DNA of 64,000 nt from positions 62,001 to 126,000 of the forward strand of contig NZ_NFKF01000003.1 in NCBI RefSeq assembly GCF_002160255.1, in the 5' to 3' direction. Positions 1-64,000 of the stretch are shown piece by piece. How positions within the stretch are numbered: the stretch's first letter is position 1; each line of letters begins with the position of its first letter. The position numbers and the translations under genes are program-made. The notes beneath the pieces were generated by a model, which saw only the letters and a list, made by a program, of their open reading frames with translations, did not search any database and was not told the DNA's origin. This stretch comes from Olsenella sp. An188. Lineage in GTDB: Bacteria; Actinomycetota; Coriobacteriia; Coriobacteriales; Atopobiaceae.

Positions 1-74
1 GGCCCGGCCGGCTTGTGTCGCCTCGCGTCCGGGGCGATACTACTGGTGCACGGAAGCGGCTGGGAGGAGCCCCC

Positions 75-1055
75 ATGAGGATCATCGCCTTTGACGTCCG
101 CCCCGACGAGAGGGACGAGTTCGAGCGCCAGGCGGCGCGTGCCGACGTTGACGAGCTCGTCTGCCGCGAGGAGCCGCTCACCGCGTCCAACGCCGACGAC
201 GTGCGCGGGTTTGACGCCGCGCTCATCCTGGGGATGGTCAGCTACGACGAGGTTCTTCTCGCCGAGCTTGCCGCCCGCGGGCTGCGCGTGCTTGTCACCC
301 GAACGATCGGCACGGACCACATCGACCTCGCGGCCGCCGAGCGCCTGGGCATCAGCGTCTCCAACACGAGCTACGCGCCGGACAGCGTGGCCGACTTCAC
401 CCTCATGCTCATGCTCGTGGCGCTGCGCAAGTACAAGCCGATGGTCTACCGCCAGAACGTGAACGACTTCTCCCTCCCGGGTCTCATGGGCCGCACGCTC
501 GGCTCCCTCACGGTGGGCATCGTGGGCACGGGGCGTATTGGGTGCGCGGTGGCCCGGCGGCTTGGGGGCTTTGGCTCCACGGTGATCGGCTTTGACCCGC
601 ACCAGAGCGAGGCGTTTCTTCCCCTGGGGACGTACGTGACGCTCGAGGAGCTCTACCGGGGCTCCGACGTCATCACCTTCCACGTGCCGGCGACGCCCGA
701 GAACGACCGCATGGTCCGCGACGAGACCCTCGCGACGATGCGCGACGGCGTGGTGCTCGTCAACACGGCGCGCGCGAGCCTTATGGACGTGGACACGCTC
801 GTGCGCGGCGTGGAGACGGGAAAGATCGGCGCGCTCGCGATGGATGTCTTTGCGGGCGAGGACGAGATCTACCACGCCTCGCGCGTGAACGACATCATCG
901 CCAACCGCGACATGGCCTACCTGCGCCAGTTTCCCAACACGGTGCTCACGCAGCACGTTGCGTTCTACACGCGCGAGGCCGTGAACGAGATGGTGGCGCA
1001 TGCGGTGGATGCCGCGCTGCGGTGTGCGGGGCGCGACGGGGAGGCCCGGGAGTAG
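75..1055 (+). CDS. D-2-hydroxyacid dehydrogenase (D-lactate dehydrogenase-like)
   Basis: A 326-residue NAD-dependent D-isomer 2-hydroxyacid dehydrogenase, probably reducing pyruvate or another 2-oxoacid in the cytosol. The nucleotide-binding loop GIVGTGRIG lies near residue 150. The family catalytic Arg is seen in VNTARASLMD, the Glu in FAGEDE and the His in LTQHVAFYTREA. The length and the C-terminal block before the His match D-lactate dehydrogenase rather than phosphoglycerate dehydrogenase. The start at 75 was chosen because GGGAGGAG lies just upstream; a GTG at 15 is in frame but would add a non-conserved tail. A second, only distantly similar member is at 6428-7429. Substrate is uncertain: D-lactate, phenyllactate-type or branched hydroxyacids are all possible. 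Confidence 0.85.
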   Translation: MRIIAFDVRPDERDEFERQAARADVDELVCREEPLTASNADDVRGFDAALILGMVSYDEVLLAELAARGLRVLVTRTIGTDHIDLAAAERLGISVSNTSYAPDSVADFTLMLMLVALRKYKPMVYRQNVNDFSLPGLMGRTLGSLTVGIVGTGRIGCAVARRLGGFGSTVIGFDPHQSEAFLPLGTYVTLEELYRGSDVITFHVPATPENDRMVRDETLATMRDGVVLVNTARASLMDVDTLVRGVETGKIGALAMDVFAGEDEIYHASRVNDIIANRDMAYLRQFPNTVLTQHVAFYTREAVNEMVAHAVDAALRCAGRDGEARE

Positions 1056-1135
1056 TCGGCAGCCAGCTGAGCCGCGGCCCGCGCGCTCGCGCCCCGACCG
1101 CTTACGGCCCAGAAAATAGGCGAGCGGCGCGCGGC

Positions 1136-1141
1136 TAGAAT
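1136..1141 (+). promoter_or_regulatory. Candidate -10 element TAGAAT upstream of the GH13 gene
   Basis: TAGAAT lies 38 bases before the chosen start of the GH13 gene. No good -35 hexamer is visible at 16-18 bases spacing, so this is a weak call. Confidence 0.3.
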
Positions 1142-1178
1142 GATGGGGTCCGCGGACCTTCCCCGAGAGGAGCCCCTC

Positions 1179-2528
1179 ATGAGCTGGTATGAGCCGTCCT
1201 TTGTCTATCAGGTGTACCCGCTGGGACTGACCGGAGCCCCGCACGAGAACGACGGCGTGCTCGAGCACCGTATCCTGCAGCTCGTTGACAACGGCTGGAT
1301 CGAGCACATGGCCAAGCTCGGTGCAACGTGCCTGCTGCTCAACCCGGTCTTTGAGTCGGACGCCCACGGCTACGACACGCGCGACTACACGAAGGTGGAC
1401 TGCCGCCTCGGCACCAACGAGGACCTGCGCACGGTGGTGGACGCCGCGCACGCCGCGGGCATGAAGGTTCTTCTCGACGGCGTGTTCAACCACGTGGGCC
1501 GCGGATTCTGGGCGTTTCAGGACGTGCTCCAGCGGCGCGGCGAGAGCCCGTATGCCGGCTGGTTCGAGATCGACTGGAACGGGAACAACCAGTGGGGCGA
1601 CGGCCTGTCATACACCTGCTGGGAGGGCGTGCCCTACCTCGTGAAGCTCAACCACTGGAGCGCTGAGCTCAACGACTACCTGGCCGACGTCATCCGCGGT
1701 TGGGTGCGCGAGTTCGACGTCGACGGCCTGCGCCTGGACGTTGCCTACTGCCTCGACCAGGGGTTCCTCCGCTTCCTGCGAAACCTCGCCAACAGCATCG
1801 GCCAGGAGCGCGGCGAGAAGTTCGTGCTGCTGGGCGAGACCATGTTCGGCGACTACAACCAGTGGATGGCCGAGGACATGTGCGACTCGGTGACCAACTA
1901 CGAGGCGTACAAGGGCCTGTGGTCCTCGATGAACTCCGCCAACATGCACGAGATCGCCTACGCGCTCGAGCGCCAGAGCGGAAGCCAGCCCTGGGACCTC
2001 TACACCGGCCGGCACCTGCTCGACTTCGTTGACAACCACGACGTTCCGCGCATCGCCACCAAGCTCGACGACACGCGCCAGCTGCGCCCGCTCTACGGCC
2101 TGCTGTTTGCCATGTGCGGCGTCCCGAGCGTCTACTATGGCTCGGAGTGGGGCATCGAGGGCGAGCAGCTCCCCGGCGACCACGAGCTGCGCCCCGCGCT
2201 CGACGCGCCCGAGTGGAACGAGCTCACCGACTGGATCGCCGCGCTCGCCGAGGCGCGCGCCAAGAGCCCGGCCATCGTCTGGGGAGACTACGCGCAGCTC
2301 CAGTGCCAGCCGCAGCAGCTCGTGTTCCAGCGCCGCTACGCGGGCGGCGAGCACGGTGAGGCGCAGCGCGTCATCGTGGCGATAAACGCGGGCGCGGAGC
2401 CGGCCGTCGTGCACTTCGACGCCCAGTGCGGCCGCGCGGTGGACCTCATCACGGGCGAGGACCACGACTTCGGAGGCGGCTCCGAGCTCGCGCCCTTCTC
2501 GACGCGCTACTGGCTCTGCGAGCGGTGA
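1179..2528 (+). CDS. Alpha-amylase family glycoside hydrolase (GH13)
   Basis: A 449-residue cytosolic GH13 enzyme without signal peptide, likely hydrolysing maltodextrins or cyclodextrins. All four GH13 regions are present: DGVFNH at about residues 100-105, GLRLDVA with the nucleophile at about Asp187, GETMF with the acid/base at about Glu220, and FVDNHD with the transition-state Asp at about 288. The length is at the short end and there is no extra starch-binding domain. The start at 1179 follows GAGAGGAGCC; an upstream ATG at 1140 is in frame but less well placed. The last 15 codons are duplicated downstream at 4595-4639, on the far side of the DUF262 gene. Exact specificity (cyclomaltodextrinase, neopullulanase, alpha-glucosidase) cannot be told. 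Confidence 0.85.
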   Translation: MSWYEPSFVYQVYPLGLTGAPHENDGVLEHRILQLVDNGWIEHMAKLGATCLLLNPVFESDAHGYDTRDYTKVDCRLGTNEDLRTVVDAAHAAGMKVLLDGVFNHVGRGFWAFQDVLQRRGESPYAGWFEIDWNGNNQWGDGLSYTCWEGVPYLVKLNHWSAELNDYLADVIRGWVREFDVDGLRLDVAYCLDQGFLRFLRNLANSIGQERGEKFVLLGETMFGDYNQWMAEDMCDSVTNYEAYKGLWSSMNSANMHEIAYALERQSGSQPWDLYTGRHLLDFVDNHDVPRIATKLDDTRQLRPLYGLLFAMCGVPSVYYGSEWGIEGEQLPGDHELRPALDAPEWNELTDWIAALAEARAKSPAIVWGDYAQLQCQPQQLVFQRRYAGGEHGEAQRVIVAINAGAEPAVVHFDAQCGRAVDLITGEDHDFGGGSELAPFSTRYWLCER

Positions 2529-2727
2529 CCCTGCATGGCGAAACGACGCGGCTAATGGGGTGGAGATGGGTTGTCAGTGGTTTTTTCTGGACCCCTCGAG
2601 TAGGCGGAAGAGCGCGCAAGCCTCTGACCTGCGGTTGTTCAGAAGTTAGAGCTGGTTGCTACTTGGAGGGTCCCGAAAAAACCACTGATAACCCAAATTG
2701 AAGGGCCGGAACTGCCGCGCTTTCGGG
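2484..2727 (+). repeat. Long direct repeat, copy 1 (GH13 3' end plus downstream element)
   Basis: This 244-base segment begins GAGCTCGCGCCCTTC inside the last 15 codons of the GH13 gene and ends GCGCTTTCGGG in the intergenic region. It recurs at 4595-4837 with only a handful of substitutions and one base missing. The two copies flank the DUF262 gene exactly. This is what a single crossover between the chromosome and a circle carrying the same segment would leave. Confidence 0.95.
2568..2694. repeat. 20-base inverted repeat, element copy 1
   Basis: The left arm GGGTTGTCAGTGGTTTTTTC at 2568-2587 is matched by an inverted right arm at 2675-2694, with one change that would still pair as G-U in RNA. 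About 87 bases lie between the arms. The second copy at 4679-4804 pairs perfectly. It could be a miniature inverted-repeat element or a structured transcript 3' end. Confidence 0.8.
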
Positions 2728-2783
2728 TCGGAAACTGCGCGTTTGGCTCGGGCCACGGCGGCGCTGGGGTTGTCGGATGATCG

Positions 2784-4475
2784 CTATCCGAGGAGCTCGC
2801 GAAGCCTTTGAGTCAAAAGGGCTTTCCTGCGCTCGTAGAATTCGCCGAAGTCCCTGATCTCAAGGGAGGCTCCGTCGGGGATGAGTGCCTCCTCGCGGAA
2901 CCTCCTCTGTTGCTCGCCGTTCATTTCGTCGTAGTAATTGATGAGGGACATGTCGCTCTTGCTGCCGTTGCTTCGGCCTTCGAGGAGCTGGAGGTTGGGG
3001 AGTCGGTCTCGATTTCTCCTCCACGCAATCCAGTCTTCTCTCGAGACGCCTGACGGGGCAGTGCGGTCGAAGCGATCGCGCGGGTGAAGGTGGTCCTGTT
3101 CGTAGTGGTAGTTCTTGTTCATCCAGCCAGCGCCAAGAAACGAGAGCGCCTCCCCGGCAACACGGCTGCCCTTTTCCGAGTTGATGATGTCGTCGATTTT
3201 GCCGTCTGTTACCCTGAGGTCCCCAATTTGGTCGAGCATGTCAGCGGTAATCTCGAAGTTATAGTTGTTGATGCTGCTCTTCATCTGTTGCAATTTTGAC
3301 GTTGTTCCCGATTGGAAGTAGGTGAAGAGCACCGCTCGAACAAGGTATGCCCTGACACCTTCACGGTTGGTCTCGTAGTTGGGGTTGTAGTGCATGAGGT
3401 AGATGATGGGGAGCAGAACGTTCCAGCCCTTTGAGAACCTTTCTACCTCGATGTTCATGCTGCGTAGGAACTCGGCGAGCTCGTCGAGGGTTCGTCCGAA
3501 GGAGGCCCAGTCGTTTTTGAGCTCGTTGGCGACACGCTTGTCGATGGTCGATTTCACGACGTCGCCGTATAGCATGAGGGCGGTACGGATGATGAAGTCT
3601 GTTCCAAAGTCCGCAAATGGTCCCGTAAGGACGCTTCCGAACTCCGCCTTTGCGCGTGGCCAGTAAGCCTCGAGGATGGACATGGTGATCTCGTGCTTCT
3701 TGAGGGGCTTTCCGCCGCTGTTGAACCGCACGAACATCTCGAGGGCGTCGTCCTGCTTCATGTCCCTGATCTCGGTGAAGCGGACGAGCTTTTCCTCGTA
3801 GATTTTGCTGCAGAGCTTGCTAAGCGTTGAGCGGGCATACTCTTTGCTGCTGGGAGGAACGTTGGCAATCGCGGCTTCGATTGCGTCAGGCCGAGTCCCG
3901 ACATCTCGATACGCTTCGTCGAGGACCTTTCTTATCTCAAATTGAGTTGGGCTCAGTTTTCCAACCTTGTCCGTAAAGCGGACATCGAATCGCTTGCTGT
4001 TGTACTCGTCCTCATCGACCATAAGCCTATGCTCGTTGAGCTCGATCACGAGCTTCGTGATCGTTCCACCGGAGCCGCTCTTCCGTGCGTGCTTCTGCCT
4101 TAGGTACGTCTTTCCGAGGAGCGAGAGAAGCAGGGATGTAAGGCGCTGCTGTCCATCAAGGACGGCCGTGTCGGTTACCGAGATGTCTACGGTGCCGAGC
4201 TCATAGTTGGGCATGTCTGACTGCTTCCTGCTGTTGAAGGTGGCCTCGTGCAGGAATTCGCAGAAATACGTGTCGGGATTTACGTTGGCGCTGTCTAGGT
4301 GCCAGAAAAGAAAGGTTGAGATGGGGTAGTCAAGAAGGATTGAGTCCCAGAGCTTCTCGATTTGCTCCATGCTCCAGACGAACTGTCGCTGGAAGGCGGG
4401 CATCACATAGCGGCCCTCCCGTATCTTCAAAAGCGCGTCATAGATCGTGATGCTGCCATCTACAAGAACGCTCAT
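2784..4475 (-). CDS. DUF262 / HNH-type protein (GmrSD-like nuclease candidate)
   Basis: A 563-residue protein with an N-terminal DUF262 (ParB/sulfiredoxin-like) domain, marked by the DGQQR motif at residues 107-111. A C-terminal HNH-like block has DHLHP at about 461-465, NLQLL at about 494 and NGSK at about 503-506. DUF262 plus a nuclease domain is the plan of GmrSD-type type IV restriction enzymes and of other phage-defence proteins; a role here in restricting modified or foreign DNA is inference. The start at 4475 follows GGAGG on the minus strand; an ATG at 4550 is in frame but has no such site. Base composition is clearly lower in GC than the neighbours, and the gene lies between two direct repeats, so it looks horizontally acquired. 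No partner gene is adjacent. Confidence 0.8.
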   Translation of the reverse strand: MSVLVDGSITIYDALLKIREGRYVMPAFQRQFVWSMEQIEKLWDSILLDYPISTFLFWHLDSANVNPDTYFCEFLHEATFNSRKQSDMPNYELGTVDISVTDTAVLDGQQRLTSLLLSLLGKTYLRQKHARKSGSGGTITKLVIELNEHRLMVDEDEYNSKRFDVRFTDKVGKLSPTQFEIRKVLDEAYRDVGTRPDAIEAAIANVPPSSKEYARSTLSKLCSKIYEEKLVRFTEIRDMKQDDALEMFVRFNSGGKPLKKHEITMSILEAYWPRAKAEFGSVLTGPFADFGTDFIIRTALMLYGDVVKSTIDKRVANELKNDWASFGRTLDELAEFLRSMNIEVERFSKGWNVLLPIIYLMHYNPNYETNREGVRAYLVRAVLFTYFQSGTTSKLQQMKSSINNYNFEITADMLDQIGDLRVTDGKIDDIINSEKGSRVAGEALSFLGAGWMNKNYHYEQDHLHPRDRFDRTAPSGVSREDWIAWRRNRDRLPNLQLLEGRSNGSKSDMSLINYYDEMNGEQQRRFREEALIPDGASLEIRDFGEFYERRKALLTQRLRELLG

Positions 4476-4594
4476 CACGTGCCTCCAGTTCCCGTCCCGC
4501 CCCGTCATACGACCGGCTGGCAGGACTGCCCCATCGCCTGTCCTTCTCAATTTGAAGGTCCGTTCTAGTCATTGTATTCAACGAGATAGCCGTT

Positions 4595-4837
4595 GAGCTC
4601 GCGCCCTTCTCGACGCGCTACTGGCTCTGCGAGCGGTGATTTTGCATGGCGAAACGACGCTGCTAATGGGGTGAAGACGGGTTGTCAGTGGTTTTTTCTG
4701 GACTCTCGAGTAGGCGGAAGGGCGCGCAAGCCTCTGACCTGCGGTTGTTCAGAAGTTAGAGCTGGTTGCTACTTGGAGGGACCCGAAAAAACCACTGACA
4801 ACCCAAATTGAAGGGCCGGAACTGCCGCGCTTTCGGG
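4595..4837 (+). repeat. Long direct repeat, copy 2
   Basis: This is the second copy of the segment at 2484-2727. It starts with the terminal 15 codons and stop of the GH13 gene, now without a gene body in front, and runs to the same end point. The region 4476-4594 between it and the DUF262 start holds the DUF262 upstream sequence; a TACAAT-like hexamer is there but no convincing promoter. Confidence 0.95.
4679..4804. repeat. 20-base inverted repeat, element copy 2
   Basis: The arms 4679-4698 and 4785-4804 are perfect 20-base inverted repeats (GGGTTGTCAGTGGTTTTTTC and its complement). The intervening 86 bases closely match copy 1. Confidence 0.85.
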
Positions 4838-4869
4838 AAACGTGCGATGCCGTGCCCCTCACACGGCAA

Positions 4870-4902
4870 GAGGCCCCGAGAAGCCGAGCTTCCCGGGGCC
4901 TC
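4870..4902 (-). terminator. Hairpin downstream of pyruvate kinase
   Basis: A 14-base inverted repeat with one mismatch (GAGGCCCCGAGAAG against CTTCCCGGGGCCTC) lies just past the pyruvate kinase stop. There is no T-run, so it may be a transcript-stabilising hairpin as much as a terminator. Confidence 0.55.
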
Positions 4903-4926
4903 AGACTTGCAGGTGGAACGTCTGCC

Positions 4927-6375
4927 TTACTGGACCTGCGCCACCATCGCCATGTTGGTGGAGGTGGTGTAGTCGCCAAGGCGCGGCGAGGTCTGCGGGT
5001 CGCCGGCGGTGATGACCACGATGTCGCCAGACTCGACGAGGTCGTTGTCACGCGCGACGGTCAGCGCGTTGTAGAGCGTGCTCGAGAGCGAGCCCTGCTC
5101 GGTGGTGCGGTACGCGTAGACGCCCCAGTAGAAGCAGGTGCGACGGATGGTCTCCAAGCTCGGGGACATCGCGAAGAGCGGCATCTTCGGGCGGAAGGTG
5201 GAGATCAGGCGCGCGGAGCGGCCGGAGTGGGTGGGGGCCAGGATGCACTTGGCGTTCACGCGGTCGGCCATCTCGAGCGCGGCGAAGCCGGTGGCGCCGT
5301 TGACGTTGCGCACGCCGCCGCGGTCGTGGTACTCCTTGCGCTCGGGCAGGTACTTCTCGGTCTCCTTGCAGATCTCGGACATGGTGCGCACGGCGTCGAT
5401 CGGGTACTTGCCGGCAGCGGTCTCGCCGGAGAGCATGACGCAGTCGGTGCCGTCGTAGATGGCGTTGGCGACGTCGGTGATCTCGGCGCGCGTGGGACGC
5501 GGGTTGCGCTGCATGGAGTCGAGCATCTGCGTGGCGGTGATGACCGGCTTGTAGTGCGCGTTGCACTTCTTGATGATGGTCTTCTGGATGTGGGGCACCT
5601 CGGCGGCGGGCACCTCGACGCCCAGGTCGCCGCGGGCGACCATGATGCCGTCGGCCTCGTGCAGGATCTCGTCGAAGTTCTTGACGCCCAGGGCGCTCTC
5701 GATCTTGGGGAAGATCAGCACGTTGGGCGCGCCCATCTCGACGCAGATCTTGCGGATCTCGTTGACGGCCGCGCCGTCGCGGATGAAGGACGCGGCGATG
5801 GCGTCGATGCCGAGCTCGCAGCCAAACATGATGTCGGCGCGGTCCTGCGCGGTGACGGACGGCAGGTTGATGTTGAGGTTGGGGAAGTTGACGCCCTTGT
5901 GCTCGCCCAGCTCGCCGCCGTTGGTGATGGTGCAGGTGATGTCGGTGCCCTCGACGCTCACGACCTCAAGGCCGATGAGGCCGTCGTCGATCAGGATGAC
6001 GGTGCCCTCCTCGACCTCCTGCGGGAGGTTCTTGTAGTCGAGCGAGAAGCGCTCGGCGGTGCCGATGACGTCGTCGTCGGTGGTGATCACGCAGGTCTTG
6101 CCCGTCTCGAGCGTGACCTTCTTGCCGTCCTGGAGAAGGCCGGTGCGCACCTCGGGGCCCTTGGTGTCGAGCAGGATTGCCACCGGGATGGACAGCTCCG
6201 CAGAGAGGGCGCGCACGCGCTCGATGTTCTTGCGGTGGTACTCGTGGCTGCCGTGGGAGAAGTTGAAGCGCGCGACGTTCATGCCGTGCAGGATGAGCTG
6301 GCGCAGCACCTCCTCGTCTTCGGTGGCCGGACCCATGGTGCAAACGATCTTGGTCTTCTTCTTGGAAAATGCCAT
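4927..6375 (-). CDS. pyk: Pyruvate kinase
   Basis: A 482-residue cytosolic enzyme converting phosphoenolpyruvate and ADP to pyruvate and ATP. Seen: the N-terminal TKIVCTMGPAT, the NFSHGSHEYH motif, KGPEVRTG, and the active-site block TATQMLDSM followed by NAIYDGTDCVMLSGETA. The length equals a standard single-copy bacterial pyruvate kinase with the C-terminal allosteric domain and no PEP-utiliser extension. The ATG at 6375 was chosen because GAAAGGGTT lies directly upstream; an ATG at 6393 overlaps that ribosome site. The D-lactate dehydrogenase gene ends 52 bases upstream on the same strand, so the two probably share a transcript that makes and then reduces pyruvate. Confidence 0.97.
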   Translation of the reverse strand: MAFSKKKTKIVCTMGPATEDEEVLRQLILHGMNVARFNFSHGSHEYHRKNIERVRALSAELSIPVAILLDTKGPEVRTGLLQDGKKVTLETGKTCVITTDDDVIGTAERFSLDYKNLPQEVEEGTVILIDDGLIGLEVVSVEGTDITCTITNGGELGEHKGVNFPNLNINLPSVTAQDRADIMFGCELGIDAIAASFIRDGAAVNEIRKICVEMGAPNVLIFPKIESALGVKNFDEILHEADGIMVARGDLGVEVPAAEVPHIQKTIIKKCNAHYKPVITATQMLDSMQRNPRPTRAEITDVANAIYDGTDCVMLSGETAAGKYPIDAVRTMSEICKETEKYLPERKEYHDRGGVRNVNGATGFAALEMADRVNAKCILAPTHSGRSARLISTFRPKMPLFAMSPSLETIRRTCFYWGVYAYRTTEQGSLSSTLYNALTVARDNDLVESGDIVVITAGDPQTSPRLGDYTTSTNMAMVAQVQ

Positions 6376-6427
6376 CTGAACCCTTTCTTTCAATGGCGGT
6401 GTGTCAGCGACGTCGGCGGGCGGGTGC

Positions 6428-7429
6428 CTAGCAGACGACGCTGCGGTCGACGAAGTCGGTGCCGTTGGCGAAGGCCTGGGCGTTGTCGAGCGTGACGCGG
6501 GCGATCTCGCCGAGCGCCTCGTGCGTGAAGAACGCCTGGTGGCTCGTCATGACGACGTTGGGGAAGGAGCAGAGACGGGCGGTCACGGAGTCGATGACCT
6601 GGCCGGCGCGGTTCTGGTAGACGTTCGGGCCCTCCTCGTCGTAGACGTCGAGGCCGGCCGCGCCGATCTTGCCGGAGAGGATGCCGCGGATGAGCGCCTG
6701 GGTGTCGACGAGGCCGCCGCGCCCGGTGTTCACGAAGATCACGCCGTCCTTCATCTTGTCGATGGACTCGTCGTTGATCATGTGGCGGCTCTCCTCGTTG
6801 AGGAAGGCGTGCAGCGAGATGAGGTCGGAGCGGCGGTAGAGCTCGTCGTAGTCGACGTACTCGTCAACCACGCCGTCGTCCACGAGCTTCTGGTTGGGGT
6901 AGAGGTCGGAGCCCAGGACCGTCATGCCGAAGCCCTTGCAGATGCGGCAGAGGGCGGCGCCGATGCGGCCGGTGCCGATGATGCCGGCGGTCTTGCCGTA
7001 GAGCGTCTCGCCGACCAGGCCGTCGAGGGAGAAGTCGTTCTCACGGACGCGGATGTAGCCCTTGACGATGCGGCGGTTGGCTGCGAGCGCGAGGCCCATG
7101 GCGTGCTCGGCGATGGCCTCGGGGGAGTAGGCCGGGACGCGCGTGACCTTCATGCCGAGGTCCTTGGCGACGGCGACGTTGACGGCGTCGAAGCCGGCGC
7201 AGCGCATGAGGACGAGCTTCACGCCAAAGCCCGCGAGGATCTCGAGGGTCATGGCGCCGGCGTCGGCGTTGACGAACGCGCACACGGCGTCGTAGCCACG
7301 GGCGAGGGCGGCGGTCATGGGGGTGAGGTTGGTCTCGGTGAAGTCGATCTTGAGGTCGGGATAGTTGACGAGCTCCTTGCTGAAGGAGTTCTTGTCATAG
7401 CTGGCGGTACCGAAGAACAGGATCTTCAT
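6428..7429 (-). CDS. D-lactate dehydrogenase family protein
   Basis: A 333-residue NAD-dependent D-2-hydroxyacid dehydrogenase, most likely D-lactate dehydrogenase. Seen: GIIGTGRIG, NTGRGGLVDT with the catalytic Arg, YDEEGPN with the Glu, and MTSHQAFFTHEAL with the His; the last block is typical of D-LDH. The start at 7429 follows AAAGGACGC; a more upstream in-frame start at 7510 is unsupported. It lies upstream of pyruvate kinase on the same strand, consistent with a role as the fermentative end step that regenerates NAD. It differs clearly from the related protein at 75-1055. Confidence 0.9.
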   Translation of the reverse strand: MKILFFGTASYDKNSFSKELVNYPDLKIDFTETNLTPMTAALARGYDAVCAFVNADAGAMTLEILAGFGVKLVLMRCAGFDAVNVAVAKDLGMKVTRVPAYSPEAIAEHAMGLALAANRRIVKGYIRVRENDFSLDGLVGETLYGKTAGIIGTGRIGAALCRICKGFGMTVLGSDLYPNQKLVDDGVVDEYVDYDELYRRSDLISLHAFLNEESRHMINDESIDKMKDGVIFVNTGRGGLVDTQALIRGILSGKIGAAGLDVYDEEGPNVYQNRAGQVIDSVTARLCSFPNVVMTSHQAFFTHEALGEIARVTLDNAQAFANGTDFVDRSVVC

Positions 7430-7620
7430 TGACGCGTCCTTTCCCGTGCGCGCACCCACGTGCGCTCGAACAACCATACGACTCACCAGTTTAGCGCACG
7501 CAAGGGCCATGTAAGCTCTCCGTCCACCGAAAAAAGCTTGCGCTGCGCCCCCGACTTGCGATAAATGCGCGCGAGACGTGTTTCTGCCGGCCGAATTTGG
7601 GTATCATAGTGCCTTGTTCT

Positions 7621-7648
7621 GTCAGCTGCCCGGCATGGCAGCCATGAC
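7621..7648 (+). promoter_or_regulatory. Leader hairpin upstream of the Ca2+-ATPase
   Basis: GTCA-GCTGCC pairs with GGCAGC-(CA)-TGAC around a six-base loop. It stands just before the ribosome-site-masking stem at 7661-7717 and may form one folded leader with it. Confidence 0.5.
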
Positions 7649-7660
7649 GAGCCCTTGCCC

Positions 7661-7717
7661 CTCCTGGGGAATTACGATCGGGCGTCAAGTCTGTCGGGCG
7701 AACGTCCTACCCAGGAG
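7661..7717 (+). promoter_or_regulatory. Stem masking the ATPase ribosome site (candidate translational switch)
   Basis: CTCCTGGG at 7661-7668 is perfectly complementary to CCCAGGAG at 7710-7717, which contains part of the ribosome site AGGAGGAG of the following TTG-start gene. Pairing would hide the site. I compared the enclosed 41 bases with yybP-ykoY and NiCo riboswitch landmarks and found no convincing match. Confidence 0.45.
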
Positions 7718-7727
7718 GAGAAAAACG

Positions 7728-10403
<2,676 letters not shown>

Positions 10404-10436
10404 CCTCGCTTGCCAGACCGCATCAGTGTCTCCTCT

Positions 10437-10466
10437 GGGGCCGCCTTCGGGCGGCCCCCTCTTTTT
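10437..10466 (+). terminator. Rho-independent terminator of the Ca2+-ATPase gene
   Basis: A nine-base perfect stem GGGGCCGCC / GGCGGCCCC with a TTCG loop is followed by CTCTTTTT. Confidence 0.92.
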
Positions 10467-10523
10467 GCGCGCGGCTCGTGCGGACCCTCGGGGCGGGACG
10501 CGGGCCGCGCGGGCGTCAAGCCG

Positions 10524-10529
10524 TATAAT
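10524..10529 (+). promoter_or_regulatory. -10 element TATAAT upstream of rsgA
   Basis: A consensus TATAAT lies 38 bases before the GTG start of rsgA. The -35 region is poor. Its position excludes the ATG at 10528 as the start. Confidence 0.55.
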
Positions 10530-10566
10530 GGCCACGTCGTTTCATGACCGGAGACGGGGTGGTCAC

Positions 10567-11697
10567 GTGGCAAAACGGGGGCAGCGCGGGGCGTCGCGGC
10601 GGAGGGAGGTCCGCGCGCGGGAGATCACGCTGCCGGCCGTGGACACCCTGCGCGACCTGCCCGCCTTCGCCGACCTGCGCGTGGACGACGCGCAGCGCGC
10701 GGCCTACGAGGAGTTTCTCGCCGCCTCGGAGAACGCGGGCGAGATGCGCCTCGGCTTTGTGGTGCGCCTCGACCGTGGGTTTCCGCTCGTGGTCACCGAG
10801 GGCGACGCGTTTCGCGCGGAGCACGCCGTGGCCTTTGCCAAGCAGGACGGCGAGAAGGACGACGGACTGCTGCCCGCCGTGGGCGACTGCGTCGCGGTGC
10901 GCCGCGCCCCCGGCCACGACATGGGCGTCATCGAGCGGGTGCTGCCGCGGCGCACGAGCTTCGAGCGGTGGCGCGGACGCAGCCGCGGCGAGAAGCAGGT
11001 GCTCGCGGCAAACGTGGACGTCATACTCATCGTTCAGGCGCTCGGCGCGGGCGACGTGCTGCTCGACCGCGTGGCGCGCTCCCTCGTGCTCGCCAACGAC
11101 TGCGGGACGACGCCGGTGGTCGTGCTCACGAAGGCCGACCGTCGCTCGGAGGCGGAGCTCGCACACGACCTGGGGCGCGTGCGCGGCCTCGTGGGCGAGG
11201 GGACGAGGATCGTCGTGACGTCCTCCGCCGAGGGCGAGGGGCTCGACGAGGTCCGCGCCTGCGTGCCCGCGGGAACGTGCGCGATGATCCTGGGCGAGTC
11301 GGGAGCGGGCAAGTCGACGCTGCTCAACGCACTTCTCGGCCACGAGGCGCTGGCAACGGGCACGGTGCGCGAGCGCGACGACCGGGGTCGCCACACCACG
11401 GTGGCTCGCGTCATGGTGGCGCTGCCCGGGGGCGGCACGATCGCAGACGCACCCGGCCTGAGGAGCCTGCCGCTCGTCGGTCACGAGCGGGGCCTCGCGA
11501 AGGCCTTCCCCGAGATCGCGGCCGCCGCGCGGGAGTGCCGCTTCAGGGACTGCACGCACGTCCACGAGCCGGGCTGCGCGGTGCGCGAGGGCCTGGCGGC
11601 GGGAGACATCGCCGAGGAGCGCCTTGACTGCTACCTGGCCCTGGCCGCGGAGATGCGCGCGAGCGCCGATTCGCTCGACCCGGACATCGTCCTCTAG
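10567..11697 (+). CDS. rsgA: Ribosome small-subunit-dependent GTPase RsgA
   Basis: A 376-residue circularly permuted GTPase that helps late maturation of the 30S subunit. Seen in order: an N-terminal OB-like region, the G4-type TKAD motif before the P-loop GESGAGKST (the permuted order typical of the family), the switch segment GRHTT, DAPGLRSL, and a C-terminal zinc knuckle ECRFRDCTHVHEPGC. The GTG start at 10567 sits just after the TATAAT promoter element; longer in-frame versions begin upstream of the likely transcription start. It stands alone between the ATPase terminator and the Tad operon. Confidence 0.93.
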   Translation: MAKRGQRGASRRREVRAREITLPAVDTLRDLPAFADLRVDDAQRAAYEEFLAASENAGEMRLGFVVRLDRGFPLVVTEGDAFRAEHAVAFAKQDGEKDDGLLPAVGDCVAVRRAPGHDMGVIERVLPRRTSFERWRGRSRGEKQVLAANVDVILIVQALGAGDVLLDRVARSLVLANDCGTTPVVVLTKADRRSEAELAHDLGRVRGLVGEGTRIVVTSSAEGEGLDEVRACVPAGTCAMILGESGAGKSTLLNALLGHEALATGTVRERDDRGRHTTVARVMVALPGGGTIADAPGLRSLPLVGHERGLAKAFPEIAAAARECRFRDCTHVHEPGCAVREGLAAGDIAEERLDCYLALAAEMRASADSLDPDIVL

Positions 11698-11955
11698 AAA
11701 AGCATCAAAAAGCAAATCTCGACGCACGTCCCTGTGAAGGGCGTGTGTGCATGACGGTTTCTATCTAGATGCTCGGCATTCGGTCGAGCGATGTTGTTTT
11801 CCTGCGGCGAGAAGTTTTTTCGACAGGTTCGTGGAAGAAATCCGGAAGGTCCGTGTCTGACTTTCCCCAAAAGCCGCGGGACCGCCCCACGCGTGGCGTG
11901 ACAATGCCCACACCCCGCGCCTCCAGAGGGGAGGCGGGGCGAGAGGGGGTGGCTC
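11698..11955 (+). other. Intergenic region before the Tad operon
   Basis: This 258-base stretch is AT-richer than its surroundings. It contains one GGCGAGAAG core at 11806-11814 and, close to the first Tad gene, an inverted repeat GCCTCC/GGAGGC at 11919-11935 within a longer GC-rich hairpin. No clear promoter or known riboswitch was recognised, although the operon promoter must lie here. Confidence 0.6.
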
Positions 11956-12747
11956 ATGAGGCGGCGCTTCAGGTTGGTTGCATCGGGTGCGTGCGCGGTC
12001 GCGGCGACGGCGCTCTGCCTGCTGTACGGGCAGGGGGTCCGCGAGGAGGCGGAGCAGGCCCGCGCCGAGGCGCTCGAGCGCTATGGCGGCGAGGTCGTGA
12101 GCCTGGTGGTGGCGACTGAGGGCATCGAGGCGGGCGAGGTCGTGGACCGCACCAACGTGGCGGAGCGCGACTGGCTCGTCGACCTCGTCCCCGAGGGTGC
12201 CGTGACGGCCGTCGACGAGGTGCTCGGGGCCGAGGTGAGCGTGCCCGTCGCGGCGGGGCTGCCCCTCACCGCGCTCAACTTTCGCGACGCCGCGGGTGCC
12301 GTGGAGGTCCCGGCCGACCGCGTCGCGCTCAGCGTGCCGCTTGCCGACGACCTGGGGCTTCCCCTGGCGGTGACGGCGGGGACCACGCTCGCCGCGTTCG
12401 AGGTGACCGACGCCGGAACGCGCCTGCTCGCAGACGACCTCCAGGTTCTTGCGGCGGCGCAGGAGAGTGCCGGGCTCGCGGCAAGGGGCTCGATCACGCT
12501 GGCGGTGTCGCCGGACGACGTGCCCTCCGTGCTCTCGGCGAGCGCGGAGGGCAGCCTGCGCCTCGCGCTGCCCGGCGAGGGGTCTCTCGAGCTCGGGACG
12601 GGCGGTGCGAGCGCCCCCACGGACGTGCCCGCAGAGGGCTCGTCTCCCGGGGGAGGCGAGGGCGATGCCCGCGGCGAGGCCGCCGACGAGGAGCCCGGCG
12701 CGTCGGGAGGGACGCAGGGCCAGGATGCAGAGGGGGAGGGCGCATGA
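11956..12747 (+). CDS. cpaB: Flp pilus assembly protein CpaB/RcpC-like (SAF domain)
   Basis: A 263-residue membrane-anchored protein: a hydrophobic N-terminal segment at residues 6-24, then a SAF-like domain (VVATEGIEAGEVVDRTNV through about residue 105) and an Asp/Glu/Gly-rich C-terminal tail. SAF-domain proteins of this type begin many tad loci and are thought to bind the wall or stabilise the pilus apparatus. The function is inferred from the domain and from its place as first gene of the Tad operon. Its stop overlaps the next start (ATGA), indicating translational coupling. Confidence 0.75.
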   Translation: MRRRFRLVASGACAVAATALCLLYGQGVREEAEQARAEALERYGGEVVSLVVATEGIEAGEVVDRTNVAERDWLVDLVPEGAVTAVDEVLGAEVSVPVAAGLPLTALNFRDAAGAVEVPADRVALSVPLADDLGLPLAVTAGTTLAAFEVTDAGTRLLADDLQVLAAAQESAGLAARGSITLAVSPDDVPSVLSASAEGSLRLALPGEGSLELGTGGASAPTDVPAEGSSPGGGEGDARGEAADEEPGASGGTQGQDAEGEGA

Positions 12748-14036
12748 GCGACTGGGTGATGCTAAGTGCCGAGAAGAGCCGTGACGCCGTGAGGCGCCTC
12801 GGCGCCTCGCTCGACCCGGGCGGGCGGCTGCTGGTCGCGCGCGACGCGGACGACCTGAGGAGCATGGTCGCCTCCGCGGAGGCGGGCGAGCTCGGCGTCA
12901 TCGTGGGTCCCGTCGAGGACGGGGTGTCCGACATCAACCTCGCGGCCGCCGTCGCCAAGGACGGCAACGCGCGCGTGGTGGTGCTGGCAGGTGAGCGCAC
13001 CTCGGGGTCGCTGAGGTCCCGGGCCGCGCGTGCGGGGGTCGACCTCGTCGTCGACCTCGCGGAGCTTGGGGAAGGCCCCGGGGCGGGAGACGAGCCCCCT
13101 TTGTGTGACGGGGGTCGCACGGCAGGGGCGGCGGTCCCGCCCCAGGGGCCTCCCACCGACGCCCGCGGAGGCGCCACGCCCGCGCCCGAGGCCACTCCCG
13201 TCGGCGTCGTCGACGCGCCGGTCCTGGTCTTCTGCTCGGGGCGCGGCGGCGTGGGAAAGACCTCGCTCGCCGCGGTGTCAGCCTGCGTCGCGGCGCGCTG
13301 GGGGATGAGGACGTGCCTCGTCGACCTCGACCTCTCGTGCGGGAACGCCTATGCGGCCCTCGGGCTGCCCGGAGGCTCCGACCTCGCCGCGCTCTCGTCC
13401 CCGGAGGGGGTGACGCCCGAGCTCGTGGGCAGGCTGTGCCGCGCCGCGGCGCAGGGCGTGTCCCTGGCGGGCCCGTGCGAGCGCCCCGAGACGGCCGAGC
13501 TCGCCATGCCGCACGTCCGGGCACTTCTCGACCTGCTTTCCCGCGAGTACGACCTCGTGGTGGTGGACACCTCGACGACCTTCACCGACGCGGTGGCCCA
13601 GGCGGCGCAGCGTGCCGACCGCCTCGTGCTCGTGACCGACGGGCGCACTCCGTCGGTGGCGTCGCTCGCCCGCATGGGAGGCCTGGCGGTGCGTCTGGGG
13701 GTGGCGCGCACGAGGATCGTGCGCGTCGAGAACCGTGCGGACCCGCGCGAGCGGGCGAGCCACGCCCTGGCCCGCGCCGAGGTGGGGCTCGAGGCCGCCC
13801 GTGCGTACCGCGTGGTCGAGGGCGGGCGCGAGGTGGTCGAGCTTCTCGCCGCGGGACGGGCCTGCGAGCTGGCGGAGCCGGGCCTTGCGTTCACCGACTC
13901 GCTCTCCGCGGCGCTCGCGCAGATGCTCGCCGAGCTGGGGAGGCTCCCGGAGGGGGAGGAGCCCCGACGTGCCAGCGAGGGGACGGCGCCGCGGGGCCTG
14001 AGGTCGCTCTTCGGCCAGCGGAGGGAGGCGAGGTAG
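12744..14036 (+). CDS. tadZ: TadZ/CpaE-like MinD-family ATPase
   Basis: A 430-residue protein with an N-terminal receiver-like region (about 1-115, without a convincing phosphoacceptor), a low-complexity linker, and a MinD/ParA-type ATPase domain. The deviant Walker A is CSGRGGVGKTSLAA at about residues 165-178 and DLDLSCGNAYAALGL follows. TadZ/CpaE proteins position the pilus machine at the cell pole. It overlaps cpaB by four bases and is followed directly by the secretion ATPase, with no gap. Confidence 0.85.
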   Translation: MSDWVMLSAEKSRDAVRRLGASLDPGGRLLVARDADDLRSMVASAEAGELGVIVGPVEDGVSDINLAAAVAKDGNARVVVLAGERTSGSLRSRAARAGVDLVVDLAELGEGPGAGDEPPLCDGGRTAGAAVPPQGPPTDARGGATPAPEATPVGVVDAPVLVFCSGRGGVGKTSLAAVSACVAARWGMRTCLVDLDLSCGNAYAALGLPGGSDLAALSSPEGVTPELVGRLCRAAAQGVSLAGPCERPETAELAMPHVRALLDLLSREYDLVVVDTSTTFTDAVAQAAQRADRLVLVTDGRTPSVASLARMGGLAVRLGVARTRIVRVENRADPRERASHALARAEVGLEAARAYRVVEGGREVVELLAAGRACELAEPGLAFTDSLSAALAQMLAELGRLPEGEEPRRASEGTAPRGLRSLFGQRREAR

Positions 14037-15362
14037 ATGTCGGTTCTCGAGCGAGTCCGGGAGGCGGAGGCCTCCGAGCGCGCCGCGTCCGTGCCGGCTG
14101 CCACGACCCTGCGCCCGGAGCGCGACTGGCTCAAGGGCGCCCTCATCGAGCGCCTCGGGCTCACGACCATAGCCGACATGCTCTCCGGGGAGGACGTCTC
14201 CCGCGTCAGGGCTGAGCTGCGCGTGGTCCTCGAGGCCATCCTCAACACGCGTGGCCCCGGGACGCTCGGCGTGGAGGAGCGCGAGACGCTCGTGCGCCAG
14301 GTCGTCGACGAGGTGTGCGGCCTCGGTCCCATCCAGCCGCTGCTCGAGGACGACGAGATAACCGAGGTGATGATCAACGGCTGCGGCGCCCTGTTCTACG
14401 AGCGAGACGGCGAGCTGCACCCGGCGGACGCGGTCTTTGACTCACCCGAGCAGATCATGATCGTCATGGACCGCATCCTCGCGCCGCTCGGGCGCAGGCT
14501 CGACCGGGCCAGCCCCCTCGTGAGCGCGCGCCTGCCCAACGGCGACCGCGTGAACGCGGTGGCGGCGCCCATAGCCATCGACGGCCCTGCCGTGACCATC
14601 CGCAAGTTCTCCGACCGGATCAGGACCCTCGAGCGCCTCGTGGAGCTGGGCTCCCTACCGGGGTGGTTCGCGCTGCTGCTCTCGTGGGCGGTGCGCGCCC
14701 GGCGCTCGATCGCCGTGGCGGGCGGGACCGGGTCCGGAAAGACGACGCTGCTCAACGCGCTCTCGTGCGAGATCCCGCTCGACGAGCGGATCGTGACGAT
14801 CGAGGACTCGGCCGAGCTGCGCTTTGACGCGCACCCGGACGTGGTGCGCCTGGAGACGCGCGACAGCTCGATCGAGGGCTCGGGCGAGGTCACGATCAGG
14901 GACCTGGTGAAGAACGCCCTGCGCATGCGGCCGGACCGGATCGTGGTGGGCGAGGTGCGCGGCGGGGAGTGCGTGGACATGCTCAACGCGCTGAGCACGG
15001 GACACGACGGATCGCTCACCACGCTTCACGCCGGAAGCGCCGAGGAGGCGGTGATGCGCCTCGTCCTCATGGCCCGCTTTGGGATGGACCTCCCGACCGA
15101 CCTCATAGAGGAGCAGATCGCGATGGCCGTGAACCTCATCGTGGTGACGCGTCGCCTCTCGGACGGGTCGCGTCGCGTGGCGTCGCTGACGGAGGTGTCG
15201 CGCGGCCCCTCGGGCGAGGTCGTGCTGGAGGACTGCGTGAGCTACGACGCGGCGACGCGCTCGTGGCGACTCGAGCGCGAGCCGGCCTTCGTGGCCGCGG
15301 CGCTTGCGGGCGGCGTCCTGGACGCGGGGGAGGTGGAGTCATGGAGAGGCTGCTTGCGGTAG
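14037..15362 (+). CDS. tadA: Tad pilus secretion ATPase TadA/CpaF
   Basis: A 441-residue hexameric type II/IV secretion ATPase that should power Flp pilus extension (and, in Tad systems, possibly retraction). Seen: Walker A GGTGSGKTTLLNAL at about residues 228-241, the Asp box DSAELRF, MRPDRIVVGEVRG as Walker B, and STGHDGSLTTLHAG as the His box. The length is standard for CpaF. The start ATG follows the tadZ stop immediately and the end overlaps tadB by 22 bases. Confidence 0.95.
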   Translation: MSVLERVREAEASERAASVPAATTLRPERDWLKGALIERLGLTTIADMLSGEDVSRVRAELRVVLEAILNTRGPGTLGVEERETLVRQVVDEVCGLGPIQPLLEDDEITEVMINGCGALFYERDGELHPADAVFDSPEQIMIVMDRILAPLGRRLDRASPLVSARLPNGDRVNAVAAPIAIDGPAVTIRKFSDRIRTLERLVELGSLPGWFALLLSWAVRARRSIAVAGGTGSGKTTLLNALSCEIPLDERIVTIEDSAELRFDAHPDVVRLETRDSSIEGSGEVTIRDLVKNALRMRPDRIVVGEVRGGECVDMLNALSTGHDGSLTTLHAGSAEEAVMRLVLMARFGMDLPTDLIEEQIAMAVNLIVVTRRLSDGSRRVASLTEVSRGPSGEVVLEDCVSYDAATRSWRLEREPAFVAAALAGGVLDAGEVESWRGCLR

Positions 15363-16279
15363 GCGTCGGCTGTGCCGTCGGGTGCGCCTCGCTCGTCCTG
15401 CTCTCCACTGGCGAGAAGGACCGCAGGGGTGCCGGCTGGCACGTGCGCCGCGTCGCCCGGCACGTCCGCGCGACGCTGCGTCGCCTCGGGGCGACGGCGT
15501 GGGCGGCGCTCGCCCTCGAATGGCGGCCCGTGCGCTCGCTCGTCGACGAGCTCGCCGGCCGGGAGTCCCTGCGCTCGCTCGGCCTTTCCCCGCGCGAGCT
15601 CGCCGCCGCCCTCGGGGTGGCGTTGCTCGGCGCCTCCGTCCTTCTCGCCCTGCTGCTCGCCTCGCCCGTTGCCGGCCTCGTGGGGGCCGGCGTGGCGCTC
15701 GCCGCCGTGTCCGCCCGCGACTCCGCGGCCCGGCGGCGGCGCCAGCGCGGGGTGAGGTCGGCGATGCCGGGCGTCTACCGGACGCTCTCGGTGGCGCTCG
15801 GCTCCGGCCAGACGCTCGCCCAGGCGGTCGCCTACGTGGGCGCGCACGAGCGAGGCCCTGCGGCGACCGTCTTCTCCCGCATGTCGCTGCGCCTGAGCTG
15901 CGGGGTGGGGACGGAGGAGGCGGTGTCGCTCCTGGCGCGCGAGCTCGAGGCGCCCGGCGTGGACCTCCTCGCCGCCGCGCTCGTGATCTCGCACCGGACG
16001 GGAAGCCCCCTGCGCGAGCTGCTGACGCGCTCCGCCCGGCTCGCCGAGCGGCAGGGGGAGTTCGAGCGGCTGCTGCAGGTCAAGACCGCCCAGGTCAGGC
16101 TCTCGGTGAGGATCGTGTGCCTGCTGCCCGCCGTCATGATCGCCGTCCTCGCGCTCGTGTCCCCCGACTTCCAGGACGGCCTGCTCACGCCCGTGGGGCT
16201 CGGCTGCGTTGGGGCGGCGCTCGCCCTCGACGGGGTGGCGTTGCTCATCATCAGGAGGCTCGTGAGGGAGGTGCTGTGA
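15341..16279 (+). CDS. tadB: Tad inner-membrane platform protein TadB (T2SF family)
   Basis: A 312-residue GspF-type membrane protein with an N-terminal segment, a membrane pair around residues 85-130, a cytoplasmic T2SF domain (GVYRTLSVALGSGQTLAQA onward) and two C-terminal membrane helices. With TadC it forms the platform for pilin assembly. The ATG at 15341 (preceded by GGTGGAG) was chosen from several in-frame upstream starts because it gives a normal TadB length and a short overlap with tadA. Confidence 0.9.
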   Translation: MERLLAVGVGCAVGCASLVLLSTGEKDRRGAGWHVRRVARHVRATLRRLGATAWAALALEWRPVRSLVDELAGRESLRSLGLSPRELAAALGVALLGASVLLALLLASPVAGLVGAGVALAAVSARDSAARRRRQRGVRSAMPGVYRTLSVALGSGQTLAQAVAYVGAHERGPAATVFSRMSLRLSCGVGTEEAVSLLARELEAPGVDLLAAALVISHRTGSPLRELLTRSARLAERQGEFERLLQVKTAQVRLSVRIVCLLPAVMIAVLALVSPDFQDGLLTPVGLGCVGAALALDGVALLIIRRLVREVL

Positions 16280-16923
16280 TGGACGCTGGCTCGGCGGCGC
16301 TGGTCCTGGGGGTGTTCGTCCTCTCCGGCATGTCGGCCCTCGCGCTCGGGGAGCGGCCCGTGCGCCTGCTGCGCGCCCGTCGGCCGCAGACGCTCCTGCG
16401 CCGGGCGTCCGCGGTGGTGGCAGCCCTGCCCGTCGTTCGCGAGGCGCTCCGCTCGGAGCTCGTCGCGCGCAGGCGCGCGGCGTGCCTCGGCGAGCTCCCC
16501 GTGCTTCTCGACGTGGTGACGCTCGGGCTTTCCGCGGGCCTGTCCTTCGACGCCTCGCTCGAGCTGTACTGCGCGCGCTACCACAACGAGCTCTCCGCCG
16601 CGTTCTCCGAGGCGATGCTCGGCTGGCGCATCGGGGCCCGAGGGCGCGAGGAAGCGCTCTGGGACCTGGCGGAGGAGCTGGGGGTGACGGCGCTGCGGAG
16701 GTTTGCCTCGGTGGTGGGAGAGTCGCTCGCCTTCGGCACGCCGCTCGCCGAGGCGCTCGAGCGCCAGGCGCAGGCCATCCGCGACGAGCAGCGCTCCCAG
16801 GTGGAGGAGGAGATAGAGCGGGTGCCGGTGAAGATGCTGGTGCCCCTGGGGACGCTCATCGTCCCGGCGATGTTCTTGGCGATTCTGGGACCGCTCATGG
16901 GGTCGGTTCTGGTTGTTGGCTAG
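16279..16923 (+). CDS. tadC: Tad inner-membrane platform protein TadC (T2SF family)
   Basis: A 214-residue protein with an N-terminal membrane helix, a T2SF domain (LPVLLDVVTLGLSAGLSFDA onward) and a final hydrophobic pair, MLVPLGTLIVPAMFLAILG. It is shorter than many TadC proteins, which usually exceed 280 residues. The start overlaps the tadB stop in TGATG. Confidence 0.85.
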   Translation: MDAGSAALVLGVFVLSGMSALALGERPVRLLRARRPQTLLRRASAVVAALPVVREALRSELVARRRAACLGELPVLLDVVTLGLSAGLSFDASLELYCARYHNELSAAFSEAMLGWRIGARGREEALWDLAEELGVTALRRFASVVGESLAFGTPLAEALERQAQAIRDEQRSQVEEEIERVPVKMLVPLGTLIVPAMFLAILGPLMGSVLVVG

Positions 16924-16955
16924 CTCAGGTTCTGAGCGGAGAGAGAGGAGAGGCC

Positions 16956-17141
16956 ATGGGTGGAGAGAGGGTCAGGGCGGCCCTGCGCGAGGCGCTGGCG
17001 GACAGGTCCGGCCAGGGGACGACGGAGTACGCGATCCTCGTGGGCGTGCTGGTGGTGATCGCGATCATAGCGATCATCGCGTTCAGGGACCGCGTCTCGG
17101 AGCTCTGGGACGCCATCGCCAACGGCATCAACTCGCTGTGA
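16956..17141 (+). CDS. flp: Flp-type major pilin
   Basis: A 61-residue pilin precursor. A short basic leader precedes GQGTTEYAILVG, the Flp cleavage motif (Gly before the cut and Glu-Tyr at +5/+6), and then a hydrophobic helix VLVVIAIIAIIAF. This is the classical length of Flp pilins. The ATG follows AGAGAGGAGAGG. Its TGA overlaps the GTG of the next gene. The prepilin peptidase that would cut it is not in this window. Confidence 0.92.
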   Translation: MGGERVRAALREALADRSGQGTTEYAILVGVLVVIAIIAIIAFRDRVSELWDAIANGINSL

Positions 17142-17623
17142 GGCGCCGCCGTCTCGTCCTCGCGCTTCTCGCCTGCGCCGTCGCGCTCGCGCTGCCGGTG
17201 CTGCTGGGCGCGCCCCAGGCGTCCTCGCCCGGGGCCGCCTCCCCGGTGTCCGGGGAGGCGGCAGGGGAAGAGGCGGCGCCGACCGTGCTCGGGGGCGACG
17301 GGCCCCTCGCGCTGCCGGACGCCGCGGAGGGCGTCGTCGAGGTTTCGCCCGGCGTCTCGGCGCAGGTGAGCGGCTACGAGAGCGACCTGCCGCTCGAGGA
17401 GGAGGCGCGCCGCTGCCTCGAGCGCTACCGAAATGAGGGAGACTGCGTCGTCTCCCGGTCGGGCTATCTGGATCTGTTGGGAGGGACGTGGGGATGCGTG
17501 ATGCAGGGAGACGGATGGGCAGAGGTCCTTCTCGTCAGCGAGGCGCCCGATGGCGCGGGAAGCGAGGTCGTCGTCTGGCGCATGGACGCCGCGGACGCCG
17601 CGGACGCGCTCGCGGGTGGCTAG
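17138..17623 (+). CDS. Secreted Tad-locus protein of unknown function
   Basis: A 161-residue protein beginning with a basic stretch and a signal-like hydrophobic segment (VLALLACAVALALPVLLGA, about residues 7-25), then an Ala/Pro/Gly-rich linker and a small domain with Cys at about 102, 111 and 128. I do not recognise the family. The GTG start is set by the GTGA overlap with the Flp stop. It probably acts outside the membrane with the pilus. Confidence 0.6.
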   Translation: MRRRRLVLALLACAVALALPVLLGAPQASSPGAASPVSGEAAGEEAAPTVLGGDGPLALPDAAEGVVEVSPGVSAQVSGYESDLPLEEEARRCLERYRNEGDCVVSRSGYLDLLGGTWGCVMQGDGWAEVLLVSEAPDGAGSEVVVWRMDAADAADALAGG

Positions 17624-17814
17624 GGGGACGATGCGGGCAGTCGAGCGTCGAGTACCTCCTCGTGCTGGGCGCCTTCCTGTCGGCGATCGTGGCGCTCGGC
17701 CTGCTGTGGCACGCGGGGCGAGACGGGGTTCTCGTGGGCCTTGCCGGCGAGTCGGCCTCGCACGGCCTCGGGCAGGGGACGGTTGCCCTGCTCAAGGACG
17801 TGCTGGGGTATTGA
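17515..17814 (+). CDS. Flp/TadE-like minor pilin (pseudopilin)
   Basis: A short protein with a very Arg-rich leader followed by GQSSVEYLLVLGAFLSAIVA, a class III prepilin cleavage motif and helix. The mature part is about 60 residues. The start is uncertain: ATG at 17515, ATG at 17494 and GTG at 17488 are all in frame, all inside the preceding gene; 17515 has GGGAGA upstream and gives 99 residues. Likely a minor pilin of the Tad fibre. Confidence 0.65.
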   Translation: MGRGPSRQRGARWRGKRGRRLAHGRRGRRGRARGWLGGRCGQSSVEYLLVLGAFLSAIVALGLLWHAGRDGVLVGLAGESASHGLGQGTVALLKDVLGY

Positions 17815-17815
17815 G

Positions 17816-18298
17816 GTGGGCGCGCGGGGCGTCCTGGGCTCCCGGAGGGCCCAGATGAGCGTGGAGGCCGCGGTCCTGCTCCCCGTGCTGCTGACGCTCG
17901 TCGCCCTGCTGGCGCAGCCGGTCTGCGTGCTCTACACGAGGTCGGTGATGGCGTCGGCGGCAGGCGAGCTCGTCAGGCTCGTGGCAACGACGCGCGGCTC
18001 GCAGGAGGACGTGCGCGCCTACGCGCTGAGGAGGCTGGCGGCCGTTCCGGACGTCTCGATCTTCCACGAGGGCGGCCCGGAGGCATGGGTCGTGGAGACG
18101 GGCGGCCCGGACGACCAGGGCGGGGTGAGCGTGTCGATAGAGGGCCGCGTGAGGCCGCTGCCCCTTCTGGGGGCGATCGTCTGGGCGCTGGGCGAGCGCG
18201 ACGGCGAGGGGGTCGCGGTACGCGTGGAGGCCACGGGAGAGGTCCGTTCGAGCTGGGTTGGGGGAAGCTATGGGGAATGGGTCGGAATGTGGGGCTGA
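17816..18298 (+). CDS. TadE-like pseudopilin
   Basis: A 160-residue TadE-type minor pilin. The N-terminal AQMSVEAAVLLPVLLTLVAL carries the prepilin motif (Glu at +5) and a membrane helix; the rest is a small extracellular domain. The GTG at 17816 directly follows the preceding stop and was preferred for coupling. It overlaps the next start by 29 bases. Confidence 0.75.
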   Translation: MGARGVLGSRRAQMSVEAAVLLPVLLTLVALLAQPVCVLYTRSVMASAAGELVRLVATTRGSQEDVRAYALRRLAAVPDVSIFHEGGPEAWVVETGGPDDQGGVSVSIEGRVRPLPLLGAIVWALGERDGEGVAVRVEATGEVRSSWVGGSYGEWVGMWG

Positions 18299-20333
18299 GC
18301 GTCGGGTCGCGCGCGCCGCGAGAGGGGGGCTCCTGCGCCTCAGGGACGACGAGGGCGGGCTCACGACGGTCGCGGTGGCGGTCGCGCTGCTGCTCTGCCT
18401 GACGCTCGTCTTCTCCGCCGCCTCGGCCGGCTGGGTGGCCTCGCGGTCCTCGGAGATCCAGCGCGTGGCCGACGCGGCGGCGATGGCGGGGGAGAACTCC
18501 GTGGCGGCGTTCTCGACGATCGCGCAGGTGCTCGACGCCTGCGTCCTCAGCATGGGCCTCGCCGGCATCGTGACCTACGGGGCGGGAATCGTCGCCTCGT
18601 GCGTTCCCGGCCTCACGGCCGTGGGCGCGCAGATGTGCTCGGCGGCCGACGCGGTCCTGGAGGCGCGCTCGAGCCTGGCGCGCACGGCCGCCTCGGGGCT
18701 CGAGCGCCTCGAGTCGGCGCTGCCCCTGCTCGTCGTGGCCAACTCGGCTTCGTGCGTGGAGGCGAACTCGGCGGGCGGCGCCAGCTACGAGGGCTGCGCG
18801 CTTCCGCTGCCCACGAGCTCCCAGTCGGACTTCTCCGCCCTCGAGCGTGAGGTGGGCGACGAGGGCCTCTCCGACCTCTCCGAGCAGATGCGCGAGAGCT
18901 CCCGGGAGACCGCCGACGCGGAGGCGCGCGCGGACGAGGCGCTCAGGCGCGGGTGGGATGCGGACTGCGGCTCGCGGCCCTACTGCCTGCGCGAGCGTGC
19001 GGCGAGCCTCGCTGGGCTCGCGGCCTCGGAGAACCCCGACTACCCGTCCCCTGCGGGGTGGACCTTCGGGGCGGCGCTGCTGAGGGCGCGGAGCTACTAC
19101 GCGGCCCGGCTCGCGGCGGAGCGCGTGGAGGGGTCGGACGCGGAGGAGCTCACGGACGCGGCGTGCCGCCGCGCGTTCTACGCGTTCGCCCTCTCCGAGG
19201 TCATGGCGGGGTCGTACGCGGAGTCCCCGGACGGGACGGTATCGGCGGATCTGCCCAGGCTGCCGAGAAACGCCGAAGAGACCCGTGCGAGCGCGCTCTA
19301 CGGCCAGGCCAGCTGGCCCTGCACGGACGAGGGCGCGGGGCGCACGCTGCACTGCTCGCTCGACTGCCCGGGCGCCACGGGGGAGCCGTCGGGCGTGGCG
19401 TCGCTCGAGGAGCTCGACGCGGGCTCCGTCCTGCCCTGCGACGCGTGCCGGATGGACGTGGGCGACCTCGGCCGCGTCGCCTCGGCGTCCACCTCGATAC
19501 CAAACGGCTTCGAGCATCACTGGCGCACGGTCGTCGACGCGTCCGAGGACTACGAGCGCGCCCGGGCCGACCTGGCCGCGGCGCAGGGGAGGACCCGGGA
19601 GCTCGCGGAGCTGGGGGAGGAGGGCTTCGAGCGCGCGCTGGGGCAGCTCGGCGAGCGCCCCACGCTCTGCCCGCCCGGGGCATGGGGCTGTGTCGCCGTG
19701 GTGGCGCGCGACGGCGGGGAGGGCGTCCCCACCGAGCTCACCGAGGCGTTCCTCTCGTCCGCCGAGCTTCCCGCGGGCGCCGCGGTGTCCGCCGCGACGC
19801 TGGCGCCCGACGAGGCCACGGCTGACAACAACGTCCTGTCGAGCTTCTTCGACGCGCTGGGTGCGGGCGACTCGCTCCTCGGCGGGGCCGCGGACGGCGT
19901 GACGGAGCTCTGGGGAAGGCTGCTGGTGGGCTACGGGTCGGCCTACGGGAACGTCGCCGAGGCGGGAGGCGAGTTCCTGGACGGCCTGGACGGGGTGCTC
20001 GGGGGAAGCGTCGGGTCCTGGTTGAGGGAGCAGCTCAAGGGGGTGCTGCGCGACGCGGGCCTCGAGCCGGTCGACATGCGCCTGAGAAAGCCCGTGCTCG
20101 TGTCAACGCAGGACGTGCTCGACCAGGCTGGCCTCGAGAGGGTGTCGACCGTGCGGGAGCTGGTGGGGTCGCTCCCCGACTCCGCCTCGGCGCTCGACTT
20201 TGCCCGGGCGGCGGGGCTGCGCCTCGTCGAGGGGGTGGGCGGGAGCCTCATGGTGGCGGAGGTCGAGATTCCCGGGACGGGGCTCTCTATCCCGCTCACG
20301 GTGGACCTCTCGGGACTGGGGGCTGCGTCATGA
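18270..20333 (+). CDS. TadG-like pilus-associated protein
   Basis: A 687-residue protein with one N-terminal membrane helix (GGLTTVAVAVALLLCLTL, about residues 28-45) of the Tad/TadG N-terminal type and a large, Ala/Glu-rich, mostly helical extracellular region with several Cys pairs. Large TadG-like proteins are thought to anchor Tad pili. The ATG at 18270 is preceded by GGGGGA; TTG at 18258 is possible. It overlaps the genes on both sides. Confidence 0.65.
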   Translation: MGNGSECGAERRVARAARGGLLRLRDDEGGLTTVAVAVALLLCLTLVFSAASAGWVASRSSEIQRVADAAAMAGENSVAAFSTIAQVLDACVLSMGLAGIVTYGAGIVASCVPGLTAVGAQMCSAADAVLEARSSLARTAASGLERLESALPLLVVANSASCVEANSAGGASYEGCALPLPTSSQSDFSALEREVGDEGLSDLSEQMRESSRETADAEARADEALRRGWDADCGSRPYCLRERAASLAGLAASENPDYPSPAGWTFGAALLRARSYYAARLAAERVEGSDAEELTDAACRRAFYAFALSEVMAGSYAESPDGTVSADLPRLPRNAEETRASALYGQASWPCTDEGAGRTLHCSLDCPGATGEPSGVASLEELDAGSVLPCDACRMDVGDLGRVASASTSIPNGFEHHWRTVVDASEDYERARADLAAAQGRTRELAELGEEGFERALGQLGERPTLCPPGAWGCVAVVARDGGEGVPTELTEAFLSSAELPAGAAVSAATLAPDEATADNNVLSSFFDALGAGDSLLGGAADGVTELWGRLLVGYGSAYGNVAEAGGEFLDGLDGVLGGSVGSWLREQLKGVLRDAGLEPVDMRLRKPVLVSTQDVLDQAGLERVSTVRELVGSLPDSASALDFARAAGLRLVEGVGGSLMVAEVEIPGTGLSIPLTVDLSGLGAAS

Positions 20334-20812
20334 GCGCCGTGCGGGCACCGCGTGCCCCGTGGTCGGGACGGGGGCAGATGACGGTCGAGCTGGCGGTGGT
20401 GGCGCCCGTCGTGATCGTGATCGCGCTCGTGGCGCTGAACCTGATGCGCTACGTCGAGGCCTGCGCGGCCTTCGACCAGGCGGCGCTCGACGCCGTGGTC
20501 GCGCACGGGGTGGCGCCGGCCGGCGAGCAGAGCCAGGAGCGGGCCGTCGAGGAGGTCCGCGCCGCGATCGAGCTCTCGCTCGGGGACTTCCCGCGCTGCG
20601 AGGTGGACGTGCGCGCCGAGCGTGTGCCGTCAGGGGGCACGTCGGGATCGTTTTCCGTTTCTCCCCTGCTCACGCGCTACGTCTGCTCGCTCTCATACCG
20701 GCCCTGGCCCCTCGCCGCACGCCTGCCGGGCGTGACCTTCGAGCCCCCGCTCGCGCTGCGTCACGAGCGCTCGCTCGTGGTCGACCGATACCGTCCCGGG
20801 GTGGTGGTGTGA
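20330..20812 (+). CDS. TadE-like pseudopilin
   Basis: A 160-residue minor pilin. The N-terminal GQMTVELAVVAPVVIVIALV shows the cleavage motif (Glu at +5) and helix, followed by a small domain with two Cys. ATGA overlap with the TadG-like gene shows tight coupling. It is the third TadE/Flp-type pseudopilin in this operon besides Flp. Confidence 0.8.
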   Translation: MSAVRAPRAPWSGRGQMTVELAVVAPVVIVIALVALNLMRYVEACAAFDQAALDAVVAHGVAPAGEQSQERAVEEVRAAIELSLGDFPRCEVDVRAERVPSGGTSGSFSVSPLLTRYVCSLSYRPWPLAARLPGVTFEPPLALRHERSLVVDRYRPGVVV

Positions 20813-20813
20813 G

Positions 20814-21176
20814 ATGGGGTGCGTGAGGCTCGCCTCGGACGAGCGCCCGGGCGTCGTCTACGAGCTGCGCGTCCTCGCGTCGTGGTGGGGGCGCCTGCGC
20901 GGCCTTCTCGCCACCACGCCCGACGCGTCGCCGGTCCTTCTCGCCCGGTGCGCCTCGGTGCACACGGTCGGGATGGGATACGACCTGGACGTGGCGCTGG
21001 TCGGGGAGGACGGCGAGGTCGTCGCCAGGCGCCTCGCCATGCCTCCCGGTTCGTTCCTCTCCCACCCCCGGGCGCGCTGCGCGATGGAGCGGCCGGCACG
21101 CGACGGGCCGTGGCCTGCGGTGGGAGAGCGCCTGTGGATCGTCTCCGCCAGCCCCTCGGCGGCGGGGCAACGCTGA
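20814..21176 (+). CDS. DUF192 family protein
   Basis: A 120-residue protein with the DUF192 signatures SWWGRLRGLL, a central SVHTVGMGYDLDVALV, and a late RLAMPPGSFLSHP. DUF192 proteins have no settled function, but they recur in Tad loci, as here, one base after the last pseudopilin. No signal peptide is seen, so it is probably cytosolic. Confidence 0.75.
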   Translation: MGCVRLASDERPGVVYELRVLASWWGRLRGLLATTPDASPVLLARCASVHTVGMGYDLDVALVGEDGEVVARRLAMPPGSFLSHPRARCAMERPARDGPWPAVGERLWIVSASPSAAGQR

Positions 21177-21191
21177 GAAAGGAGTCTTGCC

Positions 21192-21719
21192 ATGAGCGAG
21201 CGCACGGGGAGCGTGACGCCCCTCGACACCAAGCTCTGCCCCCGGTGCGGGGCCGAGCTCTACGCGGACATGGGGGTCTGCTACGGGTGCCTGTACGACT
21301 TCTCGAGGGCGCGGGAGCCCTCGTCTCCCGAGGGGATGCCAGCGGTTCCGGAGGAGCCGGCACGCGGGGACACGGTCGACCTCTCGGCCGCGGCCGAGCT
21401 GGCGCGCGGCCTTCCGGGTGAGGTCGGGGTGGTGGTGCGCACCGCCTCGGTCGACCTGTGGTCGGGAGTCCCGGAGGACGGCATGGCGCTCGGGCGCGCG
21501 GCAGACAACGACGTGGTGCTGCACTCCCCGGCCGTGTCCGCGCACCACCTCCGCCTCGTTCCCACGCCCGACGGCATGGAGGTCTGCGACCTGGACTCCA
21601 CGAACCCGGCGCGCTACCGGGGGAGGGAGGTGAGGGGAAGGGTCGTCGTGCCCTACGGAGACTCGCTCGACGTCTGCGGCTGCGTGATCACCGTGACCGG
21701 GCCTGCGGGATCGGCGTAG
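21192..21719 (+). CDS. FHA-domain protein with N-terminal zinc ribbon
   Basis: A 175-residue protein: a CPRCG...CYGC zinc ribbon at about residues 16-37, a linker, and a forkhead-associated domain (GMALGRAADNDVVL, then SAHHLRL and DSTNP) that binds phosphothreonine. It closes the Tad operon (15 bases after DUF192, with its own AAAGGAG site). A kinase with a phosphothreonine substrate is the expected partner; a candidate Ser/Thr kinase is at 54227-55510, but the link is inference. Confidence 0.8.
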   Translation: MSERTGSVTPLDTKLCPRCGAELYADMGVCYGCLYDFSRAREPSSPEGMPAVPEEPARGDTVDLSAAAELARGLPGEVGVVVRTASVDLWSGVPEDGMALGRAADNDVVLHSPAVSAHHLRLVPTPDGMEVCDLDSTNPARYRGREVRGRVVVPYGDSLDVCGCVITVTGPAGSA

Positions 21720-21773
21720 CACCCTCTGCTATGCTTGCGGCAGCACGTGAGCCCACCCATGGCTGGAGACACC

Positions 21774-23756
21774 ATGACCACAAGCCACCCGCTGCCGCGC
21801 CGCGCGCTCCTGCTCGGCCTCGCCCTGCTCGTCGCCCTCGCGGCGGGTCTCGCCCTGCCCGCCTCGCCCGCCTACGCGCGGGACTACGAGGTGAGCGACG
21901 TCGACATCGTCGCCACGGTCAGCCCCGACGGGACCCTGAGCGTCGTCGAGAGCCGGACCTTCGAGTTCGACGGCAGCTTCAACGGTGTGTACTGGGAGCT
22001 CCCCACCGGGCTCAACTCGAGCAACGGCCGCGACGTCGAGGTGAGCGTCCGCTCCGCCGGCGAGCTCGTCTCGGGGGAGCTCGACGCCTTCGAGGAGTCC
22101 GCGGCGGGCCTCGACGGCACCTACGAGGTCACGGGCGACGGCTCGGGGGTGACGAGGGTCAAGATCTACTCGGCCCACGAGGACGAGTCGGTGACCTTCG
22201 CCATCGCCTACGATGCCACGGGGATCGTCACGCGCTGGCAGGACACCGGCGAGCTCTACTGGAAGTTCGTCTCGGACGGGTGGGACGTCGCGTCGAACAA
22301 CGTCACCTGCCGCTTGGTCCTGCCGGTCCCCGAGGGGGAGTCGGTCGGCGCGGGAGACAACGTGCGCGCCTGGGGGCACGGCCCGCTCGACGCCACGGTG
22401 CGCTTTGACGGCGCGGACGTGGTGTTCGAGGCGCCCGGCGTGGGCACCGACGAGTTCGCGGAGATGCGCGTCACCTTCCCCGCGGCCTGGCTGTCGGGGC
22501 TCGAGGAGACCCCGGGCGAGCAGCTCCCCACGATCTTGTCGCAGGAGCAGCAGTGGGCCGACGAGGCGAACGCCCGGCGCTCCCAGGCGCGGGTCCTGTA
22601 CTTTGGCGCCATCGGGGTGGGCGTCCTGCTCGTCCTGGGCACGGTCGTCGCGTCGGTGTGGTGCGTCGCGCGCTATCGGCGCGACTTCAGGCCCCGGTTC
22701 CAGGACACCTACTTCCGCGACGTCCCGACCTCCGATCACCCCGCCATCCTCGGTGCGCTCTACAACGGGGGCAAGGCAGAGGGCAAGGAGCTCACGGCGA
22801 CCCTCATGCGCCTCACCGACACCGGCTACGTCAGGCTCGACCGGGTGACCAGGCGCCGCAAGACCCTGCTGAGGGAGAAGGAGGAAGAGGACTATCGCCT
22901 GACCAGGCTGAGGGACGTCCCTCCCGCCAGCGAGGTGAAGGGCCGCGTCGAGAAGGCGGCGCGCAGCGTGGACGAGAAGACCCTGTGGCTGCTCTTCAAC
23001 AAGGTCGCGGGGAAGAAGAAGGGGGAGGAGGCTCCCAGCGAGCTGCTGTTCTCGCAGATAGACGAGTGCGCCAAGGAGCATCCGGAGCGCTACGCCGAGG
23101 CGTACGAGTCCTGGCAGAACCTCATCGAGGGGCGCTGTCTCACGCGCTTCTCGGACAAGGAGGACCGGGTTCGGGGAAGGGGGCTGCTCGCCGGCCTGGC
23201 CGTGGCGTGCGTCGCGGGGGCGCTCGGCCTCATGGCGGCGCTCCTCGTCATGGAGGCGCCGATCGAGGTGACGCTTCCCGTGCTCGTGCTTCTCCTCGCC
23301 TGCGCCGCGGGGGCGTTCTTTGCGAGAGGTTCGATGCGGGAGCTCAGTCGAGAGGCGGTGGAGGTCCAGGCCAAGCTCGAGGCGCTCGAGCGCTGGCTGC
23401 GCGACTTCACGCGCCTCGAGGAGGCCGTACCCGGCGACGTGGCGCTCTGGAACAGGCTGCTCGTCATGGCGGTGGTGCTCGGCGTGTCCGAGCAGGTCAT
23501 CAAGCAGCTGAGCGTCGCGTGCCCCGAGGTGCTCGACGACCCCGGCGTCATGGCTACGTACGGCTGGCTCTACTGGGGCGGCCGCGGCGTCCGGGCGCCG
23601 ATCGACTCGCTGGGAGAGCATCTCGAGTCGGCCCACCACGTGTCCGTCGCGGCGACGGCGGGGTCGGACTTCAGCTCCGGGAGCGGAGGCGGGGGCGGCT
23701 TCTCCGGCGGCGGTGGCGGCGGCTTCGGCGGTGGCGGCGGTGGGGGCGCCTTCTAG
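21774..23756 (+). CDS. DUF2207 membrane protein with Gly-rich tail
   Basis: A 660-residue protein: a signal peptide (ALLLGLALLVALAAGLALP), an extracellular DUF2207 domain that starts DYEVSDVDIVATVSPDGTLSVVE, a membrane helix near residue 290, a cytosolic region, a membrane pair near 480-515 and a C-terminal tail made almost only of Gly, Ser and Phe. The family is common and of unknown function. The ATG at 21774 follows GGAGAC; in-frame upstream starts lack a site. Confidence 0.8.
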   Translation: MTTSHPLPRRALLLGLALLVALAAGLALPASPAYARDYEVSDVDIVATVSPDGTLSVVESRTFEFDGSFNGVYWELPTGLNSSNGRDVEVSVRSAGELVSGELDAFEESAAGLDGTYEVTGDGSGVTRVKIYSAHEDESVTFAIAYDATGIVTRWQDTGELYWKFVSDGWDVASNNVTCRLVLPVPEGESVGAGDNVRAWGHGPLDATVRFDGADVVFEAPGVGTDEFAEMRVTFPAAWLSGLEETPGEQLPTILSQEQQWADEANARRSQARVLYFGAIGVGVLLVLGTVVASVWCVARYRRDFRPRFQDTYFRDVPTSDHPAILGALYNGGKAEGKELTATLMRLTDTGYVRLDRVTRRRKTLLREKEEEDYRLTRLRDVPPASEVKGRVEKAARSVDEKTLWLLFNKVAGKKKGEEAPSELLFSQIDECAKEHPERYAEAYESWQNLIEGRCLTRFSDKEDRVRGRGLLAGLAVACVAGALGLMAALLVMEAPIEVTLPVLVLLLACAAGAFFARGSMRELSREAVEVQAKLEALERWLRDFTRLEEAVPGDVALWNRLLVMAVVLGVSEQVIKQLSVACPEVLDDPGVMATYGWLYWGGRGVRAPIDSLGEHLESAHHVSVAATAGSDFSSGSGGGGGFSGGGGGGFGGGGGGGAF

Positions 23757-23792
23757 TCCCACCAGGCTTTTCTCGCCACCCCAAAAAAGTCT

Positions 23793-23820
23793 TTGACACC
23801 GCCGGCGGGTTTGATATAGT
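23793..23820 (+). promoter_or_regulatory. Promoter of tRNA-Phe
   Basis: TTGACA at 23793-23798 and TATAGT at 23815-23820 with a 16-base spacer lie just before the tRNA. This is the best consensus promoter in the window. Confidence 0.85.
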
Positions 23821-23836
23821 AATCCCTGCACCAAAT

Positions 23837-23912
23837 GGCTGGGTAGCTCAGTTGGTAGAGCAGGGGACTGAAAATCCCCGTGTCAGGGGTTCGACTCCCT
23901 TCCCCGCCACCA
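23837..23912 (+). tRNA. tRNA-Phe (GAA)
   Basis: A complete 76-base cloverleaf including an encoded CCA. The anticodon loop is CTGAAAA, giving GAA. The acceptor stem pairs except for U4 opposite C69; all other stems pair. Confidence 0.95.
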
Positions 23913-23922
23913 GTAAATGAGG

Positions 23923-23956
23923 CCCCCGAGTCGCACAGCGGCTCGGGGGTTTTCCT
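23923..23956 (+). terminator. Terminator after tRNA-Phe
   Basis: CCCCCGAG pairs with CTCGGGGG around an 11-base loop and is followed by TTTTCCTTT. Confidence 0.9.
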
Positions 23957-23978
23957 TTCGCGGGCGCTTGGCCCCTCC

Positions 23979-24320
23979 CTAGTAGCGCACCTCGAAGTCC
24001 GTCTCGCCCGGAACGAGCGCGACGTCCTCCCGCTCGTCGACCACGTAGCTGATGGGGTGGCGCCGGTAGGCGTCGAGCATGCGCGAGAAGAACGCCCCCA
24101 CGTGCGCGGCCGAGCCCTGTATCTCCGCCCTGACCGAGCCGTCGGGCTCGTTTCTCACCCAGCCCGTGAGCCCCAGCTCGCGCGCCACCCCGAGCGACGT
24201 CCAGCGAAACCCCACGCCCTGCACCTGGCCCACGAACCGCAGGCGCAGCCTCCGGGCGTCGGGGGGCAGCTCGGGGGCTGCGCCCGACGGGGCGTCCTCT
24301 CGCTTCCTGAAGCCAAACAT
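23979..24320 (-). CDS. acyP: Acylphosphatase
   Basis: A 113-residue acylphosphatase hydrolysing carboxyl-phosphate bonds. Seen: GQVQGVGFRW with the catalytic Arg and GWVRNEPDG with the catalytic Asn. The family is usually about 90 residues; a 25-residue polar N-terminal extension precedes the domain. The start at 24320 follows GGGAGGCTCC. It is divergent from the Tat lipoprotein gene. Confidence 0.9.
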   Translation of the reverse strand: MFGFRKREDAPSGAAPELPPDARRLRLRFVGQVQGVGFRWTSLGVARELGLTGWVRNEPDGSVRAEIQGSAAHVGAFFSRMLDAYRRHPISYVVDEREDVALVPGETDFEVRY

Positions 24321-24395
24321 GGAGCCTCCCGCCCCGGGCTGTCCGGATATGATGGTCGCGCCCGCCGCTGGCGGCCCGCGCCCCTCCCGTTGCGT

Positions 24396-24401
24396 ACAAT
24401 A
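24396..24401 (+). promoter_or_regulatory. Candidate -10 in the acyP/tannase-like divergent region
   Basis: TACAAT lies about 74 bases before the lipoprotein start; the overlapping TATTAT on the other strand could serve acyP. -35 hexamers are weak. Confidence 0.35.
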
Positions 24402-24474
24402 ATACCCGCGCCGCCGGGCCACGCGCGCCGCGCCGCGCTCGCATCACGTATCGCGTCATGCTCAGGGAGGCACG

Positions 24475-26415
24475 ATGGGCTGGACAAGAAGAGAGTTTCT
24501 CGCGCTGGCGTCCGTGGGGGCCGTCGCCGGAATCACCGGCTGCACCCCCTCGCGTGAGACGCCGCAGACGCCCGCCGAGGACCAGGTCGAGCCGGACCCC
24601 TCCGTCGACCTCGCCGAGTTCGAGTCGCTCGCGCTCGACACGTCGGCCTGGCGCTACGACGAGAAGAACGACGTCTACTACCAGCTCGGCCTGACCTACT
24701 GCAAGAGCCCGGCGACCGCGGCCTACGAGTCGCTCGCCATCTTCGTGCCGGGTGCCTACTTCACGGCGGAGGCGAACGGCTCCACCTACTCCTGCACCGT
24801 CAACGAGAAGGCCGTGGTCGGCGCCTTCACCGCCGCGACGGCGCCCGTGCTCATGCCCGTCAACACCGGCACCCTCGCCGCCCAGGCCAGCCCCACGACC
24901 TACGACTACGAGGGCCTGGCGCCCTACATGGAGGCGGGCTGCATCTACGTCTACGCGGGCTTCCGCGGCCGCTCCGCGGGCTACGACAGCGCCTCGGGCA
25001 CCGGCGAGCTGTATCCCGGCGGGTCCCCGTGGCCGGTCGTGGACCTCAAGGCCGCGGTGCGCTACCTGCGCTACAACGCCTCGGTCCTTCCGTGCGACGC
25101 GAGCCGCGTCTTCGTCTTCGGCTTCGCCGCGGGCGGCGGCGTGAGCGCGGTCATGGGCGCCTCGGGCGACGCGACGCTGTTCGACCCCTACCTCTCCTCC
25201 ATCGGCGCCATCACGCACGACGCCCAGGGCGTGACGGTCTCCGACGCGATCGCCGGCAGCGCCTCGTGGTGCCCGGTGACCTCCTTCGACATGGCCGACG
25301 CCGCCTACGAGTGGTCCCAGGGCCAGTACGCAGCCGAGGGCACGCGTGCGGAGGGCACCTGGACGCGCCTGCTCTCCCAGGACCTCGCCGCCTCCTACGG
25401 CGCGTGGGTCAACGAGATGGACCTGCGGGACTCCGACGACGCGCAGCTCACGCTCGACGAGACGGAGACGGGCACCTACGCGATGGGCACCTACGCGTCG
25501 GAGCTCCTCTCCAACATCGACGAGGCGGCCACCTACTTCGTCCAGAACACGGCCTTCCCCTACACCTACACGCCCCAGCGCCTCGAGGACCCGACCTTCC
25601 CCGGCGACCCCAACCTCGCGGCGACGCGCGAGGCCGACGCCGCGGCGAGCGCCCCGACGAGCGACGCCGCCCCGGCCGACGGCACGGGCGAGGGCGAGGC
25701 GGGCGAGCCGGCGACCGACGCCGCCGCCGAGGACGCCGCGGGCGCCTCGACGCTCGCGGGCGTGGCGCAGGTCCAGTCGACGATCTACGAGTCCGCCCAG
25801 AGCTACTTCGCCGCGCTCAACGCGGACAACTGGTGGATCAACTACAGCCACAGCTCGGCGAGCGTCTCGGTCTCCAGCGTGCGCGACTTCGTCTTGCACC
25901 TGCGCCCGGCCGACCTCGACGCCTCCCCCTACGACCTGCCCGACCGCAGCTCCAAGACCAACCAGCTCTTCGGCATCGGGGAGGAGTCGACCCTGCACTT
26001 CGACGCCGTCGCGGCGGGCCTCGTCGAGAAGAACCTCGACGCGTACTCCGCCTGCGAGGACTGGGACGACGAGTTCGAGCTCGCGTGGCAGGGGGACCTC
26101 GAGAAGGTCGACTCGCTCGAGACCGACATGGCCACGCGCGTCGCGATGATGAACCCGCTCTACTGGCTGAGCGGCCACTACGAGGGCTACGGCCAGGCCT
26201 CCGTGGCGCCGCACTGGCGCATCAACGAGGGCCTCTTCGACACCGACGCCGCGCTCGTCACCGCCCCTAACATCGTGCTCGCCCTGCGCAAGTACGACGG
26301 CGTGGCCGACGTCGCCCACACGCCCGTCTGGGGCCAGGGCCACGTCCTCGCCGAGCGCTCCGGGTCCGCGACGACCAACCTCATCGCCTGGGTCACGTCC
26401 TGCTGTGACCAGTAG
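24475..26415 (+). CDS. Tannase-like alpha/beta-hydrolase lipoprotein, serine nucleophile missing
   Basis: A 646-residue exported protein. The N-terminus TRREFLAL is a twin-arginine signal and ITGC at about residue 23 a lipobox, so it is a Tat-exported lipoprotein. The body matches subtype B tannase/feruloyl-esterase-like proteins (DLKAAVRYLRYN; C-terminal WGQGHVLAER with the family His). Where the family has GTSxGG, this protein reads GFAAGGG, with Ala218 in place of the nucleophilic Ser. Either it has lost esterase activity or it uses another residue. An acidic Ala/Glu insert lies at about 385-425. The next gene starts inside its last codons. Confidence 0.75.
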   Translation: MGWTRREFLALASVGAVAGITGCTPSRETPQTPAEDQVEPDPSVDLAEFESLALDTSAWRYDEKNDVYYQLGLTYCKSPATAAYESLAIFVPGAYFTAEANGSTYSCTVNEKAVVGAFTAATAPVLMPVNTGTLAAQASPTTYDYEGLAPYMEAGCIYVYAGFRGRSAGYDSASGTGELYPGGSPWPVVDLKAAVRYLRYNASVLPCDASRVFVFGFAAGGGVSAVMGASGDATLFDPYLSSIGAITHDAQGVTVSDAIAGSASWCPVTSFDMADAAYEWSQGQYAAEGTRAEGTWTRLLSQDLAASYGAWVNEMDLRDSDDAQLTLDETETGTYAMGTYASELLSNIDEAATYFVQNTAFPYTYTPQRLEDPTFPGDPNLAATREADAAASAPTSDAAPADGTGEGEAGEPATDAAAEDAAGASTLAGVAQVQSTIYESAQSYFAALNADNWWINYSHSSASVSVSSVRDFVLHLRPADLDASPYDLPDRSSKTNQLFGIGEESTLHFDAVAAGLVEKNLDAYSACEDWDDEFELAWQGDLEKVDSLETDMATRVAMMNPLYWLSGHYEGYGQASVAPHWRINEGLFDTDAALVTAPNIVLALRKYDGVADVAHTPVWGQGHVLAERSGSATTNLIAWVTSCCDQ

Positions 26416-27835
26416 CAAGGCGAGAGGGGTGCGTGGCGACGCCCCTGCGGGACGCCGCGACGACGCGGCAGTGCCGGGGGCGGAGACCACCCCTGTCGCG
26501 CGCCTCGGCGCGCGCCAGTCGCTCTTCGTGGGCGTGACGCTCTTCTCGATGTTCTTCGGTGCGGGCAACCTCATCCTGCCGCCGCTGCTCGGCGTGCAGG
26601 CCGGCAGCGAGAGCCTGCCCGCCCTTCTCGGCTTCTTTGCCGCGGGCGTGGGGCTGCCGGTGCTCGGCATCGTGGCGGTGGCGCTCTCGGGCACCCTGCG
26701 CGAGCTCGCCTCGCGCGTGAACCCCGTCTTTGCCCGCGCCTTCGTGGCCCTGGTCTACCTGGCCATAGGCCCGTGCCTCGCCATCCCGCGCACGGCCTCG
26801 ACCGCCTTCGAGATGCTCGCGCCGCTGCTTCCGGGAGGGGTTAGCGTCCCCGCGGCGCGCCTGGGCTTCTCGGTTGCGTTCTTCGTCGTGGCCTTTGCGC
26901 TCGCCATGCGCCCGGGGCGCCTCACGCGCCTGCTCGGCCGCGTCACCGGCCCGGCACTCATCCTGCTCATCGTGGCCGTGGTCGGCGCCGCGGCGTGGGG
27001 GCTGGCCTCCGGCGCCCCCGCGGCCCCCGCGCCCGTGGCGCCCTACGACGGCAACGCCGCGGTCCAGGGCTTCCTCACCGGCTACCAGACGATGGACCTT
27101 CTCGCCTCGCTCACCTTCGGCCTGGTCATAGCCTCGAACGTCCGCACGCTCGGCGTGACGGAGCCGCGCGGCGTCATGTACGAGGTGTGCCGCGCGGGCG
27201 CGGTGGCCGGCGTGCTCATGATGGCCGTCTACGGCGGCCTCTGCGCCGTGGGCCTCGAGCTGAGCTCGGCGCTCGCGGGGGCCGGCAACGGCGCGGTGGT
27301 CATCACCGAGTCGGCCACGCTGCACTTTGGCACCGCCGGCACGGTCATGGTGGCCGCGATCTTCCTGCTCGCGTGCCTCAACGTCTGCATCGGCCTCATC
27401 AGCTGCTGCGGTACCTACTTCGCCGGGGAGCTGCCCCGCGTGGGGTACCGCGCGTGGGCGCTCGCCTTCGCCGCGTTCTCCTGCGCCGTCTCCAACCTCG
27501 GGCTCGACGCGATCATCTCGTTCTCCGCGTCGCTGCTCGGCGCCCTCTACCCGCCGGCCATCGTGCTCGTCGTCATGGGCATGGCCCGGCGCGCCTGCGA
27601 CTCCGTCCCCGCCGTCTGGCCCTGGACGGTCGGCGTCACCTGCGCGGTGAGCGCCTCCGAGGCCCTGCGCGACGCCCTCGCCCCGGCCCTTCCGCTGCCC
27701 CTCGACTTCCTGCCGCTTGCCGAGGTCGGCCTCGGCTGGGTCGTGCCCGCCGCGCTCACGGCGGCGGCCGTCACGCTCGTCTCGCTGTCCGCGCGCCGCC
27801 TCGGCGCGCGCCCGTCCGAAAAGGAGCTCCCATGA
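26405..27835 (+). CDS. brnQ: Branched-chain amino acid transporter BrnQ (LIVCS family)
   Basis: A roughly 476-residue integral membrane symporter for Leu, Ile and Val, driven by Na+ or H+. Seen: the N-terminal family motif LFSMFFGAGNLILPP and about 12 hydrophobic helices. The GTG at 26405 overlaps the preceding stop; a GTG at 26429 is also in frame, and the first 35 residues are polar and poorly conserved, so the true start is uncertain. Its stop overlaps the next start (ATGA). Confidence 0.92.
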   Translation: MTSSKARGVRGDAPAGRRDDAAVPGAETTPVARLGARQSLFVGVTLFSMFFGAGNLILPPLLGVQAGSESLPALLGFFAAGVGLPVLGIVAVALSGTLRELASRVNPVFARAFVALVYLAIGPCLAIPRTASTAFEMLAPLLPGGVSVPAARLGFSVAFFVVAFALAMRPGRLTRLLGRVTGPALILLIVAVVGAAAWGLASGAPAAPAPVAPYDGNAAVQGFLTGYQTMDLLASLTFGLVIASNVRTLGVTEPRGVMYEVCRAGAVAGVLMMAVYGGLCAVGLELSSALAGAGNGAVVITESATLHFGTAGTVMVAAIFLLACLNVCIGLISCCGTYFAGELPRVGYRAWALAFAAFSCAVSNLGLDAIISFSASLLGALYPPAIVLVVMGMARRACDSVPAVWPWTVGVTCAVSASEALRDALAPALPLPLDFLPLAEVGLGWVVPAALTAAAVTLVSLSARRLGARPSEKELP

Positions 27836-28521
27836 GACACGTCTCGCTCTCCCGAAGGGCCCTGCTCGCCGCGGCCGCCCCGGCGCTCGCGTGCTGCGTC
27901 GTCTGGTCCCTTGTCGGCTGCGACGCCGGCGCCCCCTCCGACGCCGCGGCAGACGACGCCCCCTCGCAGGACGCCTCTGCCGAGGCGACCTCCGAGGTTG
28001 ACCCGGACGACCCGTACGCCACGGGCATCCACCACGCCACCATCGAGGTCGAGGGCTACGGCACCATCGAGGTCTCCCTCAACGCCAACGTGGCGCCCAT
28101 CACGGTCTCAAACTTCTGCCACCTGGCCGAGGAGGGCTTCTACGACGGGCTGACCTTCCACCGCGTGGTGCCGGGCTTCATGATCCAGGGCGGCGACCCG
28201 TCCGGGGACGGCACGGGGGGATCTGGCCAGACCATCACGGGCGAGTTCTCTGACAACGGGGTCGAGAACGACATCCCCCACGTGCGCGGGACGATCTCGA
28301 TGGCGCGCTCGAGCGACTACGACTCGGCCAGCTCGCAGTTCTTCATCATGCAGGAGACCACCTCGTCGCTCGACGGCCAGTACGCCGCGTTCGGCACCGT
28401 GACCTCGGGTATGGAGGTCGTCGACGCCATCTGCGAGCAGGTGACGGTGGCCGACGAGGCGAGCGGGTACGTCGCGCCCGAGGACCAGCCCGTCATCACG
28501 AGCGTCACGATCGTCGACTAG
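27832..28521 (+). CDS. Peptidyl-prolyl cis-trans isomerase (cyclophilin) lipoprotein
   Basis: A 229-residue exported foldase: signal peptide with the lipobox LVGC at about residue 30, an acidic linker, then a cyclophilin domain (SNFCHLAEEGFYDGLTFHRVVPGFMIQGGDP; SSQFFI; AAFGTV). It should catalyse proline isomerisation in secreted proteins at the cell surface. Coupled to brnQ by a four-base overlap. Confidence 0.93.
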   Translation: MRHVSLSRRALLAAAAPALACCVVWSLVGCDAGAPSDAAADDAPSQDASAEATSEVDPDDPYATGIHHATIEVEGYGTIEVSLNANVAPITVSNFCHLAEEGFYDGLTFHRVVPGFMIQGGDPSGDGTGGSGQTITGEFSDNGVENDIPHVRGTISMARSSDYDSASSQFFIMQETTSSLDGQYAAFGTVTSGMEVVDAICEQVTVADEASGYVAPEDQPVITSVTIVD

Positions 28522-28917
28522 GCGGCCGGCCGGCGCGGGGCCATCCCGCGTGCTTAGGGATTCCGGGTTATGGCAACCGACGCCCCTGGCCTGCTTACGA
28601 ATCCGGGGTTGTGGCAGCCCACACCCCCTCCGCGGCCCGCTCTGCGGCGAGAAGAACCTCGGAACAGCGTCCCTGCCTGGGGTTCTTCTCGCCAGATGCG
28701 CCGCGTGGGGAGACGGCGCTGCCACAACTCCGACTTTCTAAGCACGCTCGCCGCGCGGACTGCCATAACCCTGATTTCCTAAGCGGGACACGGAAGCCTC
28801 CAACGCATAAACGCAATAAAATATCGAGAGCTGCGTAAGCTTTCAATACTCCATCCGTAAACGGCATAAAAATCTCCTTTTACGTGCTATACTTGGAAAA
28901 CGTGAAAGGAGTGGCCT
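28522..28917. repeat. Intergenic nested inverted-repeat cluster (locus A)
   Basis: Four copies of a 24-25-base unit ending GGGTTRTGGCA are present: forward at 28552-28575 and 28593-28616, inverted at 28719-28743 and 28760-28784. The outer copies match each other best and so do the inner ones, giving nested hairpins. At the centre GGCGAGAAGAACC (28646-28658) is inverted at 28681-28693. From 28785 the stretch becomes AT-rich and leads into the CarD promoter. Confidence 0.85.
28888..28893 (+). promoter_or_regulatory. Extended -10 TGCTATACT of the CarD gene
   Basis: TATACT preceded by TGC lies 25 bases before the ATG. There is no good -35. Confidence 0.55.
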
Positions 28918-29415
28918 ATGTATGCCATTGGGGAGTACCTCGTCCATCCGGGTCAGGGTGTGTGCCGCGTCGAGGATGTGACCGAGGGGCCACGGGCGGT
29001 CTACCAGCTGCTCCCCGTGGGCAAGCGCCACCCCGTGCACATCAGCTTCCCCGTTGCCAACGAGGCGCGCCTGCGCCCCGTCCTGTCGCGCTCCGAGGCC
29101 GAGGACATCATCGAGCGCTACCCCGCCATCGAGGTCGAGCAGTTCCAGGCGCGCAACAACGCGCTCGAGGAGGAGCACTACAGAAACGAGATGCGCCAGG
29201 GCTCGTGCCTGGACTCGGTGCGCATCGTCAAGACCTTCCGCGCCCGCATAGCCGACCTCTCGGCCCGCAACAAGAAGCCGCCGGTGGCCTACGAGCGCAT
29301 CCTCAAGGAGGCGAGCGAGCGCTCCTGCGCCGAGCTCGCCGTCGCGCTCGACTGCACCCCGGAGGACGTGGTCGTCCTCTTCCAGCGGCGTCTTGGCGAG
29401 GACGGCCAGAACTAG
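28918..29415 (+). CDS. CarD-family transcriptional regulator
   Basis: A 165-residue protein with an N-terminal CarD/TRCF Tudor-like domain (YLVHPGQGVCRVEDV) that should bind the RNA polymerase beta subunit, and a helical C-terminal DNA-binding part from about residue 65. In actinobacteria CarD stabilises open promoter complexes, including those for rRNA. The start follows AAAGGAG. It is monocistronic, bounded by repeat clusters on both sides. Confidence 0.88.
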   Translation: MYAIGEYLVHPGQGVCRVEDVTEGPRAVYQLLPVGKRHPVHISFPVANEARLRPVLSRSEAEDIIERYPAIEVEQFQARNNALEEEHYRNEMRQGSCLDSVRIVKTFRARIADLSARNKKPPVAYERILKEASERSCAELAVALDCTPEDVVVLFQRRLGEDGQN

Positions 29416-29459
29416 CCCCTGGCGAGAAGAGCCTGCGCTCAGCGATTCTGCCTGCCTGG

Positions 29460-29575
29460 CTGTAGGCGCCTGCCGACACTTTTACGGTCAGAAGTGACGG
29501 CAGGTGCCTACAGTTGCCCAATTGCAGGAGCGAACCGACACTTTCACCCCAAAAAGTGTCGGCAGGCGCCTACAG
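29460..29575. repeat. Intergenic inverted-repeat cluster (locus D)
   Basis: A 24-base unit beginning CTGTAGGCGCCTGCCGACAC is at 29460-29483, inverted with two changes at 29492-29513, and perfectly inverted at 29552-29575; a 10-base part (CCGACACTTT) is at 29535-29544. Two adjacent hairpins, or one long alternative pairing, can form. The rest of the gap 29416-29727 carries GGCGAGAAG cores at 29421 and 29608 and the promoter region of the ACT gene. Confidence 0.85.
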
Positions 29576-29682
29576 CCCCACTCCGCCCGCCGCCCGCCCC
29601 CGCGGTCCTTCTCGCCGGCGGACGAGCGTTACAGCTTTGACGCCAATGCGTGTGGGTGCTGTGTGGTCCCGCGTCCTCCCCT

Positions 29683-29713
29683 TAAAATGGTGTTTCACGC
29701 TCACGACACCATT
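29683..29713 (+). promoter_or_regulatory. -10 element and inverted repeat before the ACT-domain gene
   Basis: TAAAAT at 29683-29688 is followed by the inverted repeat AATGGTGT (29686-29693) / ACACCATT (29706-29713). It may be an operator or a 5' hairpin. Confidence 0.4.
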
Positions 29714-29727
29714 CCAAGGAGGAAGCA

Positions 29728-30030
29728 ATGGCGACAAGCGAGCAGCAGACGACCGAGGCCGTCGAGAGCCGCGCCATCATCACCGTGCTGGGAAGCGACC
29801 GCCCGGGCATCGTTGCCGCGGTGGCGGGGGCGCTCAGCGAGCGCGAGGCCAACATCCTCGACATCTCGCAGACCATCCTGCAGGGCACCTTCACGATGAC
29901 GATGCTCGTTGAGCTGGGCTCCGCGGACTTTTCCGAGCTCAAGGGGGCGCTCGACGCCCTCTCCGAGAGCCTCGGCGTTCAGATCACCATGCAGCGCGAG
30001 GAGGTCTTCAGGTACATGTACCGCCTCTAG
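29728..30030 (+). CDS. ACT-domain protein (UPF0237/GcvR-like)
   Basis: A 100-residue single ACT domain (ITVLGSDRPGIVAAVAGALSEREANILDISQTIL), a small-molecule (often amino-acid) sensor fold. In most genomes this protein is followed by a UPF0210 gene; here a citrate synthase follows 50 bases later. RBS is AAGGAGGAAG. Ligand unknown. Confidence 0.85.
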   Translation: MATSEQQTTEAVESRAIITVLGSDRPGIVAAVAGALSEREANILDISQTILQGTFTMTMLVELGSADFSELKGALDALSESLGVQITMQREEVFRYMYRL

Positions 30031-30080
30031 TCGCGAGGACGGCCGGGGCTTGCCCCGCGCCCCGATCATAGGAGGTATCC

Positions 30081-31532
30081 ATGATTCGCATGCCCAAGGG
30101 GGGCGGTTGGCCCATCCTCACCCCGCACGACACGCCGGCCTTCGAGCACGTGGCCGACGCCTATCCCATGCCGTCGGTCGGCCTGGGGCTCCCCGCGGTC
30201 TCCGACGGCCTCTACCACGGCTACGAGGACGTGGACGTGGTGGAGAGCGAGCTCTACGCCAAGTACGACGTCAAGCGCGGGCTGAGAAACGCCGACGGCT
30301 CGGGCGTGCTCGTGGGCCTCACCACGATCTCCAACGTCCACGGCTACAACCGGACCGACCACGGCATCGAGCCGGACGACGGCCGCCTCATCTACCGCGG
30401 CTACGGCGTGGACCAGCTCATCGGCGCCGCTCAGGCCGAGGACCGCTTTGGCTACGAGGAGGTCGCGTACCTGCTCATCGCCGGCAAGCTGCCCACGCGC
30501 GCCGAGCTCGACGACTTCCGCGCCCGCGTCGACGCGCGCAAGCAGCTGCCCGAGGGCTATTTCGGCCTCTTCCCGCGCGCGACCTACAGCCACTCCATCA
30601 TGAACGTGCTGCAGCGCGCGACGCTTCTGCTCTACGCCTTCGACCCCAACCCCGACGACACCTCGCCCACGCACGAGATCGACGTGGCGCTCTCCCTGCT
30701 CGGCCGCTGGCCGCGCACGGCCGCCGTGGCGCACGCCGCCCACGTGGCGGAGCAGAACGACGAGCGCCTGCTCGTGCCTCCGGTGCGCGAGGGCTACTCG
30801 ATGGCCGAGACCGTCCTCGACGTCCTGCGCTCGGACGAGGGCTTCACGCACGAGGAGGCCATGCTGCTCGACGTCATGCTCATCCTGCACGCCGAGCACG
30901 GCGGCGGCAACAACTCCACGTTCACCACGCGCGTGCTCTCCTCCTCCGGCACCGACGCCTACTCCGCCTACGCGGCGGCCATCGGCTCGCTCAAGGGCCC
31001 CAAGCACGGCGGCGCCAACTTCAAGGCCGGCGACATGATCGACGACGTGGCGGCCCACGTGCGCGACTGGTCGGACGACGACGAGGTGGCGGGCTACCTC
31101 GGCAAGATCCTGCGCAAGGAGGCCTTCGACCACGCGGGGCTGCTCTACGGCCTGGGCCACGCGGTCTACACCAAGACCGACCCGCGCGCCGAGATCATCC
31201 GCGAGTACGCGCGACGGCTCGCCGAGCAGAAGGGCCAGGTGGACAAGCTCGACCTCATCGCCAGCATCGAGCGGCTCGGCCCCCAGGTCATGCGCGACGT
31301 CCGCGGCATCACCAAGCCCATCTCCACCAACATCGACATGTACACCGGCTTCGTCTACTCGATGCTCGGCATCCCGCAGGACCTCTTCACGCCCATCTTC
31401 GCGATGGCGCGCCTCGCCGGCTGGACCGCGCACCGCATGGAGGAGCTCTACGGCGCGGGCCGCATCATCCGCCCGGCCTACAACTCCGTCATGCCCAACG
31501 GCGGGGAGTACGTGCCCCTGGACGAGCGCTAG
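30081..31532 (+). CDS. Citrate synthase
   Basis: A 483-residue citrate synthase condensing oxaloacetate and acetyl-CoA. Seen: LHAEHGGGNNST and KGPKHGGAN with the substrate His residues, and GLGHAVYTKTDPR with the catalytic His and CoA/oxaloacetate site. An N-terminal extension of about 80 residues precedes the conserved core, longer than the usual type II enzyme. ATG follows ATAGGAGG. In a fermenter it probably feeds glutamate synthesis. A 2-methylcitrate synthase cannot be excluded. Confidence 0.88.
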   Translation: MIRMPKGGGWPILTPHDTPAFEHVADAYPMPSVGLGLPAVSDGLYHGYEDVDVVESELYAKYDVKRGLRNADGSGVLVGLTTISNVHGYNRTDHGIEPDDGRLIYRGYGVDQLIGAAQAEDRFGYEEVAYLLIAGKLPTRAELDDFRARVDARKQLPEGYFGLFPRATYSHSIMNVLQRATLLLYAFDPNPDDTSPTHEIDVALSLLGRWPRTAAVAHAAHVAEQNDERLLVPPVREGYSMAETVLDVLRSDEGFTHEEAMLLDVMLILHAEHGGGNNSTFTTRVLSSSGTDAYSAYAAAIGSLKGPKHGGANFKAGDMIDDVAAHVRDWSDDDEVAGYLGKILRKEAFDHAGLLYGLGHAVYTKTDPRAEIIREYARRLAEQKGQVDKLDLIASIERLGPQVMRDVRGITKPISTNIDMYTGFVYSMLGIPQDLFTPIFAMARLAGWTAHRMEELYGAGRIIRPAYNSVMPNGGEYVPLDER

Positions 31533-31565
31533 CAGCCGGCGGCCGCCTCCCTGCCAACGCAAAAC

Positions 31566-31599
31566 GCGGCGAGAAGAACCCCCAGGTTCTTCTCGCCGC
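31566..31599. terminator. Bidirectional terminator made of an inverted pair of the GGCGAGAAGAACC word
   Basis: GCGGCGAGAAGAACC pairs with GGTTCTTCTCGCCGC around a four-base centre, between the convergent citrate synthase and kup genes. Each arm contains one full copy of the 13-base word (31568-31580, and inverted 31585-31597). Confidence 0.85.
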
Positions 31600-31626
31600 G
31601 TCGTCGTTTTGACAGCGAGCGGGACG

Positions 31627-33894
31627 CTACTCCTGCGGCTCCTCCCCGTCGCCCTCAAGCTCGGCCTCGTCCTCTTCCTCCTCGTCGAGGCGCAGCGGGC
31701 GGAAGCTCGCCGTGTCGCCGCCCACGAGGGTCTTGTTGGCCTCCTCCACGGAGCGCTCGCGGTCCTCGCGCATGCGCACGGAGAAGATGTCCTCGTCCTC
31801 CTCGGCCTCCGCCTTGGCCTCGGCGGCGCTGGTCTGCGCCACGGCGCGCGCGGCGTCGGCGAGCTCGATGCGGACGAGCTTGTGCTGGCGCTTGGTCTTG
31901 GAGAAGAGCGGCACGTACTCGAAGATCAGGCTCGAGTTCTCGAGGCCGTACCAGCGCGCCGGCGAGCCGCAGAGGCTGCGGATGAAGTACTTGAGCTCCA
32001 TGCAGCGGCGGTTGACGCCGGAGATCTCGGTCTCGGGGGAGAGGGTCTTCCTGAGCAGGCAGAACTTGAAGTCGCCGACCACGCTCGGCTCGAGGTAGAT
32101 CGAGTACTTGTGGTTCTGCGGCGCGAGCTGGCCGCGCTCCACCAGGTTGGCGACGATCTGGTAGAGGTAGGTGTTCACGCGCTGGTTAACCTTGAAGCCC
32201 AGGCGCAGCTGGATCTTGAAGAGGAAGTCGGTGCCGTAGTCCTCGACGATGTACTCGTGCGTGAAGGGCTCGTCGGTCACCTGGACGTTGAGGAAGTAGT
32301 AGGCCTTGGCGCGCTTGGGCTGCTTGTCCAGGATCGAGTAGAGGATGTCGCGGTCGAGCTTGTCGAAGGTCGAGTCGTTGGTGAGGAAGACGAGGTTGTC
32401 GGCGAGCAGGGGGTAGTCCTCGTCGTGGCTGAGGTCGAAGATCTGGTCGAGGTACTTGCTCACGGGCAGGTACATCGTCTGCGTGCGCTCGATGGCGGTG
32501 CCCCGGCGCCACACGTACATGACCAGGAAGATGGCCGCGGCGATGACCACGGTGACGTAGCCGCCGTGGAAGAACTTGGTCAGGCTCGAGAAGAAGAACA
32601 TGAACTCGATGGCGCCGAAGAACAGCGCGAAGGGGATGGCGAGCGCGACCTGGTGGCGGATGCGGGAGAGGTAGGTGAACAGCAGCACCGTCGTCATGAG
32701 CATCGTCACGGTGATGGCCAGGCCGTAGGCGGCCTCCATGTGGGCGGAGGTCTGGAAGAGCAGGACCACGCAGATGCAGGCGACCCACATCACGTTGTTG
32801 ACCATCGGGATGTAGATCTGGCCCTTGGTCTGCGAGGGGTAGTTGATGCGCATGTGCGGCATGAGGTCGAGGCGCACCGCCTCGGAGACGATGGAGAACG
32901 ACCCGGTGATGAGCGCCTGCGAGGCGATGATGGCCGCGAAGGTGGAGAGCATGACGGCGAAGATGCGGATCTGCTCCGGGAGCATCTGGAAGAACGGGTT
33001 GAGGTCGGGGATGGCGGCGAGCTCGGCCGAGCCGTTGCTGGCGAGGATCCACGCGCCCTGGCCGAGGTAGTTGAGGATGAGGCAGACCTTCACGAACGGC
33101 CAGGAGGCGTAGATGTTGGGCTTGCCCACGTGGCCCATGTCGGAGTAGAGGGCCTCGGCGCCGGTGGTGCAGAGGAACACGTTGCCGAGCACCATCACGC
33201 CCGCGGCGTTGAGGTTGCCGTCAAAGAGGAACGCGATGCCGCGGACGGGGTTGAGCGCACGCAGCACCTCGAAGTTGCCGAGGATGTGCGGCAGGCCCGC
33301 CACGGCCAGGAACGCAAACCACAGCGTCATGATGGGCCCGAAGGCCTTGCCGATGCGCGAGGTGCCGGCCTTCTGCACGAAGAACAGCACGCACAGGATG
33401 CAGATGACGATCGCCACCACGATCTGCTGGTTCTCGCCGATGAGGCCATAGAAGAAGTCGACCGTGCGCAGGCCCTCGATGGCTGTGGTCACCGTGACGG
33501 CCGGGGTGAGGATGCCGTCGGCCAGAAGCGCCGCGCCTCCGACCATGGCCGGGATGATGAGCCAGCGCCCGCAGCGTTTGACCAGGCTGTAGAGCGCGAA
33601 GATGCCGCCCTCGTTGTGGTTGTCGGCCTTCATGGCCACGAGCACGTACTTGACGGTGGTGATGAGGGTGAGCGTCCAGATGATGAGCGAGAGCGCCCCC
33701 AGGACCACGTCCTCGGACATCGTGGCGAGCCCGCCGTTGCCGGAGATGATCGCCTTCAGGGTGTACATGGGGCTCGTGCCGATGTCCCCGTACACGACGC
33801 CCAGGGTGACCAGGATCATTGCCGCGGAGAGGGGGATGCCGGCGCCCTTGACCTTCCTGCCTGCGCGCGACAACGAGCTTATCTGCGGTTTCAT
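31627..33894 (-). CDS. kup: Potassium uptake protein Kup
   Basis: A 755-residue K+/H+ symporter of the KUP/HAK family. Seen: the N-terminal ALGVVYGDIGTSPMYT-type motif (LVTLGVVYGDIGTSP), about 12 membrane helices to residue 450, and a cytosolic C-terminal domain of about 280 residues ending in an acidic Glu-rich tail. Length is at the long end for bacterial Kup. It is convergent with citrate synthase and divergent from the S10 peptidase. Confidence 0.93.
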   Translation of the reverse strand: MKPQISSLSRAGRKVKGAGIPLSAAMILVTLGVVYGDIGTSPMYTLKAIISGNGGLATMSEDVVLGALSLIIWTLTLITTVKYVLVAMKADNHNEGGIFALYSLVKRCGRWLIIPAMVGGAALLADGILTPAVTVTTAIEGLRTVDFFYGLIGENQQIVVAIVICILCVLFFVQKAGTSRIGKAFGPIMTLWFAFLAVAGLPHILGNFEVLRALNPVRGIAFLFDGNLNAAGVMVLGNVFLCTTGAEALYSDMGHVGKPNIYASWPFVKVCLILNYLGQGAWILASNGSAELAAIPDLNPFFQMLPEQIRIFAVMLSTFAAIIASQALITGSFSIVSEAVRLDLMPHMRINYPSQTKGQIYIPMVNNVMWVACICVVLLFQTSAHMEAAYGLAITVTMLMTTVLLFTYLSRIRHQVALAIPFALFFGAIEFMFFFSSLTKFFHGGYVTVVIAAAIFLVMYVWRRGTAIERTQTMYLPVSKYLDQIFDLSHDEDYPLLADNLVFLTNDSTFDKLDRDILYSILDKQPKRAKAYYFLNVQVTDEPFTHEYIVEDYGTDFLFKIQLRLGFKVNQRVNTYLYQIVANLVERGQLAPQNHKYSIYLEPSVVGDFKFCLLRKTLSPETEISGVNRRCMELKYFIRSLCGSPARWYGLENSSLIFEYVPLFSKTKRQHKLVRIELADAARAVAQTSAAEAKAEAEEDEDIFSVRMREDRERSVEEANKTLVGGDTASFRPLRLDEEEEDEAELEGDGEEPQE

Positions 33895-33919
33895 GACGCT
33901 CCAAACTGTGTGCCTACAG

Positions 33920-33937
33920 AAAAGGGCCCCGTGGCCC
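33920..33937 (-). terminator. Possible attenuator hairpin in the kup leader
   Basis: On the minus strand GGGCC-ACGG-GGCCC is followed by TTTT, 25 bases before the kup start. It is short, so the call is tentative. Confidence 0.3.
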
Positions 33938-34010
33938 GATGCCTCAGCGTATCACTTATTGTCAGTGGGTAGAATGGGCTTTGGGTAAGGCGACGGGAAG
34001 GAGCGGCAAC

Positions 34011-35558
34011 ATGTCAGACGGCGAGAAGAACCTCGGCGGCGCGGGCGCCGCGGCGGCGGGCGGCCAGGGCCCCACGGCGGCGGAGCGCGAGCGGACCCGG
34101 CCCTACGCGGTGGTTCCGGCCGAGCGCGCGACGGGCGTGCCGGAGCCGGCGTCGGCGCGGCTCACCTGGACCGACGGCGAGCGGACCCTCGAGTACGAGG
34201 CCCGCGCGGCGCACTGCGAGGTGCGCGACGACGCGGGGGTCCTCATCGGCAGGATGTTCTCGCTCTCCTACGTCGTCGTCGACGAGTCGGGCGCGCCGGA
34301 CCGCACGCGCCCGGTGACCTTTGCCTACAACGGCGGCCCGGGCTCGAGCTCGGTGCCCATCAACTTCGGGGGCATCGGGCCCAGGCGCGTGAGCACCGAC
34401 GGCGTGCGCCACGTGCGCGCCGACGCCGCGGTGGTGGACAACCCCCACACGCTGCTCGTCGACTCCGACGTGGTGTTCCTCGACGCGCTCGGCACCGGAT
34501 GGTCGGTGCTCGCGGAGGACGCCGACCCCAAGAAGGTCTTCTGCGCGGACGGGGACGCCGACGCCTTCGCGCGCGCCATCTGCGCCTGGCTCACCGAGAA
34601 CGGCCGCTGGTCGAGCCCGCTGTACCTGTACGGAGAGTCCTACGGGACGGTGAGAAACGCGGTGCTCATGCGCCTTCTGGGCGAGCGCGGCGTGCAGCTC
34701 ACGGGCGTGGTCATGCTCTCCGCGGTCTTCAACATCGCCGCCCTGCTCAACCCCGGCGACGACCTCTACTACCTGGGGATGTTCCCCACCTACGCGGCAA
34801 CGGCGCAGTTCTTCGGCAAGGCGGGCGCCGGCGTGGGCGAGGACGAGTGGTTCGACCGCGCCGTCAGCTTCGCCGAGGACGAGCTCGCGCCGGCGCTGCT
34901 GCGCGGCGACCGCCTGGGCGAGGAGCGCGAGCGCGCGGTGGCCGAGGGGATGGCGAGCTTCATCGGGCTCGGCGCCGAGCACATCCTCGCCCACCACCTG
35001 CGCATCGACCTGCTCGACTTCCGTACGCACCTGCTCGAGTCCGAGCGGCGCGTCTGCGGGCGCCTTGACACGCGCTTCTGCTCCGACGAGCGCTCGCCGA
35101 TGCAGAGCTATGACATGTGGGTCGCCGGCGAGGACGCGGCCGACGACGCCCTCGAGGGCGCCTGGGTGCGCGCCTTCCGCCGCTTCTGCGCCGACGAGCT
35201 CGGCTACGAGGGGCCCGCGCGCTACCTCTCCAACAACTACGACAAGGTCAACGCCGGCTGGCGCTGGGGACACGAGGAGCCGGGCCTGGGCGACGTCGAG
35301 ACGCCCGACGTCTCGCTCGACGTCGCCGTCGCGCTGCGTCGCAACCCCACCTGCAAGCTCGCCATCATCGGCGGGCGCTACGACGCGGCGACCACGTGGT
35401 GGAACGTTGTGCACGACATGAGCCGCCAGTTCCTCTCGCCCGAGCTCAAGAGCCGCGTGAGCTGGTACCGCTACGGCTGCGGCCACATGGCCTACGTCGA
35501 CGAGCCCACGCTCGCCGCCATGGGCCGCGACCTGCACGAGTTCTACGAGAAGCGCTGA
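34011..35558 (+). CDS. S10 serine carboxypeptidase-like protein
   Basis: A 515-residue alpha/beta-hydrolase of peptidase family S10. Seen: the oxyanion region TFAYNGGPGSSSVP, the nucleophile motif YLYGESYGT, the Asp in IIGGRYDAATTWW and the His in GCGHMAY, so a full catalytic triad. No signal peptide is visible and the N-terminal 40 residues are Ala/Gly-rich, so it appears cytosolic, unlike eukaryotic carboxypeptidases. ATG follows GGGAAGGAG. It sits ahead of PepT, in keeping with peptide turnover. Confidence 0.85.
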   Translation: MSDGEKNLGGAGAAAAGGQGPTAAERERTRPYAVVPAERATGVPEPASARLTWTDGERTLEYEARAAHCEVRDDAGVLIGRMFSLSYVVVDESGAPDRTRPVTFAYNGGPGSSSVPINFGGIGPRRVSTDGVRHVRADAAVVDNPHTLLVDSDVVFLDALGTGWSVLAEDADPKKVFCADGDADAFARAICAWLTENGRWSSPLYLYGESYGTVRNAVLMRLLGERGVQLTGVVMLSAVFNIAALLNPGDDLYYLGMFPTYAATAQFFGKAGAGVGEDEWFDRAVSFAEDELAPALLRGDRLGEERERAVAEGMASFIGLGAEHILAHHLRIDLLDFRTHLLESERRVCGRLDTRFCSDERSPMQSYDMWVAGEDAADDALEGAWVRAFRRFCADELGYEGPARYLSNNYDKVNAGWRWGHEEPGLGDVETPDVSLDVAVALRRNPTCKLAIIGGRYDAATTWWNVVHDMSRQFLSPELKSRVSWYRYGCGHMAYVDEPTLAAMGRDLHEFYEKR

Positions 35559-35627
35559 CGGGCCCCGGCCTTCCCGCGCGCCGCTGCGCTAGACTAGCCG
35601 AGAAGACCGATGGGCAAGGGAGGTCCC

Positions 35628-36884
35628 ATGACAGACGTCCTCGAGCGCTTCATGCGCTACGTGCGGGTGGACTCCGCGTCCGACCCTGACAACGCTTCCG
35701 TGACCCCTTCGACCGCACGCCAGCACGACATGGCACGCCTGCTGGCCGACGAGCTGGCGGAGCTGGGCTGCGAGGGCGTGTCCGCCGACGGGCACGCCTA
35801 CGTGACGGGCGCCCTCCCGGCCTCGCCGGGCGCCGAGGGCCTGCCGGCCCTCGTGCTCTGCGCGCACATCGACTCCTCGCCGGACGCGCCGGCGGAGGGC
35901 GTGAGCCCCCACGTGGTGCGCTACGAGGGCGGCGCGCTCGTCGCCGGCGTCGTGGACGGGGAGCCGGTCCAGACGACGCCCGAGCAGGTCCCCGACCTCG
36001 CGCTCTTCGAGGGGCAGGACATCGTCTGCTCGGACGGCTCTACGCTGCTCTCCGCGGACGACAAGGCCGGCGTGGCGGAGATCATGGCGCTTCTCGCCCG
36101 CCTGGCGGCAAACCCCGAGCTGCCGCGCCCCCGCATCGTGGCAGCCTTCGTGCCGGACGAGGAGATCGGGCACGGCGCGGCGCTGCTGGACGTGGAGTCG
36201 CTCGGCGCCTGCGGCGGCTACACCGTCGACGGCGGCGCGCTCGGCGAGTTCAACTACGAGTGCTTCTCGGCGAGCGAGGCCACCGTCACCGTGCGCGGCG
36301 TGATGGTGCACCCCGGATCGGCCAAGGACGTGATGGTGAACGCCATCACCGTGGCGTCCGAGTTCCAGCAGATGATCCCGGCTGCCGAGCGCCCCGAGCA
36401 CACCGAGGGCCGGGAGGGCTTCTACCACCCCACGGACATCTCCGGCACGGCCTCCGAGGTCACGCTCACCTACATCCTGCGCGACTTCGACGCCGCCGAC
36501 TTTGCCCGTCGCGAGCAGACCATGCGCGACGTCGCGGCCTTCCTCAACGGCCGCTACGGCGAGGGCACCGTCAGCGTGGAGATCAGGGAGCAGTACCGCA
36601 ACATGGCCGAGAGGTTCGGTCCGGGCGACCGTCGCCTCGTCGACTTTGCGCTGGAGGCGAACCGCGAGTCGGGCGTCGAGCCGGTGGTGGTCGCCGCCCG
36701 CGGCGGCACCGACGGCGCGCAGCTCACCTTCCGCGGCCTGCCGTGCCCCAACCTCGCCACGGGCGGTTACAACGCCCACTCGGTCCGCGAGTTCGTGCCC
36801 GTCTCGAGCCTCGAGAAGACCGTCGAGGTGCTCGAGCGCCTCGTCGCCAAGTTCGCCGCGCCCGCGGACGGGGCGGGGGCGTAG
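35628..36884 (+). CDS. pepT: Tripeptide aminopeptidase PepT
   Basis: A 418-residue zinc peptidase (M20) that removes N-terminal residues from tripeptides. Seen: LCAHIDSSPDAP with the first metal His/Asp, SADDKAGVAE, PDEEIGHGA with the catalytic Glu, a dimerisation domain, and NLATGGYNAHS near the end. The ATG at 35628 follows GGGAGG; an ATG at 35610 overlaps that site. TAGACT at about 35592 is a possible -10. Confidence 0.93.
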   Translation: MTDVLERFMRYVRVDSASDPDNASVTPSTARQHDMARLLADELAELGCEGVSADGHAYVTGALPASPGAEGLPALVLCAHIDSSPDAPAEGVSPHVVRYEGGALVAGVVDGEPVQTTPEQVPDLALFEGQDIVCSDGSTLLSADDKAGVAEIMALLARLAANPELPRPRIVAAFVPDEEIGHGAALLDVESLGACGGYTVDGGALGEFNYECFSASEATVTVRGVMVHPGSAKDVMVNAITVASEFQQMIPAAERPEHTEGREGFYHPTDISGTASEVTLTYILRDFDAADFARREQTMRDVAAFLNGRYGEGTVSVEIREQYRNMAERFGPGDRRLVDFALEANRESGVEPVVVAARGGTDGAQLTFRGLPCPNLATGGYNAHSVREFVPVSSLEKTVEVLERLVAKFAAPADGAGA

Positions 36885-36886
36885 GC

Positions 36887-37426
36887 GTGGTCCAGGACGT
36901 CCTTCTCGCCGTCGTCGCCGTGCTCGTGCCCGCCGTGGCGCTCACGCTCGAGCACCTGGGCAACGTCCACATCTCCGAGCGGCACCACAGCCACCACGAC
37001 ACCTACGCCGTGCCGGCGCCCTTCACGCGCGCCATCGCGCTCGCGATGGCGTTCATGGGGGCGATGGGGCTGCTCATGGGCTGGCTCTGCCGCGAGAACG
37101 TCTTCGAGGCGAGCCACGTCACGGTGCTCGCGTTCTTTGACGCGTTTCTGGTGACGAGCCTCGTGGCGTGGGGCGCGTTCAGGCGCTACCGCGTCTCGGT
37201 CTTCGGGGACAGCCTCGTGGTGCGGCCGTTCTTCGGGCGTGAGGTCTGGGTGCGCTACAGCGAGATCGAGCGCCTCGAGTGGTCCGGCATCAGGATGGAG
37301 TCGGGGTTCCGCAGCCTCGACGTCTGGATCGGCGGCAGGCGCGTGGTGAGGATAGACGGCATCGTCGACGTCGAGCAGATCATCATGAGCATCGACCGCT
37401 TTGACCTGCTCCCCCGTACGCTCTAG
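36887..37426 (+). CDS. Small membrane protein with PH-like domain
   Basis: A 179-residue protein with three hydrophobic stretches in its first 90 residues (LLAVVAVLVPAVALTL; the region after FTRAIALAMAFMGAMGLLMGW; VLAFFDAFLVTSLVAWGAF) and a C-terminal 85-residue beta-rich segment resembling bacterial PH (DUF5673-like) domains. Function unknown. GTG start two bases after the pepT stop suggests cotranscription. Its start contains a GTCCTTCTCGCC variant of the uptake-like word. Confidence 0.6.
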   Translation: MVQDVLLAVVAVLVPAVALTLEHLGNVHISERHHSHHDTYAVPAPFTRAIALAMAFMGAMGLLMGWLCRENVFEASHVTVLAFFDAFLVTSLVAWGAFRRYRVSVFGDSLVVRPFFGREVWVRYSEIERLEWSGIRMESGFRSLDVWIGGRRVVRIDGIVDVEQIIMSIDRFDLLPRTL

Positions 37427-37435
37427 GAGGTTGGC

Positions 37436-38281
37436 GTGATCAAGCTCGTCCTCTCGGACATGGACAACACCCTCGTCCCCTTTGGCGCGCGCCACGCGAG
37501 CCCGCGCACGATGGAGGCCATCCACGCCGTGCTCGACGCCGGCGTGCGCTTCGGCCCCGACACCGGGCGCGACTACGTCGAGCTCATGCGCTTCTTCCGC
37601 ATGGACGAGGAGTGCTTCATGACGGGCATCTTCTCCAACGGCAAGCGCGTGCGCGCGGACGGGGACTACGTCCAGACCACCCTCATCGACCACGACGTGC
37701 TCGTCCGTCTTGACGAGGTCCTTCGCCCCGAGCCGGGCATGTTCCTCGTGTGCTACCCGGCCGAGACCAACCTCTTCAACCCCGCCTACGGCGTGGGGGT
37801 CTCGAGCGCGGAGCTCGCCGTGTTCGAGGCGCGCACGAGCTTCGTGGGCGGCACGGTGGACGAGGTGCCCGACATCGACTTCGTGGCGGCGACCATCGCA
37901 TGCCCGGGCGGCCCGGAGCGCATGGAGCGCTGCCGGGCGATCGTTGCCGAGGCGGTCCCGGAGGTGAGGATCGTCTCGCCGATCCCGGAATGGTTCGACG
38001 TGCTGCCGGCTGGGACGTCCAAGGCCGCCGGCCTCGAGGTCCTTCTCGACGCGCTCGGCGTGGGCCTGGACGAGGTGGCGGTCTTCGGCGACGCCGAGAA
38101 CGACCTCGAGATCATGCGCAAGGTGCCGCACTCGGTCGCTGTGGCCAACGCGACGCCCGAGGTGAGCCGCGCCGCCCGCCACCACGTGGGGGCGAGCGCC
38201 GACGAGGGCGTGGCGGACGCGCTCTTCGAGATCGCCCGCGCGGCGCGTGCCGGCGAGATGCCGGCGTTTCTCGCCGACTAG
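37436..38281 (+). CDS. HAD-superfamily (Cof-type) phosphatase
   Basis: A 281-residue HAD hydrolase: motif I SDMDNTLV, a Cof-type C2 cap, and motif IV FGDAENDLEIM. Likely a sugar-phosphate or nucleotide phosphatase. Start GTG with AGGAGG eight bases upstream. It shares its N-terminal pattern with the next gene, so the two are probably tandem paralogues. Confidence 0.85.
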   Translation: MIKLVLSDMDNTLVPFGARHASPRTMEAIHAVLDAGVRFGPDTGRDYVELMRFFRMDEECFMTGIFSNGKRVRADGDYVQTTLIDHDVLVRLDEVLRPEPGMFLVCYPAETNLFNPAYGVGVSSAELAVFEARTSFVGGTVDEVPDIDFVAATIACPGGPERMERCRAIVAEAVPEVRIVSPIPEWFDVLPAGTSKAAGLEVLLDALGVGLDEVAVFGDAENDLEIMRKVPHSVAVANATPEVSRAARHHVGASADEGVADALFEIARAARAGEMPAFLAD

Positions 38282-38307
38282 GCCCGGACACGGGAGGGGA
38301 GTGGACC

Positions 38308-39105
38308 ATGATCAAGCTCGTCGCGTCCGACATGGACGGAACCCTGCTCGACGACGACTCGCGCGTTCCCGAGGAGACGTTCTCCCTCGTCCGCGCGCTC
38401 TCAGAGCGGGGCGTGCGCTTCGTGGCAAGCTCGGGGCGGCGCTACGGCACGCTGCGCTGGATGTTCGAGCCCGTCGCCGACCAGATCGACTACGTGGGCT
38501 CGCTCGGCACCCAGGTCTACGCGGACGGGCGCCTGCTCGACCGCGAGGTCTTCTCGACCATAGCGGTGATGCGGCTCTTCGAGACCTGCCAGATGTTCGA
38601 CTGCCTGCACCTGGCCCTCTACGACGACACCCACACCTACCTGCTCAACGACCAGAGCGCCTACCTCCGCGAGCTCGACAAGGACCTCCCCGACGCGATC
38701 TGCGTCTTCGACCCGCCCTCGCCGGACGTGAGCATCATCAAGGCCGCCATCTGCTGCGACCGCCCCGACCAGATCATGGACATGGCCTACGTGCTCGAGC
38801 GCGAGCTCTCCCACTGGTTCACGTTCCTGCCGAGCGGCTCGCGCTGGATAGACGTGACGCCGCGCCACGTGAGCAAGGCTACGGGGCTCGAGCAGGTCAT
38901 GCGCTACTGGGGCATCGAGCGCGACGAGGTGGTCGCCTTCGGCGACTCCATGAACGACTACGCGATGCTGCGCTACGTGGGGCACCCCTACGTGATGGCC
39001 AACGCGCGCTACGCCGTGAAGCAGGTGGCGCAGCGCGTCATCGGAACGAACTCGGAGCACGCCGTCCAGGCGGCCATGCGCGAGATCCTGGAGGGCCTCG
39101 CCTAG
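38308..39105 (+). CDS. HAD-superfamily (Cof-type) phosphatase
   Basis: A 265-residue HAD hydrolase: motif I ASDMDGTLL, motif II SSGRR, motif III Lys in the THVSKATGL-like HVSKATGLEQ, motif IV FGDSMNDYAML. All four motifs are intact. ATG follows GGGAGGGGAG. Substrate unknown; sugar phosphates are usual for the group. Confidence 0.87.
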   Translation: MIKLVASDMDGTLLDDDSRVPEETFSLVRALSERGVRFVASSGRRYGTLRWMFEPVADQIDYVGSLGTQVYADGRLLDREVFSTIAVMRLFETCQMFDCLHLALYDDTHTYLLNDQSAYLRELDKDLPDAICVFDPPSPDVSIIKAAICCDRPDQIMDMAYVLERELSHWFTFLPSGSRWIDVTPRHVSKATGLEQVMRYWGIERDEVVAFGDSMNDYAMLRYVGHPYVMANARYAVKQVAQRVIGTNSEHAVQAAMREILEGLA

Positions 39106-39127
39106 CCCGTCGGCCCGCGGGCATGCC

Positions 39128-39160
39128 GGGGGAGCCTCGTCCATGAGGTTCCCCCGTTTT
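39128..39160 (+). terminator. Terminator after the HAD pair
   Basis: GGGGGAGCCTC pairs over 11 bases (one G-U) with GAGGTTCCCCC and is followed by GTTTT. Confidence 0.9.
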
Positions 39161-39162
39161 AG

Positions 39163-39201
39163 TACCAGTGGTCTAACTGATAGAGTTGTTACTACCAGTT
39201 C
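39163..39201 (+). promoter_or_regulatory. Candidate GntR/UTRA operator pair upstream of the amino-sugar operon
   Basis: Two related motifs lie here: TACCAGTGGTCTAACTGA and GTTGTTACTACCAGTT. AGTGGTCTA equals the left half of the known DasR/NagR-type operator. The half ACCAGT recurs in the perfect palindrome at 44331-44344. The rest of the 39106-39434 gap is AT-rich. Confidence 0.45.
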
Positions 39202-39320
39202 ATTGCCATTCCGAACAGGGCTTCTTTCCGTTTTATGAACAAAAATCGTCTGATTAACTGCGGAAATGTTTCCATACCGCTCGCAGCAGAAAAGCTACCG
39301 CTCACAGCTTTCTTCACAAT

Positions 39321-39352
39321 TTGACAACATCTATGTCAAAGACGTGTATAGT
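39321..39352 (+). promoter_or_regulatory. Candidate promoter of the amino-sugar operon
   Basis: TTGACA at 39321-39326 and TATAGT at 39347-39352 lie 83 bases before the GH35 start. The 20-base spacer is longer than ideal, which would suit an activated or weakly used promoter. Confidence 0.5.
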
Positions 39353-39434
39353 TGCTAGCATGCCGTTTCGCGCCGCATGGCATGGCGCACGGCAAGGGGA
39401 GGGTACGACGCGCCGCGTGGGCACGAGGAGGAAC

Positions 39435-41237
39435 ATGCGCACTTTCGAGGTTCGCGATCAGTTTTTGCTTGACGGAGAGCCGTTCACGATCCTTTCCGGC
39501 GCCATCCACTACTTCCGCGTCCACCCGAGCGACTGGCACCACTCGCTCTACAACCTCAAGGCGATGGGCTTCAACACCGTCGAGACCTACATGCCGTGGA
39601 ACCTCCACGAGCCGCGTCCCGGCGAGTTCGACTTCGAGGGAATCGCCGACCTCGCGCGCTTCCTCGACGAGGCGACCGAGCTCGGCCTCATGATCATCGT
39701 GCGCCCCACGCCGTTCAGCTGCGGCGAGTGGGAGTTCGGCGGGCTGCCCGCGTGGCTGCTCGAGGACCGCTCGATGCGCCCGCGCTCGCGCGACCCCAAG
39801 TTCCTCGAGTGCGTGGCGCGCTACTACGACGCGCTCATGCCGATCCTCGTCCCGCGCCAGGTCACGCACGGCGGCAACATCATCATGATGCAGGTGGAGA
39901 ACGAGTACGGCTCCTACTGCGAGGACAAGGAGTACCTGCGCGCCATCCGCGACCTCATGCTCGAGCGCGGCGTGGACGTGCCGCTGTGCACCTCCGACGG
40001 CCCGTGGCGCGGCTGCCTGAGGGCCGGCACCCTCATCGACGACGACGTCCTGGTGACCGGCAACTTCGGCTCCCGCGCGGCGGAGAACTTCGCCGCCCTC
40101 AAGGCCTTCCACGAGGAGCACGGCAAGAACTGGCCCCTCATGTGCATGGAGTTCTGGGACGGCTGGTTCAACCGCTGGGGCGAGAACGTCATCCGCCGCG
40201 ACGCCCAGGACCTCGCGGACAGCGTGCGCGAGCTGCTCGAGCTCGGCGGCTCCATCAACCTCTACATGTTCCACGGCGGGACCAACTTCGGCTTCATGAA
40301 CGGCTGCTCGGCCCGCCACACGCACGACCTGCACCAGGTCACCTCCTACGACTACGACGCCCCGCTTGACGAGGAGGGCAACCCCACCGAGAAGTGGTAC
40401 CTCCTTCGTGACGTGGTGCGCGACCTCTTCCCGGGCAACTGGACCGCCGACCCGCTCGTCAAGACCGCCGTCAGCGTCCCCGCCGAGAAGATCGAGCTCA
40501 CCGGCCGCTCGGGCCTCTTCGAGAACCTCTCCAACCTCGCCGAGCCGGTGCGCTCGCTCTACCCGCAGTGCATGGAGGACATGGGCCAGAGCTACGGCTA
40601 CGTCCTGTACCGCACGCAGGTCGAGCGCGACACCTGCGAGCCCGAGCGCATCCGCGTGATCGACGGCCGCGACCGCGCCCAGGTCTACGTCAACGAGAAG
40701 CACGTTGCCACGCAGTACCAGGAGCACATCGGCGAGGACATCCGCTACGCCCTTCCTGAGAAGAACAACCAGCTCGACGTCCTTCTCGAGAACATGGGCC
40801 GCGTCAACTACGGTCACAAGCTCCTCGCAGACACCCAGCGCAAGGGCATCCGCACGGGCGTCTGCGTCGACCTCCACTTCGTGCTCGGCTGGGAGGCCTA
40901 CTGCCTGCCGCTCGAGGACGTCTCCAAGGTCGACTACTCCGCCGGATGGGCCGGGGGCACCCCGTCCTTCTCGCGCTTCGAGTTCACGCTCGACGAGCCG
41001 GCGGACACCTACATAGACACTACGGGCTTTGGCAAGGGCGTCGCTTTTGTCAACGGGACCAACGTGGGCAGGTACTGGGAGATCGGTCCCATCGCCACGC
41101 TCTACGTGCCCCACGGCATGACGCGCGCCGGCGTCAACGAGCTCGTGCTGTTCGAGACGGAGGGGACCGTCTGCGACACCATCTCCCTGCGCTCCGAGCC
41201 CCTCATCAACCACCTGGAGAAAGAAGGAGTTGAGTAG
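39435..41237 (+). CDS. GH35 beta-galactosidase (BgaC-like)
   Basis: A 600-residue cytosolic GH35 enzyme releasing terminal beta-galactose. Seen: FTILSGAIHYFRVHPSDW at the N-terminus, the acid/base at about Glu157 in ENEYGSY and the nucleophile at about Glu239 in MEFWDGWFNRWGE, followed by C-terminal beta-domains. Related intracellular GH35 enzymes (streptococcal BgaC) prefer Gal-beta-1,3-HexNAc. No signal peptide, so the disaccharide would be cut after import. ATG at 39435 follows GAGGAGGAAC. It leads the PTS operon, which supports a Gal-beta-1,3-GalNAc/GlcNAc substrate. Confidence 0.9.
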   Translation: MRTFEVRDQFLLDGEPFTILSGAIHYFRVHPSDWHHSLYNLKAMGFNTVETYMPWNLHEPRPGEFDFEGIADLARFLDEATELGLMIIVRPTPFSCGEWEFGGLPAWLLEDRSMRPRSRDPKFLECVARYYDALMPILVPRQVTHGGNIIMMQVENEYGSYCEDKEYLRAIRDLMLERGVDVPLCTSDGPWRGCLRAGTLIDDDVLVTGNFGSRAAENFAALKAFHEEHGKNWPLMCMEFWDGWFNRWGENVIRRDAQDLADSVRELLELGGSINLYMFHGGTNFGFMNGCSARHTHDLHQVTSYDYDAPLDEEGNPTEKWYLLRDVVRDLFPGNWTADPLVKTAVSVPAEKIELTGRSGLFENLSNLAEPVRSLYPQCMEDMGQSYGYVLYRTQVERDTCEPERIRVIDGRDRAQVYVNEKHVATQYQEHIGEDIRYALPEKNNQLDVLLENMGRVNYGHKLLADTQRKGIRTGVCVDLHFVLGWEAYCLPLEDVSKVDYSAGWAGGTPSFSRFEFTLDEPADTYIDTTGFGKGVAFVNGTNVGRYWEIGPIATLYVPHGMTRAGVNELVLFETEGTVCDTISLRSEPLINHLEKEGVE

Positions 41238-41238
41238 C

Positions 41239-41703
41239 ATGATCGTTGGAGCACGTGTTGACTTCCGCCTGATTCACGGCCAGGTCGGCAACCTCTGGGC
41301 CAACGCCCGCCAGGTCAGCCGCTTCATGGTCGTCGACGACCAGGTCGCCGAGGACGCCACCCAGAAGCAGGTGCTTCGCATGGCCACCCCCGCCACCTGC
41401 AAGCTCTCCGTGCTGCCCGTCGAGAAGGCCGCGGCCAACATCCTCGCCGGCAAGTACGACGCCCAGCGCCTGTTCATCGTCGTCAAGAAGCCCGAGGTCT
41501 ACGTCAAGCTCGCCAAGGCTGGCGTGAAGTTCGACGAGATCATCCTCGGCAACATCACCTCGACGAACATCACCAAGAGCTACAACCGCAACATCAACTG
41601 CGGCCAGGACGACGTCGACGCCCTGAACGAGCTCCAGTCCATGGGCGTCCCCATGGTCATCCAGCTCACCCCGCAGAACAGCCCGGAGACCTTCAAGCCC
41701 TAG
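41239..41703 (+). CDS. PTS mannose-family subunit IIB
   Basis: A 154-residue IIB of the mannose/sorbose/GalNAc family that passes phosphate from IIA to the incoming sugar. The phosphorylated His is His13 in DFRLIHGQVG. Operon partners IIC, IID and IIA suggest an N-acetylgalactosamine or Gal-HexNAc type porter. The start ATG follows AAGGAG and the gene begins immediately after the GH35 stop. Confidence 0.93.
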   Translation: MIVGARVDFRLIHGQVGNLWANARQVSRFMVVDDQVAEDATQKQVLRMATPATCKLSVLPVEKAAANILAGKYDAQRLFIVVKKPEVYVKLAKAGVKFDEIILGNITSTNITKSYNRNINCGQDDVDALNELQSMGVPMVIQLTPQNSPETFKP

Positions 41704-41792
41704 CGGCGCTACGCGGTGAGGGGAGATGCACCGCAGCTCATAGCGTAAGTAACGTACGTACCTGTTCGAGTTGTTAGAAGGAGGAAAAGACC

Positions 41793-42701
41793 ATGATTCA
41801 GTGGTGGCAGATTCTTCTGCTCACGCTCTATGCGGGCTTCCAGATCATGGACGAGCTGCACTGGTACTCCAGCGCCGGCTCCGCCGTGTTCTCTGGCTTC
41901 ATCACGGGCCTCGTCATGGGCGACATGGCAACTGGTCTCTTCATCGGTGGTAGCATGCAGCTCACCATCCTCGGCGTCGGCACCTTCGGCGGCGCTTCCC
42001 GCATCGACGCCAACTCCGGCACCCTGATCGCCACGGCCTTCGCCGTGTCCCAGGGCATGGACCCGGAGCAGGCGCTCGCCGCCCTCGGCGTGCCCGTGGC
42101 CGCCATCCTCGTCTACACCGACATCCTCGGTCGTATGGCCAACACCTTCTGGGGCCACGCCTGCGACGCCGACGTCGAGAAGATGAACTGGAACGCCTAC
42201 AACGTTCACTACTGGATGGGTGCCGTCTCCTGGTGCCTCTCCCGCATGATCCCGGTCTTCCTGGCCCTGGCCTTCGGCCAGCCGCTGGTTGAGGCCATCA
42301 CCACCGCCCTCAACGGCGACCTCGCCTGGCTCGGCGCTGGCCTGACCGTCGCCGGTGGCATGCTGCCGGCCGTCGGCTTCGCCATCCTGCTGCGCTACCT
42401 GCCGGTCAAGAAGCACATCGCCTACCTGATCCTCGGCTTCGTGATCGCCGCCCTGCTCGGCACCGCCTTCACGAGCATCGTGAACATCAGCGGCGACGCC
42501 GCCAACATCGCGACCGCCCTCAACGGCCTGCTGCCCGAGGAGTCCGCGCTTGCCGTGACCGGTGGCTACAAGGGTCTGTCGATGCTGACCGTCGCTCTCA
42601 TCGGCTTCGCTCTTGCTTACATCTACTACCAGCTGCACCAGAACGCGCCTGCCGCGGCTGCCTCTGCTGGCGTGGAGGGAGATGACGACGATGAGCTCTA
42701 A
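41793..42701 (+). CDS. PTS mannose-family subunit IIC
   Basis: A 302-residue membrane permease subunit with about eight hydrophobic segments. GGSMQLTILGVGTFGGASRID carries the family loop. It forms the sugar channel with IID. RBS GAAGGAGGAA. It overlaps the IID start by about ten bases. Confidence 0.93.
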   Translation: MIQWWQILLLTLYAGFQIMDELHWYSSAGSAVFSGFITGLVMGDMATGLFIGGSMQLTILGVGTFGGASRIDANSGTLIATAFAVSQGMDPEQALAALGVPVAAILVYTDILGRMANTFWGHACDADVEKMNWNAYNVHYWMGAVSWCLSRMIPVFLALAFGQPLVEAITTALNGDLAWLGAGLTVAGGMLPAVGFAILLRYLPVKKHIAYLILGFVIAALLGTAFTSIVNISGDAANIATALNGLLPEESALAVTGGYKGLSMLTVALIGFALAYIYYQLHQNAPAAAASAGVEGDDDDEL

Positions 42702-43512
42702 GACCACTGGCTACAAGCTTACCAAGGCTGACTTCCAGCAGATCAACCGCCGCAACCTCGTCGGCTTCCAGGCTGGCTGGAACTACGAGCGCATGCAGCA
42801 CTCCGGTTACCTCTGGATCATCCTTCCGCAGCTCCGCAAGATCTACGGGGATGACACCGAGGCCCTGAAGACCGCCTGCCGCACCCAGTGCTCGCCGTTC
42901 TTCAACACCTCGAACTTCCTCAACACCATCATCACGGGCATCGACCTCGCCATCGAGGAGACTGACGGTCTCGAGGGCATGGACACCGTCGCCTCGCTGA
43001 AGACCGGCCTCATGGGCCCGCTCGCCTCCATCGGCGACTCCATCTTCGGCTCGCTGCTCCCGACGATCTTCGGCGCCCTTGCCGCCAACATGGCCATGCA
43101 GGGCAACCCGCTCGGCATCTTCATCTGGATCGCCGTGAACGTCGTGGTCGACTGGTTCCGCTGCAAGCAGACCTACATCGCCTACGACCAGGGCATCAAG
43201 CTCGTCACCACCATGTCCGACAAGCTCAACGCCATCACGGACGCCGCTACGGTCATGGGTGTCTTCATGGTCGGCGCGCTCATCTCCACGAACGTGGGCA
43301 TCGTCCTCACGATCACCCCGGACATCGGCGGCGTCGTGATCGACGTTCAGGACATCCTGAACAACATCTGCCCCAAGCTCGTCCCGGCTGCGCTCGTCGG
43401 CTTCGTGTACTGGCTCCTCGGCCGCAAGGGCATGACCTCGACCAAGGCGATCTTCATCGTGCTGGTCATTGGCATCGTCCTCGGCGCCCTCGAGCTCGTC
43501 GCGAAGGGCTAG
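42691..43512 (+). CDS. PTS mannose-family subunit IID
   Basis: A 273-residue membrane subunit: the N-terminal helix-rich cytosolic part (QINRRNLVGFQAGWNYERMQ) is typical of IID, followed by LMGPLASIGDSIFGSLLPTI and C-terminal membrane helices. The ATG at 42691 has GGAGGGAG about nine bases upstream; an ATG at 42682 is also possible. Confidence 0.93.
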   Translation: MSSKTTGYKLTKADFQQINRRNLVGFQAGWNYERMQHSGYLWIILPQLRKIYGDDTEALKTACRTQCSPFFNTSNFLNTIITGIDLAIEETDGLEGMDTVASLKTGLMGPLASIGDSIFGSLLPTIFGALAANMAMQGNPLGIFIWIAVNVVVDWFRCKQTYIAYDQGIKLVTTMSDKLNAITDAATVMGVFMVGALISTNVGIVLTITPDIGGVVIDVQDILNNICPKLVPAALVGFVYWLLGRKGMTSTKAIFIVLVIGIVLGALELVAKG

Positions 43513-43536
43513 GCCCGAGTCGGCTCACAGTCTCAC

Positions 43537-43562
43537 GGTGCCCGGCCCCCGGGCCGGGCACC
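43537..43562 (+). terminator. GC-rich hairpin after IID (no T-run)
   Basis: A 26-base near-perfect palindrome with 12-base arms GGTGCCCGGCCC / GGGCCGGGCACC. Lacking a T-run, it is more likely a stabiliser or processing site that sets subunit ratios within the operon. Confidence 0.7.
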
Positions 43563-43590
43563 AACCGTCCTTTGGTGACATACGCTCGAG

Positions 43591-43651
43591 CGGGCGCGCA
43601 TCTCACGGTCGGGGCATCCGCCCCCGCCCTATCTCCCGAGATGCGCGCCCG
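43591..43651 (+). promoter_or_regulatory. Second intra-operon hairpin
   Basis: CGGGCGCGCATCTC at 43591-43604 is perfectly inverted at 43638-43651, just before the ribosome site of the helical-repeat gene. Confidence 0.65.
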
Positions 43652-43676
43652 TTCTCTCTAGAAAGGCACATTCGTC

Positions 43677-44297
43677 GTGGAACCTGGCGTCATCGCATTT
43701 CTCGTCCTCATCGTGGCCTACTTCATCGCGTCGGAGGGGTTCCGTCGCTACTACGAGGCCAAGTTCGAGGGCTTCTTCAACACGGCACACTACGAGCAGG
43801 CGCTGGAGGCGCTGGGTGCCATCCCCGCGCGCGTTACCATGACGACGTACCGCCAGTACTACCTACGCTTCCTGTGCTACCAGGCCATGGACAACGAGGA
43901 GATGGCCACGCGCATGATCGAGCTGCTCGTGCGCATGAGAAACTCCCCCCGCCGGCAGGCCCAGACCCTCACCGTCGCCTTCAACTACTTCACGCAGATC
44001 GGCGAGAAGACCCGCGCCAAGGAGCTTCTCGCCCAGCTCAAGGCCGTCAAGGGCGTGGACCAGGCGGTCGTGGCGGACTGTCAGCTCACCTACGACATCG
44101 TCTTCTCCAAGAAGAGTGCCTACATCGACCAGATGGAGCAGATGCTTGCCAAGGAGAAGAACCCCGCCCTGCAGGGCAAGCTCTGCTTCCTGCTCTGGAA
44201 GCAGTACGCCAACAAGGGCGACAAGACTCACGCAAAGCAATACAAGCGTCGATTTGAAGAACTGACGAAGATAGAGAAACCGCAGCATACAGCCTAA
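43677..44297 (+). CDS. Membrane-anchored helical-repeat protein in the PTS operon
   Basis: A 206-residue protein with one N-terminal hydrophobic segment (VIAFLVLIVAYFIA, residues 4-18) and a cytosolic-looking alpha-helical region with TPR-like spacing (HYEQALEALGAI, EEMATRMIELLVRM, KTRAKELLAQL, GDKTHAKQYKRRFEEL). I do not recognise the family. It lies between IID and IIA, bounded by two hairpins before and a regulated promoter after, and could be a scaffold or regulator of the porter. GTG start with AGAAAGG. Confidence 0.65.
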   Translation: MEPGVIAFLVLIVAYFIASEGFRRYYEAKFEGFFNTAHYEQALEALGAIPARVTMTTYRQYYLRFLCYQAMDNEEMATRMIELLVRMRNSPRRQAQTLTVAFNYFTQIGEKTRAKELLAQLKAVKGVDQAVVADCQLTYDIVFSKKSAYIDQMEQMLAKEKNPALQGKLCFLLWKQYANKGDKTHAKQYKRRFEELTKIEKPQHTA

Positions 44298-44315
44298 GTT
44301 TTAGAGTGTGTGCGT

Positions 44316-44344
44316 TACAATGAAGGTAATCTGGTTGTAACCAG
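44316..44344 (+). promoter_or_regulatory. Internal promoter with GntR-type palindromic operator
   Basis: A -10 TACAAT (44316-44321) is followed ten bases later by the perfect palindrome CTGGTTGTAACCAG (44331-44344), a position that would block transcription of IIA and the genes downstream. The regulator two genes later is the likely ligand-controlled repressor. Confidence 0.6.
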
Positions 44345-44397
44345 TTACTGAAGGAGCCTCGCGAGCGCGCTCGGGAGGCGGAGAAGGGAGCTACGAG

Positions 44398-44832
44398 ATG
44401 ATCGGATTCATCCTTACCGGGCACGGGCACTTCTCGACAGGCCTCAAGAGCGCCCTGGACATGATCGCCGGTCCGCAGGAGGCGTTCGAGATCGTCCCGT
44501 TCGAGGAGGCCGAGGCGGGCGCCTACGGCGACAAGCTGCGCGAGGCCGTGAGCGCCATGCGCGCCCAGACCGACGGCGTGCTCGTCTTCTGCGACCTCAT
44601 GGGCGGCACCCCCTTCAACCAGTCCATGATGATCACCGCCGAGCAGGACAACGTCTCCGTGGTCGCGGGCACCAACCTGCCCATGCTCATCGACATCGTC
44701 ATGGCCCGCAGCGAGTCCTCCACGATCGACGAGCTCGTCGCCGAGGCCGTCGAGATCGGCAAGGAGGGCGTCTGCCACATGGAGCTCGCCGGAGGCTCCG
44801 ACGACGAGGACGACGAGGACGACGAGATGTAG
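44398..44832 (+). CDS. PTS mannose-family subunit IIA
   Basis: A 144-residue IIA with the phosphorylated His at position 9 (LTGHGHFS), followed by VFCDLMGGTPFNQS. The last dozen residues are almost all Asp/Glu, an unusual acidic tail. It receives phosphate from HPr. It is preceded by its own operator-promoter and followed after its stop by a copy of the 13-base uptake-like word (44832-44844). Confidence 0.93.
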   Translation: MIGFILTGHGHFSTGLKSALDMIAGPQEAFEIVPFEEAEAGAYGDKLREAVSAMRAQTDGVLVFCDLMGGTPFNQSMMITAEQDNVSVVAGTNLPMLIDIVMARSESSTIDELVAEAVEIGKEGVCHMELAGGSDDEDDEDDEM

Positions 44833-44880
44833 GTTCTTCTCGCCACCAAGAGGGGCGAGCCCGACGGGGAGGTGGGGCAC

Positions 44881-45609
44881 ATGGCGACGAGAGCGCGAAA
44901 GCAGCCGCTGTACGACCAGCTGATCGACATCCTGACGGAGAAGATCGAGCAGGAGTACCGCCCGGGTGACCTCATGCCCTCCGAGCGCGAGCTGTCCGAG
45001 CGCTACGGCCTCTCCCGCACGACGGTCCGCCTGGCCCTGCAGGAGCTCGAGAAGCTCGGCATGGTGGTGAGGAAGCACGGCCGCGGGACCTTCGTGGCCG
45101 ACCGCTCCGCGCAGGTCACCAACCTCATGCAGTCCTACAGCTTCACCGACCAGATGCGCGCGATGGGCCGCGAGCCCTCGACTACCATCCTCGAGTTCTC
45201 CGAGATCGACGCCGACAAGAACCTCGCCCAGCACATGGGCGTGCGCCTCGGGGAGAAGATCTTCAAGCTCAAGCGCCTGCGCTCGGCCGACGGCGTGCCG
45301 ATGATGGTCGAGCAGAGCTACCTGCCCGTGCGCAAGTTCCTGACGCTCAAGCGCCCCCTGCTCGACAGCATGCCCCTCTACGAGATCATCGAGAGCGTCT
45401 ACCACGAGAAGATCCGCGTGGCGGAGGAGGAGTTCTTTGCGAGCGTGGCTCGCCCCTCCGACGCCCACCTGCTTGACATACCCGAGGACGCCCCCGTCCT
45501 TGAGCTGGCCCGCACCACCTACAACACGAGCAACGAGATCATCGAGTACACGCTCTCCGTGGCTCGTGCCGACCAGTTCAAGTACAAGGTCCTGCACCAG
45601 CGGATGTAG
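44881..45609 (+). CDS. GntR-family (HutC/UTRA) transcriptional regulator
   Basis: A 242-residue repressor: an N-terminal winged helix (YDQLIDILTEKIEQ, PSERELSERYGLSRTTVRLALQELE) and a C-terminal UTRA ligand domain. Relatives (NagR/YvoA, DasR, AgaR2-type) sense amino-sugar phosphates. Its place between the PTS and the AgaS/NagA genes, and the palindrome at 44331, point to local autoregulation. ATG follows GGGGAGG. Confidence 0.9.
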   Translation: MATRARKQPLYDQLIDILTEKIEQEYRPGDLMPSERELSERYGLSRTTVRLALQELEKLGMVVRKHGRGTFVADRSAQVTNLMQSYSFTDQMRAMGREPSTTILEFSEIDADKNLAQHMGVRLGEKIFKLKRLRSADGVPMMVEQSYLPVRKFLTLKRPLLDSMPLYEIIESVYHEKIRVAEEEFFASVARPSDAHLLDIPEDAPVLELARTTYNTSNEIIEYTLSVARADQFKYKVLHQRM

Positions 45610-45674
45610 CCCCTCGCAAAGCCACTCACGCCGCGCCCGGAGCGCCGGGCGGCTCAGGAGAAAGGAAGTTCAGC

Positions 45675-46841
45675 ATGTTCGAGAAGAGCGTTGACGAGCT
45701 GAAGGAGCTCGGCGCCGACATCACGACCGCCGAGATCGCCCAGCAGCCCGACCTCTGGGAGGACACCTTCCAGATCTACGCCGACAACAAGGCCGCCATC
45801 GAGAAGTTCCTCGCCGAGGCCAACGCCATGGCCGAGGGCCGCACCTCCGTGGTCTTTGCGGGCGCCGGCACCTCCGACTACGTCGGCGACACCGTAGCCC
45901 CGTACCTGCGCCGCGCCGGCGACACCGCGACCTACGACTTCAAGCCGGTCGCCACGACCGACATCGTCTCCGCGCCGCGCGACTTCCTCGGCGCCGACGA
46001 GCCGACCATCCTGGTCTCCTTCGCGCGTTCCGGCAACAGCCCCGAGTCGCTTGCCGCCGTCGACGTTGCCCGCAAGTACGTGAAGAACATCAAGTTCCTC
46101 AACATCACCTGCGCCCCCGAGGGCAAGCTCGCCGTGGAGTCCGAGGGCGACCCGGACGCCCTCACGCTGCTCATCCCGCGCGCCAACGACAAGGGCTTCG
46201 CCATGACCGGCAGCTACTCCTGCATGGCGCTGCTCTCCACCCTCATCTTCGACACCGCCTCCGACGAGCAGAAGCTCGCGTGGGTGCGCGAGACGGCTAG
46301 GATGGGCCGCGAGGTCGTGGCGCGCGAGGACGAGGTCGGCGCGTTTCTCGCCGGCGACTTTGACCGCGTGACCTACCTCGGCTCGGGCTCCTTCGTGGGC
46401 CTGGCGCAGGAGTCGCAGCTCAAGATTCTCGAGCTCGCCCACGGCCTCACCGCCACGTCCTGGGACAGCTGCATGGGCTATCGCCACGGGCCCAAGAGCT
46501 TCGTCGACGACAAGACCCTCGTCTTCGTCTTCGTCAACAACGACGCCTACACGCGTCAGTACGACCTCGACATCCTGAACGAGATCGCCGGTGACGAGAT
46601 CGCCCAGAAGACCATCGCCGTGCAGCAGGACTGCGGCACCCCGTTTGCGGGCGAGTCGTTCACGTTCGCCGGCGGCGAGGCCCTGCCCGAGGCCTACCTC
46701 GCCCTCCCGTTCGTGATGGTCGCCCAGGTCGTCTCGCTGCTCAACTCGGTCCGCGTGGGCAACACGCCGGACACGCCGAGCCCGAGCGGCACCGTCAACC
46801 GCGTGGTCAAGGGCGTGACCATCCACCCGTTCGAGGCATAG
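45675..46841 (+). CDS. agaS: AgaS-type SIS-domain sugar isomerase/deaminase
   Basis: A 388-residue protein with two SIS domains (FAGAGTSDYVGDT; VSFARSGNSPES; later YLGSGSFVGLAQES). It matches AgaS, the galactosamine-6-phosphate deaminase/isomerase that yields tagatose-6-phosphate. It stands directly before nagA, the expected order for GalNAc catabolism. RBS AGGAGAAAGGAAG. Confidence 0.88.
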   Translation: MFEKSVDELKELGADITTAEIAQQPDLWEDTFQIYADNKAAIEKFLAEANAMAEGRTSVVFAGAGTSDYVGDTVAPYLRRAGDTATYDFKPVATTDIVSAPRDFLGADEPTILVSFARSGNSPESLAAVDVARKYVKNIKFLNITCAPEGKLAVESEGDPDALTLLIPRANDKGFAMTGSYSCMALLSTLIFDTASDEQKLAWVRETARMGREVVAREDEVGAFLAGDFDRVTYLGSGSFVGLAQESQLKILELAHGLTATSWDSCMGYRHGPKSFVDDKTLVFVFVNNDAYTRQYDLDILNEIAGDEIAQKTIAVQQDCGTPFAGESFTFAGGEALPEAYLALPFVMVAQVVSLLNSVRVGNTPDTPSPSGTVNRVVKGVTIHPFEA

Positions 46842-46900
46842 CGCAAACCTGTGGCGCGGAGGGGGAGCCCTCCGCGCCTTGTCGTGAGGAGAGAAGAGCC

Positions 46901-48067
46901 ATGAGCACCTTTGCCATCAAGGCCGATCGCTTCGTGCTTCCGGGGGCCACCGTCCAGGGCGGCTACCTCACCGTGGAGGACGGTAAGTTCGGCATGTGGT
47001 CACCCGAGGCGCCGGACTGCGAGGTCCGCGACCTCACCGGCTGCATCGTGGGGCCGGGCCTCGTGGACACGCACATCCACGGCTTCTACAACCACGCCAC
47101 GACCGACCGCGAGGCGGCCGGCATCAACGCGTCGAGCGTGGAGCTGGCGCGCCGCGGCACCACGGCATGGCTGCCCACCACCTTCACCGAGTCCGTCGAC
47201 GAGATCGCCGACTCCTGCGCCGCCATCGCCGCGGCCGACGAGGCGCGCGGCGAGGACTTCGTGGGGGCGCGCATCGCCGGCATCTACCTCGAGGGCCCGT
47301 TCTTCACCGAGGCGCACGTGGGTGCGCAGAACCCCAAGTACCTCGTCGACCCGAGCGTCGAGGTCTTCGAGCGCTGGCAGGAGCAGGCTGGCGGGCGCAT
47401 CGTGAAGAGCGCGCTGGCCGCCGAGCGCGACGGGGCGTGCCCGTACTGCGCCGCCCTCGCGGCCATGGGCGTGGTCACCTCCATCGGTCACTCCGACGCG
47501 ACCTACGACCAGACGCTCGCCGCGGTGAACGCGGGGGCCAGCTGCTTCGTCCACACCTACAACGGCCAGCGTGGCCTGCACCACCGCGACCCCGGCGTGA
47601 CGGGTGCCGCGATGACGACCAAGAACACCTACGCGGAGATCATCTGCGACGGCCGCCACGTCGTCCCGGCCGCCATCAAGGCGCTCGTCGACGCCAAGGG
47701 CTGGGAGCACACGGTGCTCATCACCGACTGCCTCGGCTGCGGCGGAATGCCCGAGGGCGAGTACATGTCCGGCGGCCTGCCGGTCGTCATGAAGGGCGGG
47801 CTGTGCTACCTGCGCAACGAGGACGGCACCACCGGGTCGATCGCCGGGTCCGTGCTCACGCTCGCCGAGGGCGTCAAGAACATGGTCGACTGGCAGATCG
47901 TGACCGCCGACCAGGCCATCCGCATGGCCACCGAGGTCGCGGCCCGCTCCGCGCGCGTGGACGACCGCTTCGGCCTCATCTACCCGGGACGTGATGCGGA
48001 CATGACGGTCTTCAACGCGGACATGACGCTCGCGACCACGTTCGTGGGCGGCGTCGAGGTCAAGTAG
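46901..48067 (+). CDS. nagA: N-acetylglucosamine/galactosamine-6-phosphate deacetylase
   Basis: A 388-residue amidohydrolase that removes acetate from amino-sugar 6-phosphates. Seen: LVDTHIHGFYNH with the metal His pair, YLEGPFFTEAHVGAQNP with the metal Glu, SIGHSDATYDQ, VHTYNGQRGLHHRDPG and LITDCLGCGGMPEG with the catalytic Asp. The operon context favours the galacto form (AgaA role) but sequence alone does not decide. Confidence 0.92.
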   Translation: MSTFAIKADRFVLPGATVQGGYLTVEDGKFGMWSPEAPDCEVRDLTGCIVGPGLVDTHIHGFYNHATTDREAAGINASSVELARRGTTAWLPTTFTESVDEIADSCAAIAAADEARGEDFVGARIAGIYLEGPFFTEAHVGAQNPKYLVDPSVEVFERWQEQAGGRIVKSALAAERDGACPYCAALAAMGVVTSIGHSDATYDQTLAAVNAGASCFVHTYNGQRGLHHRDPGVTGAAMTTKNTYAEIICDGRHVVPAAIKALVDAKGWEHTVLITDCLGCGGMPEGEYMSGGLPVVMKGGLCYLRNEDGTTGSIAGSVLTLAEGVKNMVDWQIVTADQAIRMATEVAARSARVDDRFGLIYPGRDADMTVFNADMTLATTFVGGVEVK

Positions 48068-48158
48068 GGGGCATCCCGGCGCGCGGCGCGGGACGAGAGC
48101 CCGCGCCCGTGCCGGGACGCCTGCGGCTGTGTTTGTCGCATCAGGGGAGGAGCGTGCG

Positions 48159-48872
48159 ATGAAGGGGACGGCGGCGCGGTTCAAGGCAGAGGTCCTGCGA
48201 AGGCTCGACGAGGTGTTCGACGGCCAGGAGGACGCCCTGCACGAGGCCGCGGAGATCTTTGCGGACACGATCGAGCGCGGCGGCATCATCCGCGCCTTCG
48301 GGTCCGGCCACAGCCACGCAAACGCGCTCGAGATCTGCGGGCGCGCGGGTGGCTACATCCAGACCAAGATCGTCCGCGAGCCGGCGCTTGGCATCTACGA
48401 GATGCTCGACGGCGTGGGGGACCAGTTCTGGTACAAGCTCGACCTCAGGCCCGAGGACTGCTTCGTCGTGATTTCCAACTCCGGGCGCAACCCGCTGCCC
48501 GTCGAGCTGGCCATGCACGCGCGCGAGGCTGGCGTCAAGGTGATCGCCGTCACGGCGCTCGACGTCTCGAGCGCCGGCACGTCTCGCAGCAAGAGCGGCA
48601 AGCGCCTCTTTGAGTGCGCCGACGTGGTGCTGGACAACAAGTCGTCCTTCGGCGACGCCGCGCTCGAGGTGGAGGGGCTCTCGACGCGCGTGGGAGGCAC
48701 CTCGCTCTACACGGGCTGCCTGCTGCTCGACTGCGCGATCATGGAGTCGATCGACATCCTGCTCGAGCGCGGTGTGCAGCCGCCGCTCTACATGAGCGCC
48801 AACGTCGACGGCGGCCCCGAGTTCAACCAGCGCCTGCTGGACCAGTTCAAGGACCGCCTCGCCGAGTACTAG
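48159..48872 (+). CDS. SIS-domain phosphosugar-binding protein (UPF0309-like)
   Basis: A 237-residue single SIS-domain protein: RAFGSGHSHANALEICGRAGG and VISNSGRNPLPVELA are the sugar-phosphate loops. Members of this group have no settled reaction. It ends the amino-sugar operon; ATG at 48159 follows GGGGAGGAG. Possible roles are isomerising another hexosamine phosphate or sensing. Confidence 0.82.
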   Translation: MKGTAARFKAEVLRRLDEVFDGQEDALHEAAEIFADTIERGGIIRAFGSGHSHANALEICGRAGGYIQTKIVREPALGIYEMLDGVGDQFWYKLDLRPEDCFVVISNSGRNPLPVELAMHAREAGVKVIAVTALDVSSAGTSRSKSGKRLFECADVVLDNKSSFGDAALEVEGLSTRVGGTSLYTGCLLLDCAIMESIDILLERGVQPPLYMSANVDGGPEFNQRLLDQFKDRLAEY

Positions 48873-48949
48873 GCAAGGGAGAGAGGGGAGCGGGCGGGCG
48901 GCGTCCTGATTCTGGGCGCCGCCCGTCCCTTCATGTCGAGAGACAAAAA

Positions 48950-48977
48950 AGCCCGGAGGACGTATGGCCTCCGGGCT
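48950..48977 (-). terminator. Terminator of the initiator tRNA
   Basis: On the minus strand AGCCCGGAGG pairs with CCTCCGGGCT and is followed by TTTTTT, nine bases past the tRNA 3' end. Confidence 0.88.
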
Positions 48978-48986
48978 GCAGGTTCA

Positions 48987-49063
<77 letters not shown>

Positions 49064-49114
49064 ATGTATGTAGTTCACATGTATTTTAGTGCCTGTGAAC
49101 TTGGCACTTCCGCA

Positions 49115-49158
<44 letters not shown>

Positions 49159-49186
49159 TGGGTGCACATCGCGTGTGCAAGAAGTA

Positions 49187-49215
49187 ACTATATCCACCCC
49201 TCGTTCTTCTCGCAA
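49187..49215 (-). promoter_or_regulatory. Promoter of the tRNA-fMet transcript
   Basis: On the minus strand TTGCGA (49215-49210) and TATAGT (49192-49187) have a 17-base spacer and lie directly upstream of the tRNA half-copy. Confidence 0.7.
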
Positions 49216-49439
49216 GGTCATTTTTAGGATGTGAACGTGTCTCCACAATTGAGCGGGTCACGAGGCTGTGTCGGAGCTTTTCAGCCTCGTTTCGGGCGGA
49301 AGACGCTGCGTTGCGGGAGGGCTTCGTACGTTACGGATTGCGCGCGAGCGCGTAAACAGGGCTGCCTTCGGGCGGCGTGCTGCCTCGGCTGGTGGGACAC
49401 TCGCCGGCGTCACGTCCGCGTCCACCCAGGGAGGCCGCC

Positions 49440-50714
49440 ATGTACGATACCGGCTCAACCGCCTTCATGCTTGTCTGCACCATGCTTGTCCTGCTCATGA
49501 CACCGGGGCTCGCCTTCTTCTACGGCGGCCTCTCGCGTCGCAAGAACGTGGTCAACACGATGCTCATGTCGTTTGCCGTGATTGGCATCGTGGGGCTCAC
49601 GTGGGTGCTCGTGGGCTGGTCGCTTGCCTATGGCGGCGACGGGTCCAACCCGGTCATCGGCGGCCTTGACCAGCTTGGGCTCTCGGGCGTCGTCGGGGGC
49701 ATGCTGGACGAGGCACAGGTCGCGGACGGGTCATCCTACCCCTCCGTGGTCGACGTGACCTTCCAGATGGCGTTTGCCCTCATCACCACGGCCATCATCA
49801 CGGGGTCGGTTGCCGGGCGCATGCGCTTTGGTGCGGTCGCGCTGTTTGTTGCCGTCTGGTCCGTCGTGGTGTATGCCCCGCTCGCGCACATGGTCTGGGG
49901 CGGGGAGGGGAGCCTCGTCGGCGGCATCATCGGCGCGCTCGACTTTGCCGGCGGTGACGTGGTGCACATCAGCTCTGGACTCACCGGGCTCGTCCTGTGC
50001 CTGTTCCTCGGTGCGCGCAGGGGCTTTGGCCTCAAGACCTACCGGCCTCACAACGTGCCGTTCGTCGCGCTCGGTGCCGGCCTGCTCTGGTTCGGATGGA
50101 TGGGCTTCAACGGCGGATCTGCCTTCGCCGCCAGCGACGTCGCCGGCCTCGCCGTCCTCAACACGGTTGCGGCGAGCGCCGCGGGCCTGTCTGCCTGGCT
50201 TGTGGTCGAGCGTGTCAGGACGGGTAAGGCCACGCTCGTCGGCGCCTGCACCGGCCTGGTGGCAGGGCTCGTCGTGGTGACCCCGGGCGCGGGCTACGTG
50301 GAGCCCTGGGCTGCCGTGGTCATGGGCGTGGTCGTCTCCCCGGTCTGCTACTTCATGATCTCCCACCTCAAGGCGCGCCTTGGCTATGACGACGCGCTCG
50401 ACGCCTTTGGCTGCCACGGCGTGGGCGGCGTCCTGGGCGGTCTGCTCACCGGCATCTTCTGCCTGCCCGAGCTCTCCCCGAGCGGCCTGGGCGGCCTGCT
50501 CTACACCGGCAGTCCGGAGCTGCTTGTCCGGCAGGCGCTCGGAATCGTGGTGACGATCGTCATCGTTGGCGTGCTCGACCTGGTGATCGTGCTCGCGGTG
50601 CGCGCCGCCTTCCACGGCAGGCTGCGCGTGGAGCAGAGCGAGGAGGCGCTCGGCCTCGACGTCGCATCCCACGGAGAGAGCGCCTACCCCGCCTACTCGG
50701 GCCTCGACTCGTAG
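49440..50714 (+). CDS. amtB: Ammonium transporter Amt
   Basis: A 424-residue, 11-helix ammonium channel. Seen: N-terminal AFMLVCTMLVLLMTPGLAFFYGG, the pore His residues in VVHISSGLTG and DAFGCHGVGGVLGG. ATG at 49440 follows GGGAGGCC; upstream in-frame starts lack a site. Followed after 60 bases by the PII gene, the usual amtB-glnK pair in which PII plugs the channel. The 49159-49439 region otherwise shows no clear promoter for it. Confidence 0.95.
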   Translation: MYDTGSTAFMLVCTMLVLLMTPGLAFFYGGLSRRKNVVNTMLMSFAVIGIVGLTWVLVGWSLAYGGDGSNPVIGGLDQLGLSGVVGGMLDEAQVADGSSYPSVVDVTFQMAFALITTAIITGSVAGRMRFGAVALFVAVWSVVVYAPLAHMVWGGEGSLVGGIIGALDFAGGDVVHISSGLTGLVLCLFLGARRGFGLKTYRPHNVPFVALGAGLLWFGWMGFNGGSAFAASDVAGLAVLNTVAASAAGLSAWLVVERVRTGKATLVGACTGLVAGLVVVTPGAGYVEPWAAVVMGVVVSPVCYFMISHLKARLGYDDALDAFGCHGVGGVLGGLLTGIFCLPELSPSGLGGLLYTGSPELLVRQALGIVVTIVIVGVLDLVIVLAVRAAFHGRLRVEQSEEALGLDVASHGESAYPAYSGLDS

Positions 50715-50774
50715 TCCCAGCGCGTCGGGGCGTCCCAGGAAGCCGGCAAACAGCCATCTGTCAAGGAGCAAAGC

Positions 50775-51113
50775 ATGAAGAAGGTAACTGCCATCATCCG
50801 CCCGGAGAAGCTCGAGGAGCTCAAGGACGCGCTCAGCGAGAGGGGCGTGCACGGCATGACGGTCTACGAGGTCATGGGCTGCGGAAGCCAGCTCGGCTGG
50901 AGCGAGTTCTACCGCGGCACCGAGGTCATGCTCAACATGATCCCCAAGGTGAAGGTCGAGCTCGTGGTCAACGACGCGCAGGTTGAGGGCCTGATAGAGC
51001 TCGTCTGCGAGGTGGCGCGCACTGGCGAGGTGGGAGACGGCAAGATCTTCGTCTACCCGGTGGAGGAATGCGTGCGCATCCGTACGGGCGAGCGTGGCGT
51101 GAGGGCCGTCTAG
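50775..51113 (+). CDS. Nitrogen regulatory protein PII (GlnK/GlnB-like)
   Basis: A 112-residue PII trimer subunit that reads 2-oxoglutarate and ATP/ADP and controls Amt. Seen: MKKVTAIIRPEKLEELKDAL, the T-loop GSQLGWSEFYRGTEVM and GDGKIFVYPVEECVRIRTGE. Position 51, the Tyr modified by uridylylation or adenylylation in many bacteria, is Val here. RBS AAGGAG. Confidence 0.94.
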   Translation: MKKVTAIIRPEKLEELKDALSERGVHGMTVYEVMGCGSQLGWSEFYRGTEVMLNMIPKVKVELVVNDAQVEGLIELVCEVARTGEVGDGKIFVYPVEECVRIRTGERGVRAV

Positions 51114-51119
51114 CCTCTT

Positions 51120-51149
51120 GCCGGCGCGCCCTTCGCAAGGCGCGCCGGC
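51120..51149. terminator. Hairpin between convergent PII and JetD-like genes
   Basis: GCCGGCGCGCC pairs perfectly with GGCGCGCCGGC around an eight-base loop. No T-run on either side. Confidence 0.7.
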
Positions 51150-51154
51150 GTTCC

Positions 51155-52393
51155 CTAGAGGTCCTCGGCGGTGATGATCTCCTGCGGGATGAGCCGTGCC
51201 CCGTCGAGGACCTCGCGCAGGTAGGCAGCCTCGCGCTTCTTGAGGCAGGGCTCCAGGAGCTCGAAGCCGCGCACGGGGACCCCGCCCTGGTCGGTCTCCT
51301 CGTTGCCGCGGGGGTCGGGGAAGCGACGCATCGCGCGCTGGAGCATGAGGCGGTAGGCAGGCGCGAAGGGGGCGACGTCAAAGCGCCCGTCTGCGAGCTC
51401 GACGAGCTTGGCGAGGATCTGCAGGCCCGCACGGTCGAGGTCGCCCCAGTAGAGCACCTCGACGCGCTCGGCGCATAGCGTGGCAAGAAGGTCGGGCAGC
51501 TTGTGGGGGTCGTCGACCAGGTATCCGTTGCCAAAGACCACGCCGTGGACCCGCTCTCCGAGGATGCGCTTGCGACCCTCGACGAACATCGCGTTTCTCA
51601 TGTTGACCCAGGGGTCGAGGTTCTCGGACACGACGAGGCGCATCTGGCGGTGGTGCTTGGGAATGTGGTGGAGCAGCTCGAGCTTGGCCTGCGGCCGGCA
51701 GCACAGCACGTCGGCGAGGCCCATGAGGTGCAGCAGCTTGCGCCCCTCGGACTCGAGCGCCAGGAACTTCTCGTCCCCAAAGACGCGGTAGGAGAGCTCG
51801 CGGCAGCTGAGGGTCCCGTCGCCGAGGGTGGGGGAGCCGGCGAGCGCGGCGTCGAGCGCGCGCAGCTCGCGCTCGTAGCGGACGAAGGCGTCGGGGGTGC
51901 TGAGCAGCCAGCCGTTGATCCACAGGCGCGGGTCGAGGTCGATGATCTTGCGGCGGATGTCGTTGAGCTCGGGCGTCTGCTTGCGGACGGTGTCGAGACG
52001 CGCGAGCGTGCGGGCGTCACGTCGTGCGGGCGGCTTGGGGCGCTCGGCGCGTGCGATGGCGCGCGGGGCGCCGTCGCTCTTTTCGGTGTGGTCGTCCGCC
52101 TCGCCGGGCTGGTCCTGGGGCTGGCGAGCCGAGAGGGAGAGGTCGTAGAAGTCTCCCTCCGAGGGGGAGAGCACCCCGATGCGTACGAGCGCCTTGAGGG
52201 AGGCGTCCCCCGCGCCGTACTTCGCGAGCACCTCGAGCACCTCCTCGCGCGCGAGGCGCGGCTTGCGCAGGCGTACGAGGCCGCTGGCGATTCCGCCCGC
52301 GTTGCCGCGCTCCTGAGCGGGCAGCTCCTTGCCCAGGACCTTGGCGAGCGCCACGACGGCGGCCTGCTCCTGCTCGGTGAGTTTCTGTGCCAT
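51155..52393 (-). CDS. Orphan JetD-like (DUF2220, Toprim-fold) protein
   Basis: A 412-residue protein whose C-terminal half matches the DUF2220 domain of Wadjet JetD, a topoisomerase VI-like nuclease: VVSENLDPW with Glu257, FGNGY at 287-291 and LYWGDLDRAGLQIL with the acidic pair at about 318 and 320. The N-terminal half (basic linker about 100-140) is less clear. In Wadjet, JetD cleaves plasmid DNA with the JetABC SMC complex; no jetA-C genes are adjacent here. Metal-dependent DNA cleavage is therefore an inference from the motif. Start ATG follows AAAGGCACC on the minus strand. Confidence 0.7.
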   Translation of the reverse strand: MAQKLTEQEQAAVVALAKVLGKELPAQERGNAGGIASGLVRLRKPRLAREEVLEVLAKYGAGDASLKALVRIGVLSPSEGDFYDLSLSARQPQDQPGEADDHTEKSDGAPRAIARAERPKPPARRDARTLARLDTVRKQTPELNDIRRKIIDLDPRLWINGWLLSTPDAFVRYERELRALDAALAGSPTLGDGTLSCRELSYRVFGDEKFLALESEGRKLLHLMGLADVLCCRPQAKLELLHHIPKHHRQMRLVVSENLDPWVNMRNAMFVEGRKRILGERVHGVVFGNGYLVDDPHKLPDLLATLCAERVEVLYWGDLDRAGLQILAKLVELADGRFDVAPFAPAYRLMLQRAMRRFPDPRGNEETDQGGVPVRGFELLEPCLKKREAAYLREVLDGARLIPQEIITAEDL

Positions 52394-52554
52394 GGGGTGC
52401 CTTTCGTTCGACTGGGCCTTCCAGCATACCGCGAAAGGAGGGAAGTGGCTCCTTGCATTGGCGCTGGCGCGACGCCGGGCCCTGCCCCCCGCCGTGAGCC
52501 AGCCGAAGAGCCGCGTGCAAAGGTCGTTTTGCGGCGGGCTCTTCGAATCGAGCG

Positions 52555-52786
52555 TGCAGTTTGGCCCTTCAGTCCATGAAGACAGGGTTTCGTGGAGCAG
52601 TTTGGCCTCTCAGTTCATGCCCTTTTGCCCCCTCAGAGCGAAATGGGACTCATTCGATTCAAATTATGGTTCTCTTTCCTGGGCAAACGGGAAATCGTGG
52701 CCGCGGTCGCGCCGAAAACTCATGTACCGAGAGGTCAAATTGCACAATCGACCCGCGTTTTCATGGCTCGAAGGGCCAAATTGCAC
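52555..52786. repeat. Intergenic nested inverted-repeat cluster (locus B)
   Basis: Four copies of a unit with consensus TGCAATTTGGCCYTTCRGTC and then CATG: forward at 52555-52580 and 52597-52619, inverted at 52721-52746 and 52761-52786. The outer pair and the inner pair match best, so nested stems form. The rest of 52394-52993 has no gene; the same family occurs at locus C. Confidence 0.85.
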
Positions 52787-52993
52787 AAAAGGATACCCCT
52801 GCTGGACCGCACGCCGCTGTTTTGGGCCCGGTCTGCAGTCCCCAATCCGGTTTCGCTCTCGGGCAGCCGCCCCTCAGGCATTCTCGGGCCGCTCCCTCTC
52901 ATTAGCTGGCAGCTAATGAAATCGACGCGGCGCTCTCCAATAATGGGCTCGTTCGAACGCAGCCTCGTTGGACGCCAAGGGAAAGGCACAAGC

Positions 52994-53740
52994 ATGAGCG
53001 ACAAGAACATGGGCAAGAGCACGTCTGGAACGGCGATCGCGGGCCTGGTGCTGGGTATCGTCGCGGCGGTCTCGTCGTGGGTCCCCATCGTCAACAACCT
53101 CTCGTTTCTGATCGGCCTGGTCGGCCTCGTCCTGGCGGTCGTCGGCCTGGTGGGTGTCATGCGCGGAAAGAAGTCCGGCAAGGGGATGGCCATTGCGGCG
53201 CTTGTCGTGAACGTCGCTGCCATCGTCATCGTCTTGGGCACCCAGAGCGCCATGAGCGCCGCCATCGACGAGGCCACGAACGGCCCGGCGGTCTCCGGGG
53301 TCACCGCTCAGTCGAGCGACGACTCGGCGGACGACTCGGCGGACGCGTCGACCGGCGACTCCTCCCAGCCCGCCTCCACCGACCTTGCCCCCGGGACCTC
53401 CGTCGACCTGGCGAACGGGCTCTCCGTGACCGTGGATTCCGTCGAGGCCGGGCTCGTCAACTACGACGGGTCCACGGTCGTGGGCGTGCACGTCACCTAC
53501 GTCAACAACGGGGAGGAGGGAGCCAGCTACAACTCCTACGACTGGAAGGGCGAGAACGCCGACGGCGCCCAGGAGCACACCGTCTACTTCAGCGAGGCGA
53601 CCGACGACCTTGGCTACGGAACGCTCGCTGCCGGCGGCACCAAGTCCGGTACCATCTACTTTGCGGAGGGAGCCGTCAAGGCGCTGTACTTTGGCTCTCC
53701 GCTGAGTGACACCCCCACCGCAAGCTGGGTCGTAGAGTAA
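52994..53740 (+). CDS. DUF4190/DUF4352 membrane lipoprotein-like protein
   Basis: A 248-residue protein with two or three membrane helices in a DUF4190-like N-terminal part (AIAGLVLGIVAAV, FLIGLVGLVLAVVGLVGVM, AIAALVVNVAAIVIVLG), a Ser/Asp-rich linker and an extracellular DUF4352/telokin-like beta domain from about residue 135. Function unknown; such proteins face the cell exterior. The ATG at 52994 follows GGGAAAGG. Next gene starts 9 bases later. Confidence 0.75.
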   Translation: MSDKNMGKSTSGTAIAGLVLGIVAAVSSWVPIVNNLSFLIGLVGLVLAVVGLVGVMRGKKSGKGMAIAALVVNVAAIVIVLGTQSAMSAAIDEATNGPAVSGVTAQSSDDSADDSADASTGDSSQPASTDLAPGTSVDLANGLSVTVDSVEAGLVNYDGSTVVGVHVTYVNNGEEGASYNSYDWKGENADGAQEHTVYFSEATDDLGYGTLAAGGTKSGTIYFAEGAVKALYFGSPLSDTPTASWVVE

Positions 53741-53749
53741 GGGCACACG

Positions 53750-54169
53750 ATGAGCGAACCGCTGACCGAGGAGCTGCTCGACGAGCTTCTCTCCACGTCG
53801 AGCATCGACGACTACCTCGAGGAGCACGAGTCGCGCAGCCCGACCCTGGCCGAGTACCTCCAGCAGCTTCTGGACGAGAAGGGCCTCGAGCGCTCGCGCG
53901 TGGTGCGCATGGCAAACCTCAACGACACCTTCGGCTACCAGATCTTCCAGGGCACGCGACACCCAAGCCGCGACAAGGTCCTCCAGATCGCCTTCGCCAT
54001 GGCGCTCACCCTGCGCGAGACCAACCGAGCGCTCACCGCGGCCGGCGTCTCGGAGCTCTACTGCAAGGACCGGCGCGACGCGATCATCATCTTCTGCATC
54101 GACCGCGGCTGCTCGCTGCAGAAGGTCAACGAGGAGCTCTATCGCTTCGGCGAGAAGACCGTCTGCTAG
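53750..54169 (+). CDS. HTH (XRE-like) protein next to a kinase gene
   Basis: A 139-residue, all-helical protein. LAEYLQQLLDEKGLERSRVVRMANLNDTFGYQIFQGTRHPSRDKVLQIAFAM region reads as a lambda-repressor-like helix-turn-helix core at about residues 33-82; a C-terminal helical part with Cys follows. It precedes the Ser/Thr kinase gene, a pairing seen in related anaerobes, where the HTH protein may be the kinase partner. Function inferred only. Confidence 0.65.
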   Translation: MSEPLTEELLDELLSTSSIDDYLEEHESRSPTLAEYLQQLLDEKGLERSRVVRMANLNDTFGYQIFQGTRHPSRDKVLQIAFAMALTLRETNRALTAAGVSELYCKDRRDAIIIFCIDRGCSLQKVNEELYRFGEKTVC

Positions 54170-54214
54170 CGGCGCGGGCGCCTCCGCGTCACCGGGGGCG
54201 TCCGCGCGCTCTGC

Positions 54215-54220
54215 TACGAT
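54215..54220 (+). promoter_or_regulatory. Extended -10 TGCTACGAT before the kinase gene
   Basis: TACGAT preceded by TGC lies seven bases before the ATG at 54227, so a transcript from here would be leaderless. Confidence 0.45.
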
Positions 54221-54226
54221 GTGCTC

Positions 54227-55510
54227 ATGGAAGCCAGCACGAACAGCGGCGACGAGCTCGCCGCCTACCTTGCCTCGCTCGAGCGCGACGCCTGCTACCG
54301 CGTGGACGCGGTCTACAAGGACGGCCGCTACGAGCGCACCGAGCGCGTGTTCTTCGTGGGCGAGAACGGCGCCGAGCTCGGTCCGTTCGTGCGCAAGCTG
54401 CTCGTGGCGGACGCGGGGCTCGGCGGTGCCTACGAGACCCTGCTCGAGGCGCAGCGCGCCGGCGCCCGGTTCGCCCACCTCCCGCGCATCGTGGAGTGCC
54501 ATCGCGGGGACGATCGCCTCGTCGTGGTGATGGAGCACGTCGAGGGGGAGACGCTCGCCGAGTGCGTGGATGGCGTCGACGGGGCTGCCGGGCGCCTCGA
54601 CCTTGCCCGCTGGGTCTTCCCCGAGCTCTGCGACGCCGTGAGCGAGCTTCACGAGCGCATCGAGCCCCCGCTCATCCACCGCGACCTCAAGCCGAGCAAC
54701 GTCATGGTGTCCAAGGCCGGTGTCACCCTCATTGACCTGGGCATCGCCCGCACGTTCAAGGAGGGCGCCGAGCGCGACACCGTGCGCTTCGGCACGCGTG
54801 CCTACGCGCCGCCCGAGCAGTTCGGCTTTGGCCAGACTGGCGTGACGAGTGATGTGTACGCGCTTGGGATGCTGCTCTTCTTCTGCCTCGCGGGCCGCGA
54901 GCCAACGACGCGTGACCGCGAGGAGGGCTTCGCGGGCGCCGGCGTGCCGGACGCGCTGCGCGCCGTGGTCCGCCACGCGACGGAGCTCGACCCGGCGGCG
55001 CGCTACGGCAGCGCGCGTGGGCTCAGGGCGGCGTTTCTCGCCGCGTTGCCTCAGGTGGGGGACGCGTCCGCGGGCGAGAAGGACGCTCGCTCGGCAGACA
55101 CGCCGCCGACCTCCTTCGACTACCCGCGCGGCCGCGTCGCCCGCGCGCTTCCGGGTGAGGGGGGCGCGGGTCCGCTCTCGCGCGTGCCGGCATGGGTCGG
55201 CGTGGTCTGGAACACGGTGGTGCTTCTCGTCTGCGCGGTGCTCGTCGTGGGCTGCGTGATGGCGGTCGTCGATCCCACGCCGGAGAACGCCGCTTGGCCT
55301 GCGTGGTACCTGGCGTGGAGCTACTTCGCCTTCATGGTTCCGGAAATCGTCATCGCTGCCTACCTGCTGCTTGACCGGCGCCCGGTGCGCCGGGCGATTC
55401 CGCCGCTGGCACGTCTCACCGTGGGCCGCGAGCTTCGCGTGGGGCTTCTCGCCATGCTGGCGCTTCTCGCCGCGTGGATCGTTGCGACGGTGGTGATGCA
55501 GGCCGGGTAG
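54227..55510 (+). CDS. Membrane Ser/Thr protein kinase
   Basis: A 427-residue kinase. Seen: a Hanks-type domain with HRDLKPSNVMV (catalytic loop), DLGIA in place of DFG (common in this bacterial group), RFGTRAYAPPEQFG as activation segment/APE region and SDVYALGMLLFF. The glycine-rich loop is poorly defined and the usual ATP-anchoring Lys is hard to place. Three hydrophobic segments follow from about residue 325, so the kinase faces the cytosol from a C-terminal membrane anchor. No PASTA domains. ATG at 54227 gives a leaderless mRNA; GTG at 54221 is possible. Confidence 0.85.
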   Translation: MEASTNSGDELAAYLASLERDACYRVDAVYKDGRYERTERVFFVGENGAELGPFVRKLLVADAGLGGAYETLLEAQRAGARFAHLPRIVECHRGDDRLVVVMEHVEGETLAECVDGVDGAAGRLDLARWVFPELCDAVSELHERIEPPLIHRDLKPSNVMVSKAGVTLIDLGIARTFKEGAERDTVRFGTRAYAPPEQFGFGQTGVTSDVYALGMLLFFCLAGREPTTRDREEGFAGAGVPDALRAVVRHATELDPAARYGSARGLRAAFLAALPQVGDASAGEKDARSADTPPTSFDYPRGRVARALPGEGGAGPLSRVPAWVGVVWNTVVLLVCAVLVVGCVMAVVDPTPENAAWPAWYLAWSYFAFMVPEIVIAAYLLLDRRPVRRAIPPLARLTVGRELRVGLLAMLALLAAWIVATVVMQAG

Positions 55511-55543
55511 TCGGGCGGCCTCGCGGCGCGCCGGACTTGACCG

Positions 55544-56683
55544 CTACCGCGCCTCGAAGGTCAGGTAGACGTACGAGCTGCTGTACTCGTCGTACTCCTC
55601 CTCCGGGTCGGTCTCGTAGCTCACCGTGCCGGAGAGGCCGCCCGCCGCGTCAAACCGGACGATGAGGTCGTCGTAGTACGAGCCTGCGCCGAACTGCTCC
55701 ACGAACTCCTCCGGGAAGGTGGGCTCGGCCGCGAGCAGGCCGTCTGCGGCGACAGGCACGTCGAGCCCGGCGACCATCTCCGAGAGGCTCGCGAAGTCGC
55801 GCTCCGCCCGCGCGAGGTTCTCCTCCGGCGCGAGCGAGAGGTCGAAGTCTGTGTGGAAGTCCAGCGTCTCCACCACGCCGTCCTCGTTCATGGTCACGCA
55901 CAGGCTGGACGTCTCCGGGTCACCGATGTCGAGCGTGTAGCCAAAGACGCGGTAGCCGTAGCTCTGGTAGCCCTCCTGCGGGTCGTCCGCGGAGACGTAG
56001 CCGCAGCCGCCGTCCTCGAACGCCGCGGCGACGGCGTCTATGGTCTCCGCGGCGGCCTGCTGCGCCTCGGACATGGCTGACGCCGACGCGGCGAAGCGCG
56101 GGACAAACACAATCACAAGTGCAATCACCGGGGCGAGAAACACCGCGAGGCGCCGCGGGGCGAGCCTGGGCATGGGCAGGCGGTAGCCCTCCGCGATGCG
56201 CCGGGCTGCCTCGTGCAGGGTGTGCATGAGGTGCCAGATGCCGAAGAGCCCGAGCGCGCCGGCGGCCACCTGCGCGGTCTCGCCGATGCCCTCGAGGTTC
56301 CTGTCGCCCCGCCCCTCGCCGACGGCCTGCGCCACGCGGCCCGCCGAGGCGAGGCCGAGGGCGGCGTTGAGCTCGCCGGGCGTGCTCGCGTCCACGTGCG
56401 GGGTGAGCGCCGCGCGCTCGACGGCGGCCCACTCGTCGGAGCCGGCGAGCGCGCGCGAGCGCACCAGCAGAACCATGGAGATGACCAGGTAGACGGCAAC
56501 GATGGGAAGCAGCGCGAAGATGCCCACGTCATAGGTGCCCCGCGACTCCAGGGCGATGTCGTCGATCATGATGAGTACCACCCACGCCGCGAGCGTGGGG
56601 AAGATCGCGAGGAGGAAGTAGCCTCCCAGCTTGGGCCAGAGGTAGAGGCGCCGGATGAGGCGTACGTCTGAGTCGGTGAACAT
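55544..56683 (-). CDS. Multi-pass membrane protein of unknown function
   Basis: A 379-residue protein with membrane helices at about residues 17-37, 50-72, an amphipathic middle and another at about 180-200, then a 175-residue extracellular acidic domain ending FEAR. No family recognised. Convergent with the kinase gene, so possibly unrelated. Start at 56683 follows AGGGAGCC. Confidence 0.65.
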   Translation of the reverse strand: MFTDSDVRLIRRLYLWPKLGGYFLLAIFPTLAAWVVLIMIDDIALESRGTYDVGIFALLPIVAVYLVISMVLLVRSRALAGSDEWAAVERAALTPHVDASTPGELNAALGLASAGRVAQAVGEGRGDRNLEGIGETAQVAAGALGLFGIWHLMHTLHEAARRIAEGYRLPMPRLAPRRLAVFLAPVIALVIVFVPRFAASASAMSEAQQAAAETIDAVAAAFEDGGCGYVSADDPQEGYQSYGYRVFGYTLDIGDPETSSLCVTMNEDGVVETLDFHTDFDLSLAPEENLARAERDFASLSEMVAGLDVPVAADGLLAAEPTFPEEFVEQFGAGSYYDDLIVRFDAAGGLSGTVSYETDPEEEYDEYSSSYVYLTFEAR

Positions 56684-56714
56684 GGGGCTCCCTGGTCCTT
56701 CTTGCCGAGCGCGC

Positions 56715-57329
56715 CTAGCTGAGCAGACGCACGTTGGCCTCGAGCTCGGCGATGTTGTCCTGGTAGTGGAACGCGTGCATGCCCGCCGCCCGTGCGCCCT
56801 CGCAGTTGTCCGCGTTGTCGTCCACGAAGAGGCACTCCTCGGGCTCCAGCTCAAAGCGGTCGCAGAGCAGGCGGTAGACTGCCGGGTCCGGCTTCATGAG
56901 GCGCTCCTCGGCGGAGATGACGTAGCCGTCGAGGAAGGGGAGGGCGGGCGCGTGGGAGAGCTGCTCCATGACGCGTGTGTTGGCGTTGGAGAGCAGGTAG
57001 ATGCCGTAGCCCTCTCCCTTGAGGCGGATGGCGAGGTCGTTGGTGGCCTCGATGGGGCGGGAGTGCTCCGGCCAGTGGCGGATGCACTCGCGAAGGTTGG
57101 GGCGCAGGCGCTCGGGCAGGTGGGCGGCGGCAACGCGGGACATGGTCTCGTGGCTGATGGTGCCGGAGTCCAGCAGGGCCCACGTGGTGGAGCCAAAGAG
57201 CGCGGCGTTGAGCAGCTCGGCGTCCTCGGGCGTGTCCGTGAAGAGCGTCGAGAAGTACGGCCCGTCGAAGGTCATGAGCACGTTGCCCATGTCAAAGATG
57301 ACGTTTTTGATCGGTGCGCCGCTCGTCAT
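56715..57329 (-). CDS. HAD-superfamily hydrolase (YihX-like)
   Basis: A 204-residue HAD phosphatase with motif I FDMGNVL, motif II LLSNAN, a Lys in KPDPAVYRLL and motif IV FVDDNADNCEGA. The DxGN form of motif I is normal for the glucose-1-phosphatase YihX group. ATG at 57329 follows GGGAGGC. TATACT on the minus strand at 57375-57380 is a likely -10. Confidence 0.88.
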   Translation of the reverse strand: MTSGAPIKNVIFDMGNVLMTFDGPYFSTLFTDTPEDAELLNAALFGSTTWALLDSGTISHETMSRVAAAHLPERLRPNLRECIRHWPEHSRPIEATNDLAIRLKGEGYGIYLLSNANTRVMEQLSHAPALPFLDGYVISAEERLMKPDPAVYRLLCDRFELEPEECLFVDDNADNCEGARAAGMHAFHYQDNIAELEANVRLLS

Positions 57330-57471
57330 GGGTGCCTCCCGCTGGTCGGGGTCCCTCCCTACAATCACGCTGAAAGTATACCGCTGGGCGGGGTGGCGGC
57401 TGCGGGCGGGCGCGTTGGGTGGCTCGTGCGGAGCTTTGCGTCGGGAGCGGGTGGGCCGCCACCATGCGTAT

Positions 57472-58488
57472 CTAGGCGACAAGAACGTGGTTTTCCTGTC
57501 TGAACTGCTCGTAGTGCACGGCGAGAAGGTCGTTGCTCGGCGAAAGCTCGGGACGAACGGTCTCGCTTAGCCTCTTCATGTTGTAGCGCTCGTAGTCAGT
57601 GTTCCCAAGGCGGTCGCTGAGTCTCAGGACGTGTGTGTCCGGTTCAACGGAGATGAGGTGTGCGTCATAGAGTAGGTGAAGGTCCGCACGCAGGAGGATT
57701 CCGTTCTGTACGACCTGCGACCTACGCCCACGATAGGGATTGATGTGCGCGGCCTGGAGGACGGTTTCGACCGAGGTACCTGAAATGGCGCAGGCTCCCG
57801 CATACGCGTCCATGAGGTCGCTTCGGAATCTTCCCTGCTGCTCTCGTCTGATTATCTGAGCGGTGGCCACACGTCGTTCGTCGGATCCGTCGTACTCGAT
57901 CATGACCTGCTGGCTCTTGGAGGGAAGTGCGTCGAAGCCCCGTGCGGCGAACGATCCCGCCGACTCAGTTGAGCTCGAGATTGGACCATGCAAGGTGAAC
58001 ATGTGCGTTGCGCCGTTGTAGCGTTCGACGAGGGCAAGGCCGAGCACGCGATAACCTTTGCGCTCACTCATCATGACCCCGACAGGAACGCCGTCGGTGA
58101 GGCAGTTCATCAGCGCCTCGTTGTAGCCTTGGCTCAAGTCGGACCCCTGATGTGCGGCGTAGTCGACGATCCAGGTCCCGTCGGCGAGTGGGATGGGCTT
58201 CCTGTCGTTGTAGCGCCCTGCTCCGCTTGAGTGGACCGAGAGGGCGTAACGCCGGCTTGACGCATAGGCAACGTGCGCAGCTCCGGGAACGTAGATGCCC
58301 GAGTCCCTGCTCAGCGGGATGGGCGTGTTCGGCTTGCGTTCCATTCGGTGGGGGAGCCGAGAGATCTTCTCGCCTGCGTTCTCGATGAACCACTCGTAGC
58401 ATGGGACGAACTGCTCGGGAACGAGTCTCTTGGCGCGATCGAGCGACGGGAGAAGGATGGGGCACTCGTAGACAAGCTGACCAGACAC
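57472..58488 (-). CDS. HNH endonuclease with N-terminal sensor-like domain
   Basis: A 338-residue protein. The C-terminal part is an HNH_2-type nuclease: AYAGACAISGTSVETVLQAAHINPYRG, then QNGILLRADLHLLYD. The N-terminal 190 residues (HQGSDLSQGYNEALMNCL, GVMMSERKGYRVLGLALVERY) look like a PUA/SRA-type module, the layout of modification-dependent (type IV) restriction enzymes; that role is inference. GTG start with GGGAGGAG. Base composition is lower in GC than around it, suggesting transfer. Confidence 0.75.
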   Translation of the reverse strand: MSGQLVYECPILLPSLDRAKRLVPEQFVPCYEWFIENAGEKISRLPHRMERKPNTPIPLSRDSGIYVPGAAHVAYASSRRYALSVHSSGAGRYNDRKPIPLADGTWIVDYAAHQGSDLSQGYNEALMNCLTDGVPVGVMMSERKGYRVLGLALVERYNGATHMFTLHGPISSSTESAGSFAARGFDALPSKSQQVMIEYDGSDERRVATAQIIRREQQGRFRSDLMDAYAGACAISGTSVETVLQAAHINPYRGRRSQVVQNGILLRADLHLLYDAHLISVEPDTHVLRLSDRLGNTDYERYNMKRLSETVRPELSPSNDLLAVHYEQFRQENHVLVA

Positions 58489-58542
58489 GACTCCTCCCTT
58501 CCTTACCGGCGATTATAGGACAACCTCTGTCCCCCGCACGTG

Positions 58543-58548
58543 CTACAC
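58543..58548 (+). promoter_or_regulatory. Extended -10 TGCTACACT before the ArsC-like gene
   Basis: TACACT preceded by TGC lies 33 bases before the ATG. Confidence 0.45.
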
Positions 58549-58580
58549 TGGCGCCACGGCAACGGATGGGAGGAAACACC

Positions 58581-58943
58581 ATGGCTGACGTGCTCTTTGT
58601 TGAGTATCCCAAGTGCAGCACCTGCAGGCGGGCCAAGGCGTGGCTGGACGCGCACGGCGTGAGCTACACGGACCGCCACATCGTCGAGGACAACCCCACG
58701 GCAGACGAGCTCGTCGCCTGGCAGGCTCGCTCGGGCCTCCCCGTTCGCCGCTTCTTCAACACGAGCGGGCGGCTCTACCGCGAGCGGAACATCAAGGCCC
58801 TTCTCGACGCCGGAATGTCCGACGAGGACGCCTTCGCGCTGCTGTCCGAGGACGGGATGCTGGTGAAGCGACCGATCGTGGTGGGGGAAGACTTCGTGCT
58901 CGTGGGCTTTCGCGAGGCGGACTGGGAGGCGGCCCTATGCTGA
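58581..58943 (+). CDS. ArsC/Spx-family thioredoxin-fold protein
   Basis: A 120-residue ArsC-family protein with the CSTC motif at residues 12-15 (YPKCSTCRRAKAWL) and RRFFNTSG and MLVKRPIVV downstream, the layout of Spx/MgsR/YffB-like members. Arsenate reduction or a redox/regulatory role are both possible. It overlaps cutC by seven bases. Confidence 0.88.
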   Translation: MADVLFVEYPKCSTCRRAKAWLDAHGVSYTDRHIVEDNPTADELVAWQARSGLPVRRFFNTSGRLYRERNIKALLDAGMSDEDAFALLSEDGMLVKRPIVVGEDFVLVGFREADWEAALC

Positions 58944-59599
58944 CGCGTGAGTTCTGCGCCGAGAACATGGAGCTCGTTCCCGCGGCGGTCGCTGCGGGCG
59001 CGGCGCGCGTCGAGCTCTGCGACAACCTGGCCGTGGGCGGCACCTCGCCCAGCTACGGCGTCATTCGCGCTGCCGTCGCGCACGCGCGCGAGACGGGCAC
59101 GAGGGTGATGTGCATGGTCCGCCCGCGAGGCGGAAGCTTCGAGTACGACCCGGACGAGGCGGCCATGATGCGTGACGACCTGCTCTGCGCCAAGCGCCTC
59201 GGCGTGGACGGCGTGGTGTTCGGCTGCCTGCGCGACGGCCACCTCGACCGCGAGCTCACCTCCGAGCTGGCGCGTCTCGCGCACGAGGACGCGCCGGACG
59301 CTCCCGGTCACGTGGACGTGACCTTCCACATGGCCTTTGACGCCCTGCCAGCGGACGAGCAGCTCGCGGCCATCGACTGGCTCGCCGACCAGGGCGTGGA
59401 GCGCATCCTCACGCACGGTGGCGCGGCCGGCACGCCCATCGCGGACAACCTCGGGCGCCTGCGGGAGTTCGTCGAACGCGCCGCGGGCCGAATCACCATC
59501 TTGCCGGGTGGCGGCATCACCTGGGAGAACGCCGAGTCCGTGGCCCTTGAGCTCGGCGTTTCCGAGGTGCACGGCACCAAGATCGTCCGGGTGGCATAG
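58937..59599 (+). CDS. cutC: CutC family protein
   Basis: A 220-residue TIM-barrel CutC: ARVELCDNLAVGGTSPSYG, MVRPRGGSFEYD, GCLRDGHLD, THGGAAGTP and LPGGGITWEN are family marks. Named for copper tolerance, though its biochemical role is unsettled. Slightly short of the usual 240 residues. Confidence 0.9.
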   Translation: MLTREFCAENMELVPAAVAAGAARVELCDNLAVGGTSPSYGVIRAAVAHARETGTRVMCMVRPRGGSFEYDPDEAAMMRDDLLCAKRLGVDGVVFGCLRDGHLDRELTSELARLAHEDAPDAPGHVDVTFHMAFDALPADEQLAAIDWLADQGVERILTHGGAAGTPIADNLGRLREFVERAAGRITILPGGGITWENAESVALELGVSEVHGTKIVRVA

Positions 59600-59600
59600 C

Positions 59601-60305
59601 GTGGCCCAGGCAGGTGGGCGGACGCGGCGCGCTGCGGGCGCCGGCTCGGGGTTCGCCCAGGTGACGCCCGACCTGGGAGAGCATGTGAGTGGGGAGGTTC
59701 TTCTCGCCGCGCTCAAGGCGCCGGACGCGCGGGTGGAGAACACGTCCGTGTCCTCCCTCGAGCTGGAGGGCGTCTCCGCGGACGGGACGGCCTTTGAGAA
59801 CGTGGTGTTTCGGAGCTGCACGTTCGATCGCGTGAACCTCTCCGGCTGCACGTTCACGGACGTGGTCTTTTCCGGCTGTCGGTTCGTGGGCTGTGACATG
59901 GGGCGCTGTTGGCTCAACCGCTGCGACTTTCGCAGCTGCTCGGCGCCTGGGCTGACGTTTCTCAAGGGGCGCCTCACCGGGGTGTCCATGACGGACAGCC
60001 AGATGGGGTACTGCGATCTCTCTGAGGCCACGGTCGACCGGCTGGTGGCGCGCGAGACCAGCCTCGTCGAGGCCAACGTCTACGGAACGAGGCTGCGCCG
60101 TGCGACGCTCGAGCGCTGTGACCTCACGCGCGCGACGGTCTTTCGCTCGAGTCTTGCCGGGATCGACCTCTCCACCTGCGAGATCGCGGGCATCCGCGTC
60201 TCGAGTGACTTTCACGAGCTGCGCGGCGCCACGGTGAGCGTCGAGCAGGCCGCGCAGCTCGTCGGGCTTCTTGGCGTCAAGGTAAAGGAGGACGAATGGC
60301 CCTGA
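59601..60305 (+). CDS. Pentapeptide-repeat protein
   Basis: A 234-residue protein with about 20 pentapeptide units of the A(D/N)LXX type (VFRSCTFDRVNLSGCTFTDVV and on to about residue 200), many with Cys at the centre, forming a right-handed beta-helix. GTG start right after cutC. Such proteins can mimic DNA (gyrase protection) or act as scaffolds; no sign which. A full copy of the 13-base uptake-like word lies at 59696-59708. Confidence 0.8.
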   Translation: MAQAGGRTRRAAGAGSGFAQVTPDLGEHVSGEVLLAALKAPDARVENTSVSSLELEGVSADGTAFENVVFRSCTFDRVNLSGCTFTDVVFSGCRFVGCDMGRCWLNRCDFRSCSAPGLTFLKGRLTGVSMTDSQMGYCDLSEATVDRLVARETSLVEANVYGTRLRRATLERCDLTRATVFRSSLAGIDLSTCEIAGIRVSSDFHELRGATVSVEQAAQLVGLLGVKVKEDEWP

Positions 60306-60715
60306 TAGACGAGAACGCCTCCCTCGAGGAGGTGCGGGCGGTCTTTAGGAACGACCACTTTGCCACCGACGCGTGCGGCTGTCGCGTCGTCGAGGCTGCG
60401 CGCGGGCATGCGGTCTGCGAGTTTGACATCACGCCGGGGCATCGCAACGAGAAGGGCGGCGTGATGGGCGGCGCCATCTTCACGGTTGCGGACCTCGCCT
60501 TTGCCGTTGCGTCCAACGTGGGCGAGGCCGTGACCGTCTCCGTGGCGAGCTCGATCGAGTTCATGAGCGCGGCGCGCGGGGAGAGGCTCATCGCCACGGC
60601 CGACGTGGACAAGAACGGCCGCACGCTGGCCTTCTACAACTGCCTCGTGACCGACGAGCTGGGCACGCCGGTGGCGCGCGTCACGCAGACCTGCATGCAC
60701 CTGCGGGAGCGCTGA
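60296..60715 (+). CDS. Hotdog-fold thioesterase (PaaI family)
   Basis: A 139-residue hotdog protein. HRNEKGGVMGGAIFTVADLAFAVA is the PaaI active-site helix (Asp in VADLA). Likely an acyl-CoA thioesterase. Overlaps the previous gene by ten bases. Confidence 0.88.
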   Translation: MALIDENASLEEVRAVFRNDHFATDACGCRVVEAARGHAVCEFDITPGHRNEKGGVMGGAIFTVADLAFAVASNVGEAVTVSVASSIEFMSAARGERLIATADVDKNGRTLAFYNCLVTDELGTPVARVTQTCMHLRER

Positions 60716-60748
60716 GGGGCCTCGGGCTCGGCCTTGGCGAGCGCGGGG

Positions 60749-61945
60749 CTAGTCCAGCTGCGCGAGCTGGGCCGGCAGCTCGCCCACGAGCGGGCGCATG
60801 TAGGTGCGAAGGCCCTCTCCGACTCCCATTCCGTCCGCGGAGATCCACTCGCTGGGCACGTTTCGTACCTGGTTGGCCACGGCGAGCACGTCGACGAGCT
60901 TGGTGCGGACCTCGTAGGGGGAGTCCGAGACGCGCTCGAGTGCGCACATCTTGGCGGTCTCCCCGGCAAAGGCAGCCTCGACCGCTGCGTACCCCAGGTC
61001 ATAGGCCTCGTTGAGGTCGGTCTGGCTCGCGACGTAGCTGGCGCAGCGCTGGAGCGTGGAGAGCTCGACGGCGCGCGTCTTGCAGCCCAGCCGGTCCTTC
61101 GCGAGCGCCGCCAGGTAACGGCTCGCGCCCGAGAGCGTCGCGAGGTGCCCGAACTCGTCCGTGCCCACGCCCGGCGCCGCGGCGCGCTCGCAGACGAGCT
61201 GGCCGGATGCGTCACGCACGCCCTCGCTCACGCCCACCATCACCGTGTTCTTCTCGGCAAGAAGCGAGCCGAGGCGCTCCATGAGCGCGTCCTCGTTGAG
61301 GGGGACCTCCGGGAGCAGCACGACGTCCGGCTCGACGAGCGCGAGCGCGCAGGATGCGGTGAGCCAGCCTGCGTCGCGGCCCATGATCTCGACGAAGGTC
61401 ACGCTCTTGAGGTTGTAGACGTCCGCGTCGTACGCGAGCTCGTTCATCGCGGTCGCGACGAAGCGGGCGGCGCTGCCGTAGCCAGGCGTGTGGTCGGTCC
61501 CGACGAGGTCGTTGTCGATGGTCTTGGGCACGCCGACGAAGCGGATGTCGCTGCCGGTCTGCTGTCCGTACGAGGCGAGCTTGGCGATGGTGTCCATGGA
61601 GTCGTTGCCGCCGATGTAGAGGACGGCGGACGCCCCCACCTCGTCGAAGCGCCTGAAGAGCCGTTCGTAGACGTCATGGCCTTCGGTGGGGGAGGGCAGC
61701 TTGAAGCGGCAGCTTCCAAGCCAGCTGGCGGGGGTGTTGCACAGAAGGTCGAGGTCAACGCGGCTTCCGAAGGCCTCGTCGAGTCGGACGGAGCGCCCGT
61801 CGAGGAACCCCTGGATTCCGTAGCGCATGCCCTCGACGCGCGCGCCTTCGAGGATGCCTGCGGCGATTACGCCCGCCAGGCTCGCGTTGATGGCCGCCGT
61901 GGGTCCGCCCGACTGTCCAACCAGCACGCACTTTTCGACCGCCAC
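60749..61945 (-). CDS. 6-phosphofructokinase, pyrophosphate-dependent type
   Basis: A 398-residue phosphofructokinase. GGNDSMDTI carries Asp at the position that is Gly in ATP enzymes, and VPKTIDNDL has Lys where ATP enzymes have Gly; both mark PPi-dependent PFK (family knowledge). MGRDAGWL is also present. PPi as donor would save ATP in glycolysis. The GTG at 61945 follows GGAGG on the minus strand; longer in-frame starts run into the repeat cluster. Confidence 0.88.
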   Translation of the reverse strand: MAVEKCVLVGQSGGPTAAINASLAGVIAAGILEGARVEGMRYGIQGFLDGRSVRLDEAFGSRVDLDLLCNTPASWLGSCRFKLPSPTEGHDVYERLFRRFDEVGASAVLYIGGNDSMDTIAKLASYGQQTGSDIRFVGVPKTIDNDLVGTDHTPGYGSAARFVATAMNELAYDADVYNLKSVTFVEIMGRDAGWLTASCALALVEPDVVLLPEVPLNEDALMERLGSLLAEKNTVMVGVSEGVRDASGQLVCERAAAPGVGTDEFGHLATLSGASRYLAALAKDRLGCKTRAVELSTLQRCASYVASQTDLNEAYDLGYAAVEAAFAGETAKMCALERVSDSPYEVRTKLVDVLAVANQVRNVPSEWISADGMGVGEGLRTYMRPLVGELPAQLAQLD

Positions 61946-62011
61946 GATGCCTCCTTCGGTGTCTGCTCGATGTCGCAAAGCATATCTTATGTTCTGGAAC
62001 GGCATCATCGT

Positions 62012-62245
62012 GTGTAATATCGGCCTTCGAGCCATGTTTTCCGGGGTCTGCGGTGCAATTTGACCTTTCGGTCCATGCAAATTCACCCCTAGGCCGTGGA
62101 ACCAGTTCGAAGTATTTGCTAATAAAATGATAAACCCCAGTTGGCGAGAGGCTGCCGGCGTGTCAGGTCTCGTCAGTTCATGGACCGAAGGGCAAAACTG
62201 CACAGCGAGACGTGGGTTTCATGGATCGAAGGCCTCTTTTGCGCA
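62012..62245. repeat. Intergenic nested inverted-repeat cluster (locus C)
   Basis: Four copies of the locus B unit family: forward at 62012-62036 and 62054-62077, inverted at 62179-62204 and 62220-62245. The outer two share GGCCTTCGA and the inner two CATGGACCGAA. An AT-rich spacer of about 100 bases is in the middle. Confidence 0.85.
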
Positions 62246-62278
62246 AAAAGGCCGTCTCGGCAACGAGCCGAGACGGCC
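62245..62278 (-). terminator. Terminator of enolase
   Basis: On the minus strand GGCCGTCTCGGC / GCCGAGACGGCC, a perfect 12-base stem, is followed by TTTTT. It abuts the last unit of locus C. Confidence 0.93.
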
Positions 62279-62308
62279 TCGGGGCGCCAGGCTGAGCCCG
62301 CGCGTGCG

Positions 62309-63622
<1,314 letters not shown>

Positions 63623-63736
63623 CTAACTTTCATGTCCTAAGTATACCCGTTCTAACTTTCCCTAGACCGAGACGGCGAGAAGAACGTCGGCTTGCGCACT
63701 TTTCCCGCCCGCGTCCGAGCGCGGCGGGCGCGCGGT

Positions 63737-63742
63737 TATACT
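63737..63742 (+). promoter_or_regulatory. -10 TATACT before the PurF-like gene
   Basis: TATACT lies 62 bases before the ATG at 63804. No clear -35. Confidence 0.45.
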
Positions 63743-63803
63743 TTTCGTGATAGTGGCGCGGCTGGTCGTACGGGGACGCCCACCGCACGAGCGAGGAGGT
63801 TGC

Positions 63804-64000
63804 ATGGGAGCGTTCTTTGGCGCGGTCTCGCACCGTGACGTTGCACTTGACGTGTTCTTTGGCGTGGACTACCACTCTCACCTCGGAACCCGCCGGGCGG
63901 GCATGGTGAGCTGCCGCGAGGGCGGCGGCTTCAACCGCCAGATCCACTCGATCGAGAACACCCCCTTCCGCACCAAGTTCGAGCACGACCTCCCCGCGCT
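63804..64000 (+). CDS. Class II glutamine amidotransferase / amidophosphoribosyltransferase-like protein (5' part)
   Basis: Only the first 65 residues are in the window; the frame is open to the end. DVFFGVDYHSHLGTRRAGM and the following GGFNRQIHSIENTPF match the N-terminal part of PurF-like amidotransferases. The catalytic Cys expected at residue 2 of the family is absent: the protein begins Met-Gly-Ala-Phe-Phe-Gly. It may be a PurF paralogue without glutaminase activity. RBS GAGGAGG. Confidence 0.7.
   Translation, partial: MGAFFGAVSHRDVALDVFFGVDYHSHLGTRRAGMVSCREGGGFNRQIHSIENTPFRTKFEHDLPA

Follow-up and report, generated by a model that had tools for sequence, protein, structure and literature searches.

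What kind of element lies in the gap upstream of carD in Olsenella sp. An188? In the window (the whole stretch of DNA analysed, 64,000 nucleotides), the gap between the stop codon of what we take to be a cyclophilin-type gene (28521) and the start of what is presumably carD (28918; both names come from recognition by eye, by the first-pass annotation and by us, rather than from a database) holds a four-unit array at 28552-28784. We found two forward copies of a 24-bp unit, F1 (28552-28575, + strand) and F2 (28593-28616, + strand), and two inverted copies, R1 (28720-28743, - strand) and R2 (28761-28784, - strand), with a pitch of 41 bp on each side and a 103-bp gap from the end of F2 to R1 that falls on a ladder of one-turn steps. 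All four match by both pattern and matrix, and the pattern search gave 4 matches in the window against 0.01 expected from shuffles. Hence, the layout of two forward and two inverted copies that the first-pass annotation had reported upstream of carD is real. So is the innermost third pair that it had described, as the GGCGAGAAGAACC word is present in exact inverted copies at 28646-28658 (+ strand) and 28681-28693 (- strand). The arms, 28552-28636 and 28700-28784, are 85 nt each and 72% complementary. Other inverted repeats in the window include one just 3' of carD at 29458-29577, with TGTAGGCGCCTGCCGACACTTTT and AAAAGTGTCGGCAGGCGCCTACAG, and a near-identical repeat, GGGTTGTCAGTGGTTTTTTCTGGACYC, at 2567-2695 and 4679-4804, 2.1 kb apart, whose inverted arms are 29-37 nt long; this last pair is unlike the phased arrays.

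A genome-wide search for the unit, which the annotation had proposed as a check, found 66 exact copies of GGGTTRTGGCA in the 2.14-Mb genome and 2 copies of the reversed control, and 64 of the 66 sit in arrays of at least three units (by a matrix built from the exact copies). Scanning the fetched loci of this genome with the matrix gave 21 arrays of at least three units (family A) and 102 scored units, with the consensus GCTTA-N7-C-GGGTTRTGGCA, which is asymmetric and not palindromic. The arrays at the end of contig C4 and the start of contig C13 probably belong to a single locus that a contig break divides; a further locus, L092, has two units only. Total array length is 223-265 bp in 18/19, the remaining one being cut by a contig end, and a hand count puts 54/58 same-direction spacings at 41 or 42 bp (the rest 44, 52, 53 and 81 bp).

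The annotation had also compared the carD array with a similar layout built from a different unit, and this too was found: family B arrays (unit about GTGCARTTTGGCCYTTCRGTCCATG, order F-41-F-gap-R-41-R) lie in the window at 52553-52787 (L227) and 62011-62245 (L228). Family B has 12 loci in the genome, 11 of them regular, and its same-direction spacing is 41 bp in 23/23. Hence, two families in one genome have the 41-bp pitch and the inverted layout in common, and by inspection, without statistics, their units have no obvious similarity. A de novo layout detector run on 463 kb of DNA from this genome returned 10 matches, of which nine fell within eight arrays of family A or B and the tenth was odd; on 224 kb of block-shuffled DNA (from 9 of 21 sources) it returned zero.

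Other members of the genus carry variant units, A' and A'', in the same kind of geometry. The A' unit (G012, G018 and G022) is CGTTG-N8-GGGGTTRTGGCA, and most A' arrays read F-41-F-38-R-62-R-41-R or its mirror image, such that 229/233 adjacent spacings in the three genomes are exactly 38, 41 or 62 bp (the others 40, 61, 102 and 104). The spacer between the third and fourth units (U3-U4) carries GCGAGAAGAACGCCCAGTTGGCG-like sequence. Two metagenome-assembled genomes (MAGs), one labelled Atopobiaceae (L166) and the other Coriobacteriaceae (L161), have units with another 5' half (CTAACG-type, ending GGTTGYGGCA or similar), placed head-to-head with spacings of 41, 30, 31 and 61. Their arrays (L161:290-690 and L166:3560-4015) are tandem-expanded, and the spacers are duplicated along with the units, so duplication of a 41-bp tile is one way for arrays to grow; the flanks of the two look alike by eye. 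The matches in Prevotella, a gammaproteobacterium and a Sericytochromatia MAG, in which the matrices recognise no units, seem to be due to chance. These results support the view that an architecture is shared rather than one sequence family, since the units of A, B, A' and A'' differ and the geometry is alike. The annotation's reading, a general class and not one mobile family, is thus supported, with a caveat: within the trio G012, G018 and G022, A' copies look dispersed and homologous, and because they are homologous and gained or lost between relatives, some spreading must occur.

The array is not a feature of carD itself. The gene is present in 31/31 genus genomes examined, and the 1.5 kb upstream of it is free of A, A' and A'' units, and of quartets of whatever unit, in 29/29 relatives with the locus (G022 gave no locus and was excluded). 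Hence, of the two things that the annotation had said would count against it, a layout unique to this site and its absence from relatives, the site at carD is indeed lineage-specific (0/29 relatives), but the layout is not unique. A carD regulon was rejected, as the neighbours of arrays vary, their orientation is free, and the 29 relatives lack the array at carD. The gaps that hold arrays in this genome are 9 tandem, 5 divergent and 4 convergent (n=18). Sites in the trio G012, G018 and G022 are 21 convergent, 23 tandem and 4 divergent of 48, a count that includes every ortholog and has no computed background, and the scarcity of divergent sites in the trio is absent in the An188 genome (5/18 divergent). 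In G022, 19 places with A' matches, some of them partial BLAST matches only, fall in the stretch from 659 to 2611 kb, with no such place at 0-659 kb; the replication origin could not be placed from the GC skew of 20 samples or from DnaA boxes.

The distance between the facing blocks proved to be quantised. In family A the gap from the last forward to the first inverted unit is 31, 41-42, 52, 63, 72, 93-94, 103-104 or 125 bp, and among periods from 4 to 30 bp the best is 10.35 bp (R=0.960, n=18 with the near-copies L088_0 and L088_1 dropped; R falls to 0.49 at 11.0). The eight distinct gap classes alone give R=0.972 at 10.4. For A'' (G004, G040, G020 and G015), the start-to-start distances among the matches listed are 98, 108, 117-118, 127-129, 140, 150, 159-161, 170-172 and 192, with a best period of 10.55 (R=0.932, n=31; 0.79 at 11.0); loci without a forward-then-inverted unit were dropped, and inner units with more than one mismatch may have been skipped, in which case a distance is off by a multiple of 42 bp. 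Family B gaps fall in three classes, 86.5, 97 and 115.5, with a best period of 9.85 (R=0.894, n=11 after dropping L223 for an overlapping match; 0.71 at 11.0), and are consistent with helical steps but weaker than those of A. Monte Carlo p values were at the floor of 5e-5 for A, A'' and B, against a uniform null and with gaps shared by descent not being independent.

Such steps bear on the reading that the array acts as RNA, its transcript folding as a long hairpin that would serve as a terminator, an RNase III substrate or an mRNA stabiliser. The predicted fold is strong (z -10.9 on the + strand and -8.3 on the - strand), but any inverted layout must fold, and the 10.35-bp quantisation of family A has no role in a loop. 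Complementary outer spacers were found in 3/17 family A arrays and are missing in the other 14 (17 loci, L098_0 dropped): identity between nested partners is 0.449 versus 0.392 between loci, the excess coming from the three. The choice of A or G in nested partner units does not match significantly (p=0.115, n=35), and the mean excess complementarity of A' arrays is +0.048 for U2:U3, their best axis, and +0.017 for U1:U5. One A' unit position does covary between U2 and U3 (Watson-Crick 0.89 against 0.51 expected, 36 non-redundant elements), and trio arrays often lie 3' of genes; however, arrays occur in tandem, convergent and divergent gaps alike. Rfam has no family at its cut-off in 28300-29000 (best MIR1846, E 0.47). 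On spacer complementarity, nested A/G matching and covariation, an RNA hairpin was rejected as the main constraint, and we hold this reading to be very improbable. What is conserved is not the pairing of inverted halves but unit sequence, pitch and helical phase.

Next to these fixed distances, we found that conservation within an element is uneven. Among 18 ortholog pairs, divergence within units is 0.069 (93/1350) at conserved positions and 0.189 at variable ones; elsewhere it is 0.212 in outer spacers, 0.111 in the core, 0.117 in the loop and 0.150 in alignable flanks (3/36 flank sides could not be aligned and were excluded). Since the flanks diverge less than the outer spacers, only units, core and loop are conserved, and not the whole element. 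Indels number 4 per 3780 bp in elements versus 21 per 1848 bp in flanks, a contrast that is an upper bound because the ortholog set required a 38-bp head-to-head pair and a 61/62 spacing (2/61 pairs dropped) and used fixed-length windows, both of which favour few indels.

Units can also differ together. Between leuS and guaB (neighbours by Pfam a leucyl-tRNA synthetase and an IMP dehydrogenase, 93-94% identical between the genomes), An188 and G020 have alignable arrays (L083 and L067) whose unit 3' halves differ in concert, the units being of the ...GGTTGTGGCA type in An188 and the ...GGTAGTTGCA type in G020. We read this as a change in place that may have followed a trans-acting protein; the alternative is independent insertion at one site. 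Both the uneven rates inside orthologous copies and this concerted difference speak against a selfish dispersed repeat with no cellular role, whose apparent conservation would come only from detecting the young or intact copies. Array detection does miss copies with decayed units, array positions in this genome are independent of gene orientation, and arrays are present or absent between close species, as a selfish repeat would have it. On balance we consider this explanation improbable.

Presence and absence were followed for 6 G012 arrays (L180 array 1, L176, L170, L167, L168 and L172) traced into G018 and G022. Array 1 of L180 is absent in both. For L176, G018 keeps the array minus one unit and G022 has a remnant; for L170 there are no units in the fetched G018 or G022 regions, the latter covering one flank only. 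L167 is absent in G018 and present in G022 with the array and its left flank inverted, and L168 was matched by its right flank only, with no units there. Hence, array sites are dispensable and come and go between relatives. The inversion between G012 and G022 (L167, L240 and L241) involves a short segment with a breakpoint at the array edge.

The inversion, together with the presence or absence of L180 array 1 and L167 between close species, is what one would expect if the arrays were synaptic sites like those of transposons or attP, with the units as arm sites for a transposase or recombinase and the centre as the place of strand cutting, surviving as MITE-like remnants or as recombination sites. 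The uniform length of 223-265 bp in 18/19 arrays and the presence of CCCAGK in the centres of both A and B fit as well, as do the A' elements, which end sharply at their outer units and have homologous spacers (43-50% identical between copies, versus 30-31% for flanks). However, 58 A' elements have no target duplication (offsets -3 to +4, lengths 1-10; at offsets 0-3 the counts resemble those from shuffled flanks), and a MITE with target duplication was therefore not found in A'. No autonomous element was met among the exact GGGTTRTGGCA copies, 64/66 of which are inside arrays. No array match was found in viral contigs (exact pair pattern) or in phages and plasmids (blastn, E<=1e-5), and a phage or plasmid origin was rejected accordingly. 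Unequal rates within orthologous copies are also unexpected for dead insertions. We regard synaptic sites as unlikely, though deserving more weight than a selfish repeat or a hairpin.

In most array centres there is a second motif. The GGCGAGAAGAACC word (at most 2 mismatches) is in 13/18 family A centres, 6/140 control stretches and 0/11 family B centres, and CCCAGK is in 9/18 A centres (controls 11/140) and 10/11 B centres (controls 8/66). The GGCGAGAAGAACC word has 220 copies in the genome (control 0), so most copies are independent of arrays; the 8 exact copies in the window start at 251, 28646, 28681, 31568, 31585, 34020, 44832 and 59696. Its first 12 bases occur in 31/31 genus genomes, 11 to 506 copies each (reversed control 0-2). 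As a dispersed word that sometimes forms close inverted pairs, it is a candidate uptake-type signal; a literature search returned no uptake-type signal for this group.

The helical gap steps, the rigid spacings and the concerted unit change point to double-stranded DNA read by a putative protein, rather than to an RNA hairpin or an ordinary MITE. Working from what was computed (the sites with their pitch and phasing, the unequal conservation, the aligned arrays that differ in their units at one locus, and presence or absence), we propose, with roughly even credence, that the element is a phased array of putative protein-binding sites that forms a DNA-organising nucleoprotein loop between genes. 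A dedicated sequence-specific protein encoded elsewhere would read the asymmetric sites of about 24 bp. Same-direction sites would lie about four helical turns apart (41-42 bp), and the facing inverted block a whole number of turns away, putting all bound molecules on one face of the helix. Contacts between them would then be possible both along the DNA and over the central stretch of about 30-125 bp, with its usual second motif (GGCGAGAAGAACC word, CCCAGK or both), and the compact loop would organise the DNA between genes, in domains, in topology or by anchoring. Copies would be born by dispersal and by tandem duplication of the 41-bp tile and lost by deletion, and as long as they are present, selection on their units, core and spacing would maintain them. 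Here the protein, its binding, the looping, the organising role and the origin of copies are what we infer. The U2:U3 covariation is not predicted by binding; quasi-palindrome correction during replication, a known mechanism, is a possible cause.

One weak lead to a binding partner is a protein of about 370 aa that adjoins arrays in three lineages at different places (L104:6972-8069; L184:235-1353, also L188 and L208; L076:1894-3012), with about 49-55% identity between lineages and one close copy in the An188 DNA examined. It is a candidate found after looking and is not counted as evidence. Pfam gave only REase_MTES_1575 below cut-off, PADLOC gave none, NCBIfam gave chance matches, the PDB gave nothing relevant, and the AlphaFold2 model was meaningless (pLDDT 33).

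More broadly, and a little less confidently than for the loop itself, we suggest a site class that spans at least the genus and perhaps the order Coriobacteriales, in which a fast-changing DNA-binding protein would read 4-6 sites on one face and drag all the units of a genome along when its specificity shifts. Each species would thus have its own code on the same scaffold, and one chromosome could run several codes, such as A and B, in parallel. The usual explanations of dispersed repeats in bacteria are mobile debris and RNA hairpins. Here the conserved trait is geometry, in whole helical turns, across different unit sequences, and this sign of a protein-DNA machine can be tested directly. 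The arrays may record how a DNA-binding protein changed together with roughly a hundred sites. Our literature search, with most subscription papers outside its reach, returned no description of such arrays.

How do the arrays compare with known systems? BIMEs and REPs occur in many intergenic copies, frequently between convergent genes, with regular units in both orientations, and a role in protein binding and chromosome organisation has been proposed for them (PMC2817692, PMC1525189); the REP is an imperfect palindrome with a GT(A/G)G head (PMC2817692). The arrays are likewise multi-copy and mostly intergenic, with units regularly spaced in both orientations. Unlike REPs, however, their unit of about 24 bp is asymmetric, without a palindrome or a GT(A/G)G head, and the units do not alternate but stand in same-direction blocks about 4 turns apart and are then inverted, with gaps in helical steps.

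Bacterial MITEs are short, dispersed and intergenic, with inverted ends, and are present or absent between genomes. The arrays, at 223-265 bp with outermost units that are inverted copies, are also dispersed, intergenic and variably present, but A' has no target duplication, spacers have diverged while units and spacing stay, and from one species to another the units change in a concerted way. Phage attP arms and Mu/Tn7-type ends have several asymmetric sites of about 20-25 bp, in two sets around a core and with helical phasing. The arrays have two site sets, a shared central motif, phasing and a similar size, but exist as some twenty chromosomal copies. The matS, Noc and RacA sites are single short sites, a few dozen dispersed per genome and read by one protein; the arrays are dispersed and putatively read by one protein too, but as phased arrays of 4-6 sites. 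Membership in BIMEs or in attP or transposon ends is not claimed, as defining features that were looked for (a palindromic unit, a target duplication in A') are absent. By analogy, the arrays appear BIME-like in position and multiplicity and attP-like or transposon-end-like in anatomy, and our best guess is a DNA-organising nucleoprotein site between genes that is like a BIME but is not one.
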